Source of the DNA: Roseofilum casamattae BLCC-M143
GTDB taxonomy: Bacteria > Cyanobacteriota > Cyanobacteriia > Cyanobacteriales > Desertifilaceae
NCBI RefSeq assembly: GCF_030068455.1
Contig: NZ_JAQOSQ010000014.1
Location: 1-64,000 of the forward strand
DNA length: 64,000 bases
Reading direction: 5' to 3'
The translations under genes were made by a program, and so were the position numbers. Shown here one piece after another: positions 1-64,000 of the stretch. A model generated the notes under the pieces. That model was not told the origin of the DNA. It searched no databases and worked only from the letters and a program-made list of their open reading frames with translations. How positions within the stretch are numbered: the first letter of the stretch is position 1; each line of letters starts with the position of its first letter.

Positions 1-433
1 AAACCAGAGTTAGCCATCGAGTTAATTGAGCGCAGTCTAGCCCGAGGCTATAGACCAGAGATAGTCCTAATTGAATGTTAAGCCAGAGCAAGTAACAGCT
101 CAATGGCTAGTCAAAACTTACTCTCAAAGAAATTGGGTGGAAGTATTTTATCGTGAAGTGAAAGGATGGCTAGGTTGGAGAGAAGCGCAAGTGCGAGATA
201 AAAAGAGCTTGCTGCGTCATTTTATTCTAGTGTTTTGTGCTTATACTTTCATCATTTACCATAAGTTAACGGGTGGACTACGAAGGCAATGGGCCAATCG
301 ACGATTAAACACATTTGCCGAAGCTTTGTCTGCCTTTCGTGCAGCAATGTCCTTTCGTTTCTATAATTGGCTCCAGGAGAATTGGGACGTATTTGCAGCT
401 CACCAAGCCAATTTAGGCTGGCTTTGGCGCTGA
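1..433 (+). pseudogene. Transposase remnant, IS701-like DDE type
   Basis: The frame open at base 1 reads KPELAIELIERSLARGYRPE and stops at 79-81. The C-terminal half continues in another frame from about 71 to 433, with NWVEVFYREVKGWLG followed by a Trp-rich end. The pair looks like the central and C-terminal parts of an IS701-type DDE transposase joined by a frameshifting deletion, because the stretch normally between the two parts is missing. The E of the FYREVKG segment would be the last acid of the DDE triad. The element is cut by the window edge and cannot be active as it stands. Family assignment is by recollection of the C-terminal pattern; IS4-like families are the alternative. Confidence 0.6.
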
Positions 434-504
434 TATTTGTTTAAGTCCCGCTAGGGGCTTCAATTCCTCTGGAGTCAATAGCTCTGGCAGCTCATACCTT
501 TGAG

Positions 505-1095
505 ATGGTTTTGCGATCGACCTATAAATACACGTCATTGGGATCGGGCTGTTTGACGCTAAAGACTATGCCATCTAAGGCTTATGGACGTGGAGCCTGC
601 TCCGCTCAATGGAAAGGAGAGGTTATCACCTCCTACTGCAAGCACAAGTACGGGCGATCGCGGCAACTCGTCGGCATCCATGCTGGCGAAACCCGTCGCC
701 TACTGCAAACTAATGGCAGTGCCAAACCATTAGAAGATGAATGGTTTGTCTGGGAATATCCCTTGATTGAGTGGGGCTTGGAACAGGAAAATTGCAATCT
801 TCTCTGCGCGCACACTCTGGGAGAAGTGCCGAGGAAATCTTCTTGCTGGTTTTGCCCGAATTCGGGGATATCTGAGGTTAAAGACCTCAAAGAAAATTAC
901 CCGGATTACTACGAGCTGGGCTGCTTCATCGAGCAACAGGCCATGGATAACAGCAAGAGACGTGGCGTTAATAACGGCTCGGTAAAGGGACTCGGACGCC
1001 AATTCTCTTGGCGAGATATTGACCGATTAACGCCACTGGAACAGTTGGCGATCGACGCCCGCAAAGAACATCAATCTTGCCGTTGCATGGATTAA
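505..1095 (+). CDS. PAPS reductase-family-like protein, probably N-terminally truncated
   Basis: The 196-residue product has the features of the C-terminal half of phage/plasmid-type phosphoadenosine phosphosulfate reductase-like proteins: LKTMPSKAYGRGACSAQWK near the start, GIHAGETRRL, YPLIEWGLEQENC and a SSCWFCPN cysteine motif near residue 115. The N-terminal PP-loop (SGGKDS-like, ATP-binding) is absent. The open frame extends upstream only to a TAA at 442-444, directly behind the transposase remnant, so the 5' half was probably lost when the element inserted or was deleted. Such proteins occur in mobile elements and defence-related islands (DndC is a relative), which suits the integrase 6 bp downstream. 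Function is probably lost; confidence in the family is moderate. Confidence 0.5.
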   Translation: MVLRSTYKYTSLGSGCLTLKTMPSKAYGRGACSAQWKGEVITSYCKHKYGRSRQLVGIHAGETRRLLQTNGSAKPLEDEWFVWEYPLIEWGLEQENCNLLCAHTLGEVPRKSSCWFCPNSGISEVKDLKENYPDYYELGCFIEQQAMDNSKRRGVNNGSVKGLGRQFSWRDIDRLTPLEQLAIDARKEHQSCRCMD

Positions 1096-1101
1096 TAACC
1101 A

Positions 1102-2280
1102 ATGAAATTATTACAAGTTGTCAAATCGACTGTAGGCACGTTTGATCGGGTTGATAGGACAGTCTCATTAATCAATAGAAATGGGCACATCCAACTCCGC
1201 TGGTCGGTTGCTGGCGAGCGATACCACCTCTCCATTGCTGGAGGAATCACCAAATCCTCAATCAAAGCTGCCTACTCAGTCGCCCATACCATTGCTTCTG
1301 ACATTCCCCTAAACAAATTCGATCCAACTCTAATCGCCTACGACCCCAACCGGAAAAAACGCCAAGAGCTGGTGCGGCAGCGTTTGGAACCCACCATTAA
1401 AGATTTATGGGAACGCTACAAAAGTTTTCGCAAAAACACCACTGCCCCAACCACTCAGAAAAGTGTTTGGGTAGAAATTGATCGCGGACTAAATGCCCTT
1501 CCTTCTGATGCTTTGAAACTGAAAAATATAGAGTACCTTGGAGAAGAGTACATGAAAATCTTCTCTGTTTCCACTTGCCACCGCCATTTTGAATCATTGC
1601 AGCCTGCCATCCGCAAAGCCATCCCCGATCTGAAGCTAAAACAGCAGCTCCCAAAAAAGTCAACCAAACCCATCGAATGGTTTCCACCGGACGAGGTCAA
1701 ACAAATTTTATTAGCCTTTGAAAGCGATCGCTTTTGCCCAGATGCCGCCCGCGTCCTGCACAGCCACTACTTCCCCTACGTCAGCTTCCTCGCTCATACC
1801 GGCTGCCGCCCTGAAGAGGCCATTCCCTTAACTTGGGAAGATTTTGTACTCCTGCCAAACGGGAGTGGTTGCGAAGTGTCGATTGTGAAAACCTGGTCAA
1901 AGAATTTACTCAAGCCCTACACCAAGAACTACCTCAACCGAACCATCGCCCTCTCTCCTAAGCTGCAAGCCATCCTAGAGCCAAAGAGGAAGCCATCGGG
2001 ACTGATTTTCCCCTCTCCACGAGGCAACTACATTAACCAGTCCAACTTTTGCGGCAAAGTCTGGCGGACAATCCTGCTGCAGCTAGTCGATCGAGGCAAG
2101 GTGAAGAAATATCTATGCCCGTATTGCCTCCGCCACAGTTTTGTCACCAATCTTCTGCACGAACACGATATCGCTCTGCCAACGATCGCCCAACTCGTTG
2201 GCGATCGCGTCGAGACAATTATGAAATTTTACGCCGGGGCAAAAAAACTGGAAACGCAGACGTTCCCAATCCTTTACTGA
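1102..2280 (+). CDS. Tyrosine recombinase / phage-type integrase
   Basis: This 392-residue protein has a C-terminal tyrosine-recombinase catalytic domain from about residue 190. Visible active-site elements are the first Arg in HTGCRPEEA, a Lys in the beta-hairpin around VKTWSKN, the second Arg in YCLRHSF and the nucleophilic Tyr in IMKFYAGAKK. The His of the usual HxLR box is Tyr, and the usual LGH His is replaced in LVGDRVET by Asp. The N-terminal part has an SAM-like core-binding region (LWERYKSFRKN). The gene ends 156 bp from the 3' end of tRNA-Val, the typical position for the integrase of an island inserted at a tRNA. The start is 6 bp after the PAPS-reductase-like gene, so the two may be co-transcribed. 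Confidence 0.85.
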   Translation: MKLLQVVKSTVGTFDRVDRTVSLINRNGHIQLRWSVAGERYHLSIAGGITKSSIKAAYSVAHTIASDIPLNKFDPTLIAYDPNRKKRQELVRQRLEPTIKDLWERYKSFRKNTTAPTTQKSVWVEIDRGLNALPSDALKLKNIEYLGEEYMKIFSVSTCHRHFESLQPAIRKAIPDLKLKQQLPKKSTKPIEWFPPDEVKQILLAFESDRFCPDAARVLHSHYFPYVSFLAHTGCRPEEAIPLTWEDFVLLPNGSGCEVSIVKTWSKNLLKPYTKNYLNRTIALSPKLQAILEPKRKPSGLIFPSPRGNYINQSNFCGKVWRTILLQLVDRGKVKKYLCPYCLRHSFVTNLLHEHDIALPTIAQLVGDRVETIMKFYAGAKKLETQTFPILY

Positions 2281-2290
2281 GAAAGTGGTG

Positions 2291-2381
2291 CAAATTTGGC
2301 GCGGGAACGTGGCGGTATATCCAGGCAGCTCTAGGGCGCGATCGCAAATAAAACTGGCTCAAATTGGCGCAAATCTGGCGC
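2291..2381. repeat. Three copies of a 12-bp CAAATYTGGCGC motif between integrase and tRNA
   Basis: CAAATTTGGCGC lies at 2291-2302, CAAATTGGCGC (one T fewer) at 2360-2370 and CAAATCTGGCGC at 2370-2381. The last two are back to back. Short direct repeats placed between an integrase gene and its tRNA target are commonly arm-type binding sites for the recombinase, and that role is inferred here from position only. Confidence 0.5.
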
Positions 2382-2436
2382 AAGGCTATTTTTGAGGCAA
2401 TCTTGCCAATAGCTAAAACCTTTGGTATGATTAGAA

Positions 2437-2510
2437 TGGACGTAATTGGACTCGAACCAACGACTTCCACGATGTCAACGTGGCGCTCTAACCAACTGAG
2501 CTATACGTCC
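2437..2510 (-). tRNA. tRNA-Val (anticodon GAC)
   Basis: On the minus strand the gene reads GGACGTATAGCTCAGTTGG and ends GAGTCCAATTACGTCC plus discriminator A. The acceptor arms GGACGTA/TACGTCC pair perfectly. The anticodon arm is CCACG-TTGACAT-CGTGG, giving anticodon GAC (Val). The T arm carries GGTTCGAGTCC. CCA is not encoded. The 3' end faces the integrase gene, so this tRNA is the probable attachment site of the element to its left. Confidence 0.96.
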
Positions 2511-2569
2511 TTATGGGATTGAGTATAACACAATATGGAGTAATTTAGCAATAGAAACGCGTACTATGG

Positions 2570-2712
2570 CAGGGCAAACGCATACTCCATATTTTTCTCG
2601 ATAAGAGGCTTGGATTGCCATCTTGTTGAGAAATATCTGAGGTAAACTCAACAGCTCGATCCTTGAAATCCCTATCCTTTCGTTGAGCAAAAATTAGTAT
2701 GCGTTTGCCCTG
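2570..2712. mobile_element. MITE, 143 bp, with 17-bp terminal inverted repeats
   Basis: The ends are perfect inverted repeats: CAGGGCAAACGCATACT at 2570-2586 and its reverse complement at 2696-2712. The element is flanked by a 10-bp direct repeat CGTACTATGG at 2560-2569 and 2713-2722, which looks like a target-site duplication. No transposase frame is present inside. The first 34 bases of the element recur at about 49618-49651, showing it is dispersed. It is probably a non-autonomous element moved by a transposase elsewhere in the genome. Confidence 0.75.
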
Positions 2713-2720
2713 CGTACTAT

Positions 2721-2762
2721 GGCAATGAAGAAGCAAAAATAGTGTTTTGCTTCTTCATTGCC
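2721..2762. terminator. Perfect 18-bp stem hairpin, possible terminator of the histidine kinase gene
   Basis: GGCAATGAAGAAGCAAAA at 2721-2738 is the exact reverse complement of 2745-2762, with the 6-base loop ATAGTG. It lies about 107 bp downstream of the minus-strand histidine kinase stop. There is no clear T run on either side, so classical Rho-independent termination is uncertain. The MITE target duplication overlaps the first two bases of the stem, so the MITE inserted exactly at the hairpin base. Confidence 0.5.
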
Positions 2763-2868
2763 TTGAAAACACGCAAAGGACAAGGCATGTAATTGAATAA
2801 TTAGCGATCGCAAATAGCTATCCTAATCTTGAATTGCGATCGCCACCCTCGCACTTTCGTTATATCAT

Positions 2869-5433
2869 TTAATTCAGAAACTGTTCTATAGTGTGCGTTA
2901 ATCGTTCAAACTGAAAATTATCAATTAAATTAAGCCAACTACTTGCAACAGTAGGATAATCGTATCGTATAACTTCTATCAATTCTATAGCGCGATCGCT
3001 ATCTGCTTCAACACAAGCCTGATGTAAGGAGTGAAGCCAATCTATGGGAAGAGTCTTTAAAACTGCTGTTAAACCTTCTACATTTTCTCCAGAAGTGGCG
3101 GAGGGTAAAGTTGAAGTTTGAGGCAAAGCGTAGATATAACGTACTTCTAAATACTGACCGATCTTCTCAAAAATTATGGTTTCTTGAAAGGGTTTCGTCA
3201 CGAAATCATCGCATCCTGCTTCTAACATTGCCGTTCGTTCGTCTTCAAGGATACTGGCACTTAAAGCAATAATCGTCACTGGGGGAGGAGGTTTAGCAGT
3301 AGGAGCCAGCGTTTGCTGTACTATTTTCTCTCGCTGGCGAATGTACCGCGTTGCTTCATAACCATCCATTTCCGACATATGAATATCCATCCAAATCAGA
3401 TGAGGATGCCAGCTTTCCCATAAAGCAATTGCTTCTTCTCCATTATGAGCTTCTCGGACTTCAAAGCCAACTGACGTCAATAATTCATTCAACACTAAAC
3501 AATTTTCTAATCGATCTTCAACAATCGCAATTCGATATTGAGGTTGATTGGATTGAAGTCCGATCGCTCGCTGCCCGTTACTCACTATACTCTCTATTGG
3601 TGTCTCTATAATTTGAACGGCAATATCAAATGCGAAGATCGAGCCTTCTCCCACCACACTTGACACGGTAATCTGACCTCCCATCAGATGCACAAATTGT
3701 TGAGAAATAGCCAATCCTAAACCCGTACCTTTACCCGATTTCTTACCAGTTTCTGTCTGGGAAAACGGTTGAAATAATTTAGGGATTTCATCGGGTTCTA
3801 TCCCCGGTCCTGTATCCTCTATTTCAAATCTAATGTTTTCGAGATCGCTTGTCGTATCGAACGTTCTCGCTACACGCAATACTACTTTACCTGCGGCAGT
3901 AAATTTAATCGCATTCCCCAATAAATTAATTAAAATTTGCTGTAATTTTCCTCGATCGGTTTTAATATATTGAGGCAAACCATCCGTTCGTTCAAAAATG
4001 AGATCGATATTTTTGCCATCCGATTTTATCTTTAACATCTCCTGAGTTGTATCTAGCAATTGATATAAATCGAATTCCTGCGGATTAAATGTTATGCATC
4101 CTGCTTCAATTTTGGACATATCTAAAATATCATTAATTAGAGACAATAAGTGTTCTCCACTACGAAGTATAATATCTGTTTTTTTCTGACAATCGCTGTT
4201 GAGAGATGAATCCCGTTGCAGAATTTGGGCAAATCCTAAAATAGCATTAAGTGGAGTTCTTAACTCATGACTCATACTCGCTAAAAACTTAGATTTTGCT
4301 TGATTGGCAACTTCAGCTTTTTCTCGCTCGAGATCGATGGTTGCCATTTGCGACTCAATTTGCAAAGCCATTTGCAAAAAAGTTTTACTCAAAATACCAA
4401 TCTCATCATTTCCTCGAGGTAGTTTCTCAATTTGAATAAAATTTCCTATGGTAATATCTTGCATTCCTACGGAGAGCTGTTGCAAGCGCACGATCAATCT
4501 TTGCGCGCTGCGAATTTGCCAGAACATGAAAATCGCAATAATGAGTAGTGCATTAATAAAGACAAAAACCATTTGATATTGCGATTGTTTGCGTTGTTGT
4601 CGTAAGGTTTCGGCCGCTTCTCTTAATAACTCATCAATAATCCCGTGAGTTGTCGCCAGCTCCGGCGCAATTCTATTGTACTGCAAGCTACTTTCAGCGA
4701 TGACTAATTCTAGCTCTAGGGTCTTCGATGTCAATTCAGATACCAAATTTTCATAACGATCTAGCTCGATTTTCAAGCTATGTTTTAACAGAGGAGAAAT
4801 ACTGGAATTTTGAATGCGATCGCTCAGAATTAAAGTCTCTTGGACTAATCCATCAGCAATTCTCATATCTAAGGAATTCTTAAAGTCTTCTTGAGCAAAT
4901 TGCATTTCCATAAAATCGATAGTTAGCTCGGCTTGGTTAGAGAACTCTAATATGTTTTTTATACGATATTGACTTATTTCAATTTGAGTTAAGATACCTT
5001 CATTAAGAGACAACTCTCGATCGAAACCCATAATATTTTGGATTTTGGAGACATGGGTTACCGACGCTTTATACTTTGCTAAAATCTTGGTTGTATTTTC
5101 AATCATTTCTAAAATATCTTCTTCTTCTTGGCAGTCCTGCTTTAAATTTTCAGATAAAATAATAATCCCTTCAATACGACGTTCAAAATCATCAAAAAAT
5201 TTAGCATTACGCGAATGAATCATTTGAGCTTCATCCAATCGGGCTAAGGTCATCTCTAATTGAAGATTAGATAATTGTTTTTTGATATCTAAGTATTTTG
5301 ATTCTCGTTCTAAGATAACATTTAACTTAACACGATCGCGAAAGTCTAAAAACCATAATGCTAAAATCAGAAATAAAGCGACACCAGCCACTAACAAAAA
5401 TTGATACAAAATCGTGTTTTTTTGTTTGTTCAT
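2869..5433 (-). CDS. Hybrid sensor histidine kinase / response regulator
   Basis: This 854-residue membrane sensor begins with a TM helix (about 8-28), has a long helical periplasmic region, a second TM helix (about 285-305, VFINALLIIAIFMFW), then HAMP. The HisKA phosphoacceptor is in SMSHELRTPLNAILG near residue 388. HATPase motifs follow: NLLGNAIKF (N box), DTGPGIE (G1) and GKGTGLGLAI (G2). A receiver domain is present at about 635-755 with the phosphorylatable Asp in IWMDIHMSEMDG. A helical tail typical of cyanobacterial hybrid kinases ends the protein. The signal is unknown and no partner gene is adjacent. The ATG start is followed directly by the first TM. Confidence 0.92.
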   Translation of the reverse strand: MNKQKNTILYQFLLVAGVALFLILALWFLDFRDRVKLNVILERESKYLDIKKQLSNLQLEMTLARLDEAQMIHSRNAKFFDDFERRIEGIIILSENLKQDCQEEEDILEMIENTTKILAKYKASVTHVSKIQNIMGFDRELSLNEGILTQIEISQYRIKNILEFSNQAELTIDFMEMQFAQEDFKNSLDMRIADGLVQETLILSDRIQNSSISPLLKHSLKIELDRYENLVSELTSKTLELELVIAESSLQYNRIAPELATTHGIIDELLREAAETLRQQRKQSQYQMVFVFINALLIIAIFMFWQIRSAQRLIVRLQQLSVGMQDITIGNFIQIEKLPRGNDEIGILSKTFLQMALQIESQMATIDLEREKAEVANQAKSKFLASMSHELRTPLNAILGFAQILQRDSSLNSDCQKKTDIILRSGEHLLSLINDILDMSKIEAGCITFNPQEFDLYQLLDTTQEMLKIKSDGKNIDLIFERTDGLPQYIKTDRGKLQQILINLLGNAIKFTAAGKVVLRVARTFDTTSDLENIRFEIEDTGPGIEPDEIPKLFQPFSQTETGKKSGKGTGLGLAISQQFVHLMGGQITVSSVVGEGSIFAFDIAVQIIETPIESIVSNGQRAIGLQSNQPQYRIAIVEDRLENCLVLNELLTSVGFEVREAHNGEEAIALWESWHPHLIWMDIHMSEMDGYEATRYIRQREKIVQQTLAPTAKPPPPVTIIALSASILEDERTAMLEAGCDDFVTKPFQETIIFEKIGQYLEVRYIYALPQTSTLPSATSGENVEGLTAVLKTLPIDWLHSLHQACVEADSDRAIELIEVIRYDYPTVASSWLNLIDNFQFERLTHTIEQFLN

Positions 5434-5557
5434 TCCCGATCGCAGTTAAAAATGATTTCTTACTCTACGATCGAACCCGTACAATGACGCTCCATATTGG
5501 CAACACCGCTCTACAGGCCCGATGGAGACTAAAGTCATGATACACCCTAAATTTGAC

Positions 5558-6088
5558 TTACAATTCTGCTGGGGATTTAGATGCAATACTCGGCCAAGTA
5601 TCTGTGACTTTTTTTAAGTTCCCCGTGGGGTCTTTAAAGAATTTATCTTTTACCTCTTCATTGAGGAAAACATACAGTTTATTTTCATATAACGACCACA
5701 CGTTTGGATCGCCGTCAAATTTCTTAGCTAGTACAATTCCAAAAGTACAATATCCACCATTTGCCGGAGCAAATTTCTCTGGATTGGCTGCAAATCGATC
5801 GCGATTATCTGCATTGGCAAAATACCAAGTTGCCTCGTTCCAATCCAAGGTAAATTCTGCGTTTCCTTCAACTGGCTTACCCTCAGAAAAATATGCAACC
5901 GGATCGTAGCCTCTTAAAGCACGTCCTCGCTCGTCTAGATTTAAGCTAAAATCGAGTTGGCGATCGCTTTCAACTTCAGTAGCCGTAGAACTGCGATCGC
6001 TACTGGTAGATTCCGAACTAGAGCCACAGCTAACTAATGCGACCAAAGAAGCATTTAAAGCTAAGATAACAAGAATTTTTTTTAACAT
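5558..6088 (-). CDS. YHS-domain lipoprotein
   Basis: With the ATG at 6088 the protein has 176 residues and a clear lipoprotein signal: MLKKILVILALNASLVALVSC, lipobox LVSC, followed by a Ser-rich linker. The rest is a YHS-type domain (GYDPVAYFSEGKPVEGN, WYFANADNRDRFAANPEKFA, GGYCTFGI), a fold often linked to metal binding or metal-handling. An in-frame ATG 20 codons upstream (6148) exists but would bury the signal peptide, so the internal start is preferred. It sits between the histidine kinase and thrB without an obvious operon partner. The precise role is unknown. Confidence 0.8.
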   Translation of the reverse strand: MLKKILVILALNASLVALVSCGSSSESTSSDRSSTATEVESDRQLDFSLNLDERGRALRGYDPVAYFSEGKPVEGNAEFTLDWNEATWYFANADNRDRFAANPEKFAPANGGYCTFGIVLAKKFDGDPNVWSLYENKLYVFLNEEVKDKFFKDPTGNLKKVTDTWPSIASKSPAEL

Positions 6089-6288
6089 AAACTGCGATTC
6101 TCTATTGTGAGTTAAAGATTGTCGATCGGCAGTATTGCCTAGACTCATCTAGTAATAGCATACTACTGATAGTCTATTTTAGCCTTGGAAACCCTGAGTG
6201 GAGATCGGTAATCACGAGCATTCTACAGATACTATTCTATACTGCGATCGGCAAACGATCGCATAACTCGCAACAATTTTACAGTATC

Positions 6289-6317
6289 TTGGGCGATCTC
6301 CGGGCAGCTAGTATAAT
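6289..6317 (+). promoter_or_regulatory. Sigma70-type promoter candidate for thrB
   Basis: TTGGGC at 6289-6294 and a consensus TATAAT at 6312-6317 are separated by 17 bp, the optimal spacing. They sit 40 bp upstream of the thrB ATG. Only the -10 box is a perfect match, so this is a plausible but unproven promoter. Confidence 0.4.
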
Positions 6318-6356
6318 AATAAGTTACTATTTCTCCCGACTCAGCATCTCAACCCA

Positions 6357-7274
6357 ATGACCAAGACTGTTACGGTAAAAACCCCAGCAACCACCGCCAA
6401 TCTAGGGCCGGGGTTTGACTGCATTGGTGCAGCACTCACCCTATATAATACCTTTTCCTTTACTGCAGGATCGGATAACTCCTACTTAGACATTAAAGTA
6501 ACAGGTGCTGAAGAAACTCAAGTCAGTTGCAATGCGGATAACTTAGTGTATCAATCTTTTGTACGCTTATACGAACATTTAGGTCGAGCTGTCCCTTCAG
6601 TATCGATCTCTATTGAGATGGCCGTTCCTCTAGCACGGGGTTTAGGCAGCTCCGCAACAGCGATTGTTGGCGGACTCATGGGAGCTAATGGTCTAGCAGG
6701 TAATCCTTGTAGCGAAGCTGAAGTCATGGAGTTGGCGATCGCCATTGAAGGACATCCCGATAATGTGGTTCCCGCTCTGTTGGGAGGATGTCGCCTTGCT
6801 GTCAGCAGAGAACAAGGATGGTTAACTAGCGATATTCCCTGGAACCCTAGTATTATTCCTGTCATTGCCATTCCTAATTTTGAACTATCAACCGCAGAAG
6901 CAAGACAAGTATTGCCCCTAGATTATACGCGACACGACGCTATTTTTAATACTTCTCACATGGGGCTTTTAGTTCGCGCTCTCGAAACCGGCAATCCTGA
7001 CTGGTTGCAAACCGCTTTACACGATCGCATCCATCAACCCTATCGCAAAACCTTAATTCGCGGCTACGATCGCGTAGAGCAGGCTGCAATTAATGCTGGA
7101 GCGTTTGGCATGACTATTTCCGGTGCCGGGCCGACCTTAATTGCTTTAGCTGCTGCTTCCCAAGCACCTGATGTCGCGACAGCAATGGCTCGAGCTTGGC
7201 AAACAGAAGGGGTAGAAGCCAACGTGCGATCGCTTTCCATCGACTCCCAAGGAGCAACAGTTACCTTATCCTAG
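6357..7274 (+). CDS. thrB: Homoserine kinase
   Basis: ThrB phosphorylates L-homoserine with ATP to O-phosphohomoserine, the branch to threonine. The 305-residue length is normal for the GHMP kinase. Visible motifs are TPATTANLGPGFDCIG at the N terminus, the phosphate-binding PLARGLGSSATAIVGG near residue 93, EGHPDNVVPALLGG, and FGMTISGAGPTLIAL in the C-terminal GHMP domain. It is a single transcription unit flanked by convergent or divergent genes. Its substrate derives from the aspartate pathway that also uses asd, encoded 4 kb away. Confidence 0.96.
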   Translation: MTKTVTVKTPATTANLGPGFDCIGAALTLYNTFSFTAGSDNSYLDIKVTGAEETQVSCNADNLVYQSFVRLYEHLGRAVPSVSISIEMAVPLARGLGSSATAIVGGLMGANGLAGNPCSEAEVMELAIAIEGHPDNVVPALLGGCRLAVSREQGWLTSDIPWNPSIIPVIAIPNFELSTAEARQVLPLDYTRHDAIFNTSHMGLLVRALETGNPDWLQTALHDRIHQPYRKTLIRGYDRVEQAAINAGAFGMTISGAGPTLIALAAASQAPDVATAMARAWQTEGVEANVRSLSIDSQGATVTLS

Positions 7275-7307
7275 ACTGAGAATAACTTCAGTGTAAAATC
7301 TGGCTGC

Positions 7308-7652
7308 TTACCGTTTCTTCCGCCATCCTTGCTCTGCCTGTTCGAGCACGTAAGCAGCAACACTTTCAATTTGCTCGGAGCTTAACCGTCCCTCAAAAGC
7401 AGGCATCGCATTCTTTCCATAGGTAACTTGCTGCACGATCGCATCGGTTGAAGCCATGCTATATTTTTCTAATACGTGCTTCTGTAGCGTTTTATTTCCC
7501 ATAATGACATTTCCTCCCCGAGCATGACAGGAAGAACAAATAGCATTAAAGATTTGTTTTCCTTGTTCTAAATTGACGGCTTCGACTGTTGATATCTGAA
7601 TCGACCACAGGAGTAAGACCGTCAGTAATGCGCTAACAATTCTGAAATTCAC
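7308..7652 (-). CDS. Cytochrome c6-like protein (divergent paralogue)
   Basis: This 114-residue precursor has a Sec signal (MNFRIVSALLTVLLLWSIQI, cleavage probably after VEA) and a mature class I c-type cytochrome. The haem site is CSSCH and the axial Met lies in NAMPAFEG. Compared with the neighbouring petJ it has SSCHARGGN instead of AACHAGGKN and a basic tail WRKKR. The two genes are tandem, 100 bp apart, and are probably a duplication. It likely carries electrons in the thylakoid lumen, but low-potential c6-like variants of unclear function are also known. Confidence 0.85.
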   Translation of the reverse strand: MNFRIVSALLTVLLLWSIQISTVEAVNLEQGKQIFNAICSSCHARGGNVIMGNKTLQKHVLEKYSMASTDAIVQQVTYGKNAMPAFEGRLSSEQIESVAAYVLEQAEQGWRKKR

Positions 7653-7752
7653 GTGAGTTTTGGGTTGAGCGAGCTGAATGAAGAGATATAAATTCTAGCG
7701 AAATAAGGCGTTAAACCACATCATGGTAACGCCCTATTTCTATAACTTGAGT

Positions 7753-8085
7753 CTACCAACCTTTTTCAGAGGTTTCCAGAACGTAGGTTGCTACATTCTC
7801 AATTTGGTCGGCCTTCAATTTTCCACCAAAGGCAGGCATGGCATTTTTACCTTTCGTAACTTGAGTTATAATCGCGTCTAAGCTATCCATGCCATATTTC
7901 GACAAGTCACCTTTACTCAAGGTTTTTTGCGGGTTAATTACATTTTTCCCACCAGCATGACAAGCAGCACAGTTGGCACTAAAGATACTCTTTCCAGCAG
8001 CAGCATCTCCAGCCAGAGCAGGGGTTTGCAGGGCAAAAGCAGCGATCGCGATCGCGCAGATAATCAAAGATAGTAGTTTCTTCAC
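7753..8085 (-). CDS. petJ: Cytochrome c6
   Basis: PetJ carries electrons from cytochrome b6f to photosystem I in the thylakoid lumen, replacing plastocyanin. The precursor has about 110 residues with a Sec signal ending ALQTPALA, haem motif CAACH, and Met ligand in KNAMPAFGG, ending with a conserved Trp. The preferred start is the GTG at 8083-8085, because AAGGAG precedes it on the minus strand with good spacing. A longer reading from 8139 adds residues before the signal peptide that look untranslated. Confidence 0.93.
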
Positions 8086-8204
8086 GGGTGTTCTCCTTAA
8101 CTTCGTGTAACCAACACAGCTTATGTGGTCCAGAAGCAATTATACAGTAGAGAGGAGAGTTGAGCACTAACCCAACTCTAATACTTTTCTATCTCTGTTA
8201 TCTA

Positions 8205-10031
8205 CTACGAAGCAACCTGCGCCGAGGAGCGTCGAGGACGAGTCCGTCGTTTCTGTACGGGAATTTCATCCGTTCCATTCGTTGCTGGTTTCGATGCGCT
8301 CGCGCTCGGTCGTGCTACTTTCGCAGGAGGTTCCTCTGGCGTTTGCAGCAATAAAACCAACAATGGATTGCTGCGTAGCTCTCGTCTCAGTAGCCGTTGA
8401 ATATCGTTTTCTAAGTGAGCTTTCAGCTTGGCTACATCAACATCAAGCTCTCCTTTACTGAAGCAACGAGCAAACTCCGACCACCGATTATCTAAAGTAC
8501 TTTGAATCGTTTGTGCGATTTCAGTTTCTAAATGGTTGTCGCGTAGCGCACTCACAACCCCTCGCAAGTGAACCAGAGGTTTATTAACCAGTTTTCCATC
8601 CCAATTAATCGCCGTCGCTACGGTAATAACTCCATCTTCGGCGAGCTGTTGTCGCTCTTTCAGCACGTGTTCCCGGACAATTCCCGCCCGATCGACCAGA
8701 GCGACTCCCGAGGTTACTTTACCAGAGATCGAGATTGAATCTTCGGTGAGGGCGATCGCATCCCCATTATTGACAATGACCATATTCTCTGGTGGGACTC
8801 CCATACTTTGAGCCGTCTGACCGTGCTTGATCAGCATTCGATGCTCGCCGTGAACCGGGATAAAGAATTTCGGGCGAGTCAGAGCTATCATTAATTTATG
8901 GTCTTCTTGGCATCCGTGGCCGGACACGTGAATTCCCTGATTTTTCCCATAAACGACGTTCGCCCCTTGTTTCATTAATTCGTCAATGGTGTTGACCACG
9001 GCGATTGTATTTCCGGGAATGGGGTTCGCTGAGAAGACAACGGTATCTCCACGGCGGATTTTCACTTGGCGATGCTCTTTGCGTGCAATCCGCGTCATGG
9101 CTGATAGCGGCTCTCCTTGGGAACCGGTTGTGAGGATTAGTACTTTATCTTCCGGCAGACCGCGGACGGCATGGAGCGGCTGGAGCAAGGAGTCCGGGCA
9201 CTTCACATATCCCAAATTGCGAGCGTGGGCAATCACGTTGAGCATGGATCTGCCCAGTACGGCGACGGCGCGGCCGTGCTTTTGCGCTAGTTGCAGAATC
9301 AGGTTAACTCGATGCACTGAGGAAGCAAATGTGGTGACTAAAATGCGACCTTGTGCCTGAGAAAAGACCCGATCTAGATTGGGATACACCGCACTCTCCG
9401 ATGGGGTAAATCCGGGGACTTCTGCATTGGTTGAATCGCTCATTAAACACAGTACCCCCTTCTCGCCATGTTCGGCTAACCGTTGCAAGTCAAAGGTTTC
9501 TCCATCAACGGGAGTATGGTCTATTTTGAAATCCCCGGTATGAATAATTACGCCAATTGGAGTATGAATCGCCACCGTAAAGCTATCGGCCATAGAGTGA
9601 GTATTGCGGATAAATTCCACCACAAAATTTTCCCCAATTCTCACCATATCTCTGGGGCCGACGGTTTTTAATTCCGTTCTGTCTCTAACTCCCGCTTCTT
9701 CTAATTTCCCTTCTAATAAGGCCATGGCTAAGCGAGGGCCGTGAATCACCGGAATTTCAAACTGCTTGAGATGATAAGCAATACCGCCAATATGGTCTTC
9801 ATGGCCGTGAGTGACAATCATGCCTTTAATGCGATCGCGATTTTCGCGCAAGTAGGCAATATCCGGCAACACGATATTCACTCCATGCATTCCATCCGTG
9901 GGAAATCCCAACCCTGCATCGAGCAACATCATCTCGTCGCCGCATTCAAAGACGCAGGTGTTTTTGCCAATTTCATGCAGGCCTCCCAGAGGAATAATAT
10001 TGACTGTAGAAGGCTGACTTTTCCTTACCAT
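8205..10031 (-). CDS. rnj: Ribonuclease J
   Basis: RNase J is a metallo-beta-lactamase/beta-CASP ribonuclease with endo- and 5'-exonuclease activity acting in RNA turnover. The metal site is visible as THGHEDHIGG near residue 76, HTGDFKIDHTP, and later CLMSDSTNAE; PVHGEHRML and SGHGCQEDH belong to the beta-CASP part. The C terminus is a basic, Arg/Lys-rich tail (KRRTRPRRS) of the kind seen in cyanobacteria. ATG 10031 is chosen because GGAG lies 6 bases before it; the TTG 12 bases upstream is less likely. It follows asd and dapA in the same direction, 174 bp behind dapA. Confidence 0.94.
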   Translation of the reverse strand: MVRKSQPSTVNIIPLGGLHEIGKNTCVFECGDEMMLLDAGLGFPTDGMHGVNIVLPDIAYLRENRDRIKGMIVTHGHEDHIGGIAYHLKQFEIPVIHGPRLAMALLEGKLEEAGVRDRTELKTVGPRDMVRIGENFVVEFIRNTHSMADSFTVAIHTPIGVIIHTGDFKIDHTPVDGETFDLQRLAEHGEKGVLCLMSDSTNAEVPGFTPSESAVYPNLDRVFSQAQGRILVTTFASSVHRVNLILQLAQKHGRAVAVLGRSMLNVIAHARNLGYVKCPDSLLQPLHAVRGLPEDKVLILTTGSQGEPLSAMTRIARKEHRQVKIRRGDTVVFSANPIPGNTIAVVNTIDELMKQGANVVYGKNQGIHVSGHGCQEDHKLMIALTRPKFFIPVHGEHRMLIKHGQTAQSMGVPPENMVIVNNGDAIALTEDSISISGKVTSGVALVDRAGIVREHVLKERQQLAEDGVITVATAINWDGKLVNKPLVHLRGVVSALRDNHLETEIAQTIQSTLDNRWSEFARCFSKGELDVDVAKLKAHLENDIQRLLRRELRSNPLLVLLLQTPEEPPAKVARPSASASKPATNGTDEIPVQKRRTRPRRSSAQVAS

Positions 10032-10204
10032 AATTAACTCCAATTTATCGATTGATTTGCGATTGCAAGTTTTAGTGCAAATGCACCCTGAATACTTGGC
10101 ATTTTATCTATAGTTAACTCGAGTCAATTGTCTCCGTTACAATTGACCCGAACTTGACCGAACTGATTTTGACCTCCAATACTTAACGATTCGCAAATTC
10201 CCAT

Positions 10205-11092
10205 TCATTCAACTAAATCTAAGTTTGCCAGTACCGTTTTCAATTCGTCCCGCACGGATTCAGAGGCTTGAACTAGAGGCAAACGCAATTTTTCTGTTCC
10301 CCATCCTTGTAGGTGAAGGGCCGCTTTAATGGGAATTGGATTAGTGGCGATAAACAAGCTTTTAAATAAGGGAAACAGTTGTAAATGAATTTCAGTAGCT
10401 TTGGCTGTATTTCCTGTTGTAAAAGCTTCTAGCATCTCTTGCAAGCGATCGCCAACTAAGTGAGACGCAACGCTAACTACCCCATTAGCACCTATCGATA
10501 CCATGGGTAAGGTGAGGGAATCATCTCCAGAATAGATGGCAAATTCTGGTGGCACTAATTGCCGCAAGTGACTGGTTCGGTCGAGTTGTCCGCTCGCTTC
10601 TTTAATCCCAATAATATTGGGGATTTCTGCCAGTCGGGCTACGGTTTCTGCCGGGAGATCTTTACTGGTTCGCCCGGGAATATTATACAACAGAATATCG
10701 ATTTCCGGACAGGCCTGGGCGATCGCGGCAAAGTGCTGATACAGACCTTCTGCTGGAGGCTTGTTATAGTACGGAACCACCTGCAATGAGCCATCCAAAC
10801 CCAGTTTCATGGCTTTTTCCGTTGCCGAGATTGCCTCAGTGGTTGAATTCGATCCCGTCCCGGCAATCACTGGAGTGTTCTCCCCCACCGCTTGCTTCAC
10901 CACTCGAAACAATTCGTGTTCCTCTTCCCACGTTAGGGTTGGAGATTCTCCAGTTGTTCCACATACGACAATCCCATCACTACCATGTTGGGTGAGGTAA
11001 ATAGCCAACCGTTCGGTTTCAGCATAATCCACACCACCACCAGCAGCAAACGGAGTCACCATTGCTGTTAGAACTCGTCCAAAATTACTCAC
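10205..11092 (-). CDS. dapA: 4-hydroxy-tetrahydrodipicolinate synthase
   Basis: DapA condenses pyruvate with aspartate semialdehyde, the first committed step to lysine and diaminopimelate. The Schiff-base Lys is in GIKEASGQ, the catalytic Tyr region is LLYNIPGRT, and the N-terminal [13 protein letters not shown] motif is clear. The start is taken as GTG 11092 ([15 protein letters not shown]), with AAGGAG 10 bases upstream. This gives 295 residues, the family norm. It lies 47 bp behind asd, which makes its substrate, so the two are surely co-transcribed. Confidence 0.95.
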
Positions 11093-11139
11093 CCTTGGTC
11101 TTCTCCTTCCTCGTTCGATGCGATCGCTTATTCTAATCC

Positions 11140-12204
11140 TTATCGGCTCAAGGCCGGTTGACGTCCCTTCACCCAATCCTTCTGCACCAAGAGTTCCGCA
11201 ATTTGCACGGCATTCAACGCAGCGCCTTTACGAATTTGATCGCCACACAACCACAGCTCTAACCCACAGAGATGAGATAGATCCTGACGAATGCGACCGA
11301 CGAAGACATCATCCTTGCCTGTCGCCTCCACGGGCATGGGGAAATAATTGGCGTCCCAATCTTCCACCACCGTCACTCCCGGAGCCTCTTGCAACAGTTC
11401 CTTTGCTTTAGCCGCAGCAAAAGGTTCTGCAAACTCCAGATTAATGGCTTCCGAATGGGCCCGCAATACGGGAACCCGAACGCAGGTGGCCGACACTCGC
11501 AAGTCTGGAGCGGCAAAGATCTTGCGCGTTTCATTCACCATTTTCATCTCTTCCTGACAATAGCCTAAGTCATTCAGAGGAGAGTTGTGGGGAAATAAGT
11601 TAAAGGCTAACGGATAAGGAAACAGTTCTGCCTTGGCCTCTTCACCTTTGAGAATGGCTCGGGCTTGGTGCTTCACTTCTTCCATGGCTCGCGCCCCCGC
11701 CCCACTGGCTGACTGGTAGGTGGCTGCCAGCACTCGTTGGATGGGTTGGACTTGGTGCAACGGCCAGATTGCCAGAGACATGAGAATCGTCGTACAGTTG
11801 GGATTAGCAATAATACCTTGATGATTCTCCGCCGCCTGCGGGTTAACTTCCGGAACGATTAAAGGGACTTCCGGCACCATGCGAAAGGCACTGGAATTAT
11901 CAATAACCGTCGCTCCTGCCTCTACCGCTTTGGGCGCCCAAGCCTTGGAGGTGGAACCTCCAGCAGAGGCAAGAACGATATCGATTCCTTCAAAACATCC
12001 TTCACTCGTTGCTTCCACCGGCAACTCTTCTCCTTGGAAGGATAGGGTTTTTCCTGCCGACCGGGGAGAAGCCAGCAGTTTGAGGCTAGCTAGGGGAAAG
12101 TTTCGTTCGGCGAGCAACTCCAGCAGCTCTGTACCAACAGCGCCAGTGGCTCCGAGAATGGCTACTCGATAAGATTGGGGCAAAGGGCTATCCTCCTTGG
12201 ACAA
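11140..12204 (-). CDS. asd: Aspartate-semialdehyde dehydrogenase
   Basis: Asd reduces aspartyl phosphate to aspartate semialdehyde with NADPH, feeding lysine, threonine and methionine synthesis. The N-terminal Rossmann motif [17 protein letters not shown] is clear and the catalytic Cys is in IIANPNCTT. The second domain carries [10 protein letters not shown] and VPVLRAHSE with the active-site His. The 354-residue length is slightly above usual because of a short N-terminal extension. It is the first gene of the leftward asd-dapA-rnj unit, divergent from tig across 283 bp. Confidence 0.95.
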
Positions 12205-12394
12205 CGAAACAATACTGAATTGGGAACAAATGCATGGACTATCGGGTTCTGCAGAAAACTTGTGGCATTTCTCGATTAGGTCAAGACCGGAATGAATAAT
12301 TCGGTCACCTGAGATGGGGATTTTGCCGGTTCTTTAGATTGTAGCAGGTTAATTGCTGGAGTTGAGTTTTTTTTTCAGCGTTGACGTGCGATCG

Positions 12395-12400
12395 TATAAT
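12395..12400 (+). promoter_or_regulatory. -10 element candidate upstream of tig
   Basis: A perfect TATAAT stands 88 bp before the tig ATG in the divergent asd/tig intergenic region. A TTGACG lies only 8 bases upstream of it, too close to act as its -35, so the -35 assignment is open. A T9 run sits further upstream. Confidence 0.3.
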
Positions 12401-12487
12401 ATTGTAGCGGTGCGCGGTGTGTCATCAATCTTCCTAAGCTAAAAACCCACCCGTGGCTCAATTCCAATTCAGTAAACAGATTAAGTG

Positions 12488-13906
12488 ATGAAAGTTACTC
12501 AAGAAAAGCTTCCTGCCAGTCAAATTGGTTTAGATATCGAAGTACCTGCGGACAAATCGAAAGCCGCCTATGAGAAGGTGCTTCAGGAATTTAGCCGCAC
12601 GGTCCGACTTCCTGGGTTTCGCAAAGGTAAGATTCCCCGCCACATTCTCATTCAGCAGCTCGGGCGCGAGAACCTGAAAGCAGCGGCCATCGAGGAATTG
12701 GTACAAAACTCGGTCCAAGAGGCGATTAAACAAGCAGAAATTGAAGCGATCGGATCGCCACAACTCAAATCCGAATTTAATACCCTCATCGGCCAATTCA
12801 AACCTGGGGAACCGTTTTCGTTTAAAGCGGCTGTAGACGTTCCTCCAGAGGTTAAGCTGGAAGGCTACCAAGGATTAACGATTAAAGCGGAAGAAATTAA
12901 ACCCGATCCGGAAGGAGTCGATAAGTTATTAGCTGAAGAGCGAGATAAGCGCGCTACACTGATTCCCGTAGAAGATCGTTCGTGTCAGCTCGGTGACGTG
13001 GCGGTGGTTGATTTTGTCGGTCGTAAAATCCCCGCTGAAGGGGCAGAAGATGGGGAACTCGAGGAAATTCCCGGAGCCAGCGCCAAGGATTTTTCCCTGG
13101 AGATGGAATCTTCTCGTTTCATTCCGGGATTCATCGACGGTATTGTGGGAATGCAGTTGGGAGAAACCCGGCAATTGGATGTGAAATTCCCGGATGAATA
13201 TCCCCAAGAAGATATTGCCGGACACCCCGCTCGCTTTGAAGTGACGGTGAAGGAAATTAAAGAAAAAGAACTGCCCGAACTCGACGATGAGTTCGCCGAT
13301 GAAATCAGCGAGTTCGAGACCCTCGATGCCTTGAAAGAGTCCCTCACAACTCGTTTCGTGCAAGATGCAACGGACAAAACGACAAAGAACAAATACGAGG
13401 CCTTTGAAAAAGCGTTGCTGGAAATCGTGGAGGTCGATCTCCCAGCCTCGTTAGTTGAGGATACCGTTACGCAAAATCTGACGCAGATGGCAATGCAACT
13501 GGCGAATCAGGGCATGGATGTCAACAGCTTGCTGACCAAAGATCGGATTCCACAATTACGCGAAATGGCTCGTCCGGAAGCGATTAACAGCTTGAAAACG
13601 TCGTTGGCGATCGCAGAAGTGGCGAAACTACAATCGTTACATGCAGAAGAATCGGAAATTGAAGCCAGAATCGAAGAGGTCATGCCCAGTCTGCAACAAG
13701 ATATGCCAGAAGAGGTCGATCCAGAACGCCTGCGAGCTGTGATTACCGATGAATTACTGCGGACTAAAGTTATGGAGTGGTTGGAAGCCAATGGCACGGT
13801 AGAGTTGGTTCCCGAAGGTACTCTGAATAAGGACGAAGAAAGCGACGAGGAAGAGATGGCAGAAACTGCTGAGGCAACGGCTGAGACCGAGGAAGTCTCG
13901 TCCTAA
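12488..13906 (+). CDS. tig: Trigger factor (ribosome-associated chaperone, PPIase)
   Basis: Trigger factor binds the ribosomal exit tunnel and folds nascent chains. The ribosome-binding signature is GFRKGKIPRHIL near residue 45. An FKBP-type PPIase domain follows at about 165-250 (GDVAVVDFVGRK, FIPGFIDGIVGM), then the helical C-terminal chaperone domain. The tail is strongly acidic (EESDEEEMAETAEATAE). ATG 12488 is used; a GTG one codon earlier is less likely. It heads the tig-clpP-clpX cluster, a conserved order in bacteria. Confidence 0.95.
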   Translation: MKVTQEKLPASQIGLDIEVPADKSKAAYEKVLQEFSRTVRLPGFRKGKIPRHILIQQLGRENLKAAAIEELVQNSVQEAIKQAEIEAIGSPQLKSEFNTLIGQFKPGEPFSFKAAVDVPPEVKLEGYQGLTIKAEEIKPDPEGVDKLLAEERDKRATLIPVEDRSCQLGDVAVVDFVGRKIPAEGAEDGELEEIPGASAKDFSLEMESSRFIPGFIDGIVGMQLGETRQLDVKFPDEYPQEDIAGHPARFEVTVKEIKEKELPELDDEFADEISEFETLDALKESLTTRFVQDATDKTTKNKYEAFEKALLEIVEVDLPASLVEDTVTQNLTQMAMQLANQGMDVNSLLTKDRIPQLREMARPEAINSLKTSLAIAEVAKLQSLHAEESEIEARIEEVMPSLQQDMPEEVDPERLRAVITDELLRTKVMEWLEANGTVELVPEGTLNKDEESDEEEMAETAEATAETEEVSS

Positions 13907-14121
13907 ACGCCGAGGAAGTCGATCTCATTTCGGTATCGAAGACTGGGAGAATGCGATCGCAGCTTCCTCCCTTTCCCGTATGGATCCAAGGACGAGATCG
14001 GCCCCTTGAATCCTCAATTTTTCTAGTTATTCCTTCCCCGAATTGAGAAGAGTAAGGCATAATAAACCCAGAGGTCATTCCCCTGAAGATTAACCTCATC
14101 TTGAACCTCTTGCACAAGCTC

Positions 14122-14823
14122 ATGACACTCCAATCGCAATCCCATCATCTTCCCCTACACAGCTCGGCCGTGCGAGATCCAATTCTCTCCGGCCCTCAAT
14201 CCGTAATTCCTATGGTGTTAGAGCAGTCAGGGCGAGGCGAGAGGGCATTCGATATCTACTCCAGACTGTTGCGAGAGCGAATTATTTTCCTAGGTACAGC
14301 AATTGACGATAATGTTGCTGATTCCGTTGTGGCTCAACTGCTTTATTTAGAAGCAGAAGAGCCAGAAAAAGATATTCAACTCTACATTAACTCCCCTGGA
14401 GGATCGGTAACGGCGGGGATGGCCATGTACGACACGATCCAGCAGATTCAGCCCGATGTGGTTACCATCTGTTATGGATTAGCAGCGAGTATGGGGGCTT
14501 TCCTCTTAGCTGCCGGTACGGCTGGAAAGCGCATGTCCTTACCCAGCTCGCGGATTATGATTCACCAACCTCTTGGTGGCGCTCAAGGACAAGCGGTTGA
14601 TATTGAAATTCAAGCTAGAGAAATTCTTTATCACAAACAAACTTTAAATAGCCTGTTAGCCCAGCATACAGGACAACCCCTCGAGAAGATCGAAGAAGAT
14701 ACCGAACGAGACTTTTTTATGTCGGCTGAGGAAGCAAAAGCCTACGGTTTAATCGACCGCACCATCGAGCAACCCCAGTCCAGCTCAAACTCTACTGCTC
14801 AATCAGAGGTCGCTCATGTCTAA
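14122..14823 (+). CDS. clpP: ATP-dependent Clp protease proteolytic subunit
   Basis: ClpP is the serine peptidase of the Clp complex. The catalytic Ser is in [14 protein letters not shown] and the His in [14 protein letters not shown]; the Asp follows in the region [10 protein letters not shown]. The N-terminal [19 protein letters not shown] is the conserved entry loop. ATG 14122 gives a 233-residue precursor with an N-terminal segment that is normally processed; a TTG at 14101 is an unlikely upstream alternative. The stop codon overlaps clpX by 8 bases, so the two are translationally coupled. Confidence 0.95.
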
Positions 14824-16165
14824 ATACGACTCCCATCTCAAATGTTCGTTTTGTGGTAAATCTCAGGAACAAGTGCGCAAACTAATCGCAGGGCCGGGGG
14901 TCTACATTTGCGATGAATGTGTTGAGTTGTGTAATGAAATTCTTGATGAAGAATTGTTTGACTCCAGCACGGCTTCGAGTCCGCCTCCGCCACGACGGGA
15001 AACGGCTCCGAAAAAGAGGCGATCGCGCACCGCTAATTTGTCCTTGAACCAGATCCCTAAACCCAAGGAAATTAAACACTACCTCGACGATAATGTCATC
15101 GGCCAAGAAGAAGCGAAAAAGGTCTTGTCTGTGGCAGTTTACAACCATTACAAGCGATTGAGCTTTATCCAATCGAAGGCTAGTAATGGAGGCAAGGGAA
15201 GTGCCGAAGATAACATCGAACTGCAAAAGTCGAATATTCTTTTGGTCGGCCCCACCGGATGCGGGAAAACTCTGTTGGCTCAAACTCTAGCAGAAATGCT
15301 GGACGTTCCCTTCGCTGTCGCCGATGCTACTACCCTCACCGAAGCCGGGTATGTGGGGGAAGATGTGGAGAATATCCTCTTGCGACTGTTGCAAGTTGCC
15401 GACTTCGATGTGGAAGAAGCCCAGAGAGGTATTATATACATCGATGAAATCGATAAAATTGCCCGCAAGAGCGAGAATCCTTCCATTACCAGGGATGTAT
15501 CTGGGGAAGGCGTGCAGCAAGCTCTGTTGAAAATGCTGGAAGGAACAGTAGCAAATGTTCCACCACAAGGGGGGCGCAAACATCCGTATCAAGATTGCAT
15601 TCAAATCGATACGAGCAATATTCTCTTTGTCTGCGGCGGAGCCTTTGTCGGACTCGAGAAAGTCGTCAGCCAGCGCACCGGGAAGAAATCTATGGGCTTT
15701 ATTCAACCGGGAGAAAGTCAGCCAAAAGAAAAACGGATGGCAGATGTGCTGCAAGAATTAGAACCGCAAGACTTAGTGAAATTTGGGATGATTCCCGAGT
15801 TTATCGGCCGAATTCCAGTGGTGGCTGTGGTCGATCCGTTAGATGAAGATGCCTTAGCCTCGATTCTAACTCAGCCGCGCAATGCCCTAGTCAAGCAGTA
15901 TCAGAAACTGCTGAAGATGGACAACGTGCTCTTAGAATTCCGTCCGGAAGCGACAAAAGCGATCGCCAGAGAAGCCTATCGACGCAAAACTGGCGCCAGA
16001 GCCTTACGCGGTATTGTGGAAGAACTAATGCTCGACGTGATGTATGAACTGCCGTCGCGCAAAGACGTAACCCGATGCACGATTACTAAGGAGATGGTGG
16101 AAAAACGCTCGACTGCCGAACTCTTGCTCCATCCTTCTTCGTTGCCCAAACCCGAATCTGCTTAA
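14816..16165 (+). CDS. clpX: ATP-dependent Clp protease ATP-binding subunit ClpX
   Basis: ClpX is the AAA+ unfoldase that feeds substrates to ClpP. An N-terminal zinc-binding domain is present ([15 protein letters not shown], then CDECVELC). The AAA+ core has Walker [13 protein letters not shown] near residue 145, Walker [13 protein letters not shown], the pore loop GYVGEDVE and the ClpP-binding IGF-like loop around SMGFIQPGE. The 449-residue length is typical. The gene overlaps clpP by 8 bases and is followed after 14 bp by a hydrolase gene. Confidence 0.96.
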
Positions 16166-16179
16166 GCGAAACTGGTGCT

Positions 16180-17037
16180 ATGGCAAAAATTGATATTCGC
16201 GGAGTGAAGCACTACTACGAGTGGATAACAGCCAACTCCGATAACTCCCGCTCGGACAAGCCGGTGTTAGTATTCTTACATGGCTGGGCCGGCTCCACTC
16301 GGTATTGGGAAAGTACGGCAACAGCATTGTGCGATCGCTTTGATTGCTTGCTGTACGATTTACGCGGGTTCGGCCGTTCCTTACTCTCCGAAGATTCTCC
16401 AGAAGTCGGCTACGAGATGGAAGACTATGCGGAAGACTTGCTCCTGCTTTTGGAGCGACTGAGCTTAGATAAGGTTTGGATAAATGCTCATTCCACCGGA
16501 GCAACTGTCGCTGCGCTCTTTGCTCATCGCTACCCGGAACGACTCGAGAGAGGTATCCTTACCTGTAATGGCATCTTTGAATACGATCGCCTCTCCTTTG
16601 CAGCGTTCCACTTAGTTGGCAGCTACGTGGTTAAATTTCGACCTCGGTGGTTGGACAAACTTCCACTGGTCGATCGCATGTTCATGGCTCGGTTCTTGTG
16701 CCGTCCCATTCCCGCAGCACAGCGGCAAGCTTTTCTCACCGACTACTTAGTTGCAGACCACGAAGCTGCCTTGGGAACCATCTATACAGCCGTCAGCGAA
16801 CATATGGCCCTCACCATGCCAAAGGTATTCGCCGAACTCTCCATGCCAATCTTACTCATTTCTGGGGAAAAGGACCAAATTATTCCCGCTCCCATGGGCA
16901 AACGAGCGGCCGCTCTCAATCCCAATATCGAATATCGGATGCTGAACAATACGGCCCATTTTCCCATGCTCGAAGATCCTAGCGCTTATCTTTCCTGTCT
17001 GGAAGAGTTCGTCGCTGTTGGGGTTGGCAGTTGTTAA
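16180..17037 (+). CDS. Alpha/beta hydrolase
   Basis: The 285-residue protein has the alpha/beta-hydrolase layout: oxyanion-hole HGWAGSTRYW, nucleophile elbow NAHSTGATVA, acid in ISGEKDQIIP and His in NNTAHFPMLEDP. The elbow has Ala in place of the first Gly of GxSxG. There is no signal peptide, so it is probably cytosolic. It starts 14 bp after clpX and is likely part of the tig-clpP-clpX transcript. The substrate is unknown. Confidence 0.87.
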   Translation: MAKIDIRGVKHYYEWITANSDNSRSDKPVLVFLHGWAGSTRYWESTATALCDRFDCLLYDLRGFGRSLLSEDSPEVGYEMEDYAEDLLLLLERLSLDKVWINAHSTGATVAALFAHRYPERLERGILTCNGIFEYDRLSFAAFHLVGSYVVKFRPRWLDKLPLVDRMFMARFLCRPIPAAQRQAFLTDYLVADHEAALGTIYTAVSEHMALTMPKVFAELSMPILLISGEKDQIIPAPMGKRAAALNPNIEYRMLNNTAHFPMLEDPSAYLSCLEEFVAVGVGSC

Positions 17038-17060
17038 GGAGAAAAGTTGCAGGTGAGACC

Positions 17061-17124
17061 AGAAACCGGGTTTCTAACTCTACCTCATGCTAGAAGTTCC
17101 ATCAGTTGCAGAAACCCGGTTTCT
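17061..17124. repeat. Pair of REP palindromes (AGAAACCGGGTTTCT)
   Basis: AGAAACCGGGTTTCT at 17061-17075 and AGAAACCCGGTTTCT at 17110-17124 are two near-identical 15-bp palindromes 35 bp apart. A diverged single copy (GAGAAACCCAGTTTCT) lies near 46738-46753. This palindrome is a dispersed repeat in filamentous cyanobacteria. The rest of the 282-bp gap between the hydrolase and the next gene shows nothing else. Confidence 0.7.
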
Positions 17125-17319
17125 CCAGATCCTCCCACTTAATGAAGTAATGTTAATACCAACGCAGAGGTTGTCACTTTTTGCTCGATGGATAATCCCT
17201 AGATGCGATCGCCCTATCCCATAGCAGAGAAAACGGCTGTAAGCTCGTGAACTTACTCTATTTCTGAGTTCGCCCAAACTCGGGTTAAATAGTGGTATTG
17301 GAGCGAGGTACGTGCAATT

Positions 17320-17745
17320 ATGGAACGAGGTTTGTTATGGTTGCCTTTGCTAGCTGTATTTATCGGCTTAGCGATCGCGGGATGGAGAGAATACCAGAAA
17401 GTAGAAGTCTATCGCGAGTGGGCGAAAGATTTTGACCGCTCCAAGTATGATGTGTATGCGGTATTGGGTCAAAACAGCGATCGGTTAACCTGGGGAAAGC
17501 CAACGGTATCCGGGTTAGCTGACGTGCAAACGATCGCTGAATCTGACGTTATCCAGATTCGACTATTGTCTGACGATCGCATCGTCTCTTTCGAGAATCC
17601 ACCCTCAGGAAAGACCGTTATACTCCAATTAAGCTTAAATGGGGAGAAGAAAACTGTGGATATTCCCTTCACAGATGCTCAATTAGCTGGGGAATGGGGC
17701 AAATATTTAGAGCAGGAGTGGTTGCATAAGGGCGATCGCACCTAA
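17320..17745 (+). CDS. Conserved hypothetical membrane-anchored protein
   Basis: This 141-residue protein starts with a TM helix (LLWLPLLAVFIGLAIAGW, residues 4-22) with short Arg/Lys flank and a soluble domain of mixed beta strands (IQIRLLSDDRIVSFENP, VILQLSLNGEKKTVDIPF). I do not recognise the family. It lies 71 bp upstream of ftsQ in the same direction and may be co-transcribed with it, which would suggest an envelope role, but this is inference. Confidence 0.75.
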   Translation: MERGLLWLPLLAVFIGLAIAGWREYQKVEVYREWAKDFDRSKYDVYAVLGQNSDRLTWGKPTVSGLADVQTIAESDVIQIRLLSDDRIVSFENPPSGKTVILQLSLNGEKKTVDIPFTDAQLAGEWGKYLEQEWLHKGDRT

Positions 17746-17816
17746 GGTCTAAGGTCGAAATCGCCCGGAATTTCTAAGCTAGAAATGCTAATGCTTGGCA
17801 GCAATCAACCAACACA

Positions 17817-18614
17817 GTGACGATGACGATTATTCAACCGATTTCCCGACAGGAATTAGCTCGACGACGCCAACGCTTGCGCCGGCAACAACGGTTGAAA
17901 GTCTTGCAAACCCTATGGCAAACTCTCGCGGTTGGAGCTATTGCCTATGGAGGAGGTTGGCTTATTTCTCAGCCAAACTGGACGATTCGCGAACCCGAAC
18001 AGGCAATAATTACGGGCAATCAACTGGTGAAAACTGAAGCTCTGCGATCGCTTTTACCCATTGACTATCCCCAATCCTTATTTCGCGTAGAACCCGACCA
18101 AATCGCTATGGCTCTGGAGTCGAAGGGGCCGATTGCTAAAGCCACCGTGACTCGGCAGTTATTTCCCTTGGGATTAACCATTGCCGTGATCGAACGATTG
18201 CCGGTTGCGATCGCTCTCTCTTCCGAAAACAATGAGTCGCATACGGGGTTAATTGACGAGCAAGGCATTTGGATGCCCATGGAAAACTATACTAGCTTAA
18301 CTTCATTTCCCCTACCAACATTGAAAATAATTGGCGATCGCAGATACTATCAAGAGCACTGGCCGGAAGTGTATCGAGCCTTAAGCAGCTCGCCAGCAGA
18401 AGTCCTCGAGATTAATTGGCAAAACCCGAGAAATATTATTTTAACCACAGAAGTAGGGCCGGTTCATTTAGGGCCGTATACCTCGGACTTTCCGCGACAA
18501 CTGGAAGTACTCGATCGCATGAGGAAACTGCCGCAACAGCTCGATCCGAGCGCCATGGATTACATCGATCTGAGCAATCCAGATTCCCCTTATATTCAAA
18601 TGAACCATCAATAA
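17817..18614 (+). CDS. ftsQ: Cell division protein FtsQ
   Basis: FtsQ is the bitopic divisome protein linking early and late division proteins. An Arg-rich cytoplasmic N terminus (ELARRRQRLRRQQRLK) is followed by one TM (about 35-52) and a POTRA-type domain (IITGNQLVKTEALRSLLP, QSLFRVEPDQIAMALESKGP, IAKATVTRQLFPLGLTIAVIE). The C-terminal part fits the FtsQ/DivIB beta domain. The 265-residue length is normal. In many cyanobacteria ftsZ follows directly; here it does not. Confidence 0.87.
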   Translation: MTMTIIQPISRQELARRRQRLRRQQRLKVLQTLWQTLAVGAIAYGGGWLISQPNWTIREPEQAIITGNQLVKTEALRSLLPIDYPQSLFRVEPDQIAMALESKGPIAKATVTRQLFPLGLTIAVIERLPVAIALSSENNESHTGLIDEQGIWMPMENYTSLTSFPLPTLKIIGDRRYYQEHWPEVYRALSSSPAEVLEINWQNPRNIILTTEVGPVHLGPYTSDFPRQLEVLDRMRKLPQQLDPSAMDYIDLSNPDSPYIQMNHQ

Positions 18615-18690
18615 TTAGGTGTGGTAATGCTTATCTTTATGTCATGAATATTTTTCATTTTCTCTCACCCACTCTTGTCCCCATTGCCAA

Positions 18691-18780
18691 TTCTTCGGAA
18701 GTCAAACTAATGGAAACATGGCAGCCATCGTTCTCTCTCCAGCGTTTTTTTCTTTCAACTTCTTCGGAAGTCAAACTAAT
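18691..18780. repeat. 21-bp direct repeat in the ftsQ downstream gap
   Basis: TTCTTCGGAAGTCAAACTAAT occurs identically at 18691-18711 and 18760-18780, 69 bp start to start. The second copy ends 75 bp before the retropepsin-like gene. Regulatory and recombination-scar explanations are both open. Confidence 0.6.
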
Positions 18781-18854
18781 AGCTCCTCTATTCAAAAATC
18801 AGTCAGAATCGAGGTAGAATAAAAGAGAGCATAACCCATCCAACCGAAACAGCC

Positions 18855-19274
18855 ATGGGCAAAATTATCGCAGCGCTAACCATTCTGAACCGTGCCGACC
18901 AATCTGCTGCTACGCGAGGATATATTCCCGTAGAAGAAGTGCGTTCGGTGAGCTTAAAGAATGTCCTAGTCGATACCGGTGCCACCACTTTGTGTTTGCC
19001 TCCAGAGGCAATAGAGCAACTGGGTTTAGAATTACTGAAAGAAGTGGATGTGGCCACTGCTAGTGGGCTCAGTAAAGCCAGAATTTTCCGAGACGCAAGT
19101 ATTTCCTTATTGGGACGAGAGGGAACGTTTGAATGCTTGGAATTACCGGGAGGACGAGAACCGCTTTTAGGGGTTATTCCCCTGGAAGCCTTGGGAATTG
19201 AGCTAGATTTAAAGAATCAACAATTAAAAGTTTTACCGGAAGAATCAATTGAAACTTATCTCACAATTTTGTAG
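18855..19274 (+). CDS. Retropepsin-like aspartyl protease family protein (clan AA)
   Basis: The 139-residue protein carries the single-domain aspartyl protease signature VLVDTGATTLCLPPE (about residues 36-50), and a later hydrophobic-hydrophobic-Gly motif LLGVIPLEALGIELD. Single-domain retropepsins work as dimers, which fits this length. There is no signal peptide or TM, so it is cytosolic. Families of this type are widespread in cyanobacteria, often without a known substrate. It stands alone between ftsQ and a convergent WD40 gene. Confidence 0.8.
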   Translation: MGKIIAALTILNRADQSAATRGYIPVEEVRSVSLKNVLVDTGATTLCLPPEAIEQLGLELLKEVDVATASGLSKARIFRDASISLLGREGTFECLELPGGREPLLGVIPLEALGIELDLKNQQLKVLPEESIETYLTIL

Positions 19275-19415
19275 TCCAATGCTACTGCATACGATCGCCG
19301 ATCGCTAGCTCGATCGCGTTTCGGACTTCCTCCGACACGAACCCGTCCGCTCCGAAAGCCATCTATAGAAACAGCTAGATTTTCATGGTAGATTGCAGCA
19401 TCTCGATATTAAAGG

Positions 19416-21350
19416 TTATTGGGGTTTTCCAGCGATTAAATCCCAGAAACGGATGGTGTTATCCTCGCTTCCGGTTGCGAGGGTGCGGTTATTGGGATGA
19501 ATGGCGATCGCCGAAATACTTCCCCTATGACCGGTTAACGTATGTTTCAGCTCGCCATTGGCAACATTCCAGACTTTCACCTGTCCTGTCGCCGAACCCG
19601 TAACCAAATAGCGTCCATCTCGAGTTATAGCGATCGCGCGTATATCCGCTCCCTTCTCCTGTAAGGTGCGATGCTTGGGTCGCTCTCCTTTTTGTTTGTC
19701 CAAGCGGCGCAAATCCCACATCTTAATCGCTCCATCCCCTCCACCAGTAGCGAGCAGTTTCCCATCCCAACTCAAAGTTAAGGAAGAGACCGAACCTTGG
19801 TGCGCGGGAAAGGTGCGAACTAATTGCAACGTATTCAAATCCCAAAGACGCACCTTTCCGTCAGCACTTCCGCTAGCTAACCAACGGCGATCGCCACTTA
19901 AGGTTACCCCATGAACCGCTCCCTCATGACCTGCCAAAGTCTTCAGCAATGTACCCGTTTGCAAGTCCCAGAGCTTCACCGCGCGATCGCCACCCGCACT
20001 CACCAACAGTTGACCGTCCGCACTAATCGTCAATCCGTAAACTCCACCGCGATGGCCGGAAAGGGTCTCGATAACTCGTCCGGTAATTAAATTCCACAGC
20101 TTAATTTTGCCGTCAAAACTGCCGCTAACTGCAATGGGTTGCACGGGACTAATGGCCAGAGACCAAATCGGACTATTATGACCCGAGAACGTATTCATCG
20201 GTGCGGTTAACTTCGGTGGTTCGGCCGGCCAAAGTTTTAGGGTTTCATCCCAACTGGCACTAATGAGTAAATCGCCATAGCGACTAAATCCCAAACCGGC
20301 GATCGCATCTTGATGAGGTGTAAAATTTTCGGGAAATAAACTCAGATCCAAATTCCAGAGATTGACCGAGCGATCGTCACCACCAGAAATCAGCGATCGT
20401 CGATCCGGGGTAAATGCGATCGCGCTAACTCCCGTTTCGTGACCGGCAAGCGTTTGTAGTTGTGCTCCCGTCGCCATATTCCATAACTTCACCGTGCCAT
20501 CATCGCTGCCACTGGCCAAAATATTGCCAACCGGACTAAACTTCAGGGAGAGAACTGCCATGGAATGAGCTGGAAATAACCGCTGTAATTTCCCCGTGCG
20601 GGCATTCCAAATGGCGATCGCTCGGTCAAAACTACTACTGGCTAAAAATTGCCCATCCTGGCTTAAGGCTAAGGCAATAACTCCTCCCGTCGGCGATTCG
20701 ATCGCTTTCATTTCTTTCCCCGTCCGCAGATTCCACCAGCGAATCGTGCCATCCCGACTGCCGCTAATTAAAGTCACGTTATCTGCGGCAAACGCCAAAC
20801 CCTGCACCCAATCTTCATGACCGGCAAGCACTCGAACTAACTTCCCGGTTTCCAAATTCCAGACTCGAATAGTGCGATCTAATCCGCCACTGGCTAAGAA
20901 TCGACCGTCGGGACTAATCGTCAGGGTTAAAATACCATTTTGATGCCCCTTAAATTCGGCAATTTCTTTTTGGGTTTGCGTGTCCCAAACTTTCACGACT
21001 CGGTCTAATCCCGCACTAGCCATAAGATGACCGCGCGGACTCATGGCTAAAGCTAAGACAGATTCTTCATGGCCGTCAAGGGTCCCCATCGGTTGATTTT
21101 GCCATAAATCCCAGAGATAAATTTGGTTCTCTTCACCGCTACTGGCAACAATTCGGCCGTTGGGACTAATGGCGATCGCTTTTACCGCTGCAATATGGTC
21201 CCAGAGCCGTTGGTTTGGCGGACTCCCAGGAGGCAGGTCTTCCAGAGGTTGCACGGGTTGAGCCATGGCTTTTTCTTCCTCAACCCCGACCGTACCATGG
21301 AGGAGAGCTAAGGTAACGATTACAACTGCGATCGGGCGGAGCCATCTCAT
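19416..21350 (-). CDS. Secreted or anchored WD40-repeat protein
   Basis: This 644-residue protein starts with a Sec-type signal (WLRPIAVVIVTLALLHG, then AMAQP). The rest is about fourteen WD40 repeats, each with a GH ... LWD-type ending (LYLWDLW, VKVWDTQ, IRVWNLE, IRWWNLR, VKLWNMA and so on). Fourteen blades suggest two seven-bladed propellers. No kinase or other effector domain is fused. It is a protein-interaction scaffold in the periplasm or lumen; the partner is unknown. It diverges from the dacB-like gene. Confidence 0.9.
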   Translation of the reverse strand: MRWLRPIAVVIVTLALLHGTVGVEEEKAMAQPVQPLEDLPPGSPPNQRLWDHIAAVKAIAISPNGRIVASSGEENQIYLWDLWQNQPMGTLDGHEESVLALAMSPRGHLMASAGLDRVVKVWDTQTQKEIAEFKGHQNGILTLTISPDGRFLASGGLDRTIRVWNLETGKLVRVLAGHEDWVQGLAFAADNVTLISGSRDGTIRWWNLRTGKEMKAIESPTGGVIALALSQDGQFLASSSFDRAIAIWNARTGKLQRLFPAHSMAVLSLKFSPVGNILASGSDDGTVKLWNMATGAQLQTLAGHETGVSAIAFTPDRRSLISGGDDRSVNLWNLDLSLFPENFTPHQDAIAGLGFSRYGDLLISASWDETLKLWPAEPPKLTAPMNTFSGHNSPIWSLAISPVQPIAVSGSFDGKIKLWNLITGRVIETLSGHRGGVYGLTISADGQLLVSAGGDRAVKLWDLQTGTLLKTLAGHEGAVHGVTLSGDRRWLASGSADGKVRLWDLNTLQLVRTFPAHQGSVSSLTLSWDGKLLATGGGDGAIKMWDLRRLDKQKGERPKHRTLQEKGADIRAIAITRDGRYLVTGSATGQVKVWNVANGELKHTLTGHRGSISAIAIHPNNRTLATGSEDNTIRFWDLIAGKPQ

Positions 21351-21426
21351 AAGAACGCCTAGAACTCTATAGCATTATAATCGTCTGTGTTTGTCTCGAG
21401 TGATGAGTCCAGACGGGAGAGCGGTT

Positions 21427-22701
21427 ATGTTGGAGTGGTTGGGTGCAATTCCCCTGGCATTATGGTTAGAGCAAGCTGGATATGAAGGCGTATTGCATCT
21501 GGGAGTGGCATTGCAGCAAAATGCTTCTCGCTGGGCATTGTACGATCGCCAGAACTCGAAACTCGATAATACGATCGCTCCCTATTTCCAAATCGCGACA
21601 AAAACCGGAATCTGGATACAATCGGGAGAGCAAGTGTTAGCGAACCAGCACGGCACAACTCTTTTCTCTGGGGCCTCTTTAACTAAAATTGCCACAACAT
21701 TAGCAGCTTTGCAACGATGGAGTCCCGATCGCCAGTTTATTACGACAATTGGTGCAACCAGCCCCATTGTCGATGGAGTCGTGCAAGGAGATTTGGTTGT
21801 GGTTGGTGGAGGCGATCCTCTACTGGTGTGGCTAGAAGCGATCGCGATCGGTCAAACCCTGAATCAACATGGTATTACTGGCGCCACTGGCGATTTAATT
21901 ATTACTGGCGAACTTGCCATTAACTATCAAAGCGATCCCCTCGCTGTCGGCGCTCTATTCTATCGCAGTATTAATTCCGATCGCTGGAACAGCTATGTGG
22001 AGCAGCAATATCAAAACCTCCCCCATCAATTACCTCGTCCCAAAGTGGCGATCGCCGGGCAAATCCGCGTACGAGGAACTTCCCCAACCATGACTCCTTT
22101 GTTGCGACATAAATCCCTTCCTCTAACCGCGATCCTGAAGCGGATGAATGTTTATAGTCACAATAGATTGTCGCAACAAATCACGGATTTCCTTGGAGGA
22201 ACGGAGGCGGTTCGAGCTGCTGCTGTCGGTTTAGCAGGCATTCCAGACGGGGAAGTGCAACTGGTGAATGGTTCGGGGTTGGGCGTGGAAAATCGCCTCT
22301 CGCCGCGCGCTTCCGTCATGCTATTGATGGCAATTCAACGCTATTTGCAAATGTACCACATGAGTTTGGCCGATGTTTTTCCTATCGTCGGTACGGATAT
22401 TGGGACGCTGATCGATCGCTCTCCGCCAACTGGTAGTATTGTCAAAACCGGTACTCTATCCGTAGTGAGTGCCTTGTCCGGAGCAATCTTTACTCGCGAT
22501 CGCGGTTTGGTTTGGTTTAGCATCATTAATAGCGGTTGGGATATTGAAGGCTTCCGCATACAACAGGACGAACTCCTGGGCCAATTAGCGCAATATTGGG
22601 GCGGAGTGGCAAGTCCTCCGGATATAATGCGATCGAGCGATCGATGGGAATCAGCATTTCTGACTTTAGGGAGTTTATCCCGCAATGAAATACTCAGATA
22701 G
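21427..22701 (+). CDS. D-alanyl-D-alanine carboxypeptidase/endopeptidase, PBP4 (S13) family
   Basis: This penicillin-binding protein trims or cleaves peptidoglycan peptides. The three active-site motifs are present: SxxK in FSGASLTKIATTL, SxN in VYSHNRLSQQ, and KTG in IVKTGTLSVVS. About 424 residues is typical of class C PBPs. ATG 21427 is preferred because GGGAGAG lies 8 bases before it; ATG 21403 would add eight residues. The N terminus is hydrophobic but not a textbook signal peptide. Confidence 0.85.
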   Translation: MLEWLGAIPLALWLEQAGYEGVLHLGVALQQNASRWALYDRQNSKLDNTIAPYFQIATKTGIWIQSGEQVLANQHGTTLFSGASLTKIATTLAALQRWSPDRQFITTIGATSPIVDGVVQGDLVVVGGGDPLLVWLEAIAIGQTLNQHGITGATGDLIITGELAINYQSDPLAVGALFYRSINSDRWNSYVEQQYQNLPHQLPRPKVAIAGQIRVRGTSPTMTPLLRHKSLPLTAILKRMNVYSHNRLSQQITDFLGGTEAVRAAAVGLAGIPDGEVQLVNGSGLGVENRLSPRASVMLLMAIQRYLQMYHMSLADVFPIVGTDIGTLIDRSPPTGSIVKTGTLSVVSALSGAIFTRDRGLVWFSIINSGWDIEGFRIQQDELLGQLAQYWGGVASPPDIMRSSDRWESAFLTLGSLSRNEILR

Positions 22702-22945
22702 AGCCACGAACCATCAATCTCTATGGACTTTTAGTGACATGGGCAAACGAATGGGACGGAAAGCAAAACTAAAACGCGATCGCCAAAAAGCGCGCGAGAA
22801 AGGAACATCTCCAGAGAATTCTCCAGCTCGCCAATCGTTGGGTTCTACAGATTTTGTGGAAGAAATTCAACAACAAGGCTATCGCTTAAACCAAGGATAT
22901 AATGCTCCAGAAATTCCCCAAGAAACCATTAAACCGCAGTTGTAG
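22685..22945 (+). CDS. Small basic conserved hypothetical protein
   Basis: The 86-residue frame starts 17 bp inside the dacB-like gene, with GGGAG upstream. The characteristic part is MGRKAKLKRDRQKAREKG, a basic start common to small cyanobacterial proteins, so translation may instead begin at ATG 22739 or 22751. The C terminus contains DFVEEIQQQGYRLNQ. No enzymatic motif is visible and the function is unknown. Confidence 0.6.
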   Translation: MKYSDRATNHQSLWTFSDMGKRMGRKAKLKRDRQKAREKGTSPENSPARQSLGSTDFVEEIQQQGYRLNQGYNAPEIPQETIKPQL

Positions 22946-22981
22946 ATAAATGAACCTTTTTAATTTTACATGAGTTCTCGA

Positions 22982-23548
22982 TCAGTAACAGTATCGTTTA
23001 TCATGGGGTTTCGGCTGATTTTCAGAGGTGCGCATCGTGCCGATCAACGTCGAAACAAAAACACACCGTAGAGGCCTATCTTTTCCTGGGGTGCTGTCTT
23101 TAAAACCAACTGTAATCCGACCCAGTCGGCCATGGGTATTGCCATAGGCATTAAATTGAACTCGCCAAATTCCTTGATTTACACCTTTGGTATACTGATA
23201 GAATGTCGTTTCGTTTTGAGTTTGGCCGTCAATAATAACAACATTGCGATTTAAATCTTGCCAGTTGAACTTCGTCAAATCTGCGTTTTCACTGACTCGA
23301 TGAATAGCAAATTGACCGTGAGGAGCATTGCGAAAGCTAGCTTGCCAAGTGAGTTTGTCGCGTTTAGCATTACGTTTCACCTCTTGTAGCGCTAGATAGA
23401 TTTGCTCTCGGGACTGGTTCAATTGTTGTAACCGAATAAACCCAATAAAACTGGGTAGAGCAATGGCACTGAGAATTCCCACGATCGCGATCGCCGTTAA
23501 TACCTCGAGCAGCGTGAATCCTGCTTCTCCCGACTTTTTTCGGAGCAT
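22982..23548 (-). CDS. Prepilin-type cleavage/methylation pseudopilin (GspH-like)
   Basis: The N terminus LRKKSGEAGFTLLEVLTAIAI is a type IV prepilin leader with cleavage expected after the Gly before FTLLEV and the conserved Glu at +5. A single hydrophobic helix (about 15-36) follows, then a GspH/FimT-type globular domain. It would be a minor pilin or pseudopilin exported through the type IV pilus machinery. No other pilus gene is adjacent. Confidence 0.87.
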   Translation of the reverse strand: MLRKKSGEAGFTLLEVLTAIAIVGILSAIALPSFIGFIRLQQLNQSREQIYLALQEVKRNAKRDKLTWQASFRNAPHGQFAIHRVSENADLTKFNWQDLNRNVVIIDGQTQNETTFYQYTKGVNQGIWRVQFNAYGNTHGRLGRITVGFKDSTPGKDRPLRCVFVSTLIGTMRTSENQPKPHDKRYCY

Positions 23549-23628
23549 ATGTGTCCTTATCGCAACTTCAAGACTACCGGTTTAGTTTAAAGCGCGTTTG
23601 TCACTGTCGAGGTATTTGTTGCGATCGT

Positions 23629-23982
23629 TTAAAGAAAGTGACTCGTGACTCTACCTAAGAGCAACGTGGGAGGAACCCATCCAAAGGAACGGCTATCAGT
23701 ACTGTGTGCTCGGTTATCTCCTCGAACAAAACACGAGCCATCGGGATTAACTGCGGTGACTCGCTTGATCGACCAAAGGTCTTGCCGATCGGGAGTCTGA
23801 AGAATAACGATATCATCTATAGCTGGAGGCGATCGCCAATAGGCCCTGCGATCGACCAATACCTCATCTCCTGGCTGTAGTGTTGGCAGCATCGAAACCC
23901 CAGACACGCGAAAACGCTGGCGCTGCCGACCCAACCAAAGTAATATATCCCAAATCGTACTACTTCGGATCGAAGACATCAT
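23629..23982 (-). CDS. sodX: Nickel-type superoxide dismutase maturation protease
   Basis: This small S26-family signal-peptidase-like protein (117 residues) has the catalytic Ser in VSGVSMLPTLQPGD and Lys in LWSIKRVTAV, plus the conserved FVRGDNRAHSTDSR box. It lacks a TM anchor. It lies 33 bp behind sodN in the same direction. The known role of this partner is to remove the leader of pro-NiSOD so that the N-terminal His can bind nickel. Confidence 0.93.
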   Translation of the reverse strand: MMSSIRSSTIWDILLWLGRQRQRFRVSGVSMLPTLQPGDEVLVDRRAYWRSPPAIDDIVILQTPDRQDLWSIKRVTAVNPDGSCFVRGDNRAHSTDSRSFGWVPPTLLLGRVTSHFL

Positions 23983-24015
23983 TCAGCACCAGCGCTTCTA
24001 AAAGGTGAGTGACTC

Positions 24016-24498
24016 TTAGCTAGCTTTGTACCAAGGAACATCAGTGCGGTTCTTAGTTGCCCAGAACATTTCCTGAATTTCTTTGATGGCTGCCATCAAT
24101 TCTTCTGCATGTTGTAGGCTAACTTCAACCTTGCAAGCAGAACATAATTTTCCAACATTCCAGAACTTGTCGTGTAAATCGGGGTATTGTGCTAAATGTA
24201 CGGGCTTGAAATAATCAGTCCACAGTACTAGTAGCTCTTTTTTGGCTAAGGTCGCTTGCTCTTCCTTAATTTGGATATACCGAGACATGGTATTTTCGTA
24301 AGCGGCCATAGCTTTGGGATCGCTATCGCTGGGAGGTTGCAGATCCAAGATTTTCTTGGTCATGGACAAAACTGCTTCCGCCGCAATTCTTGCCGAAGCC
24401 GGATCGTAAACGCCACAGGGACCGTCGCAGTGAGCATGAACCACAGGAGCTGGGAACCAGGCTTTGATGCGATCGGCAATAGTTTGCAAAGAAATCAT
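24016..24498 (-). CDS. sodN: Nickel superoxide dismutase
   Basis: NiSOD converts superoxide to oxygen and hydrogen peroxide in the cytoplasm. The nickel hook is HCDGPCGVYDPA; after processing, His1 and the two Cys ligate nickel. The helical remainder (AKKELLVLWTDYFKPVHL) and a final PWYKAS fit the family. ATG 24498 gives a leader of about 22 residues before HCDGPCG; ATGs further upstream (24510, 24540, 24549) are possible. It forms an operon with sodX. Confidence 0.95.
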   Translation of the reverse strand: MISLQTIADRIKAWFPAPVVHAHCDGPCGVYDPASARIAAEAVLSMTKKILDLQPPSDSDPKAMAAYENTMSRYIQIKEEQATLAKKELLVLWTDYFKPVHLAQYPDLHDKFWNVGKLCSACKVEVSLQHAEELMAAIKEIQEMFWATKNRTDVPWYKAS

Positions 24499-24549
24499 AG
24501 TGATGAGCATTGCGAATTGGGAACGGCTAAATCGTATCATAAAAGTCAT

Positions 24550-26412
24550 TCAGCGATCCGGAAGCCGTACATAAAACTTCGTTCCGCGATCGGGACTTGA
24601 CTCGTAGTGCAGCTCTCCCTCATGCTGGGTGACAATAATCTGGTAGCTGGTTGCCAACCCGAGTCCCGTTCCTTGACCGACAGGTTTGGTTGTAAAAAAG
24701 GGATCGAAAATGCGATCGCCCACCGTATCGGGAATACCAGCACCATTATCGGCAATTTCAATTTCAATCCAGTTCGGAGGGAGCACGCGAGTTCGGATTG
24801 CAATCTCGGGCCGTCCCGAATCCTCCTGCACCCATTTTCCTTGGTCTGCCATTTCATCAATGGTATCAATGGCATTCCCCAACAAATTCAGAAATACCTG
24901 ATTGAGCAAGCCAGGATAGCATTCAATCAGAGGGATATCGCCATAATTTTTACAAAGAGTAATCTCGCGATTTTGGTGGTTGAGATGCAGGCGATTAGAT
25001 AAGAGCGTTAAGGTCATATCTAAATGTTCGTGTAAATTAATTAATTTCCGACCATCTTCATCTAAGCTAGAAAACGTACGCAATCCTTCAACTAACTTCC
25101 GAACTCGCTGGGTTCCCGACTCCATAGATGTTAATAATCTTGGCAAATCGGACTGTAGAAATGCCCAATCCATAGCCTCCAATTGACTCTCGATCTCTTC
25201 TGGAGGGTTGTTCAGGTAAGCTTGATAACATCGGACCAATTCAATTAAGTCGGTAAAGTAGGAACGAGCATGGAGTAAATTTCCGTGAATAAAGCTAATC
25301 GGATTATTAAACTCGTGAGCAATCCCAGCCACTAATTGCCCTAAGGAAGACATTTTTTCAGTTTGGATTAACTGAGATTGCGTCCGTTTCAGCTCCGTTA
25401 ATGTTTTTGAGAGTTCGGCTGAGGTGCGATCTGCCTTCTCTTTTTCTTGGCGCAGGCGATTTTGTTCCCAATTTTGTACTTGCCACAAAAGAACAATCAT
25501 GGTGAAGACTAAACCAGCAATGGTTAGTGTCAAAAGATCGAGCGGCCGAAGAGCTTGTTCGATATTATTGCGAGGAATGACAAGGGCAATTGACCAGTTT
25601 GCTTCTGCTACTGGAATATAGGCAATATAATTTTCTCGATCGGGCCATGGCAACAGTTCTATTCCTCGTTCTCGATTCACCATTCGTTCTGCTAGTTTTT
25701 GCAACACTGGATTTTTACTGTTTAGTAAGCTCATCGGCCCTTGAGGTGGAAATTCAAATGCTGCTAGGGTATCCGGAATGATAGGAGTGCCTTCCGAATC
25801 GAGCAAAAATGCATAACTGTCGGGGCCGTAGGAGAGTTGTTCGATTACGGTTTTCAAGCGTTTTAGGGGAACTGGAGCGGCGATCGCCCCTTCGGGAATT
25901 TGGTTTTCCGGCCAGTTTGGGATAATGGGAGCTACGATGACGATCTGGCGCAATCCGGTGGAGCGAGAGGTGAGCGGATCGGAGACATTTACTTCTCCTC
26001 TCATGGCCCGTTGCAAGTATAGGCGGTCTTTAGCATTACCGCCGATCCGCTGGCTGGTATAAAAACGTCCTTCTCGATCGAAAAAGACGGTAATGTTAAA
26101 TGGTTCAATCCGCTCTGCTTCCTGCTCTAAGTAAGGTTGGATGATGTCTAAATCCATTGTTTGTGCTGTGGGACTATTAGCAATGGTTTCCACTTCCGTT
26201 TTGCGCTTGGCTATCCAGCGATCGATCGCTTCAACTCCTCCTTGTACTTCCTGAAATGCATTGTTTTTGAGCTTATCGAGCAATATTTCATGGGCGCGAC
26301 CGTAGGTGTAGTAAGCAATTAGGCTTGCTCCAACGATCGTCGCACCAAAAAATAAGCGAACCGCCCAATGACGATGACGCATTTGTAACCAACCGATCGA
26401 AGATAAACTCAT
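24550..26412 (-). CDS. Cache-domain sensor histidine kinase
   Basis: This 620-residue membrane kinase has TM helices near 18-36 and 285-305 with an extracytoplasmic Cache-like sensor between them (GVEAIDRWIAKRKTEVETIA, FFDREGRFYTSQRIGG). A coiled coil leads to HisKA with the phosphoacceptor His in GIAHEFNNPISFIHG near residue 367. HATPase motifs are NLLGNAIDTID, DNGAGIPD and FTTKPVGQGTGLGLA. There is no receiver domain, so a separate response regulator must exist. ATG 26412 is used; TTG 26433 is the longer option. The ligand is unknown. Confidence 0.9.
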   Translation of the reverse strand: MSLSSIGWLQMRHRHWAVRLFFGATIVGASLIAYYTYGRAHEILLDKLKNNAFQEVQGGVEAIDRWIAKRKTEVETIANSPTAQTMDLDIIQPYLEQEAERIEPFNITVFFDREGRFYTSQRIGGNAKDRLYLQRAMRGEVNVSDPLTSRSTGLRQIVIVAPIIPNWPENQIPEGAIAAPVPLKRLKTVIEQLSYGPDSYAFLLDSEGTPIIPDTLAAFEFPPQGPMSLLNSKNPVLQKLAERMVNRERGIELLPWPDRENYIAYIPVAEANWSIALVIPRNNIEQALRPLDLLTLTIAGLVFTMIVLLWQVQNWEQNRLRQEKEKADRTSAELSKTLTELKRTQSQLIQTEKMSSLGQLVAGIAHEFNNPISFIHGNLLHARSYFTDLIELVRCYQAYLNNPPEEIESQLEAMDWAFLQSDLPRLLTSMESGTQRVRKLVEGLRTFSSLDEDGRKLINLHEHLDMTLTLLSNRLHLNHQNREITLCKNYGDIPLIECYPGLLNQVFLNLLGNAIDTIDEMADQGKWVQEDSGRPEIAIRTRVLPPNWIEIEIADNGAGIPDTVGDRIFDPFFTTKPVGQGTGLGLATSYQIIVTQHEGELHYESSPDRGTKFYVRLPDR

Positions 26413-26461
26413 GTGGATCGTCGCGATCGCCAAACTTCTGTACTATTGTACTCAACTCTAT

Positions 26462-27955
26462 TTAAAAGAGATCGGCTCCAAGGTGGCGATCGGCTATCCC
26501 CATCTTGGTTTGAGCCGCTTCTCCACAACTTCGAGGAGTGGGAAATAGTTTGCCGGGGTTCGCCAAGCCATGAGGGTTAAACACCTGGTTCACCCATTTC
26601 ATGGTCTGCAGATCGACTTCAGTAAACATCTGCGTCATGTAACATAGTTTATCTGCACCAATACCATGTTCCCCAGAAATACTGCCGCCCACTTTAACGC
26701 ACAGTTTTAAGATTTCGCCACCTAACTCTTCGACAGTTTCTAGGGAACCCGGAATGGCTTCATCATAAAGCAGGAGAGGATGGAGATTGCCATCCCCAGC
26801 ATGAAAGACATTGGCCACTGGATAGCCATATTTTTCGCTCAGTTTCTCAATTTCTGCCAGAACATATGGAAGCTGCGTCCGAGGAATTACGCCATCTTGC
26901 ACGTAGTAATTGGGTTTAATTTTACCAACAGCGGCAAAGGCAGATTTGCGACCTTTCCATAACCGCGATCGCTCTTGCACGTCCGTAGCGATTTGGATCT
27001 CTCTCGCTCCATTCTGACGGCAAATCTGCGCAATGCGATCGGCATTGGCAGTTACTTCTACTGCTAATCCATCAATCTCGACCAACAAGATCGCAGCAGC
27101 ATCTCTCGGATAGCAGCTCGTCTCGACAATATCCTCAACCGCATTGATGCTGAAATTATCCATCATTTCCATACCTGCCGGAAGAATTCCAGCACTGACA
27201 ATATCGGAAACCGCAGCACCTGCCGCTTCCACGCTGGTAAAATCGGCGAGGAGGACTTGAATCGCTTCTGCTTGTTTAATAATTCGCAGTCGGATTTCGG
27301 TAGCAATGCCTAAGGTGCCTTCCGAGCCGACAAACAACCCAGTTAGATCGTAACCCGGCATTTCTGGAACTTCTCCACCGACATCAACGATAGAGCCGTC
27401 TGGAAGGACTAGCTTTAATCCGAGAACGTGGTTGGTGGTTACGCCATATTTGAAGCAGTGGACGCCGCCAGAGTTTTCTGCCACATTGCCGCCAATCGAA
27501 CAGATAATTTGACTGGAGGGATCGGGAGCATAATAAAATCCAGCGCCACTGACCGCTTGAGTTACCCAGTTATTAATAACGGCCGGTTGCACGACCACTT
27601 GTTGATTCTCTAAGTCGATCTCAAGGATTTCCCGCATCAACCCAGTAGAAATTAGTACGCCATTTTCTACGGGTAACGCACCGCCCGACAAACCAGTTCC
27701 GGCTCCTCGCGCGACCCAAGGGAGTTGATGGCGATCGCAAAGTTGCACGACAGCAGCAACTTCTTCCGTATTTCGCGGTAATAAAACCAGTTTCGGACGC
27801 ACGCGATAGCTAGTTAGTCCATCGCATTCGTAGGTGAGTAATTCTTCTTTACGTTGTACGACACCTTTGGCCCCGAGAATGGCGGCAAAATCCCGGACGA
27901 GTGCTTTCCAATCTGAGGAGGAGCGCTTTCCAATCTGAGGAGGAGAACTAACCAT
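26462..27955 (-). CDS. glcD: Glycolate dehydrogenase subunit, FAD-linked (GlcD)
   Basis: GlcD oxidises glycolate (or D-lactate) in photorespiration. The FAD-binding PCMH fold shows RGAGTGLSGGALP, GGNVAENSGGVHCFKYG and GLFVGSEGTLGI. The C-terminal FAD-oxidase domain has FHAGDGNLHPLL and GGSISGEHGIGADK. 497 residues is normal. The N terminus contains a 22-bp tandem duplication (27903-27945). No glcE or glcF is next to it, which is common in cyanobacteria. Confidence 0.92.
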   Translation of the reverse strand: MVSSPPQIGKRSSSDWKALVRDFAAILGAKGVVQRKEELLTYECDGLTSYRVRPKLVLLPRNTEEVAAVVQLCDRHQLPWVARGAGTGLSGGALPVENGVLISTGLMREILEIDLENQQVVVQPAVINNWVTQAVSGAGFYYAPDPSSQIICSIGGNVAENSGGVHCFKYGVTTNHVLGLKLVLPDGSIVDVGGEVPEMPGYDLTGLFVGSEGTLGIATEIRLRIIKQAEAIQVLLADFTSVEAAGAAVSDIVSAGILPAGMEMMDNFSINAVEDIVETSCYPRDAAAILLVEIDGLAVEVTANADRIAQICRQNGAREIQIATDVQERSRLWKGRKSAFAAVGKIKPNYYVQDGVIPRTQLPYVLAEIEKLSEKYGYPVANVFHAGDGNLHPLLLYDEAIPGSLETVEELGGEILKLCVKVGGSISGEHGIGADKLCYMTQMFTEVDLQTMKWVNQVFNPHGLANPGKLFPTPRSCGEAAQTKMGIADRHLGADLF

Positions 27956-28078
27956 GGAGTAATGACCGACAGCAATGATTAATCGATAACTTAGTGAATC
28001 CGTATTAATGAATTGGGGTAGGTCACTATTCGTTCGTGACGTTACTGCGATCGCTCCCTACCCACCCAACTGGGAAAT

Positions 28079-28432
28079 TTAGCTACTAGGCAAGGTCGGA
28101 CGAGGAGTATTCCCTTCCACCGCTTGACGGTAAAATTCCACATCATCATTATAATTAATCGGCAGCACCGCAACCACGTTCTCGTGGGGACGGGGAATAA
28201 TCACCCAAGACTCTAAGGTCGCTCCATAGGCCTTATCTACCGCCTCAATTCCCGCATCCATTGCCGTTTTCACCTCCGAAACATCCCCCCGGATGTTGAC
28301 AGTAAACCGGGCACTTCCGACGCGAATATAACCCACTAAAGTAATTCGCCCGGCTTTGACCATTGCGTCAGCCGCAGCTAAAATACCGGGAAATCCCTTT
28401 GTTTCGATCGATCCAACGGCTTGCTGTGCCAT
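28079..28432 (-). CDS. ccmK4: Carboxysome shell protein CcmK4
   Basis: CcmK4 is a hexameric bacterial microcompartment protein of the beta-carboxysome facet. The single BMC domain reads AVGSIETKGFPGILAAADAM and ends WVIIPRPHENVVAVLPINY. The GSIETKGFPG start and SARFTVNIRGDVSEVKTAM are the K4-type pattern rather than K1/K2. It lies 114 bp behind ccmK3 on the same strand. This satellite pair is known to adjust shell permeability and can form mixed hexamers. Confidence 0.92.
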   Translation of the reverse strand: MAQQAVGSIETKGFPGILAAADAMVKAGRITLVGYIRVGSARFTVNIRGDVSEVKTAMDAGIEAVDKAYGATLESWVIIPRPHENVVAVLPINYNDDVEFYRQAVEGNTPRPTLPSS

Positions 28433-28546
28433 GTTTAGCTCCTCAGTCTAGTAATAACCATCTCTACAGCGCTTACATTGTAGGGGGTTAGGGGGTCAGT
28501 TCAATGAAAAACTTTTAATTAGACATTCAAAATTGAATGATAAGGG

Positions 28547-28855
28547 TCAAGTACGGAATGGCTCGCTCGCTTCGGTATAGTCAATCGGCAAAACCGCTTG
28601 CACGTTTTCCGGAGGGTTGGGTACGATGTAGTGCATCATCACTTTACCGCCATGAACCTTTCCCGCTGCTGCAATGCCAGCCTCCATGGCCGGATGGACT
28701 TCGGAGGTGCCTCCACGAATGGCCAGCACGAAGTTTCCGCTTTCCGCGCGATCGTAATAAACTAGAGTGACTCTAGCTGCTTTCACCACGGCATCTGCCG
28801 CAGCTAAGATAGAAGGAAATCCTAGGGTTTGTATCACGCCAACAGCTTCAGGCAC
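28547..28855 (-). CDS. ccmK3: Carboxysome shell protein CcmK3
   Basis: The BMC domain begins PEAVGVIQTLGFPSILAAAD and ends HYIVPNPPENVQAVLPIDY, with the VYYDRAESGNFVLAIRGG segment typical of K3. The pore-loop position around VHPAMEAG differs from the KxGS loop of K1/K2, as expected for CcmK3, which is thought to work only in mixed hexamers with K4. It is first in the ccmK3-ccmK4 pair and far from any ccmLMNO genes in this window. Confidence 0.92.
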   Translation of the reverse strand: MPEAVGVIQTLGFPSILAAADAVVKAARVTLVYYDRAESGNFVLAIRGGTSEVHPAMEAGIAAAGKVHGGKVMMHYIVPNPPENVQAVLPIDYTEASEPFRT

Positions 28856-28909
28856 TCTCGCTTCTCCTCGATCGACAACTCAACAGACAACAACATATCC
28901 CCAATTCAG

Positions 28910-29431
28910 TTAGGCTAACTTCGCTTCCAAAGACTTCAGTAGCTCGGTATTCACCCCTGACTCGCGGGTCAGGGCAATTTTACCGGTACGAGAGATCTCG
29001 CGCAAACCAAATTTTTGCAATACTTGCACGATCGCCACCATTTTACCGGGGTCGCCAACCACTTCCAACGTCAGAGAATCTTCCGCCACATCAACAACTC
29101 GGGCCCGAAAGATATTGGCTAGCTCGATGACTTCCGAACGATTTTGCGCCGGAGCATTTACCTTAAGCAGCATTAACTCCCGCTCGACACAAGGCGAATC
29201 CGTGAGGTCTTGTACTTTCAAGACATTAATTTGCTTGTAGAGTTGTTTGGTAATTTGTTCGATAATCTTGTCATCTCCAGACATCACCATGGTAATGCGA
29301 GAGACTCCCAGTTGCTCTGCCGGACCGACAGCCAGACTTTCAATATTGTAACCTCGGCGTGCAAACAAGCCGGCAATGCGGGTGAGAACTCCCGCCTCAT
29401 CTTCTACCAATACGGAGAGCGTATGTTTCAT
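28910..29431 (-). CDS. ilvN: Acetolactate synthase small (regulatory) subunit
   Basis: IlvN regulates acetolactate synthase and gives valine feedback inhibition. The ACT domain reads [31 protein letters not shown], and a second domain follows ([25 protein letters not shown]). ATG 29431 gives 173 residues; an ORF from 29467 would add 12 unlikely residues. The large subunit is not adjacent. Confidence 0.93.
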
Positions 29432-29614
29432 AGTCTGGGTTGCCCGATCGGGGATTTGGCATGACATTCAATCCTCAAGTATAAAGTAAATTGCTCGGCT
29501 AGGGAACCGGTTGCCGCCAGGGTGTTTTTCCCGAATCCAGCCAAATCGCTCTTTCTGAGGTGGTTGTGGTACGTTAGAAACAGTGCGAATCAAGAAAACC
29601 GAAAGACTCTTAGA

Positions 29615-29636
29615 GTTGCGATCGCGCGATCGCAAC
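29615..29636. repeat. 22-bp perfect palindrome made of two overlapping HIP1 sites
   Basis: GTTGCGATCGCGCGATCGCAAC is its own reverse complement and carries two GCGATCGC-type cores. It lies in the 385-bp gap (29432-29816) between divergent ilvN and infC. The rest of that gap shows no convincing gene; it presumably holds both promoters and the infC leader. Confidence 0.5.
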
Positions 29637-29816
29637 CGGCCCCAGCTCAAGAGGAAGTTAAAAAGATAAGTTAAAATGTCGAGCCGCACCAGAGCTGCTC
29701 GGTTACAATGTTCAATAGCAAATGTCCGACAACGGTGGCAGCGGCGATCGCCATTGCCACTGACTCCAGACCTACTATAACTCAAACTATCCCTATCTCA
29801 AGTAAAACAAACGCCT

Positions 29817-30344
29817 GTGGTTGACAAGAGAAAACGCGATCTTCCCCAAATTAACGAACGGATTCAATTCCCCAAAGTCCGAGTCATCGGTGCCGATGGC
29901 GAGCAATTGGGCATTATGTCCCCCAGAGAGGCTTTGGAAATTTCACAAGAGCGGAACGAAGACTTAGTCCTAGTAAGCGACAAAGCTGACCCTCCGGTCT
30001 GTCGGATTCAAGATTACGGTAAATTCAAATTCGAGCAAGAGAAAAAAGCGCGCGAAGCCCGGAAGAAGCAGCATACTGCTGATGTCAAAGAAGTGAAAAT
30101 GCGCTATAAAATCGAGGATCACGACTACAACGTGCGTCTGAGAAATGCGAAAAAATTTCTCAAACAAGGTGATAAAGTAAAAGCAACCATCACCTTTCGC
30201 GGGCGGGAAATCCAACATACCAACATGGCAGAAGCTTTACTCAAACGCCTAGCTGCGGATTTGCGGGAAGATGCTGAAGTACAGCAAGCCCCGAAACGAG
30301 AAGGACGAAACATGATGATGCTGCTTTCTCCGAAGAAGGAATAG
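29817..30344 (+). CDS. infC: Translation initiation factor IF-3
   Basis: IF-3 keeps 30S subunits dissociated and proofreads start codons. The N-domain shows [20 protein letters not shown] and [18 protein letters not shown]; the C-domain has [19 protein letters not shown] and [14 protein letters not shown]. The start is GTG 29817, in keeping with the non-ATG starts usual for this self-regulated gene. 175 residues is normal. rpmI and rplT, its usual neighbours elsewhere, do not follow. Confidence 0.96.
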
Positions 30345-30394
30345 TGAATCGCGCTCGGGATGCTACTTTCATCCCAGCGACGAGAGCTTTTCCG

Positions 30395-30427
30395 ACGAGA
30401 GAGGAGTAACGGTTGCTTCTCTCTCGT
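30395..30427 (+). terminator. Hairpin after infC, probable terminator
   Basis: ACGAGAGAGGAG (30395-30406) pairs with CTTCTCTCTCGT (30416-30427), 11 of 12 positions, with a 9-base loop. It is followed by TTAAC rather than a long T run. It is 50 bp after the infC stop and 35 bp before the next ATG. Confidence 0.5.
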
Positions 30428-30462
30428 TTAACATAACCGGGCAATAGTCAACTGACCGCAAT

Positions 30463-33399
30463 ATGGAACTTAACTATCAGGGGCGTAGCGCAAATAAGTG
30501 GGGGCAGCGGCTGTTTCAATGGTTCAATTTGCGACCCGATGAAAGCGAGCGGACTATGCTCATGCTGGCCTTTTATACCGCCAGTTGCGTGGGTCTGAGT
30601 TGGACTGAAGCCAGTACAGCGGACTTATTCTTACAGCGATTTGGTGCCGAATCGTTACCCTGGATTTATATTGCCAGCGCCCTGATGGGGTCGATCCTCG
30701 GACTCTTCTACGACTGGTTGCAAACAGCGATCGCCTTGCGCCGGACGATTGTGACGATCGCCATTCTCATGGCCATTCCCCTCTTTCTACTCCGGTTGGG
30801 ACTGGGCATATTGGCGATCGCTCCTTTCCTCATCTTTGCCTTACGCTTGTGGTGCGAAGCGATTTACATTCTCAACGAACTGAACACCTCCATTTGCGCC
30901 AACCAACTGTTCAACATTCGCGAAATTAAACGCACCTATCCCCTCATCTCCAGCGGTATTCTCGTTGCCGACGTGATCAGCGGCTTTTCTCTGCCCGTCC
31001 TCCTCGCCTTTACCCGCGTCGAAAATGTCTTAGTTTACGCCAGCATTCTCATGGCTGTTGGCGGCGCGATCGCCTTTTATCTAACGCAAAACTATCAGCA
31101 ATTTTTCCCCGACATTCCGCACCGCAGCGCCGACGAAGAGGCTCCGGACTTCACCCAGCGGCGGCTCGGGCGTCCCGTATGGCGCTATGTCATTCCCCTA
31201 ATTTGCTTCTTCTTCGTCGCCCAAGGTTCCTTGCAGTTCGTTGAGTTTCAGTTTCTCGACCAACTCGAACAAAACTTAAACTCCGGAGAAGTAGCCAGTT
31301 TCCTCGGACTCTTCAACGGCATCTTGGGCGTCTTCGAGCTGGGACTGCAATGGTTTGTCTCCTCCCGGTTAATCGAAAAACTCGGAGTCTTTGTCGCCGC
31401 TTCTCTGCTTCCCGGACTGATGGGGATTATCAGCCTCGTCTCCTTAGGGCGGTTCGCGGAACTCTTCTGGTGCTTGATTACGCTGAAATTTTTTGACGAT
31501 CTGTTGCGCTACACCATCGTCTTGGGATTGGGGCCCGCCCTCTTTCAACCTCTACCGGAGAGCATCCGCAACGGCATCCAAGCCTGGAGGGCGATCGCCG
31601 AACCCATTTCTACCGGAGCTGCCGGACTCTTGCTCCTGAGCACGATCTGGGTGTGCGATCGCTACGGCTGGCAACCCCTACAGTCGGAAATCTTTCTCTC
31701 GCAAACCATTGTTATTTCCCTCATCTGGCTCTTTGCTATCTTTTTCTTGCGCTCCGGATACGTGCAACTGTTGGTCTCGAGTGCCAAAAGCGGCCGCTTG
31801 GGAGTATCTGATGTAGATTTGCGATCGCTCCAGCGCAACGTCGCCGAAACCCTGCAACAACCGGGTGCCGAAGAAGATAAGCGCTCCTGCATCGAACTGC
31901 TCAACCGCTTCGATCCGAAAAATGTCAACAATGTTCTCGTTCCCCTCCTGCCCTCTCTTTCCCCTACTCTGCAACGGCAAAGTCTGGAAGTCTTATTAGA
32001 ACATCCGCAACCCAAAGACTTAGATAACATTCGCGCCCTCACCGAAAACCCCCTACTTCCCGATGTCCTCGCCCTCGCCTTGCGCTACATCTGGCTCACC
32101 GAACCGGAACCCGACCTCCGCCAACTGCGCGGTTACTTGCAACCGGCCGTCGATCCGGTGGTGCGCTCCACGGCAGCCGCTTTAATGCTCCGTCGCGGCA
32201 ATACCAAAGCCAAAGCCGAAGCCACCAACACCTTGCGCCGCATGGTCACCAGCGAGCAAGAGCGCGAGCGTGTCATGGGATGTCGCGCCTTAGGAGAAGC
32301 CGTCTACATGCAAGCCTTGCGGTTATACGTGCCGGACTTGCTGCAAGATGACTCCTTGCGAGTGCGCTGCGCCCTCCTGGAGGCGATCGCCGCCACGCGC
32401 TTGGAAGAATACTATCCCTCCCTGCTGCGCGGACTCTACTATCAATCAACTCGCGAAGCTGCCATGCGCGGATTAGTAAGGTTAGAAAATGAAGCCCTTC
32501 CCTTACTCCTGGAGCTTTCTCGCGATATCTATAAGCCCGATCTGGTCCGCATGTATGCGTGGATGGCTATCGGCGAGATTCACACCCCCGAAGCCTCCCG
32601 CGTCTTAATCCAAAATCTGATGGTCTCTTGGGGAGCCACGCGCCGCAATATCCTGAAAATTTTGCTGAAACTGCCGGAAGATACGGGCATCGAGCAAGTC
32701 CAGGCCGTGTTCGGCCGTTCCGGAATTGAGCTACTCATCGATCGCGAACTCATGTTTATCGGGCAACTCTATGCCGCCCGTCTGGACTTGTCCGTAGAAC
32801 GGCTCGCGGGACCCGAAGGAGAGCTGCTTAGGCGATCGCTGGAATATCTGGAAACCGACGCGATCGAGCGCTGTTTCCTCGTCATGCGCTTTCTCTATCC
32901 CATCGCCAGCGTCCAAGCGGCTGCGTTTAACTTGCAATCTGCCTCGTCCAGCAGTCAGGCCAAGGGATTGGAGATTTTGGATAATATTGTCGATATTCCG
33001 AATAAGAAAGCGCTCTTAGCCGTTCTCGACGACTATACGATCGCCGAAAAACTCTCCTATCTGAGCGACCTGGTCTTTTACGAAACCCTGAGTCCCAGCG
33101 ATCGCCTGCGTCACTTACTAGACTTGCGCTATTTCCTCTCCGACTGGCCCCTAGCCTGTTGCTTCCACGTGGCCCAAGCCTTCCGTTGGAGCACGACTCC
33201 CGAACATATTCTCGCCGGTTTGCGCCATCCGCGCGGGTTTGTCCGCGAAGCCGTCTTGAACTATCTCAAGGTCGCCAGTCCTTCCACGTTAAACGAGCTA
33301 TTACCCATGCTCAAAGACGATCCCGACCGCTTAGTTGCCGCTCAAGTCGAGGCGATCGCCGGAGAGTTTGGCTTGTCTCACGTCATGCATCGAGGCTAG
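30463..33399 (+). CDS. Carrier-like membrane domain fused to HEAT repeats
   Basis: This 978-residue protein has roughly 12 TM helices in its first 440 residues (RTMLMLAFYTASCVGLSW, LILAFALRLW-like segments, VIPLICFFFVAQGSLQF, FLGLFNGILGVFELGL) resembling the MFS/nucleotide-translocase (NTT) superfamily. A soluble helical-repeat half follows from about 450 to the end, with HEAT-like units such as VRSTAAALMLRRGNT, RVMGCRALGEAVYM, LRVRCALLEAIAATRLEEYY and GFVREAVLNYLKVA. The HEAT half is presumably cytosolic and may gate or scaffold the carrier. Substrate is unknown. It is transcribed with or just after infC. Confidence 0.8.
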   Translation: MELNYQGRSANKWGQRLFQWFNLRPDESERTMLMLAFYTASCVGLSWTEASTADLFLQRFGAESLPWIYIASALMGSILGLFYDWLQTAIALRRTIVTIAILMAIPLFLLRLGLGILAIAPFLIFALRLWCEAIYILNELNTSICANQLFNIREIKRTYPLISSGILVADVISGFSLPVLLAFTRVENVLVYASILMAVGGAIAFYLTQNYQQFFPDIPHRSADEEAPDFTQRRLGRPVWRYVIPLICFFFVAQGSLQFVEFQFLDQLEQNLNSGEVASFLGLFNGILGVFELGLQWFVSSRLIEKLGVFVAASLLPGLMGIISLVSLGRFAELFWCLITLKFFDDLLRYTIVLGLGPALFQPLPESIRNGIQAWRAIAEPISTGAAGLLLLSTIWVCDRYGWQPLQSEIFLSQTIVISLIWLFAIFFLRSGYVQLLVSSAKSGRLGVSDVDLRSLQRNVAETLQQPGAEEDKRSCIELLNRFDPKNVNNVLVPLLPSLSPTLQRQSLEVLLEHPQPKDLDNIRALTENPLLPDVLALALRYIWLTEPEPDLRQLRGYLQPAVDPVVRSTAAALMLRRGNTKAKAEATNTLRRMVTSEQERERVMGCRALGEAVYMQALRLYVPDLLQDDSLRVRCALLEAIAATRLEEYYPSLLRGLYYQSTREAAMRGLVRLENEALPLLLELSRDIYKPDLVRMYAWMAIGEIHTPEASRVLIQNLMVSWGATRRNILKILLKLPEDTGIEQVQAVFGRSGIELLIDRELMFIGQLYAARLDLSVERLAGPEGELLRRSLEYLETDAIERCFLVMRFLYPIASVQAAAFNLQSASSSSQAKGLEILDNIVDIPNKKALLAVLDDYTIAEKLSYLSDLVFYETLSPSDRLRHLLDLRYFLSDWPLACCFHVAQAFRWSTTPEHILAGLRHPRGFVREAVLNYLKVASPSTLNELLPMLKDDPDRLVAAQVEAIAGEFGLSHVMHRG

Positions 33400-33682
33400 G
33401 CGATCGGGCTTGTTGGATAATTCTCTTTCCCGACACCCCAAACGACGAAATTCCCAAACCATTACGTTACAGGGATTTCAACTTTTAAACCCGAATCTAC
33501 AACGAGTAGATTCTGTTATTAGATTGAATCGAGGTCTTGCAAGTTTGCCAACTGGTTAAGACCTGGAAGGATTACTCGGACTGATGGGTGTCGATAACAA
33601 TCTCATTCATTTTCGCTAGGTTTAGTTTACCCCTATTGAGCCACAATTATTTGCTCTCCAGCATACTTTACCAAAAATGACA

Positions 33683-33720
33683 CATTTTCTGTGACACTTT
33701 CTTTTGTGTCACAGAAAATG
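33683..33720. repeat. Perfect 15-bp inverted repeat
   Basis: CATTTTCTGTGACAC at 33683-33697 and its exact reverse complement at 33706-33720 flank the 8-base loop TTTCTTTT. It lies in the 395-bp gap after the HEAT-carrier gene and 75 bp before a small orphan gene. It could be a terminator, a dyad operator or a small mobile-element stem. The remainder of the gap has no visible gene. Confidence 0.6.
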
Positions 33721-33794
33721 CCACAAGATAGATTACAAAAATTACCATGAAGTCATAACAGATATTTAATTTTGCGAGTAATGAGGTATTTGTC

Positions 33795-34034
33795 ATGTCA
33801 GGACTAGACAAACTGGATAGTAATGTTATTGCTGCAATCGACAATTTATCAGAAGCCCTAAAAGTTGCAAATCAACAATCTGATAAGCCTAATAATATAG
33901 TGGTTATCTCCATTAAGAAAAAGCCCGCTCCCAGCTTTGGTCTTGTTGACAATAACCAGATAAACTATTGTCCGGATGGAGAGGAACCGTATGAGGTAAG
34001 CCCAGGTGTTATTATATGCAGGCCAAAAGAATAG
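33795..34034 (+). CDS. Small orphan protein, unknown function
   Basis: The 79-residue frame has a good ribosome site (GAGG 8 bases before the ATG). The product begins with an amphipathic helical stretch (LDSNVIAAIDNLSEALKVAN) and ends with a Cys-containing segment (INYCPDGEEPYEV, VIICRPKE). Base composition is AT-richer than the flanking housekeeping genes. I do not recognise the family. It precedes another AT-rich orphan by 160 bp; both could be imported. Confidence 0.5.
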   Translation: MSGLDKLDSNVIAAIDNLSEALKVANQQSDKPNNIVVISIKKKPAPSFGLVDNNQINYCPDGEEPYEVSPGVIICRPKE

Positions 34035-34112
34035 CAAGCGATTACATTTCAATGTTACTATAGTCGATGGCAATACCAAGAAATACCAGGATTTATCTAC
34101 AAGTCCGTATCT

Positions 34113-34140
34113 GTAGGGGCGAATGGCTGTTCGTCCCTAC
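34113..34140. repeat. Dispersed cyanobacterial repeat GTAGGGGCGAAtggctgTTCGTCCCTAC
   Basis: The 28-bp unit has imperfect inverted halves (GTAGGGGCGAA/TTCGTCCCTAC). Closely related GTAGGGGCGAA...TTCGCCCCTAC palindromes are dispersed in many filamentous cyanobacteria. It sits between the two AT-rich orphan genes. Confidence 0.65.
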
Positions 34141-34194
34141 AAAAATGTCTCACTGCTAATCGAATTGACTATCTAAAAAATTAGGATTTAATTG

Positions 34195-34770
34195 ATGGAA
34201 CAAGCTGAAAACACTCAAGAAACTGAACAATCTAAAAGCAAGAATACTTTGTCTCGCAGGTTTTTAGAAAATATATTAATAGATAAGTACGATATAACTA
34301 TTGACTTCATCGGCAAGTCTCTGTGGCCAACCTTAGCCCTAGTTATATCTATTCTTTTTTATTCAGATATCAGTTATCTAGTTAGCCAGCTCTCAAGAAG
34401 TCTGTCAAGAACAAGCAAAATAACTGTGGCTGAAGTTGAATTTGAAATCTATGCAGAAAGTCTTCTAGGCTCAGATTTAGAAGTCCATGATTTGATTTCC
34501 GAAATTAGCCATCAAGATCTATCATTAATCTTGGATCTTGGGAGCAAAAAATTACAGATTGAAATAGAAAAATATACTCCAGAATATAGAGAAAGATTTA
34601 AGAGTCTTATAGATCGCAGACTTGTTTCTATTGACCCCAATGCAGTTTCGGTTGTAAATTCCGATCCTGTTGTACAAATTGAGCTAACGGACACTGGCAA
34701 AAGAGTTCATAGAGAATTGCAAAATATTATAATTAATTTTGTCAAAGGATTGCCGATCAAACCTAATTAA
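34195..34770 (+). CDS. Membrane protein of unknown function
   Basis: About 191 residues from ATG 34195 (AGGA 8 bases upstream). One strong TM helix lies near residues 45-64 (LWPTLALVISILFYSDISYL). The rest is soluble and helical, with KITVAEVEFEIYAESLL after the membrane segment. A C-terminal part (VVQIELTDTGKRVHRELQNII) resembles winged-helix-like tails in some membrane effectors, but this is weak. The gene is AT-rich and I do not recognise a family. Confidence 0.6.
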   Translation: MEQAENTQETEQSKSKNTLSRRFLENILIDKYDITIDFIGKSLWPTLALVISILFYSDISYLVSQLSRSLSRTSKITVAEVEFEIYAESLLGSDLEVHDLISEISHQDLSLILDLGSKKLQIEIEKYTPEYRERFKSLIDRRLVSIDPNAVSVVNSDPVVQIELTDTGKRVHRELQNIIINFVKGLPIKPN

Positions 34771-34822
34771 TGGAGCCAGCAATAACGATCGTTTTAAGTC
34801 ACGATTGTAATTAAAGATTGAA

Positions 34823-35041
34823 TTAATTACTCTTCCACCATTCCCAAGGTGTAACGGGATTGGCAGTATTCCAGATACCAACAGATTGACCTTTAGCGAT
34901 CGCCTCTCCATCCGCGATCGCCATCTGATTCGGACAATTCCCAGAGTATCGCTCGTAATGCCACGCCATCCCATCCATGGTCATCTGGCTGTTGAGATGG
35001 ATCTCTTCCTCGGTTCCCTCAATTGGTTTGTCTCGCGTCAT
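34823..35041 (-). pseudogene. C-terminal remnant of a thermonuclease (SNase-like) gene
   Basis: The 72-residue frame contains DGMAWHYERYSGNCPNQMAI and NPVTPWEWWKSN, the end of staphylococcal-nuclease-like proteins (usual pattern GLAWHYxxYS...PWEWR). The N-terminal nuclease core with the catalytic Arg/Glu residues is missing: the frame begins 24 bp from the neighbouring symporter stop and there is no room for it. It is therefore a truncated relic. Confidence 0.6.
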
Positions 35042-35064
35042 GGATCGGGGATAGGCGATCGGGG

Positions 35065-36471
35065 CTAATCATTTTCTTTATTACTCTCTAATTTTAACAA
35101 AATTTCTTGATGAACGTCGCGGGTAATCGGATATAAATAAGCGAGGAAACCTCCGACGAGAACGCAGATTGTCGGTAAAAGGGTAATGCAAAAGCGAATG
35201 GCGGCGATCGCAGAATCAGGTTGGATGGGAATGAGTTCCCCAGGGATGGTGGGTTGATAGCCAGACCATTCTAAAATCTGTCCGGTGAGGGCCAGTCCTA
35301 ACGCTAAACCAATCTTTTGCAGCAATAGCATAAAGGAATAAAAGACACCCTCGCGGCGCTGACCGGTATTTAGCTCGTCGAGATCCACCACATCGGGAAG
35401 CATCGACCAAGGCACTAAGTAGGCGACGGATACGCCAAATCCAGCAATAATGGCGAAGAGAAACATTAAGCCAATCTGTCCCGGTTGCAAAATAAACAGA
35501 CCGAGTTCGGCAATTAACCAGAATCCGGTTCCCATGTAGTACACGGACTTTTTCCCGACGCGATGGCTGACATAAGTCCAGAAAGAGAGAGTAACAATGG
35601 CAGTTCCTTGAACGGCTAAGGCGGCGAAATAGAACATAATGTCGGAGAGTCCCATTAAGCTGACGACGTAATATTTCAGGACGGTCGCCGTGATTTGTAC
35701 CGCTAACCACGACCCCAAATAAATCCCCATAACGAAGAGGAAGGGTCGGTTGGTGAAGGCAATGCGAATTTGGTCGATAATGGGAATCGATGACGGAGGA
35801 TCTAAGCGGCGTTGTCGTTCGATGCGGTCTACCGGTTTGCGCGTTCCCCAGACGCAGAGATAAATGGGAATGACGGAGAGGAAGGTTCCGAGTAAGGCGA
35901 GTACTAGATATTGTTGTTGCGGGTCGCTAATGAGGAAGGAGAGAACTAACCCGAGAATGAGGGAAAAAATGCTGCCGCCGATGGAGAAGGTGAAGCGATA
36001 GCTACTCAGGGTGGTGCGTTCGTTGTAGTCGGGGGTTAACTCTGCGGTGAGGGCGGTATAGGGTAAGTTAACCATGGTATAGCCGATATTAAAGGCGATC
36101 GCCACCAGCACGTAAAACCAAAATTTTCCCCATTCGCTAAAGGGAGGCACCACCCAGGAGAGAAAGAAGAACAGGCCGAAGGGAATGGCACCAAAGATCA
36201 TCCAGGGATGGCGCCGTCCCCAACGAGATTCCGTGCGATCGCTCAATACTCCCACAACCGGGTCATTGATCGCATCCCATACTTTACCAATCATCAGCAC
36301 CTGACCCGCCAAACCGGGACTCATCCCCGCCACATCAGTTAAAAAGGGTAAAAATAAGAACACTTGCAGGTTCGCAGTCATGGCCGGCCCTAAATCTCCG
36401 ACGCCATAGGCCAGCTTGTTCAGAAGGGTGAGGGAAGGTTGGTTTAGATGCGGTTGAGGGCGAGAGGTCAT
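35065..36471 (-). CDS. GPH-family (MFS) sugar/cation symporter
   Basis: This 468-residue transporter has 12 TM helices and the glycoside-pentoside-hexuronide family pattern: LAYGVGDLGPAMTANLQVF at the start, KVWDAINDPVVGVLSDRT after TM2 and RWGRRHPWMIFG. It would import sugars or related solutes with Na+ or H+. There are no metabolic genes next to it to suggest a substrate. It diverges from the phosphoribosyltransferase gene. Confidence 0.87.
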   Translation of the reverse strand: MTSRPQPHLNQPSLTLLNKLAYGVGDLGPAMTANLQVFLFLPFLTDVAGMSPGLAGQVLMIGKVWDAINDPVVGVLSDRTESRWGRRHPWMIFGAIPFGLFFFLSWVVPPFSEWGKFWFYVLVAIAFNIGYTMVNLPYTALTAELTPDYNERTTLSSYRFTFSIGGSIFSLILGLVLSFLISDPQQQYLVLALLGTFLSVIPIYLCVWGTRKPVDRIERQRRLDPPSSIPIIDQIRIAFTNRPFLFVMGIYLGSWLAVQITATVLKYYVVSLMGLSDIMFYFAALAVQGTAIVTLSFWTYVSHRVGKKSVYYMGTGFWLIAELGLFILQPGQIGLMFLFAIIAGFGVSVAYLVPWSMLPDVVDLDELNTGQRREGVFYSFMLLLQKIGLALGLALTGQILEWSGYQPTIPGELIPIQPDSAIAAIRFCITLLPTICVLVGGFLAYLYPITRDVHQEILLKLESNKEND

Positions 36472-36529
36472 CAGTGATATATCCTTAAGTAGGGGATGAG
36501 ATAGTTTCGATTACGCTGGGTTTCTATTC

Positions 36530-37039
36530 ATGTCAGAGTTATTTGTATCTTGGTCAGAGTACCATTATAAGATCGAGCAACTGGCTGTCCAAATCTATCA
36601 ATCCGGTTGGCAGTTTAACCAAATTGTTTGTATTGCAAAGGGGGGGTTGCGAGTTGGCGATATCTTGTGTCGATTATACGAAAAACCTTTAGCGATTTTA
36701 TCTGTAGCATCGTACGCCGGCCCTGAGTTTCGCACGCAGGGCACGATTGAGTTTTCCGAGCATTTATCAATGACCAATGATACGGTGAATGTGCCAATTT
36801 TGTTGGTGGACGATCTGGTTGATTCTGGAATTTCTTTGCAAGAAAGTATCGATTGGCTGCGCTCTTATACCGGCAATCCTTCAGTAGAAATTCGGACGGC
36901 AACGCTCTGGTACAAGGCTTGTTCTGCGATCGCGCCGGATTATTATGTGGATTATTTACCCGATAATCCTTGGATTCATCAACCGTTTGAACTGTATGAA
37001 CAAACCTCTCTGGCGGAACTGGCGCAAAAGCTTCACTAG
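36530..37039 (+). CDS. Phosphoribosyltransferase (hypoxanthine/xanthine-guanine type)
   Basis: The 169-residue protein has the PRPP-binding motif ILLVDDLVDSGISLQES (about residues 89-105) and the N-terminal IVCIAKGGLRVGDIL loop. WYKACSAIAPDYYVDYLPDNPWIHQPFE matches the C-terminal hood of xanthine-guanine PRTases. It probably salvages purines. Its last 44 bp overlap the start of the phospholipase D lipoprotein gene, suggesting coupling or annotation of the downstream start too early. Confidence 0.87.
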   Translation: MSELFVSWSEYHYKIEQLAVQIYQSGWQFNQIVCIAKGGLRVGDILCRLYEKPLAILSVASYAGPEFRTQGTIEFSEHLSMTNDTVNVPILLVDDLVDSGISLQESIDWLRSYTGNPSVEIRTATLWYKACSAIAPDYYVDYLPDNPWIHQPFELYEQTSLAELAQKLH

Positions 37040-38621
37040 TTTGCTCTTCCTTCTCGTCCTCGCTGGATGCGGGCGGAAATCTCCCGATATTACCCAGTTG
37101 CCGCCACTCCCTCAAGATCCTTTTATTCAAGTTTATTTTAATGCATCTGAAGCTGCCAGTTACACCGATCCCTATCGGCAAATTCATCGCCTGGGAGATA
37201 ATCTGGAGGAGAAGATAATTGAGGCGATCGCCACGGCAGAAACGAGTATAGATATTGCCGTGCAAGAGTTTCGCCTTCCCGAACTGGCGCGAGCATTAGC
37301 AGAACGAGCAAACGCGGGAGTCAAGATCAGAATTATCTTGGAGAATAAGTATTCTCGGTCTTGGAGTCAATATTCCGATGGCGAACTTGCGGAAATTCCA
37401 GAGAGAGATCGCGATCGCTACGAGGAGTTTTTGGCCCTCGTCGATCTGAATGAAGATGGAACATTATCTCCAGACGAACTTAACCAACGGGATGCGTTTG
37501 CTATCTTAAATAATGCCGGAATTGAAATACGCGATGACACGGCAGATGGCTCGAAAGGCAGCGGGTTAATGCATCACAAGTTTATCGTGATTGACAACCG
37601 CGAGCTTATCGTTTCTTCGGCTAACTTTACGACCAGTGGAATTCATGGAGATTTCGACTCTCCAGATAGCCGAGGCAACGCCAATCATCTCTTACAAATT
37701 CAGAGTATTACTTTGAGCGAGATTTTTACGGAAGAGTTTAATCTTTTATGGGGAAATAACATCGGTACCAGCCAGTTTGGTTTGAATAAACCCCGTCGCG
37801 GACTGCAAAAAGTTCGAGTCGGCACAACTCCAGTCTCCGTCTTCTTTTCGCCGACTTCTGCTTCCAAAGAGTGGAGTAACAGTGGCAATGGGGCGATCGC
37901 GCAAACTCTGAAAACTGCGGAAACTGCGATCGATATTGCCACATTTGTTTTCTCGGAACAACAACTTTCTAATGTGCTGCATATCTTATCTCAAAATGGA
38001 ATAACCGTTCGCACCTTAATTGACCGCAGTTTTATCTATCGTTACTACAGCGAAGGATTGGATATGCTCGGAGTTGCTCTAGCCGAAAAATGTAAATACG
38101 AACCCGATAATTTACCCTGGCTCAGACCGATAAAAACCGTCGGTACTCCCGCTCTTCCTCCGGGAGATAAATTGCATCATAAATTTGCCATAATTGACGA
38201 GAAAACTGTTATTACCGGATCGCAAAATTGGTCGGCAGCAGCAAACCATAAGAATGATGAAACCATACTCATTCTGGAAAATCCTACAGTTGCCGCTCAC
38301 TTCGATCGCGAATTTCAACGATTGTATCGAATTGCACAGATTGGAATTCCGGAAAAGGTTGCGCAGCGGCTGGAAGCACAACAAAAAGAATGTCCGGTTA
38401 TTGCCGCTCCGAGTAACTTGCCCATTCGCGGAAAAGTTGTTAATTTAAATACAGCAACTATTGTGGAATTAGAAGCCTTACCGGGAGTTGGAGAAACCCT
38501 GGCGCAACGGATTATTGCCGCGCGAGAGCAACAGCCATTCAAGTCTCTAGAGGATCTCGATCGCGTTAAGGGAGTCGGTCCGAGTTTGCTGAAAAAGCTG
38601 GAGGGACGAGTCACTTGGTAG
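36996..38621 (+). CDS. Phospholipase D-like lipoprotein with EF-hand loop and ComEA helix-hairpin-helix tail
   Basis: From ATG 36996 (541 residues) there is a lipoprotein signal (SLLFLLVLAGC). Two HKD active-site motifs are intact: LMHHKFIVIDNRELIVSSAN and KLHHKFAIIDEKTVITGSQN, defining a two-domain PLD fold. Near residue 149 an insertion carries a canonical EF-hand loop, DLNEDGTLSPDE, with all Ca ligands. The C terminus (VNLNTATIVELEALPGVGET, VKGVGPSLLKKLEG) is a ComEA-type tandem helix-hairpin-helix, a DNA-binding fold. It may be a calcium-controlled periplasmic nuclease; this is inference. Confidence 0.87.
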   Translation: MNKPLWRNWRKSFTSLLFLLVLAGCGRKSPDITQLPPLPQDPFIQVYFNASEAASYTDPYRQIHRLGDNLEEKIIEAIATAETSIDIAVQEFRLPELARALAERANAGVKIRIILENKYSRSWSQYSDGELAEIPERDRDRYEEFLALVDLNEDGTLSPDELNQRDAFAILNNAGIEIRDDTADGSKGSGLMHHKFIVIDNRELIVSSANFTTSGIHGDFDSPDSRGNANHLLQIQSITLSEIFTEEFNLLWGNNIGTSQFGLNKPRRGLQKVRVGTTPVSVFFSPTSASKEWSNSGNGAIAQTLKTAETAIDIATFVFSEQQLSNVLHILSQNGITVRTLIDRSFIYRYYSEGLDMLGVALAEKCKYEPDNLPWLRPIKTVGTPALPPGDKLHHKFAIIDEKTVITGSQNWSAAANHKNDETILILENPTVAAHFDREFQRLYRIAQIGIPEKVAQRLEAQQKECPVIAAPSNLPIRGKVVNLNTATIVELEALPGVGETLAQRIIAAREQQPFKSLEDLDRVKGVGPSLLKKLEGRVTW

Positions 38622-38695
38622 TTTTTCATGCATTCGCGACTAGGGATTTCCGCTATTGCGATCGATAAAGTTGTAATTCTTATCATTCCCTCGCC

Positions 38696-38769
38696 TTTTC
38701 CCCACAACTTCCACACTATTTCCACAAGCATTTTTGGTATTTTCCACAGTTTTCCCAGGCTTTTCCACA
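38696..38769 (+). other. Array of DnaA boxes, putative origin of replication
   Basis: Within 74 bp there are two perfect cyanobacterial-type DnaA boxes TTTTCCACA (38740-38748, 38761-38769), an 8/9 match ATTTCCACA (38718-38726), and weaker variants at 38696 (TTTTCCCCACA), 38707 (ACTTCCACA) and 38750 (TTTTCCCAG). All point the same way and starts are about 11, 11, 22, 10 and 11 bp apart, i.e. on one helix face. The surrounding gap 38622-39043 (422 bp) has no gene and contains an AT-rich stretch near 38880-38960. dnaA and dnaN are not in the window. Confidence 0.6.
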
Positions 38770-39043
38770 AGTTGCAAGGGTTAAAGACCTCGATCTTGCT
38801 CGAGCAATCGCGATCGCTTGGGGATTTCTCCAACGGCAGGCGATCGGGTCTGAGTTTGCACTAACTTCATGAAGTTTAGTAACAAAAACAAGCCTGAAAT
38901 TACTATTTTTACGTCCAATAAGCAAAAATTAACGTACCGTTTTAATAATTTGCAACATTGACAAGCCTCCCCCTTAGGAGCACAAAATAGAGTAATGAGG
39001 CATTACGCCAACATTCATCTTACCCAATCCTTGAGGGCTGCAT

Positions 39044-39277
39044 ATGCATACTACAACCGTGAGTATTCTGGCAGAAATACCTGAAGACCTACACGAATCC
39101 ATTCAATCCTACTTGGACACTCACCCTGACTGGGATCAAGAACGGGTATTTTCGGCGGCATTGTCCCTTTTCTTGCTGCAAAATGGCAACGGTCAGACGG
39201 CTGAGACTGAATCGAGTTATCGCAAGGCAGCACGAGTTTATCTCGATGCCCTATTCAATGTTTCGGCATTGCCTTAA
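39044..39277 (+). CDS. DUF2811-type small protein
   Basis: The 77-residue protein has the pattern VSILAEIPEDLHESIQSYLD followed by WDQERVFSAALSLFLLQNG, as in small cyanobacterial DUF2811 proteins. These look like short ribbon-helix-helix-like or helical proteins of unknown function. It lies directly right of the DnaA-box region and 42 bp before the protoporphyrinogen oxidase gene. Confidence 0.82.
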   Translation: MHTTTVSILAEIPEDLHESIQSYLDTHPDWDQERVFSAALSLFLLQNGNGQTAETESSYRKAARVYLDALFNVSALP

Positions 39278-39319
39278 GATCGACTCTGGCATCTCTATAC
39301 CTGTTTCTACCAACTCCCC

Positions 39320-40765
39320 ATGAGCGATTCCACTCCATCATCCAATGTTCTCCAAGCCTTGATTATCGGCGCCGGAATTAGCGGTCTCAGCCTCGCTCAC
39401 CATCTGGAGAAGCAGCAACTCTCGTCACTGTTGGTGTGCGAAGCGCAAGACCGAGTTGGGGGGAATATTACCAGTCGCGAGTCGGAAGGATTTTCCTGGG
39501 AAGAAGGGCCCAATAGTTTTCAACCCGGCCCGGAGTTACTGCGATTAACGGTAGATTTGGGTTTGCAATCCGATCTGCTCCTGGCAGATCCCCGCTTACC
39601 TCGCTTTGTCTATTGGCAAAATATCTTACATCCGGTTCCCATGAGTCCTCCAGATGCGATTAAAACGCAATTGCTCAGCGACGCTGGGAAGTTGCGAGCA
39701 TTTTTGGGAGCGGTTGGGTTTGTCTCTCCTGCTCTCGGACAATCTATTGCAGAGCAAGGTGGAGAGGAAACGGTGCGCCAGTTTTTCCAACGTCATTTAG
39801 GAGTGGAAGTGACCGAGCGGTTAGTTGCTCCATTTGTCTCTGGAGTTTATGCCGGAGATGTGGACGCGTTGAGTGCTTCAGCAGCGTTTGGTCGGGTGAC
39901 GAATTTAGAAGAGGTAGGCGGAGGATTGGTCGCCGGTGCGCTGCTGTCGCGACGGAAAAATCCCAAGCCTCCCGTCGATCCAGACCTACCGAAAACGCGA
40001 CCGGGAGAGTTAGGATCGTTTAAGGATGGGTTGAAGCAATTACCAGAGGCGATCGCCAATCGGTTGGGCGATCGGGTTAAACTGAAGTGGAAGTTAGTCG
40101 CTATCCGTCCTACAGAACGCAACACTTATCTGTGCGAGATGGAAACACCGGAAGGACATCAAACCATCGAAACTCGCAGTTTAGTCCTGACAACTCCAGC
40201 TTATATTACATCAGAATTATTAGCCGAACTCGCTCCAGTAGGCAGTCCTGCCTTAGCAGAAATTCCCTATCCTCCCGTCGCCAGCGTCGTTATCGCTTAT
40301 CCCAAATCGGCATTAAAACAACCTTTGATCGGTTTTGGCAATCTCATTCCCAGAGGACAAGGCATTCGCACCTTGGGAACCATTTGGACTTCCAGTTTAT
40401 TCCCCGGAAAAGCACCGGAAGATTGGCAATTATTCAATAATTTTATTGGCGGCGCCACCTATCCGGAATTAGGCGATTTAACCGAAGCAGAAATCGTGCA
40501 GCAAGTTCACGAAGATTTAGGCGGAATCTTGCTCAAACCCGATGCTCCCCAACCAAAAGTATTAGCCGTTCATCTGTGGAAGCGCGCCATTCCCCAATAT
40601 ACTCTCGGTCACAAACAGCGGTTAGCCTCCCTCGATCGCGATCTCTCCCAGCTTCCCGGCATGTTTGTCTGTACCAATTATACTGATGGTGTAGCGTTAG
40701 GTGACTGCGTGAAGCGATCGCAACAACATGCCACCGACATCCTCAACTATCTTCAGGCTCTATAG
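39320..40765 (+). CDS. hemY: Protoporphyrinogen oxidase (FAD, HemY type)
   Basis: This enzyme oxidises protoporphyrinogen IX to protoporphyrin IX, upstream of haem and chlorophyll. The N-terminal dinucleotide site is ALIIGAGISGLSLAHHLE, and VGGNITSRESEGFSWEEGPN, VAPFVSGVYAGDVDALSA and VCTNYTDGVALGDCV are characteristic. 481 residues is normal. It follows the DUF2811 gene by 42 bp. Confidence 0.94.
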   Translation: MSDSTPSSNVLQALIIGAGISGLSLAHHLEKQQLSSLLVCEAQDRVGGNITSRESEGFSWEEGPNSFQPGPELLRLTVDLGLQSDLLLADPRLPRFVYWQNILHPVPMSPPDAIKTQLLSDAGKLRAFLGAVGFVSPALGQSIAEQGGEETVRQFFQRHLGVEVTERLVAPFVSGVYAGDVDALSASAAFGRVTNLEEVGGGLVAGALLSRRKNPKPPVDPDLPKTRPGELGSFKDGLKQLPEAIANRLGDRVKLKWKLVAIRPTERNTYLCEMETPEGHQTIETRSLVLTTPAYITSELLAELAPVGSPALAEIPYPPVASVVIAYPKSALKQPLIGFGNLIPRGQGIRTLGTIWTSSLFPGKAPEDWQLFNNFIGGATYPELGDLTEAEIVQQVHEDLGGILLKPDAPQPKVLAVHLWKRAIPQYTLGHKQRLASLDRDLSQLPGMFVCTNYTDGVALGDCVKRSQQHATDILNYLQAL

Positions 40766-40901
40766 AAGCCATTTGGCATCTTTTCCCGTGGCGCATAACT
40801 TTGAAAGAAGTCGTCACCCAGTCGCTTCACGGTAGAGTCTGTTGAATCGAGTCCTTTTCGACTAGATAAGAGCGAATCAGTCTAGCGGTAAGGCTTGTGG
40901 C

Positions 40902-41501
40902 TTAAGGTTGAGATCTCAAATGGGTTCTATAGGGGATTGATACGGTATCAATGGAGAATTCGATGATTTGGCGATCGCAGCATACGCTATTTAAACGACA
41001 ATCCCAAGAATCGACGGGGACTTGTTCGAGGAGAGCGAAATCAAAGACAATACCAATGGTAGGAATCTGGCTCCATTCCGGAGAACTCAACATCCGGTCG
41101 TAATAACCCCCACCATAACCCAAACGATAGCCCCGGCGATCGCAAGCCACTGCTGGCACTAAGATTAAATCGACTGTAGCTGGCTCTACCAGGGGCGCAT
41201 TGTCCGGCGGTTCTAAAATGCCAAATTTTCCCGATCGCAAGGGTTCCTCGGGCTGCCAGACATGCCAGGAAAGGGATTTGCCTGTAGTTCTCGGCAATCC
41301 CCACTGAGGGCGCTGGTTCCAGAGACCGCTGAGATCGACTTCTTGCCGATGGCTAATATAACTGAGAATAAGCTGCGACCTGGCAAACCCATCAAAATTG
41401 ACTAGATGCTCGCAAATGCGATCGCTTTTTTGGCGCCATTCCGTCTTAGAAAGAGACTCGCGAGTGGCCATTAATGTTTGCCGAAGACTAGACTTATCCA
41501 T
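40902..41501 (-). CDS. 5-formyltetrahydrofolate cyclo-ligase
   Basis: This enzyme converts 5-formyl-THF to 5,10-methenyl-THF with ATP. The C-terminal signature YRLGYGGGYYDRML is clear, along with DLILVPAVACDRRG. ATG 41501 gives 199 residues and a typical MDKSSLRQTLMATRESLS start. It points toward hemY, 136 bp away; that gap shows no feature. Confidence 0.9.
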   Translation of the reverse strand: MDKSSLRQTLMATRESLSKTEWRQKSDRICEHLVNFDGFARSQLILSYISHRQEVDLSGLWNQRPQWGLPRTTGKSLSWHVWQPEEPLRSGKFGILEPPDNAPLVEPATVDLILVPAVACDRRGYRLGYGGGYYDRMLSSPEWSQIPTIGIVFDFALLEQVPVDSWDCRLNSVCCDRQIIEFSIDTVSIPYRTHLRSQP

Positions 41502-41737
41502 TGTTACAACAGTTTTTCCTATTGTGAGGTGCATTTCGAGTAGCCAGTAAATCCGGAAATAGTTTTAGCTGCAAGTCGGGTTGGATTGAGAGGAGTCAGA
41601 TAGGGTAAAATATTTAAACTATAGGTGCTAACTCTCGTCAGTTTATCCATTAATGCCGCCAGATTACTTAGAAGTAGAAGGGAATTAGACATAGTTCAGC
41701 GCGATCGAAGCTTACAGACTAGTGGAAAGATAATGTT

Positions 41738-42173
41738 ATGTCGCGATTTAATATCAGGAATTTATATTATATTACCCATATCGACAATCTACCATCAGTT
41801 CTTCAACGGGGTATACTCTCTCATAAGACACTTTTGCAAAAACAAGTTCAGACTAAGACCATTTATGATGGCAATATTGTCAATCGGCGCAGCACTAAAA
41901 CAACACTTTCTGGACTGGCGAAATAATTCTAGAGTAGAAGATATTGAAGGAGGATTACAGTGGCTGCGAGATAATGCCATTAAACAAGGGATTGAATCTT
42001 TAGCCATGCCTGCCCTTGGCTGTGGTTTAGGTAAACTAGAATGGTCGGATGTGGGGCCGCTCATGTGTCGCTATCTGAACAACATTGGAATTCCAGTAGC
42101 CATTTATCTACCGCGCGAACAACCGGTAGATCCCAAATATTTAACTCGGGAATACTTGTTGAGTGGAATCTAA
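41738..42173 (+). pseudogene. DarT-DarG toxin-antitoxin remnant (collapsed fusion)
   Basis: The frame at 41738-41926 reads LYYITHIDNLPSVLQRGILS and NRRSTKTTLSG, the N-terminal NAD-binding part of DarT DNA ADP-ribosyltransferases. From about 41900, in another frame, LDWRNNSRVEDIEGGLQWLR and SLAMPALGCGLGKLEWSDVG match the C-terminal half of the DarG macrodomain. A deletion thus removed most of DarT and the start of DarG. ATG 41738 still has GGAAAGA 7 bases upstream. Neither activity can survive. Confidence 0.65.
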
Positions 42174-42196
42174 TATACAAAGGAGGTCAACGATCG

Positions 42197-42643
42197 ATGT
42201 CTGTTATTTATAAACACGTGCAACTTGGAACAACCACTTTGGCGGTTATTATCCCCATTATCTTAATTATTTTCCTCTCCTTATTTCGCCTTTCTTTACC
42301 TGTTGCCGCTGCCATCTCGATCCTAATTGCCATAATCGCGGTAATTTTTGCAACTCTCACTGTCACCGTCACCGAAACTCAGGTACAATGCCAGTTTAGT
42401 TTTGGTTTAATTCGGAAAGCCTTTCCCATCTCCGAAATTAGTCGGGTTGCGATCGCCAAAAATCCGTGGTATTACGGGTGGGGAATTCGCTTAACTCCGA
42501 AAGGATGGATGTTTAACGTGTCGGGACTCGATGCCGTGGAACTGGAGCTAAATTCTGGCTCTTATTTCCGCATCGGTACGGACGAACCAGAAGCCCTACA
42601 TGCCGCTATCTCCCGATCGCTCGAGCTAAGGCGCGACCCATAA
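42197..42643 (+). CDS. Membrane protein with bacterial PH-like domain
   Basis: ATG 42197 has a strong ribosome site (AGGAGGT), giving 148 residues. Two adjacent hydrophobic helices (about 14-60) are followed by a beta-rich domain: VTVTETQVQCQFSFGLIRK, FPISEISRVAIAKNPWYYG, ELELNSGSYFRIGTDEPEAL. This is the layout of PH-like membrane proteins. The function is unknown. It precedes coaD by 33 bp and may be co-transcribed. Confidence 0.75.
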   Translation: MSVIYKHVQLGTTTLAVIIPIILIIFLSLFRLSLPVAAAISILIAIIAVIFATLTVTVTETQVQCQFSFGLIRKAFPISEISRVAIAKNPWYYGWGIRLTPKGWMFNVSGLDAVELELNSGSYFRIGTDEPEALHAAISRSLELRRDP

Positions 42644-42676
42644 CACCGAATACAGTCTACCAGCCGTCGCTCCACT

Positions 42677-43270
42677 ATGTCTTCTCTTACCTCTCCTTCT
42701 CCGGATATTCCTTTAACTGCCATCTATCCTGGAAGCTTCGATCCGATCACCCTTGGCCATCTCGACATCATCGAACGCGGTTCTCGACTGTGCGATCGCA
42801 CTATCGTCGTCGTGATGATTAATCCGAATAAACAGCCCCTATTTTCCGTAGACAAACGCATAAGTCAGATCGAAAAAGCAACCGCACATTTACCCAGGGT
42901 TAATGTTGACAGCTTTGACGGTCTGACCGTAGACTATGCTAGGATGCAACATGCCCAAATTTTGCTCAGAGGGCTGAGAGTCGTTTCTGACTTTGAGAAA
43001 GAGTTGCAAATGGCCCACACCAATAAAACTCTCTCAGACGAAATTGAAACCGTGTTTCTCGCAACCTCTACTGAATATGGTTTTCTCAGCAGTAGTTTGG
43101 TAAAGGAAATTGCCAAGTTTGGCGCCTCTGTCGATCATTTAGTTCCCCATCACGTCGCCCTGGATATCTACCAATGCTACAACAAGACCCCTACTCCACT
43201 CGACCGGAACGGGACAGCATCCCCCGATCTGCAGATGACTACGACGCCTCCACCAACGAAACCGCTGTAA
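42677..43270 (+). CDS. coaD: Phosphopantetheine adenylyltransferase
   Basis: CoaD adenylylates 4'-phosphopantetheine in CoA synthesis. The nucleotidyltransferase motif is [20 protein letters not shown] and the second signature is [19 protein letters not shown]. The 197 residues exceed the usual 160-165 by a Pro/Thr-rich tail ([19 protein letters not shown]). That extra tail lies exactly where the next gene overlaps by 97 bp. Confidence 0.93.
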
Positions 43271-43869
43271 GCAATAGCGTTGAGAAACCGGAAGTCGATA
43301 TTCAAGAAGAGCTGGAACGACTGAAAGAAATTATTTTGATGAGCAGTCGCATTCCCTGGACGCGGTATACTTTTGTTGATGAAGATCGGCTGTTAGACCA
43401 AATTGAATTAATCCAGTTTCATCTCCCCAAAGTCTTCGAGCAAGCGGTAAATTTAGTAACCAATCGCGAGGAGATTATGCTGAAAGCCAAACGCTATTCT
43501 CAAGATTTGATTCGTTCTGCGGAACAACAAGCAGCGGAAATTCTCGACGAAATGACTTTAGTTCAGCAAGCGGAAGCAGAAGCACAAGTCATTTGGCAAC
43601 AAACCCTACAAGAGTGCCAACAAATGAAAGATAATTTGGCGCTGGATTTGCAAGAGATGGAAGATCGAGCCATTCGGGAATTGCAAGAGCAGCAGCAAAA
43701 ACTCTTAGACGAGTGCGATCTCATCCAGCAAGGTGCCGATGATTATGCCGATCGCGTTTTAGAAGATCTCGAAGACCGTTTGGGCGAAATGTTGCGCACG
43801 ATCCGCAACGGACGCCGACAACTCGAAGACGAGCGATCGCCAGCTCCTTCTGCTAGTGAATCCCAATAA
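43174..43869 (+). CDS. Coiled-coil protein, DivIVA-like, conserved in cyanobacteria
   Basis: The 231-residue protein is almost entirely charged coiled coil ([40 protein letters not shown]) with an N-terminal globular segment containing [20 protein letters not shown]. The pattern resembles DivIVA/SepF-related or ATP-synthase-b-like scaffolds. It starts 97 bp inside coaD in another frame, a long overlap. It may have a role in cell shape or division, inferred only from the fold. Confidence 0.78.
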
Positions 43870-43925
43870 TAATTTAGTATACTCTGAATTAGCCCTATCG
43901 CTCAACTAACCAGTTGCTAGGAAAT

Positions 43926-45317
43926 ATGGTCTCCGAGCAATTTCGCCGTAAACTTCGCGAGGAAGCAAAGATTTGGCATAGTGAAGGACTAATCTCCGAT
44001 CTTGTTTATGCCCAACTCTCCGATCGCTATCAGTTTACATCCCTAGAGAAAGCTGCCAGCAATCGATTTGTACTCGTCTTGCTCGGACTCGGCGGACTAT
44101 TACTCGGTTTGGGAATTATTACATTCGTTGCCGCCAATTGGCAAGGCTGGCCGCGATCGCTAAAAATTAGCATTCTCTTCGGTAGTTTCATTGCCACTAA
44201 TGGGTTTGGCTTTTGGTTTTGGCAGGCTCCTGGAGAAGGTTGGCAATCTCGTTTCGGTCAAGGTTTGTTCATTTTAGGCAGCTTAATTTTCGGCGCCAAT
44301 TTAGCCTTAATGTCCCAACTGTTTCACCTCGATGGAGACGTTTATCAACTCTATCTCATTTGGGGATTAGGGATACTCCCTTTAGCAATTAGTTTGCGCA
44401 TCACTGCATTGGGAATGGTTGCAATTGTACTAATAGCGATCGCCTATGGAGTAAGTTTAGCAGACTGGTTCGATCCCAGCGGACTCTCGGGAATCGCGAT
44501 CGCGCTCAAACACGCCCCCTTATTAACCGGAATAGTCGGTATTTTCTTAGCCCGATGGTGGAACTCGCGCCTCATCTTTTCCGCGATCGTACTCATGTTT
44601 ATTCCCGCCGTTTGGATTCAGATTCTCGCTCTTGGAGGCTCCTCAATTCCCGTCGCCGTTAAGTTTACCGTCGGCTTAATCTTACCCGCTGCATTCTTAT
44701 GGAGTTATCGCGATCTGAACCTCGCCCGTTTTGCCATTCGCTCCCGTCTCTTTCAACCCATCGCGCGAGGATTTGCCTTATGCTTGCTTGCCATGCAACT
44801 TTATCTGCTCTCCTTTCACGGGTGGTGGGACAATTGGGGAAGCTGGGATAGCATTGATGACGGTTTAGGAGGATGGTTTCTCGGTCTCGATTTACTTATC
44901 CTAATGGGCTTAACCTGCTGGCAGTGGTTTCAGTTAGGATTCCAATCCTTAAAATCCTCCTCTCCTCAACCCTGGAAACTCTCGATCCACAGCATTCTCA
45001 TCTTCTCCAGTTTAAGCCTCACCGCGATTCTCGTTCTCTGGCACTTCCTCGTTTATCCCTTACCCATTCTTGCCCCCATTTTATTGAACATCCAAGGAGC
45101 TTTATTATCCATCGAATTAGTTCGTTGGGGCATTGGACGAGCCAAGCGTTTCGGGTTTTGGAGCGGACTGGTTCTATTAACCCTACAAATTATCAGTCGG
45201 ATGCTCGAATACGATACCGGACTATTGTTAAAATCTGTTGTCTTTATTCTCTGCGGTATTGCTGTAATGGCAGCAGGTTTATGGTTTGAGAGAAACGTGA
45301 CAACTAATAATTATTAA
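43926..45317 (+). CDS. DUF2157-domain membrane protein
   Basis: An N-terminal soluble segment (FRRKLREEAKIWHSEGLISD) precedes a membrane domain of about 12-13 TM helices (LVLLGLGGLLLGLGIITFVA, NWQGWPRSLK at the typical loop). ATG 43926 (AGGAAAT upstream) gives 463 residues; a TTG at 43914 is less likely. Members of this family are uncharacterised membrane proteins, and no substrate can be named. Confidence 0.85.
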   Translation: MVSEQFRRKLREEAKIWHSEGLISDLVYAQLSDRYQFTSLEKAASNRFVLVLLGLGGLLLGLGIITFVAANWQGWPRSLKISILFGSFIATNGFGFWFWQAPGEGWQSRFGQGLFILGSLIFGANLALMSQLFHLDGDVYQLYLIWGLGILPLAISLRITALGMVAIVLIAIAYGVSLADWFDPSGLSGIAIALKHAPLLTGIVGIFLARWWNSRLIFSAIVLMFIPAVWIQILALGGSSIPVAVKFTVGLILPAAFLWSYRDLNLARFAIRSRLFQPIARGFALCLLAMQLYLLSFHGWWDNWGSWDSIDDGLGGWFLGLDLLILMGLTCWQWFQLGFQSLKSSSPQPWKLSIHSILIFSSLSLTAILVLWHFLVYPLPILAPILLNIQGALLSIELVRWGIGRAKRFGFWSGLVLLTLQIISRMLEYDTGLLLKSVVFILCGIAVMAAGLWFERNVTTNNY

Positions 45318-45321
45318 TTGT

Positions 45322-46689
45322 TCATTGTTCATTATTAATTGAACTGACATATTGGCAAACTTGAGGGGTTAGGACTTGCGCGGCGATCGCATGACCGATA
45401 TCATTCCAATGGCCGCCGCACTCTACTGCATTGGCAAATCCGTGCAAACAGACTTGATTCTCTTGAGCATAAGCTTGCAGGGGACCAACCAAGTTTACAA
45501 CGGTAAAGCCTCGACGATCGCCGAGTGCTTTGATGCGGCGATCGGGATAAAATAAATCGGCGATCCCATTACTGGCAACAAATCCATCGCGAAATGCCGG
45601 ATCGGGATTCACTTGCACCTCATTGCTCAAGGTAACCAACATAAACTCAGCTCCTTTGGCTCGCACTTCTTCGTGCATCAATGCCATCAGATCTTCCGTA
45701 ATCTGCCATGCATTTTCCCAATTTTCGTCTTCCGGTTCGCGATACAGAGAATTGTAAGTATACTGCCGTAATTTCTCCAACTCCCGATTTTTCACGTCTT
45801 TCTCGACCTTGCGTAGTAGTTGTAAAATGCGAGAACTCTTCACCAGCCAACCGGGTAAAAAATCCACTTTTGATAAGTTGTAAGGAGGCAGGCTTTTATC
45901 CGGAGTCCGAAATGACATATCCGGCTGCAAATTCCCCTCGCGATCGTAGACAAAATAGGGACGATTGCGCGGATCCAAGGGTTTATAATTATCGGCAATA
46001 TCATTTCCGGTAAAGACCGCTAATAAGACCAGATCCGGATCGTAATTCCAGACATCTCGACGCAAGCGCAGTAACTGTTGTCCCGTGCCATAATTGGTCA
46101 CTCCAAAATTAATAACTTCGACGGTTTGGTTTTGCAATTGGGGACAGGTGGCTAAAGACTGCTCCATGAGCGACCAATAAGTCTGCTCCAGCGGTACTTG
46201 CAGGCCTTCGGAAAAGGAATCTCCCAAGATTGCAATGCGGAAGGTATTGTCCGGTTTGGCGAGAGAATGTTCGCGATCGCGCAATCCCGTGCTGCTAATC
46301 TCGATAAAGGCTTCTCCCTCAGCTATCCACCATCCCGATACCCCCGGTTGGTGCGTCCATCCCAAATCTTCATCGGTCTGAAAAAAGTTCGCTGGTGGGG
46401 TTCCTGGGGGAGGTTTGGGGGGCGCATTTTGTTGTGAAGGCAGGATATTAGACGGTTCTGGAGGTGGTGGAGCAGGGGAGGGAGGAGTGACTGCTGGAGT
46501 TTCTTCCGGTTGAGGTTCGGGTTCTGGAGAACTGGAGGCTTGGGGTTGGGGTTTGGCTTGTGGAGGAATATTAGCAATGCGCAACCCAATTTCCGCAATT
46601 AATACCGCGAACAGGATACTTGCTGTCGCTAACCCTAGATTGCCTACCCATGTTTTGATACGGTTTTGCTTCATTGAGGATGTTGGCAT
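45322..46689 (-). CDS. Membrane-anchored SGNH hydrolase-like protein
   Basis: A single N-terminal TM helix (about 19-35) is followed by a Pro-rich linker (about 45-100) and an SGNH domain. Block I is ILGDSFSEGLQVPLEQTY, block II NFGVTNYGTGQQL, block III VFTGNDIADN and block V HWNDIGHAIA with the catalytic Asp/His. The protein is probably a periplasmic esterase or O-acyl transferase acting on cell-surface glycans. It converges on the DUF2157 gene with only 4 bp between stops. Confidence 0.85.
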   Translation of the reverse strand: MPTSSMKQNRIKTWVGNLGLATASILFAVLIAEIGLRIANIPPQAKPQPQASSSPEPEPQPEETPAVTPPSPAPPPPEPSNILPSQQNAPPKPPPGTPPANFFQTDEDLGWTHQPGVSGWWIAEGEAFIEISSTGLRDREHSLAKPDNTFRIAILGDSFSEGLQVPLEQTYWSLMEQSLATCPQLQNQTVEVINFGVTNYGTGQQLLRLRRDVWNYDPDLVLLAVFTGNDIADNYKPLDPRNRPYFVYDREGNLQPDMSFRTPDKSLPPYNLSKVDFLPGWLVKSSRILQLLRKVEKDVKNRELEKLRQYTYNSLYREPEDENWENAWQITEDLMALMHEEVRAKGAEFMLVTLSNEVQVNPDPAFRDGFVASNGIADLFYPDRRIKALGDRRGFTVVNLVGPLQAYAQENQVCLHGFANAVECGGHWNDIGHAIAAQVLTPQVCQYVSSINNEQ

Positions 46690-46838
46690 TGAGAGTTCCG
46701 AGTTTCGATTTTAGCAGGCTGGGGCGATCGCTGTATCTGAGAAACCCAGTTTCTAGCGTCACCTGGGACGTTTCCCCTGTTCTTATCCAAAATTGAGATT
46801 AAACTAGAGAAACAGTACTCTAAAAATAAATTTAGATC

Positions 46839-47852
46839 GTGAGTGAATTAGAAGAAAATCTTATCTATCGCCATCGGTTTAATACCCAAGAACTGGTCGA
46901 TACTTATCCTCCTAAGCTCTGGCATCAGCATAAAAAAAGAGTGTATGCGATCGCCTCTCCGCCGGGAGCGAGTCATGAGGGACAGATCGTTTGTTCTCGC
47001 TGGAAAATTTTCGCCTTACCCTCGAGCTTTGCGCGGGGCGATCGCCAGACGGAAATAATCGAAAAAACGGGATATTTTGATTATCTTCCTATGGCCGCAA
47101 TGAATAACGAAATGGAATGGTATCCTAATTTTGCCCATTCCGATTTGTTCGCGTTTTATGACGGGCCGCTCTTTGCGCAAGATGAAATGCAAGCAGCCGA
47201 ACATCCCGCTCTTGCCTCCCTGCGAGAAGCTCTTTTAGCGCAGAATATTTCTCCCTTCACGGTAGAAGCTGGAGAGCCGACTCCAATTCTAATTCGCGGT
47301 GTGGAACGACGGTGCGCGATCGCGACGAATCCCAATTCCGAACAAGGACGACCTTTCGGACTCTACGGCAACAATTTTGCCGGAGCAACACCGGAAGCCA
47401 TTGAGTTAGCAACAACGGCGATCGATCCGCCGACCATAACCAATATTATCGCTATGGAAGCTCCTCCGGGCGGATACGGAACTTATAGTCGTGGGGAAAT
47501 TGAATATATTTTAGTTACGGCATTTACGGCATTTTCAGCAGCCAAATACGAATCATCTTTAGCATTAAATCATGAAGTAAAGATCGCCATTCACACGGGA
47601 TTTTGGGGTTGCGGCGCTTATGGCGGAAATCGAGTTTTAATGACGATTTTACAACTGTTAGCGGCTCATTTCGCCGGAGTCGATCGCTTGGTGTTTCATA
47701 CCGGAAGTTCGACGAGCGATCGCGATTTTGCTACGGCTTGCGAAATTTGCGATCGCGATCTCCTTCCACCAAACTCAACGATTGAAATTCCCGAATTAAT
47801 CGATCGCATTCACGCCATGGGTTTCCTCTGGGGAGTCAGCGATGGGAATTGA
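46839..47852 (+). CDS. PARG-like protein (poly(ADP-ribose) glycohydrolase fold)
   Basis: The 337-residue protein starts at GTG 46839. Near residue 256 it has HTGFWGCGAYGGNRVLMTIL followed by QLLAAHFAGVDRLVFHTGSS, closely resembling the C-terminal NWGCGAFGG segment of eukaryotic-type PARG. IIAMEAPPGGYGTYSRGEIE corresponds to the PARG bridge region and PLFAQDEMQAAEHPAL to the catalytic QEE loop, here QDE. The preceding Gly-Gly-Gly loop is degenerate (FYDGPLF), so activity is uncertain. It may act on ADP-ribosylated targets. Confidence 0.6.
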   Translation: MSELEENLIYRHRFNTQELVDTYPPKLWHQHKKRVYAIASPPGASHEGQIVCSRWKIFALPSSFARGDRQTEIIEKTGYFDYLPMAAMNNEMEWYPNFAHSDLFAFYDGPLFAQDEMQAAEHPALASLREALLAQNISPFTVEAGEPTPILIRGVERRCAIATNPNSEQGRPFGLYGNNFAGATPEAIELATTAIDPPTITNIIAMEAPPGGYGTYSRGEIEYILVTAFTAFSAAKYESSLALNHEVKIAIHTGFWGCGAYGGNRVLMTILQLLAAHFAGVDRLVFHTGSSTSDRDFATACEICDRDLLPPNSTIEIPELIDRIHAMGFLWGVSDGN

Positions 47853-47874
47853 TCTCAAGTCCGTTGAAATCATT

Positions 47875-47959
47875 GTCATTGCGACCGTAGGGAAGCAATC
47901 GCTAAGACTCTCGAGATCAAAGAGATTGCTTCATTCCACTACGTTCCATTCGCAATGAC
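47875..47959. repeat. 85-bp inverted-repeat element (GTCATTGCGA ends)
   Basis: GTCATTGCGA at 47875-47884 and TCGCAATGAC at 47950-47959 are perfect inverted ends; inside, GAAGCAATC and GATTGCTTC form a second pair. This is the structure of widespread REP/MITE-type palindromes. The 228-bp gap between the PARG-like gene and miaB contains nothing else obvious. Confidence 0.7.
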
Positions 47960-48080
47960 TTATCATGACTAAGTGAGCGGACTTGATATGAACCGCGACT
48001 GGAACTTTAGTGGCGATCGCCATTGTTCTCCCTCAAGATTTCGCATATAATAGAGGATTGAGACGCTCGTGCCCGGACTT

Positions 48081-49451
48081 ATGACCCAACGTAACTATCA
48101 CATTACCACCTTCGGATGCCAGATGAACAAAGCCGACTCGGAGCGCATGGCTGGCATCCTCGAAGATATTGGGTTTGCATCTGTGGACGACCCCAATAGC
48201 GCCGATCTGATTCTCTACAATACCTGCACCATTCGCGATAATGCGGAACAGAAGGTCTATTCCTATCTGGGACGACAAGCCAAGCGCAAGCAACAAGATC
48301 CCAATTTAACTTTGATTGTGGCGGGATGCGTCGCGCAGCAGGAAGGAGAAGCGCTCTTGCGCAGAGTGCCAGAATTGGACTTAGTCATGGGGCCGCAACA
48401 CGCCAACCGGTTGGGAGATTTGCTCGAGCAGGTTCTCGATGGCAACCAAGTGGTGGCCACAGAACCGGTGCATATTATGGAGGATATCACTAAGCCCCGT
48501 CGCGATAGTAAAGTGACGGCTTGGGTGAATATTATCTATGGATGTAACGAGCGCTGTAGCTATTGTGTGGTTCCTGGGGTGCGCGGACTCGAGCAGTCTC
48601 GGACTCCGGAAGCGATACGCGCCGAAATGGAAGGATTGGGGCGATCGGGATATAAAGAGATTACACTTTTGGGACAAAATATCGACGCCTACGGTCGCGA
48701 TTTACCCGGCGTAACGGCAGAAGGACGCCGGAAGAATACTCTAACGGATTTACTCTACTTCGTTCATGACGTACCGGGAATGGAGCGCCTGCGATTTGCT
48801 ACCAGTCATCCCCGCTATTTCACCGAGCGGTTGATTCGCGCTTGTGCGGAACTGCCGAAAGTGTGCGAGCATTTCCATATTCCGTTTCAGTCTGGGGATA
48901 ATGAGATATTGAAGGCGATGAAACGGGGATACACCCATCAGAAATATCGCCGCATTATTGACAAGGTTCGCTCCTATATGCCGGATGCATCCATTAGTGC
49001 CGATGCGATCGTTGGATTTCCCGGAGAAACGGAAGAACAGTTCCAGAATACCTTACAGTTAGTCGAAGATATTGGTTTCGACCAGTTGAATACTGCGGCT
49101 TATTCCCCTCGTCCCGGTACAGAAGCGGCAGTATGGGAGAAGCAGTTAAGCGAAGAGGTAAAAAGCGATCGCCTGCAACGGCTGAATCATTTGGTTGCCA
49201 TTAAAGCACAAGAGCGATCGCAGCGCTATCTCGGACGAGTCGAAACCGTACTTGTAGAAGACCGAAATCCGAAACTGGCAACTCAAGTGATGGGACGCAC
49301 CGATGGCAACCGCCTGACATTCTTTGAAGGCGATATTAACGAGTTAAAGGGTCAGTTAGTCAAGGTGAAAATCACCGAAACTCGTGCCTTTAGTTTAACC
49401 GGAGAATCAATTTTGAGTCGAAACAACGATCCTCAAAAAACTCTTGTTTGA
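48081..49451 (+). CDS. miaB: tRNA-2-methylthio-N6-dimethylallyladenosine synthase
   Basis: MiaB adds a methylthio group to i6A37 in tRNA. The N-terminal [4Fe-4S] Cys residues are in [22 protein letters not shown] and [10 protein letters not shown]. The radical-SAM motif is [16 protein letters not shown]. The C-terminal TRAM region ([19 protein letters not shown]) is present. ATG 48081 gives 456 residues; a GTG at 48069 is less likely. Confidence 0.96.
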
Positions 49452-49617
49452 TTCAATACTCGTCTTGCTTGCGATGATTCCCTTACAGTGGGAAGAGGTT
49501 ACTCGGGTATCTGTGAGTAACTTTGGCGACTATAGACTGGATTCATACAATATTTTTGTTGGCGATCCGCATATTACAATCATATCATTACGTGTGAAAA
49601 CGTTAGAACCAGTCAAG

Positions 49618-49651
49618 CAGGGCAAACGCATACTCCATATTTTTCTCGATA
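49618..49651. repeat. Partial copy of the 2570 MITE (34 bp identical)
   Basis: The sequence beginning CAGGGCAAACGCATACT and ending TTTCTCGATA matches bases 2570-2603 exactly, then diverges into a short hairpin (CAGCGC...GCGCTG). No right-hand terminal repeat is seen, so this is a truncated or rearranged copy. The 488-bp gap (49452-49939) between miaB and the antitoxin otherwise shows only AT-rich, non-coding-looking sequence and the possible promoter of the toxin-antitoxin pair. Confidence 0.65.
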
Positions 49652-49942
49652 CAGCGCTTTGCGCTGTATCTGTCTTGTCTGATTGAAGTGAAGGAGCAAA
49701 ACCTTGAGCCATAATCTTGATTGGATGAGTTGATTGAAGTTTATGCCAGACCTATATTATCAAACTTGGCCAGATTCTGGCTCAACTCATATGTTTTAGT
49801 TTTTGTCAGCTACATTCGCTACTAAATTAGATGAGCTTACCCTGCCTGCGCAGGATAATAGTAAACCCAGGATAGCATAACTCATGCGATATGATAATCG
49901 TAGTGGGCTGGCAAAGTTAAAATCTGTATTAAGGAGAATATG

Positions 49943-50218
49943 ATGCTCGATCTCGAACAAATCCAAACAGACATCAATGAATTGCCGGAAGAAGCGCAAA
50001 CTTTACTCTTGGATTTTATCGAGCTATTAAAAAAGCGCTATTCAATACCAGAAAAACGAGCGATCAATTCAGGTAAAGTCCCGAATCATCAATTGAGTAC
50101 CTTAGATATTCTTAAAGCATCTGAGTTAATCGGTTGTATTAGTTCAGAACCCAACCTTTCTACTGATTATAAATCTGTTGTTCGAGACAAACTAGACTCT
50201 AAATATGACAATCGTTGA
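49943..50218 (+). CDS. Antitoxin of a PIN-toxin pair (DUF2281-like)
   Basis: This 91-residue protein begins LDLEQIQTDINELPEEAQTL and LLDFIELLKKRY, the DUF2281-like antitoxin start found beside PIN toxins. ATG 49943 is preferred (AAGGAG, 6 bases spacing); an ATG immediately upstream gives only 3. The last 14 bp overlap the PIN gene, the usual translational coupling. Confidence 0.75.
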   Translation: MLDLEQIQTDINELPEEAQTLLLDFIELLKKRYSIPEKRAINSGKVPNHQLSTLDILKASELIGCISSEPNLSTDYKSVVRDKLDSKYDNR

Positions 50219-50648
50219 CACGGGATTTTGGGTAGCTTTATTCAATGAGAAAGACCAATACCATCAAAGAGCGCAAGAAATTCTTGCCAAATATCCTGAT
50301 GAAACTTTAATCACAACTTGGTGTGTTCTCACAGAGACTTCTCATTTACTTTTGCAGCGTTCCTCAAGTATCTATCAAGGAGTTCAAAAACAGATTAAGT
50401 TTATAAATCTTTTTCAAAAATACCCGCAACAGTTTCGATTATTCGATTTGCAAGAAACTCATTTCGATCGCATTAACTTCTTGATGGAGAAGTATCGCAA
50501 CCTACCGATGGATTTAGCTGATGCTTCCCTGGTAATTTTGGCAGAGGAGTTGGAAGACGGTCGAATTTTCTCCATTGATTATCGAGATTTTAATGCCTAT
50601 CGATGGAAAAATACAAAGCCTTTTCAAAATCTATTCGATCGGTTTTAG
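50205..50648 (+). CDS. PIN-domain toxin (VapC-like ribonuclease)
   Basis: The 147-residue PIN domain shows the first acid in IVDTGFWVALFNEKD, the second in CVLTETSHLLL and the last in NLPMDLADASLVILAEE with SIDYRDFNAYRW. These acids chelate Mg for RNA cleavage. It overlaps its antitoxin by 14 bp. It has no neighbours suggesting a different role. Confidence 0.85.
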   Translation: MTIVDTGFWVALFNEKDQYHQRAQEILAKYPDETLITTWCVLTETSHLLLQRSSSIYQGVQKQIKFINLFQKYPQQFRLFDLQETHFDRINFLMEKYRNLPMDLADASLVILAEELEDGRIFSIDYRDFNAYRWKNTKPFQNLFDRF

Positions 50649-50673
50649 CCCGACAATAAAACTGAAAATACAG

Positions 50674-51135
50674 TTACTGTTTGAGTGCCGGCCATAAAGC
50701 TCGATTCTCTTCACTGTATAGGACGCCAAAATTCAGGTTTGTTAGTCGTCCAAATTCAAAGTGAAGTTCAAGCCATTGCTCCTCATAAAAAGCGCTTTCA
50801 AAGCTGCCATAATCTTCAAACTCTGAAGGTTGACCTAGTTCCTTAGCTGCAATTTCCAGAACGGCTTTCTTTGGTTGTCCTACGATCTTCTTGCCAAATA
50901 AAATAGCTTGCAGGTTATGAACCTCAATCCATCCCAAGAGATTATCGTTATCGGGTTCAAAGGAAAGTTTCAGCATAACTTCATTAAACTGTAATCTCTG
51001 ACAACCAAATTCAGTTGTATATGATTTATCTGGTGGCCCGAGTATTTCTCGTGCTTGAGCTTCAGTTAATCCAAACAATAGCTCTGTAGACCTTAACTTT
51101 GCAATCCCAACTCCAAGAATAATTTCCATCATCAA
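50674..51135 (-). CDS. Hypothetical protein with BamE/immunity-like N-terminal pattern
   Basis: The 153-residue protein begins IILGVGIAKLRSTELLFGLT and EAQAREILGPPDKSYTTEFG, a pattern (Gxg...FGxt..e...lGpPd) seen in a widespread family of small proteins, some near toxins. The rest is beta-rich (LQFNEVMLKLSFEPDNDNLL). No signal peptide. The function is unknown. Confidence 0.65.
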   Translation of the reverse strand: MMMEIILGVGIAKLRSTELLFGLTEAQAREILGPPDKSYTTEFGCQRLQFNEVMLKLSFEPDNDNLLGWIEVHNLQAILFGKKIVGQPKKAVLEIAAKELGQPSEFEDYGSFESAFYEEQWLELHFEFGRLTNLNFGVLYSEENRALWPALKQ

Positions 51136-51198
51136 ACTACTATTTTATCCTATAGATACAGAGGTAGACTAAATTACCTCTGTATCCAGATTAGCTAA

Positions 51199-53178
51199 TT
51201 AATTTGCTTCCGCAGTGAGTCGAGTTAAGACTTGAGTGGAGCGGTCTACAAATGACTTCATTCCACCGGCATCAAAGCCTTTTTGTGCCATCAATGCGAG
51301 ATCGTAAATTTGGTTGCAAATCAGCTTCGCTAGCTCCGCAGACGGGGAGGCTCCTTCACCGGAAACAATGCTACCTTGGCTCAAGCGCAACACATCTTGA
51401 ACCAATGGGTGAGCGGTATTAATTAAGAGAATATGCTCTTCCGGGAACATGGCATTTTCTTGCTGGAACATGGCGTTCATTTCCTGCAAGCGACGCATAA
51501 ACTCGGGTAACAAGACCATCGCGGGAGGATTTTGCTCGTTATTATTGCCTTTCAGAGATTCCGTGCGAATCTGCAGTTTTGGCTTATCTAGAGCATTTTG
51601 AAACAATTCTTTAATCTGTTCGCTGGGAGTCGTATTTGTTTTCGGATCGACGATTTCTTTATCGTTTTCCTTATCCAAAAGTTGTTCGTCAATTTCGGCA
51701 TCGACGCGAGAGAATTTGACATCGCTATGCTCGCGCTCTAAGAAACTAATGAAGTGCGGATCGATAAACGAGTCCATATAAAGAACTTCCAGTCCCTGAT
51801 TCTGGTGTAACTGGATGTAGGTTCCTTGGTTAACTTCATCGGTAGCGTAGAAGACGCGGTTTTCGTGACACTCTTTGTTGCGCTCCAAGTATTCTTGCAG
51901 AGTGGAATAGGTATGGCCTTCAGAGTCTTTGTTAGTCGATTTAACTTCTTGCCAAGCATCGCCTTCTTCCGCTTGTACTTGCACTTCCGCCGTATTTTCT
52001 TCCGTGCTTTCTTCCCAGGTACTGCGATAAATGACGATGTCTTCGACTTGCTTTTTAAACTTATCGTCATTCAAGCAACCGAACTTGACAAATGTGCCTA
52101 AATCTTTCCAGCTCTTGATGTATTGGTCGCGAGAATCTCGATATTGTGTTTTCAGGCGATCGCCAACTTTCTTCGCCACAAAATCGGCAATTCGGCGCAC
52201 GGTGCGATCCATCTGTAAGGCAGAGCGCGAGACATTGAGCGGAATATCCGGACTGTCGATAACTCCGCGCATGGGGAGCAAGAATTTAGGGATAATTTCT
52301 TCGCAATGCTCGGAAACAAAGACTTGGTTGCAGAACAGTTTAATCTGTCCTTTGGTGACATCAACATCGGGTTTTAGCTTCGGAAAATAGAGAATCCCAT
52401 TCAGCAAAAATGGATAATCTGTATTTAGGTGAATCCAGAGCAGGGGTTCTTCTTGAAACGGATAGAGATAGCGATAGAATTCCAGATAATCTTCGTCAGT
52501 CAGGTCTCGAGGAGACTTGCGCCACAGAGCTTCCTGTTTATTAATTTGTTCGTCGTCTAACTTAATCGAAACTGGCATAAAATCGCAGTAGGTTTTCACC
52601 AACTGTTTAATCCGTGCCGGTTCTAAATATTCTTCTTCTTCCTCCATTAAGGTGAGGATAATAGTGGTGCCGCGAGTGGTGCGCTCCGAGTCCTCGAGTG
52701 TAAATTGTGGCGAACCGTTGCAAGTCCAATGAACGGCTTGCGCTCCATCCCGATAAGAAAGAGTATCAATTTCAACTTGTGTGGCGACCATAAAGGAAGA
52801 ATAAAAGCCAAGACCAAAGTGGCCGATAATCCCTTCGTCTGTCGTTCCTTTATACTTTTCTAGGAATTCTTCAGCACTGGAGAACGCGACTTGGTTGATA
52901 TATTTTTTAATTTCATCAGCCGTCATCCCGATGCCGTTATCCGTAATTGAGAGCTTCTTTTGCTCTTTATCTAACGCGATCGTAATCTCTGGATCGCCAA
53001 CTTCACCAGAAAAATCATCGTCGCGCGAGACCATTTTCAACTTAGCGATCGCATCCACAGCATTCGATATCAGTTCCCGGAAAAAAATCTCGCTATCGGA
53101 ATAGAGAGATTTTTTGATAATCGGGAAAATATTCTCAGTATGAATGCCGATCGTGCCTTGTTCTAGTACTGTAGTCAT
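51199..53178 (-). CDS. htpG: Chaperone protein HtpG (Hsp90)
   Basis: HtpG is the cytosolic Hsp90. The N-terminal GHKL ATPase shows SDSEIFFRELISNAVDAIAK, the ITDNGIGMTADEI box and IIGHFGLGFYSSFMVA. The middle domain has PLLWIHLNTDYPFLLNGILY and the C-terminal dimerisation region follows. 659 residues is normal. No CIRCE operator is visible in the 229 bp upstream. Confidence 0.96.
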   Translation of the reverse strand: MTTVLEQGTIGIHTENIFPIIKKSLYSDSEIFFRELISNAVDAIAKLKMVSRDDDFSGEVGDPEITIALDKEQKKLSITDNGIGMTADEIKKYINQVAFSSAEEFLEKYKGTTDEGIIGHFGLGFYSSFMVATQVEIDTLSYRDGAQAVHWTCNGSPQFTLEDSERTTRGTTIILTLMEEEEEYLEPARIKQLVKTYCDFMPVSIKLDDEQINKQEALWRKSPRDLTDEDYLEFYRYLYPFQEEPLLWIHLNTDYPFLLNGILYFPKLKPDVDVTKGQIKLFCNQVFVSEHCEEIIPKFLLPMRGVIDSPDIPLNVSRSALQMDRTVRRIADFVAKKVGDRLKTQYRDSRDQYIKSWKDLGTFVKFGCLNDDKFKKQVEDIVIYRSTWEESTEENTAEVQVQAEEGDAWQEVKSTNKDSEGHTYSTLQEYLERNKECHENRVFYATDEVNQGTYIQLHQNQGLEVLYMDSFIDPHFISFLEREHSDVKFSRVDAEIDEQLLDKENDKEIVDPKTNTTPSEQIKELFQNALDKPKLQIRTESLKGNNNEQNPPAMVLLPEFMRRLQEMNAMFQQENAMFPEEHILLINTAHPLVQDVLRLSQGSIVSGEGASPSAELAKLICNQIYDLALMAQKGFDAGGMKSFVDRSTQVLTRLTAEAN

Positions 53179-53407
53179 GGCTGATGAACTATAAGAGGGA
53201 TACGTTACATTAATACAGGGTTACGGTACAATTCTGGAATATTCCCGATCGATTTGCCTAGAGGACTGCACCGTACCCTTGATTCGGATCTCCCTACTTC
53301 AACGGGTTTCTTTTCTCTGTCTCTCCCTAGACCTGAGGAAATAGTGTTAAAATATACCCCTCATTTCGTCTAATTACCCCAATCTTCAACCTATTGGTTT
53401 CCATACT

Positions 53408-54451
53408 ATGTCTCAAGAGGCTGACGCGCTATTTAAGCAAGGTATGCAATACTATCGCTCCGGAGAACTAGAGCCAGCGAAAGTGGCTTGGGAGCAGGCA
53501 TTATCTCTCTATCGTACTCTCGAGAATTTGCAACGCCAAGGGGCAGCGTTGGGCAATTTAGGAGCGGTGAGTCAAGCTTTAGGAAAGGTGACTGAAGCGA
53601 TCGCATATTACCAGCAGCATCTTACTTTAGCAAAAGAGATTGCCGATCGCCAAGGACAGCGCAATGCGATCGATAATTTGGGTCATGCCTACAGTAGTTT
53701 AGGAGACTATCTGACGGCGCTTAACTATTATCAACACGGTCTAAAGTTATCTCGTCAATGGAAAGATCGTATCCTAGAATCGCAGGCATTATCTAATTTA
53801 CGATGGATTTATGAACGGTTAGATAGTTGTACAGAAGCAGAGGAATGCTTGCAACAACAATGGGCGATCGCCGAACCGCTATTTCAAGCCAATCCTCAAG
53901 ATATTTTGCAGATTGCTCAACAACTTGGATTAAATCCTCTATCCGATTTTTCGGGAGCCAATTTAGCTGGAATGAACTTCCATTATGCTAACCTTAGAGG
54001 CGCCGATTTAACGGATGCTAATTTAGTCAAAGCTGACTTAAGTTTAGCCGATTTAGCTCGCGCTCAGTTAACTCGATCTAATTTGGAAGAGGCGATTTTA
54101 AGTAACGCAAATTTGCGAGATGCCGATCTGAGTTCGGCAAATTTACAAGGTGCCGATCTGCGCACGATTTTACCGCGAGCGAATCTAGAGTTAGCCAATT
54201 TAACCCAGGCAAAATTATGCGGTGCTTACCTGCAACGAGCCAATTTAGCGAAAGCCAATTTAACCGATGCAGATTTGTCAGATACAGATTTAACTGATGC
54301 AAACTTTGAGGAAGCAACCTTTACTCGTACCCTATTGAAAAATGCGAATATCGAGCAGGCAAATATTGCGGGAGCTTGCTTTAAAGATAATCCGAAACTT
54401 TCGTCTGCTCTGAAGCAACATCTACGCGAGAAAGGGGCAATTGTTGATTAA
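53408..54451 (+). CDS. TPR and pentapeptide-repeat protein
   Basis: The first half has about three to four TPR units (ALFKQGMQYYRSGELEPAKV, GNLGAVSQALGKVTEAIAYY, LGHAYSSLGDYLTALNYYQH). From about residue 180 it becomes a pentapeptide-repeat beta-helix (FSGANLAGMNFHYANLRGAD and following A(D/N)LxxAx units) to the end. There is no signal peptide or enzymatic motif. It lies 26 bp before the NERD-helicase gene whose tail is also pentapeptide repeats, so the pair is probably one operon. Confidence 0.85.
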   Translation: MSQEADALFKQGMQYYRSGELEPAKVAWEQALSLYRTLENLQRQGAALGNLGAVSQALGKVTEAIAYYQQHLTLAKEIADRQGQRNAIDNLGHAYSSLGDYLTALNYYQHGLKLSRQWKDRILESQALSNLRWIYERLDSCTEAEECLQQQWAIAEPLFQANPQDILQIAQQLGLNPLSDFSGANLAGMNFHYANLRGADLTDANLVKADLSLADLARAQLTRSNLEEAILSNANLRDADLSSANLQGADLRTILPRANLELANLTQAKLCGAYLQRANLAKANLTDADLSDTDLTDANFEEATFTRTLLKNANIEQANIAGACFKDNPKLSSALKQHLREKGAIVD

Positions 54452-54477
54452 AGAAATATTAACAATGGTGGAAAACG

Positions 54478-56904
54478 ATGGGGACGTTTATTACAACTGA
54501 ACCTTTAGGATCTCCAGGAGAGCGAGGGGAATACCGCGTTTGGGAGCGAGTGCAAGATGGATTTACCGATCGCAATTGTTTGGCCTATTGGCGTTACCCC
54601 ATTTTTTCGCCTATAGGAAAAGCTCGCAAAGAACCCGATATCCTAATTTGCGATCGCCACCTCGGCATAATTGTTATCGAAGTAAAATCGTTGCGTATCG
54701 AGCAGATTAAGCGCATTAGCGGCCATCGCTGGTATTATGATAAATTTTACCAGAAAACCGGCAATCCTTATCAACAAGCCGAAGCTCATCTTTGGGCAAT
54801 TCTCGATTATTGCGATCGCGAACCCTTACTCCAAAATCGAATAACCGCGCGCGCTCTGGTTGCCTTACCCAATATTACCAAAGATCGGTGGCAAGAGCGA
54901 GGATTTTCTCAAAATATTTCCTCTCCTCCTATTCTATTTGAAAATAACTTACGACCGAGCGCCATCCACCAACTCGTTTCCATTCTCGAAGCCATTCCTA
55001 CGTTAAAATCTACCGAGCCACTCGCCGATTTAGAATGGGAAAACCTACTCTCCCTCATTAGCGGAACTCCTCTCTTTCAAGCCAACTCAAGCAGTCGCTG
55101 GCGATTATATTCATCTCCCAGTCGTGCCGAAATTTTACGACATGCTCGCGATCGATATTCGCAACTGGATTTACATCAAGAACAACTGGCAAAAACCATT
55201 CCTCCTGGGATGCAAAGAATTCGCGGTATTGCCGGATCGGGAAAAACAGCAATTCTCTGTCAAAAAGCCGCTCACATGCATCTGAAACATCCCGACTGGA
55301 CGATCGCGATCGTATTTTTTAGTCGCCATTTACATCAGCAGATTTCCGAACAACTGGATCGATGGTTGCGCCACTTTAGTTGCGATCGCATTAGCTATCG
55401 TGCAAATAACCGGAAACTGCGGGTATTCCATGGATGGGGGTCGAAAGAACAACCGGGATTTTATCGGTATCTGTGTCGGATTTCCGGAGTCTCTCCCCGT
55501 ACCGTTCAAGATACCTTAAGTCATGCACCTCACGAAGCTTTCGCCGAAGTGTGTCTCGATCTGTTGCGTCGAGGCAAAATCCCCCAAATATTTGATGCAA
55601 TTTTAATCGATGAAGGGCAAGATTTTTTAGTTAAAAATCGTCTTAAATTTGAAGGAAAACAACCCTTATATTGGTTAGCCTACCAATCGCTAAAATCCAT
55701 CAGTTCTCTCCATCCAGAACAACGACGATTAATCTGGACAATAGACGAACACCAACATCTCCATCCGGTGGCAACCTATCCCACGCGAGATTTATTTGGA
55801 TCGGAGTTAAGTCACGTCCTCAATGGAGAACATTCTGGAGGAATTAGCAAAAGCGAAATCTTATCCCTCTCTTATCGAACGCCAGCGGAAATTGTGATGG
55901 CAGCTTATGGTCTGGGAATGGGAATTTATCGTGCAGAAGGGATGTTAATGCAACTCCAAGATATCGGCGATTGGCAAGCTTTAGGATTTGCTGTAGCAGG
56001 CAAGCCGCTATCCGGAGAAACGATAACATTAACTCGTCCTGGGGATAGCCACTTAAATGCGATCGCGCAACTGTGGGAGCGCTCGTGTTTGCAGTTTGAA
56101 ACCTATGAATCTCGCCGGGAAGAACTCGCTCAACTCAGCACTAATATTATCCGAAACTTGCGCCACGACGGACTCAAACCCAGCCGCGATATTTTAGTTC
56201 TCTTACTCGGTTCGTATATTGAAACTCGCCAGCTCGAACCCACGGTTATTCAGACACTGATCGGAAAAGGAATAGACGTGCATCTCCCCGGACGAAAAGG
56301 ATCGCGATCGTTTTGGAGCGAGGCAGCAGTAACCGTTTGCAATGTAGAAAAAGCAAAAGGAAATGAAGCCGATATGGTGTATGCGATCGCACTCGATGGC
56401 ATTGCTCGCGATGAAAGTAATTTATCCTTAAGAAATCAACTCTTTACTGCCTTTACGCGCACCCGAGGTTGGTTAACGGTTAGCGGAATCGGTCAATATT
56501 CTCTTTACAACGAACTGCAACAAATTAAGCAGAATCCCAATACTTTAACATTTACTTATTTGAATTCGGCAAAGCGTTCTTTAACCATAACCAATTACAG
56601 CGAACTCTTGCAACGCTATGCTGCCGGAGAGCGCAACTTCCAAAACCTCAATTTAAACGACGCGCAACTTCCGGGAGTCGATCTGCGCCACAGCAATTTA
56701 ATCCGCACCCAACTACAGCGAGCCAACTTAGAAAATGCGCAATTACAAGGAGCTAAATTAATCATGGCAGACTTAAGCGAAGCCAACCTGAAAGGCGCTA
56801 ATTTACGCGAGGCAAAATTAATCGGCGCTAACCTGAACAATACTCAATTAGAAGGCGCCGATCTCACCCATGCCGATCTTACGGATATTGTCCATAGACA
56901 GTAA
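54478..56904 (+). CDS. NERD-domain / SF1 helicase with pentapeptide-repeat tail
   Basis: This 808-residue protein starts with a NERD nuclease-like domain (about 15-130: GERGEYRVWERVQDGF, EPDILICDRHLGIIVIEVKS with D...ExK). A UvrD/Rep-type SF1 helicase core follows: Walker A IRGIAGSGKTAILCQ near 251, Walker B ILIDEGQDFL near 375, SLSYRTPAEIVMAAYG, NVEKAKGNEADMVYAIAL and AFTRTRGWLTVSG near the C-terminal motif VI. Residues about 720-800 are pentapeptide repeats (LRHSNLIRTQLQRANLENAQ). It overlaps no gene but follows the TPR-pentapeptide gene by 26 bp. A role in DNA repair or defence is possible. Confidence 0.85.
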   Translation: MGTFITTEPLGSPGERGEYRVWERVQDGFTDRNCLAYWRYPIFSPIGKARKEPDILICDRHLGIIVIEVKSLRIEQIKRISGHRWYYDKFYQKTGNPYQQAEAHLWAILDYCDREPLLQNRITARALVALPNITKDRWQERGFSQNISSPPILFENNLRPSAIHQLVSILEAIPTLKSTEPLADLEWENLLSLISGTPLFQANSSSRWRLYSSPSRAEILRHARDRYSQLDLHQEQLAKTIPPGMQRIRGIAGSGKTAILCQKAAHMHLKHPDWTIAIVFFSRHLHQQISEQLDRWLRHFSCDRISYRANNRKLRVFHGWGSKEQPGFYRYLCRISGVSPRTVQDTLSHAPHEAFAEVCLDLLRRGKIPQIFDAILIDEGQDFLVKNRLKFEGKQPLYWLAYQSLKSISSLHPEQRRLIWTIDEHQHLHPVATYPTRDLFGSELSHVLNGEHSGGISKSEILSLSYRTPAEIVMAAYGLGMGIYRAEGMLMQLQDIGDWQALGFAVAGKPLSGETITLTRPGDSHLNAIAQLWERSCLQFETYESRREELAQLSTNIIRNLRHDGLKPSRDILVLLLGSYIETRQLEPTVIQTLIGKGIDVHLPGRKGSRSFWSEAAVTVCNVEKAKGNEADMVYAIALDGIARDESNLSLRNQLFTAFTRTRGWLTVSGIGQYSLYNELQQIKQNPNTLTFTYLNSAKRSLTITNYSELLQRYAAGERNFQNLNLNDAQLPGVDLRHSNLIRTQLQRANLENAQLQGAKLIMADLSEANLKGANLREAKLIGANLNNTQLEGADLTHADLTDIVHRQ

Positions 56905-57004
56905 CTTTATTTTAGGCGATCGCCCTTTCCCGAAACCGAAATTAGCAACCTCCAGAAAAGAATGCCATCATGGGTTACAGTGACGTTTGGTTGAGGTTTC
57001 TCTC

Positions 57005-58387
57005 ATGTTACAACCGGAACAGATCTTATCAGTTCCATCGGTATCATCCGATCGGCAACAGTATCAACTGCACCGAACCTTAGGACGGACGGCGGCTGGA
57101 CGGCAAACGTGGTTGGCAACAGATTTAGAGTTAAACGAACCGGTTACGCTCAAACTACTCGCATTTAATCCGCAGATGGAGTGGGATGAACTGAAGCTGT
57201 TCGAGCGGGAGGCGCAAGTTTTGCAAGCGTTAAACCATCCCCGCATCCCCCAATACCATAACTATTTTTCCTTAGATCGAGAGATGGGAAATGGAGTGGC
57301 TTGGTTTGGTTTAGTGCAGGATTATATTCCGGGAGCATCGTTGCAAGAGCGTCTGGAGAGAGGGGAACATTTTACAGAAGAGCAAGTAAAAGCGATCGCT
57401 GACTCGGTATTGCAAATTCTTATTTATCTCCATGGTTTAAGTCCTCCCGTGCTCCATCGAGATATTAAACCGAGCAACATTATTCTCGGCGATGATGAGG
57501 ACGTTTACCTGGTGGACTTTGGAGCGGTGCAGTCTCAAGGTTCGGTCACCGGAGTTACCTTTACTGTAGTCGGAACTAGCGGTTATGCGCCTCTGGAACA
57601 ATTTTGGGGACGAGCGGTGGCAGCATCAGATTTGTATGCTTTGGGAGCCACATTAATTCATTTAATTACGGGAATTGCGCCGGTGGATCTCCCTCATCGA
57701 GATAACCGGATTCAATTTAGCGATCGCGTGGATCTCAATCCCCATCTGGTGCAATGGTTGGAGCAGATGAGCGAACCTGCCATAGAAAAGCGGTTTGGTA
57801 GCGCTCGGGAGGCAGCGGAGCAGCTCTGGAGGCAACCGGTTTTAGTGCAAAGCTCGAATACTGCGGGATTGCATCGCACTCCCAAACCCGAGACAACCCT
57901 GATTAGCGTTTGGCGATCGCCGGTTTCTCTACAGGTGCATGTTCCTTCTCGGTTACGGCGAAACTTCGTGCGAACCTTAGTATTTTCCTTTATCGGACTG
58001 GCAATGGTACGCGGGATTTTACATGGATTTATCGCACTAATGGGACATCCTCTACTCTTATTACTCCCATTCGGTACAGTAATGACAATCCTGATTCTCT
58101 ATGCAGGTAGCCATACCCAAGCCATCTTCGAGCAAAATAGCTTTTGGCTCAAACGTTTTCTCTTTCGCTGGAATTATTTAACTCAGCAAGGGTCGATGGC
58201 ACAAATGATGGGAGTATTTATTCATCACGAAAATTATGCCACTCAGTTGAAAATCCATTCCCAGAACTATACTGGGGAATATACTTACCTCATTGCTTCG
58301 GGCTTAACTCAAAATGAAGCGTCCTGGTTAGCTCGCGAAATTCAAGATTGGCTCTATAGTCGCTCTCAATCAGATTATACCACATAA
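57005..58387 (+). CDS. Serine/threonine protein kinase with C-terminal membrane segment
   Basis: The kinase domain spans about residues 20-280: Lys in PVTLKLLAFNP, catalytic loop VLHRDIKPSNIILG, DFG as VDFGAVQSQG, and APLEQFWG. After a linker come two TM helices (about 320-365) and a C-terminal domain. ATG 57005 with GAGG upstream is used; TTG 56987 is less likely. It lies 100 bp after the NERD-helicase gene on the same strand, so joint transcription is possible. Targets are unknown. Confidence 0.87.
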   Translation: MLQPEQILSVPSVSSDRQQYQLHRTLGRTAAGRQTWLATDLELNEPVTLKLLAFNPQMEWDELKLFEREAQVLQALNHPRIPQYHNYFSLDREMGNGVAWFGLVQDYIPGASLQERLERGEHFTEEQVKAIADSVLQILIYLHGLSPPVLHRDIKPSNIILGDDEDVYLVDFGAVQSQGSVTGVTFTVVGTSGYAPLEQFWGRAVAASDLYALGATLIHLITGIAPVDLPHRDNRIQFSDRVDLNPHLVQWLEQMSEPAIEKRFGSAREAAEQLWRQPVLVQSSNTAGLHRTPKPETTLISVWRSPVSLQVHVPSRLRRNFVRTLVFSFIGLAMVRGILHGFIALMGHPLLLLLPFGTVMTILILYAGSHTQAIFEQNSFWLKRFLFRWNYLTQQGSMAQMMGVFIHHENYATQLKIHSQNYTGEYTYLIASGLTQNEASWLAREIQDWLYSRSQSDYTT

Positions 58388-58559
58388 ACAAGATTTGGTA
58401 TGATAAGTTATTGGGTTTCTGCTATCGCCGTCATGAACGATGGAGCTTGCGGGCATCGGGACTTAAGTGTTTTCACGAGTGCCAATATGTTTCGTATATA
58501 CGATAATCAAAAGTGGATAGTTCAGTCGATCGGTGGGACTTTAAGCTCGGACTGCAACG

Positions 58560-58646
58560 AGTCTGTTACCTCGATCGCAACAAACCTGTTACCGCGATCG
58601 CAACAAACCTGTTACCGCGATCGCAACAAACCTGTTACCGCGATCG
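58560..58646. repeat. Tandem repeat of 23 bp containing HIP1
   Basis: The unit GCGATCGCAACAAACCTGTTACC is present as copies at 58570-58592 (first base T, C for G at 58571), 58593-58615 and 58616-58638, with partial units at both sides. Each copy carries a HIP1-type core. It lies in the 433-bp gap (58388-58820) after the kinase gene; the small reading frame through it (58400-58687) is not convincing. Nothing else is seen in the gap. Confidence 0.75.
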
Positions 58647-58820
58647 CTCTCCTCAGTAAATTTATGGGTCATGCTATAAGGGAGTAGTCATCTGCTAGCC
58701 GAAGTCGCTCTCGAAAGTATGCTGAAGCGATTCAGTCATGTTCTCTCTAGGACAAGTAGTAGGGCAGAACTCTAACATCGCGACTCTCCCATCGACTATT
58801 TTTTTTGCTTGAGGAATTAA

Positions 58821-59201
58821 TTGATTGTGTTACATTCATACCACTCCGATCTCACCAGCCTAAGCCTAACGCAAGAACTCCACCAACGAGTATTCGATAG
58901 CATTCATAACGACTGTACTCCTTCCTTACAAGCTCATCTCGAATGCTGTCACTTTGGTATTGCGCCAGACTATAAAGGAGTCAATACCCTCTGCATTATT
59001 GCCCCCGATCGAACCCTTGCCCAAGAATTACTGCGCGATCGAGCCATTCTGCTCGAGACGATCGCCAATCGCGCCGTTGGCATTATGCAAACCGCCATTT
59101 GTTTTGTGCCCTTTAAACACTACGATCCGAAACTCTGGGAAGATCGCAATTCCTATCTCTTCAAGTTTTTGGTCGGTCACGTGTTTTCCAACCCTAGCTA
59201 A
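58821..59201 (+). CDS. Conserved hypothetical protein
   Basis: The 126-residue protein starts at TTG 58821, with GAGG 6 bases upstream; a GTG two codons on is an alternative. It has no TM. Segments LTQELHQRVFDSIHNDC, HFGIAPDYKGVNTLCIIAPD and AVGIMQTAICFVPFKHYDP suggest a compact alpha/beta fold. I do not recognise it; it converges with the ABC ATPase gene. Confidence 0.65.
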   Translation: MIVLHSYHSDLTSLSLTQELHQRVFDSIHNDCTPSLQAHLECCHFGIAPDYKGVNTLCIIAPDRTLAQELLRDRAILLETIANRAVGIMQTAICFVPFKHYDPKLWEDRNSYLFKFLVGHVFSNPS

Positions 59202-59254
59202 GTTCTCCGAGGATTGCAATTACCGTACAATCGAGTCCTGTTTTAGCCTTCTGG

Positions 59255-60490
59255 TTATCCTGAGAGGCGATCGGGAACTAAAGCCAATCCAGTTTCCGCA
59301 GAAAACAGATGTAAATGCTCTGGTTTTAGAGAAAACCATAGAGTCTCGCCAACATTAACCGAACGAGGTTGAACCAGCCGCAAATTGAGCCGGATTCGGG
59401 TTTCAGATTCTCCTTGTAGTTGCCCGGAGATTAGGGTTTCATGCCCCAGATGTTCCACCGTCAGGATCTGAATGGGTAAGTTCTTGGGTGCGGGAACGCT
59501 TTCTTGCAGGTGTTCCGGACGAATTCCGAGGAGGAGCGATCGCTCTGAAGTTTGCTCTAGAGGTAGTTTCCAAATTTCCGGTAAGGTAAGGCGAAAGGCC
59601 TGATGGCGCAGAAGGAGAGGAGGGGAGAGTTCGACGGGAATCAGATTCATGGGCGGCGAACCGATAAATTGGGCGACAAATTGATTGGCCGGCCGGTGAT
59701 AGAGTTCTAGAGGTGGGGCGATTTGTTGCAGTTCTCCCCGGTTCATGACGGCGATGCGATCGCCCATGGTCATGGCTTCGACTTGATCGTGAGTTACATA
59801 AATGGTAGTCACGCCCACCTGACGCTGCAATTGCACGATTTGCGTGCGGGTTTGGCCGCGCAGTTTCGCATCGAGATTGGATAAGGGTTCGTCCATGAGG
59901 AAGACTTGGGGGTTGCGGGCGATCGCTCTTCCGAGAGCAACCCGCTGTTTTTGCCCTCCAGAGAGTTGTTTCGGCAGGCGATCGAGCAATGTTTCGATCT
60001 CCAGCCGTTGCGCGACTTGTTTCACTTGCTTGCGGATCTCGCGCTCCCCTTCAGACAAATAGCGCAGTCCCGGAGGCAACCATCGCGTCACGGCCATGGC
60101 TCCCCATTGTATCCGAGATTCGATTTGGGACATCCATCCCGAAAAGTCGCTCTCTCCCCGTCGCAAACCAAATGCGATATTCTCGTAAACGTTCATATGG
60201 GGATAGAGCGCGTAGCTTTGAAACACCATGGCGATGTTGCGCGCTTTTGGCGGCAGATCGTTGACTCGGCGATCGCCGATCCAAATCTGTCCTCCAGTCA
60301 GTTCCTCGAGTCCGGAGATGAGGCGCAGCAAGGTACTTTTCCCGCAACCGGAGGGGCCGACAAGAACCAGAAACTCGCCATCATTGACAGTTAACTGGAT
60401 ATTGCGCAATACGGCACGCTTGTCCTCGGTTGCACCTCCAGGAGAGGCCGCAAAACTTTTGTATAGGTTCTCTAAAACGACTTTGGCCAC
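59255..60490 (-). CDS. ABC transporter ATP-binding protein, sugar/glycerol-phosphate (MalK/UgpC) type
   Basis: This 411-residue ATPase energises uptake of a sugar or glycerol-phosphate-like solute. Walker A is GPSGCGKSTLLRLISGLEEL, signature LSGGQKQRVALGRAIARNP, Walker B VFLMDEPLSNLDAK and H-loop YVTHDQVEAMTMGD. A C-terminal TOBE/MOP regulatory region is present from about 300. Between the Q-loop and the signature there is an insertion of about 40 residues (GWMSQIESRIQWGAMAVTRW). No permease genes are adjacent. Confidence 0.92.
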   Translation of the reverse strand: MAKVVLENLYKSFAASPGGATEDKRAVLRNIQLTVNDGEFLVLVGPSGCGKSTLLRLISGLEELTGGQIWIGDRRVNDLPPKARNIAMVFQSYALYPHMNVYENIAFGLRRGESDFSGWMSQIESRIQWGAMAVTRWLPPGLRYLSEGEREIRKQVKQVAQRLEIETLLDRLPKQLSGGQKQRVALGRAIARNPQVFLMDEPLSNLDAKLRGQTRTQIVQLQRQVGVTTIYVTHDQVEAMTMGDRIAVMNRGELQQIAPPLELYHRPANQFVAQFIGSPPMNLIPVELSPPLLLRHQAFRLTLPEIWKLPLEQTSERSLLLGIRPEHLQESVPAPKNLPIQILTVEHLGHETLISGQLQGESETRIRLNLRLVQPRSVNVGETLWFSLKPEHLHLFSAETGLALVPDRLSG

Positions 60491-60606
60491 GTTATAGCAC
60501 TACCCATCGAGATTAGGAACCAGTTTATCGTAAAAGCTAATCTAAAATCGGGAAAGGCTATCATAGGTTCTCAAGAGCGGTATTGGTGCACGGAAAGGAG
60601 GGACTG

Positions 60607-62802
60607 TTGAAACCTTGGGAATTTCTTATTCAGAAAGAAGGCGATCGCGCTTGGTTACCTCTAGAACCTCCAAGCGTTGAAGTGTTAGAGGGTCGATATC
60701 AGTTGGTGGTGCGCTCCCAGTTTCCGCAAGTGCCGATCGCCGTTACCTTAACTTATCAGTCTGACTCTGAGGGGACTCCCCAAGTGCAAGCGCGCGATCG
60801 CCAGACGAATAAGGAAGGATTGATGGTGGTTTTTCCTTATACCCATTTAAAAGCCGGATGGTGGAATATTACTTGCAATTTACAGAGTGAGGATGGAGAG
60901 TCGCGCTCTTATATTGTTGCGCTCAAGGCTCTATCTGTGGATGCGGAAGAGGATGAATTTGATGACGATGGGAACGCAAGTGAGGAGGAGAAACAAGATA
61001 GCGCGATCGGTGGCTCCGCGATAGATGGCTCTGCAATAGGTGGCTCCGCGATCGCAGATTTGGAGACCTCGCCAGTAGAGGAGGAGATTGAAGAGGAGAT
61101 AGAACCTGAAGATTTAGACGAGTCAGAGGAAGAGGACAACCCGGAAGAGCCAGAAGAGCCAGAAGCATATGACAGTAGCTTTTTCGATGTTCCGCCGCCT
61201 CCAGAAGCGCCGGAGCCGTTTCCCTATCTGGCAGAAGTGGATCTCTCGTCTGTAGAATTCGCCCTCGATCGCCAGATGGTGTTAGCAGGGGAGGATGGGG
61301 ACGTTCTGCTCAATGGTATGTTATCTGGCGATCGCCCGGAAGTGTTTCCCGGACAAGTCGGACTGAAACTGGTTGTATCTCTCTACGATCCGCAAAATCT
61401 CGAATTAATTCAACAGCTCGAACATTTACTCATTCTGCAAAGTGTGCCGGTTCCCTTTGCCTATCGTTTCCCCTTACCGGAAGAGAATACCCTGCATTTT
61501 ATTCTCGCTGAAGCCAAAATTTTTGATTCTTGGTCGGTTACGCCAGAGCCAGAAGGCGAAGAACCCCAACCATTAACCGCAGTGCAATTTAGCATTTCCA
61601 CTGGCATCGATCGCCTGATGGAAGAGATTGCCGAGCGGCGCGAGAGCGAAGACGTTTCGTCTCCAGCTCCCCCAATTGTGCCATTCCCACTCACCGCCGA
61701 GCCAGCTCATTTCCCCAGCGCTCCAGTCTCGAAACCCCCTGCGGTTAATCTTGATTTGTTTAATATTGCCAAAAAGCAGCCGAAAGCATCCCTGGAATTT
61801 ACCCAACCTTTTCAAATTTCAGCCTCTCCGAGCATTCCTCCCCAACTGGCTTCGGCGGAGGTAACTCCAGCGCGCAAATACCTGCAACTGCCTTCGCTTA
61901 ACGGTCTTTCAGCAGCAGCTCCATCGGAAGACTTACCCCGACTTCCAGAAGCTCCGAAACCGCCCGAACCAAAGCAAGAGCTAACCTTACCACCGGTAAA
62001 TCTGACTCCTGTTGCTCCTGCTGCTCCCGAACCAGAACCGGAGCCAGAAACTCCTCCCTCTCCAATTGATGAAGCATTTCAGTCTTTGCATTTACAAGAT
62101 AAATTTGCCGAACGTCTGAATGAGTTGGCAAAAGAAGCAGAAGCTTGGGTTGATGAGAAATTGTCTGTAGAGGAAGGAGAGGAGTCGGCGGAATTGGCGG
62201 AACAGAAGACTGATGAGAACGAGAATGCTGAAGATGAGGTGCTCGATGCGGAATTTGTTGAGGATGAATCTCCGGCAATACTGGAGTTAGAAACGGTATC
62301 CGAGCCGTTGAAGTTACTGCCGCCAGGAGAAGATGAGGAGCGCAAGGCTCAGGAGGTGGTTTGGGATGGTGGCAGCAGACAGGAGGAGACTGTTCCCGAG
62401 TCGCGATCGCTGGTGCCGTCGAAGCTACAGCACTTTGACGTTCCTCTGCCAACTCCGGAGGTGGAGAGTCTGGAGACAGATTGGGTTGCTGGAGAAACAA
62501 TTGCGATTGAAATTGGTTTGGCGGCGCGATCGCCAAATATCCACGTAAAGTATTGGCTGCTGGATACCCAAACTCGGATGCTGTTGCAGGAACCGGGTTG
62601 GATTGTGGATTTTCTCCCAGAGGGTTTGGACGATCGACGTGCTATATTGCAATTGGTTGTGCCGAATGGAACGATGGAGGTTCAGTTCGAGGCGATCGCG
62701 GTGGAGGTGGGAACCCAACGAGAAAGCCACAAGGCAAGTTTCCGGCGACTGGTGATTCCCCCGAATTTACCGGAATTAACATTTGAGGAGCTGGAGGAAT
62801 AG
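60607..62802 (+). CDS. Large acidic, Pro/Glu-rich protein of unknown function
   Basis: The product is about 731 residues. TTG 60607 is preferred because AAGGAGGG lies 5 bases before it; GTG/TTG 60583-60586 are longer options. An N-terminal globular domain (PWEFLIQKEGDRAWLPLEPP, VALKALSVDA) leads into long acidic, Pro-rich linkers with EEIEEEIEPEDLDESEEED. Folded blocks recur near 210-330 and at the C terminus (VKYWLLDTQTRMLLQEPGWI). In-frame SAI(G/D)GS units lie near residue 133. The family is unknown. Confidence 0.7.
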   Translation: MKPWEFLIQKEGDRAWLPLEPPSVEVLEGRYQLVVRSQFPQVPIAVTLTYQSDSEGTPQVQARDRQTNKEGLMVVFPYTHLKAGWWNITCNLQSEDGESRSYIVALKALSVDAEEDEFDDDGNASEEEKQDSAIGGSAIDGSAIGGSAIADLETSPVEEEIEEEIEPEDLDESEEEDNPEEPEEPEAYDSSFFDVPPPPEAPEPFPYLAEVDLSSVEFALDRQMVLAGEDGDVLLNGMLSGDRPEVFPGQVGLKLVVSLYDPQNLELIQQLEHLLILQSVPVPFAYRFPLPEENTLHFILAEAKIFDSWSVTPEPEGEEPQPLTAVQFSISTGIDRLMEEIAERRESEDVSSPAPPIVPFPLTAEPAHFPSAPVSKPPAVNLDLFNIAKKQPKASLEFTQPFQISASPSIPPQLASAEVTPARKYLQLPSLNGLSAAAPSEDLPRLPEAPKPPEPKQELTLPPVNLTPVAPAAPEPEPEPETPPSPIDEAFQSLHLQDKFAERLNELAKEAEAWVDEKLSVEEGEESAELAEQKTDENENAEDEVLDAEFVEDESPAILELETVSEPLKLLPPGEDEERKAQEVVWDGGSRQEETVPESRSLVPSKLQHFDVPLPTPEVESLETDWVAGETIAIEIGLAARSPNIHVKYWLLDTQTRMLLQEPGWIVDFLPEGLDDRRAILQLVVPNGTMEVQFEAIAVEVGTQRESHKASFRRLVIPPNLPELTFEELEE
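61003..61055 (+). repeat. In-frame 15-bp repeat built on HIP1
   Basis: Units GCGATCGGTGGCTCC, GCGATAGATGGCTCT and GCAATAGGTGGCTCC lie in tandem at 61003-61047 and run into GCGATCGC at 61048-61055. They encode SAIGGSAIDGSAIGGSAI within the acidic protein. Confidence 0.7.
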
Positions 62803-62930
62803 AGGTAGGGGTGTACTTGTTGGCGATGATACTATGGGCGATCGCATTCATGTCCGTAGGAAAGCCACTTATCTTATCGCACAGTTGCTAAACTAGAAAA
62901 AACTTAAATCTCAATGGGGAATGATTTTAA

Positions 62931-63329
62931 ATGTCTTTAGTGTCTAAATTATCCTGGATCGGTCTTGCAAGTGCGATCGTTGCTTTTTCTCTCCCCACAA
63001 AAGCTCAAGTTCCACTCCCTCAAACTCCAGGTTTTGATGAGGTCTTATCCAGTTTATTAACGCCTCTTGAAGCTCAAATGTATCAACAGATGGGAGCCGA
63101 TCGCGCCAGACAATTAGGCGAGCAAACCTGTAACGCTTTAACTTCCGGTCAGGATGCAACAGAATATATTACTACGGTAGCCCAACAATTGGTTGCAACT
63201 GGAACCACCGAAGCACAAGCTCAATTAGCTGGAGGATTGAGCGCAAAAGTTATTGTGGCGGGAGTTACGACAATGTGTCCGGAACAAATTACGAAGCTGC
63301 AACAGTTGCAAATTCCTGCCATACCATAA
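62931..63329 (+). CDS. Secreted small protein
   Basis: The 132-residue product has a Sec signal (LSWIGLASAIVAFSLPTKAQ, cleavage after KAQ). The mature part has two Cys (EQTCNALTSGQDATEYI and TTMCPEQITKL) that may form a disulfide. ATYI-VAQQLV helices resemble DUF732-like small secreted proteins, but the match is weak. Function unknown. Confidence 0.6.
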   Translation: MSLVSKLSWIGLASAIVAFSLPTKAQVPLPQTPGFDEVLSSLLTPLEAQMYQQMGADRARQLGEQTCNALTSGQDATEYITTVAQQLVATGTTEAQAQLAGGLSAKVIVAGVTTMCPEQITKLQQLQIPAIP

Positions 63330-63397
63330 TGGGTAAAGCGATCGCAAATGACGTGTATCTACAACGATTTAAACATTTAATAATTTCTTAGAACCTC

Positions 63398-64000
63398 ATG
63401 TCGATTCTGCTGACCTTGAGCGTTGTTGTTCTGGCTCTAGTTTGCTTTATTACCGAATGGCTTCCCGTTGATATTACAGCTCTTTCAATTGCAATTCTGC
63501 TGATGGTATTGGGCTTAGTCACCCCTGAAGAAGGTATTTCTGGGTTTAGTAATTCGGCAACAATTACGGTCATGGCCATGTTTATTCTAAGTGCTGGGAT
63601 TACCAAAACTGGAGTCATTCAAATTGTCCGTAATTGGATGGTTCGTTGGGGAGGAAACCATCCGACACAGCAAATTTTTGTGATGGCTTCTATTGTTGGA
63701 CCGATTTCAGCATTGATCAATAATACGGCGATCGTTGCTATTTTTCTGCCGATTATTGAAGAATGGAGCAAGCGCAAAAATACAGCAGTCAGTCAACTTT
63801 TAATTCCCTTATCATTTGCCTCGATTTTAGGCGGATTAGTGACCTTAGTGGGAACTTCAACTAATATTCTGGCCAGCGGTATTTCGGCACAGTTGGGTTA
63901 TGGAGAATTTACGATTTTTCAGTTTAGCCGTATGGGAGTGCTTGTCTTTCTCATTGGTTTGGCATATTTGTCAGTCGTTGCTCCGTTTTTTTTACCAAAG
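63398..64000 (+). CDS. SLC13-family permease, partial at window end
   Basis: The gene starts at ATG 63398 and continues beyond base 64000, so the 201 visible codons are only the N-terminal half. It encodes hydrophobic segments (SILLTLSVVVLALVCFI), PVDITALSIAILLMVLGLVT, the SNSATITVMAMFILSAGIT and NNTAIVAIFLPIIEEWSK stretches with the SNT-like NNTA hairpin, and GGLVTLVGTSTNILASG. This fits a divalent-anion (SLC13/DASS or CitT-like) sodium symporter; substrate unknown. Confidence 0.87.
   Translation, partial: MSILLTLSVVVLALVCFITEWLPVDITALSIAILLMVLGLVTPEEGISGFSNSATITVMAMFILSAGITKTGVIQIVRNWMVRWGGNHPTQQIFVMASIVGPISALINNTAIVAIFLPIIEEWSKRKNTAVSQLLIPLSFASILGGLVTLVGTSTNILASGISAQLGYGEFTIFQFSRMGVLVFLIGLAYLSVVAPFFLPK

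Follow-up and report, generated by a model that had tools for sequence, protein, structure and literature searches.

The window analyzed here, a stretch of 64,000 nucleotides, lies on contig 14 (C14) of a 74-contig, 5.1-Mb genome, designated G000 in the comparisons below. A gene-free gap at positions 38622 to 39043 ends at the ATG of a short gene at 39044, the product of which belongs to the DUF2811 family (96.8 bits, compared to a gathering score of 26.6 for PF10929; no NCBIfam match was found for it). Within the gap, five co-oriented boxes of the TTTTCCACA type are located on the plus strand between 38696 and 38769, with steps of 11, 11, 22, and 21 bp, and promoter-like hexamers lie between this array and the gene (Table 1).

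Table 1. Features of the gap and of the genes that border it. Fractions are of the named DUF2811 loci, which are the best 80 of 331.
Feature	Position	Strand	Remarks
PLD-like/helix-hairpin-helix protein gene, upstream neighbor	36945..38621	+	Outside the unit; neighbors vary
Conserved element left of array, GTTGTAATTCTTATCATT (consensus approximately TTTGCAATTCTTATCTTT)	38670..38687	+	Positional conservation
DnaA-type box TTTTCCCCA	38696..38704	+	1 mismatch; conserved in position at other loci, where it mostly reads TTT(T/C)CCCCA
Weak DnaA-type box ACTTCCACA	38707..38715	+	2 mismatches; conserved mostly as TTCCACA or TTCCCCA
DnaA-type box ATTTCCACA	38718..38726	+	1 mismatch; conserved
Perfect DnaA box TTTTCCACA	38740..38748	+	0 mismatches; conserved
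Perfect DnaA box TTTTCCACA, nearest to promoter	38761..38769	+	Anchor column of 54 nonredundant loci
TTGGGGATTTCT	38818..38829	+	Conserved in many relatives ∼44 bp past last forward box; 57 bp here
TTTAGTAAC	38875..38883	+	Possibly a degenerate form of the HLR1-like direct repeat (RpaB site) that many relatives have
−35-like hexamer TTGACA	38958..38963	+	Downstream of array in 70/74 array-bearing loci, window included
−10-like hexamer CAAAAT	38983..38988	+	After 19-bp spacer; 19-bp spacer in 59/70
DUF2811 gene (PF10929), 77 amino acids	39044..39277	+	Pfam E value, 8.8e-28
Protoporphyrinogen oxidase gene, downstream neighbor	39320..40765	+	TIGR00562 E value, 6.4e-109; replaced in other taxa

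The sequence TTTTCCACA is given as the cyanobacterial DnaA box in an excerpt of PMC4674748, according to which domain IV of DnaA binds such boxes in vitro. A preliminary description of this DNA had recognized boxes of the cyanobacterial form, two perfect, one matching at 8 of 9 positions, and some variants, co-oriented at multiples of about 11 bp. The form, the orientation, and the phasing were all supported; two of the boxes are perfect, two have one mismatch, and one has two. The total number of boxes with at most one mismatch in the window was ordinary (22 versus 20.7 expected). Four such boxes are clustered in the same orientation within 80 bp, compared to at most two among 300 dinucleotide-shuffled versions of the window, and a perfect pair within 25 bp was present in none of the 300. 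The whole genome contains 79 perfect boxes, and the exact-pair pattern TTTTCCACA-N9-13-TTTTCCACA occurs at two places only, the array in the window and C4:200680-200729. The AT-rich stretch said to follow the array does look A/T-rich by eye, yet the conserved promoter also lies within that stretch. A structured RNA in the gap was considered and rejected; the sole Rfam match was at chance level (E value, 0.99) and outside the gap.

The array accompanies DUF2811 in other genomes. Among the best 80 of 331 DUF2811 loci, here called named loci, 76 with at least 900 bp of upstream sequence were kept (L113, L134, L162, and L171 were dropped because their upstream regions were short); many are close relatives, 54 being distinct at 80% identity. 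The closest relatives of the protein within these best 80 are from Roseofilum, with 91% protein identity. A clustered array was present upstream on the same strand in 73 of the 76 loci, at least one perfect coding-strand box in 72/76, and phasing in 70/76. Perfect boxes at these 76 loci numbered 145 forward versus 3 reverse, and control windows of the same loci had 7 perfect boxes in 906 strand-windows. The loci without a clustered array were L101, L103, and L119, the last of which has no box at all. Distances from box to box peaked at 21 to 22 bp (170 pairs), 43 bp (59 pairs), 65 bp (35 pairs), and 11 bp (12 pairs). The alignments started from 81 loci, one of them that of the window; the array filter retained 76, which were thinned to 54 and 48.

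A broader set of 37 DUF2811 loci, which we selected from the phylum sample described below, covered 29 dnaA-positive genomes and included family f31 (apparently Nostocaceae-like) as well as several paralogues per genome from family f39 (apparently picocyanobacteria). A forward box with at most one mismatch was found at all 37 loci, a perfect one at 31, and a phased pair at 28. Boxes were also found at DUF2811 paralogues, several per genome in family f39. The nine loci without a phased pair include those of G098 and G015 (L181 and L182), which have only one-mismatch boxes. Both represent genus g9, in which dnaA and DUF2811 are present and the array is eroded, the kind of decay that little use of DnaA in this genus might produce. 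At seven loci (L195, L197, L198, L200, L204, L205, and L206), spanning families f35, f37, f39, and f41, an inverted DnaA box follows a forward box by 44 to 45 bp; none is recognizable in the TTGGGGATTTCT region of the window itself.

Aligned on the last box, the elements at DUF2811 loci are ordered as follows: a TTTGCAATTCTTATC element, the box series, TGGGGA at +44, an HLR1-like repeat in many loci, TTGACA, and the −10-like hexamer. TTGACA was present in 74 of 78 upstream regions from the best 80 of 331 loci, versus 111 of 556 control windows. Across the 70 loci with TTGACA downstream of an array, the distance from the last box to TTGACA had a median of 183 bp (interquartile range, 183 to 184; 67 of 70 loci within 175 to 215), whereas the distance from TTGACA to the gene start, taken in named loci as the start of the protein match at query residue 1 to 5, varied from 64 to 442 bp. 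The corresponding values in the window are 197 bp from array to TTGACA, a 19-bp spacer, and 86 bp from TTGACA to the gene. A standard promoter scan of the plus strand, which allowed only spacers of 16 to 18 bp, gave no hit. The left element was also conserved, with AATTCTTA in 57 of 78 upstream regions of the named set (best 80 of 331) versus 9 of 556 control windows. In the window and its relatives it has the form TTTGCAATTCTTATC(T/A)TT, and we know of no factor for such an element.

With the HLR1 consensus (RpaB site) as printed in the excerpt of PMC11633204, and at most two mismatches, the pattern was found in 58 of 78 upstream regions (best 80 of 331 loci) and in the opposite orientation in 18 of 78; the control gave 24 matches in 772 windows, each in both orientations. 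In this respect DUF2811 loci resemble cyanobacterial promoters controlled by RpaB through HLR1, and they differ from them in the added DnaA-box array. In the window itself there was no match at this threshold, so that HLR1 is not recognizable there.

Control of either neighboring gene by the array was rejected, because the neighbors, including the protoporphyrinogen oxidase gene and the gene for the PLD-like protein, change across genomes while DUF2811 stays.

The distribution of DUF2811 was evaluated in a class sample of 388 Cyanobacteriia and a phylum sample of 244 genomes, which overlap and are thus not independent. In the phylum sample, DUF2811 was above the cutoff in 106 of 244 genomes, by our own count from the listing in 106 of 117 Cyanobacteriia and 0 of 127 genomes from elsewhere in the phylum, with one match below the cutoff (G128). 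The small genomes of family f39 have two to five copies each. In the class sample, DUF2811 was detected in 368 of 370 genomes with dnaA, compared to 5 of 18 without it (Fisher P = 1.5e-18, for a single gene pair and with phylogeny ignored). Both dnaA-positive genomes lacking DUF2811, G277 and G356, are fragmented drafts. Two of the five dnaA-negative genomes that have DUF2811 carry copies with stop codons (G166 and G513), and in the other three (G020, G201, and G500) the gene is intact. By genus and family codes, which do not amount to a tree, the 18 dnaA-negative genomes make up eight groups at the level of genus or family. DUF2811 is lost or broken in at least one genome in each of seven groups; in the eighth, represented by G020, the gene is kept and the array is gone.

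The boxes were similarly affected. In G020, the gene and its promoter block remain with no box of one mismatch or fewer, and G141 and G521 of the same genus have arrays. Compared to the array of G162, which belongs to the same genus, G500 has one perfect box left, G201 is reduced to three boxes, one of them perfect, and G166, with its broken gene, has an altered −35 hexamer, one forward box with one mismatch, and one perfect reverse box. No forward box was found in G513. This loss or reduction relative to dnaA-positive genomes of the same genus is modest evidence, from two genera, that the boxes depend on the presence of dnaA. Genome-wide, exact phased pairs were present in 57 of 103 dnaA-positive versus 1 of 14 dnaA-negative Cyanobacteriia (Fisher P = 0.001), and the reversed control pattern was present in 3 of 244 genomes (G064, G120, and G157). 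The single dnaA-negative genome with a phased pair was G131 (C2:18150-18200), in which TTTTCCACA is contained in a 21-bp tandem repeat.

A screen of 39 genomes, among them G000, gave the exact-pair pattern in 30 genomes, and the reversed control was absent from all 39. The pairs formed 64 clusters, of which 62 were annotated (G013:C159 and G036:C93 were left out), with Pfam searches on representatives of the neighboring genes; the name guaA was inferred from amidotransferase and PP-loop-type matches. Twenty-one clusters were upstream of the DUF2811 gene family, 19 were beside a cation-efflux gene, its small neighbor, or a guaA-like gene, 8 were beside dnaA with dnaN nearby, 5 adjoined a topoisomerase I gene in the genus of the window, and the remaining 9 were left unassigned. 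Because the annotated clusters fall into these classes, the array in the window represents a recurrent class distinct from the dnaA-dnaN array.

The preliminary description had presented the gap chiefly as a possible chromosomal origin, and this was not supported. An origin relocated away from dnaA and dnaN would account for the phased strong and weak DnaA boxes together with the A/T-rich stretch. A phased DnaA-box cluster is indeed expected of oriC, as is adjacency to dnaA or dnaN, which is usual in cyanobacteria and is lacking here. As had been noted at the outset, neither gene is beside the array on C14; dnaN is on C43 and dnaA is on C46, and no box cluster was found beside either in G000. 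Separate contigs for the two genes were also found in G004. However, the fixed distance between array and DUF2811 promoter and the boxes at several DUF2811 paralogues per genome in family f39 argue against an origin, as does the second cluster in the same genome, the three boxes at C4:200680-200729, an observation that the preliminary description had itself named as contrary to its proposal. Furthermore, in G046, G121, and G195 a different array adjoins dnaN, at a great distance from the one at DUF2811, and in G182 (family f39) the sampled cumulative skew was lowest at the start of the record, which is the dnaN site, rather than at the two DUF2811 genes at 0.60 and 1.35 Mb. Because of these separate dnaN arrays and the skew of G182, it seems very unlikely that the array is the origin. 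Within the window, GC skew had no minimum or negative-to-positive switch at the array, and GC skew is reported to be uninformative in many cyanobacteria in excerpts of PMC5987646 and PMC7198777, the latter describing it as irregular in most. The sampled skew of G195 was likewise irregular; its minimum, near 2.35 Mb, matched neither dnaN (1.62 Mb) nor DUF2811 (2.67 Mb). The oriC of G000 may be the C4 array or some other site.

In Escherichia coli, datA, DARS1, and DARS2 are nonorigin clusters of DnaA boxes tied to the control of DnaA. The array in the window resembles them as a candidate DnaA-box cluster outside the origin, and it might mainly titrate or reactivate DnaA and precede DUF2811 by chance. 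A compact, conserved cluster outside oriC would suit such a role, as would the inverted box that 7 of 37 loci have at a fixed distance. Unlike those sites, however, the array is bound to the promoter of one gene; its spacing is fixed to that promoter and not to the gene start, it stays with DUF2811 through changing neighborhoods and with the paralogues, and complete genomes differ in how far it lies from dnaA or dnaN. Titration or reactivation as the main function is therefore considered unlikely. It could also be argued that the repeats are sites of another factor that resemble DnaA boxes, for instance of DUF2811 itself, which adjoins arrays of this class; direct repeats in a single phase would suit a small dimeric protein. 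That the same 9-mer recurs at similar spacing in dnaA-dnaN arrays, and that boxes are lost or reduced where dnaA is lost but DUF2811 is kept, makes this highly improbable.

The fixed promoter spacing and the attachment to the gene and its paralogues thus indicate control of DUF2811. We consider that the array is probably not oriC but a control switch, and that it is a DnaA-responsive regulatory element of DUF2811, the product of which acts in a DnaA-dependent process, with a probability of roughly 0.78. This agrees with the fallback offered in the preliminary description, a DnaA-regulated locus, since the boxes lie upstream of the promoter and are conserved with the gene. Several points count against this reading. 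The array is far (∼180 bp) from the promoter, 3 of 76 named loci (best 80 of 331) have no clustered array, 9 of the 37 loci from dnaA-positive genomes are without a phased pair, two dnaA-positive drafts do not have DUF2811, no HLR1-like site can be recognized in the window, and three dnaA-negative genomes have intact DUF2811, with boxes persisting in two of them (G201 and G500) and in G166 with its broken gene.

In established DnaA biology, strong boxes serve to anchor the protein, and weaker ones along one face of the helix permit its ATP-dependent extension. At the DUF2811 locus, DnaA would bind the strong boxes at 38740 and 38761 first, and abundant ATP-bound DnaA would then spread cooperatively onto the weaker boxes on the same face, as at oriC. 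From its position ∼183 bp upstream (197 bp in the window) of the TTGACA-N19 promoter, the array would set DUF2811 transcription, probably joined by RpaB in species where an HLR1-like site lies between the array and the promoter. The spacer is unusual at 19 bp, which suggests a weak promoter that needs activation; given this spacer and the remoteness of the array, activation through looping or through contact with RpaB seems a better fit than simple occlusion. The DUF2811 protein may work in a DnaA-dependent process, most simply, and speculatively, as a feedback regulator of initiation. A wider proposal, to which we give somewhat less than an even chance, is that DnaA and DUF2811 form a replication-control circuit specific to cyanobacteria, in which a filament on the array reads the level of active DnaA (in many species together with light or clock input via RpaB) and sets the level of DUF2811, a new regulator of the DnaA pathway that would be dispensable once DnaA-dependent initiation is abandoned.

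DnaA-regulated promoters are already known; what is unusual here is the class-wide conservation, the origin-like phasing, the fixed spacing, and the shared loss with dnaA. The intergenic DnaA-box regions of Bacillus subtilis (Ishikawa et al. 2007, as cited in an excerpt of PMC7198777) are similar in that a DnaA-box cluster lies upstream of a gene outside oriC. In contrast to these, the DUF2811 array is conserved widely in Cyanobacteriia, is phased like an origin, and is located ∼183 bp before a promoter with a 19-bp spacer, and its target gene was largely lost with dnaA. The oriC of Cyanothece ATCC 51142, which according to the excerpt of PMC4674748 lies beside dnaN and has at least three TTTTCCACA boxes and an A/T-rich stretch, shares both of these features with the window, whereas the array in the window is away from dnaN and dnaA and coupled to the DUF2811 promoter, and some relatives have a separate array at dnaA or dnaN. 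Finders of oriC that rely on box clusters might choose the DUF2811 locus by mistake in cyanobacteria.

DnaA is essential in Synechococcus elongatus and dispensable in Nostoc PCC 7120 and Synechococcus PCC 7002. Free-living cyanobacteria without dnaA are reported in the excerpt of PMC7198777, which calls it unclear what part DnaA plays in cyanobacteria with DnaA-independent replication. The DUF2811 array bears on what DnaA does in species that replicate without it, and DUF2811 is a single, widely conserved candidate for both a target and a partner of DnaA, largely lost with dnaA.

A ribbon-helix-helix fold, an impression from the DUF2811 sequence, was not supported by structure searches. AlphaFold gave a weak model of four helices and no strand (mean pLDDT, 67.5, with residues 1 to 10 below 50); Foldseek found nothing for it at an E value of ≤0.001, and the best E value in a sequence search of the PDB was 0.69. 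A literature search for "DUF2811" and "PF10929," with coverage that mostly excludes subscription journals, returned no paper, and none of the literature matches listed, as judged by title and opening of the abstract, reports a DnaA-box array before DUF2811.

The second array of this genome, L007:8681-8730 (G000:C4:200680-200729), is conserved at 18 further loci. Three TTTTCCACA boxes 20 to 22 bp apart are present in 17 of the 19, near a cation-efflux gene or its small neighbor, and at 10 loci the next gene is a convergent guaA-like one, in place of which G000 has a co-directional kinase-like gene. Arrays of this type are better candidates for datA/DARS-like titration than the array in the window. 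A third array, of which the exact pattern found none in G000, lies directly 3′ of the topoisomerase I gene in five genomes of the same genus (L058, L059, L062, L064, and L066) and is a possible oriC or titration site.
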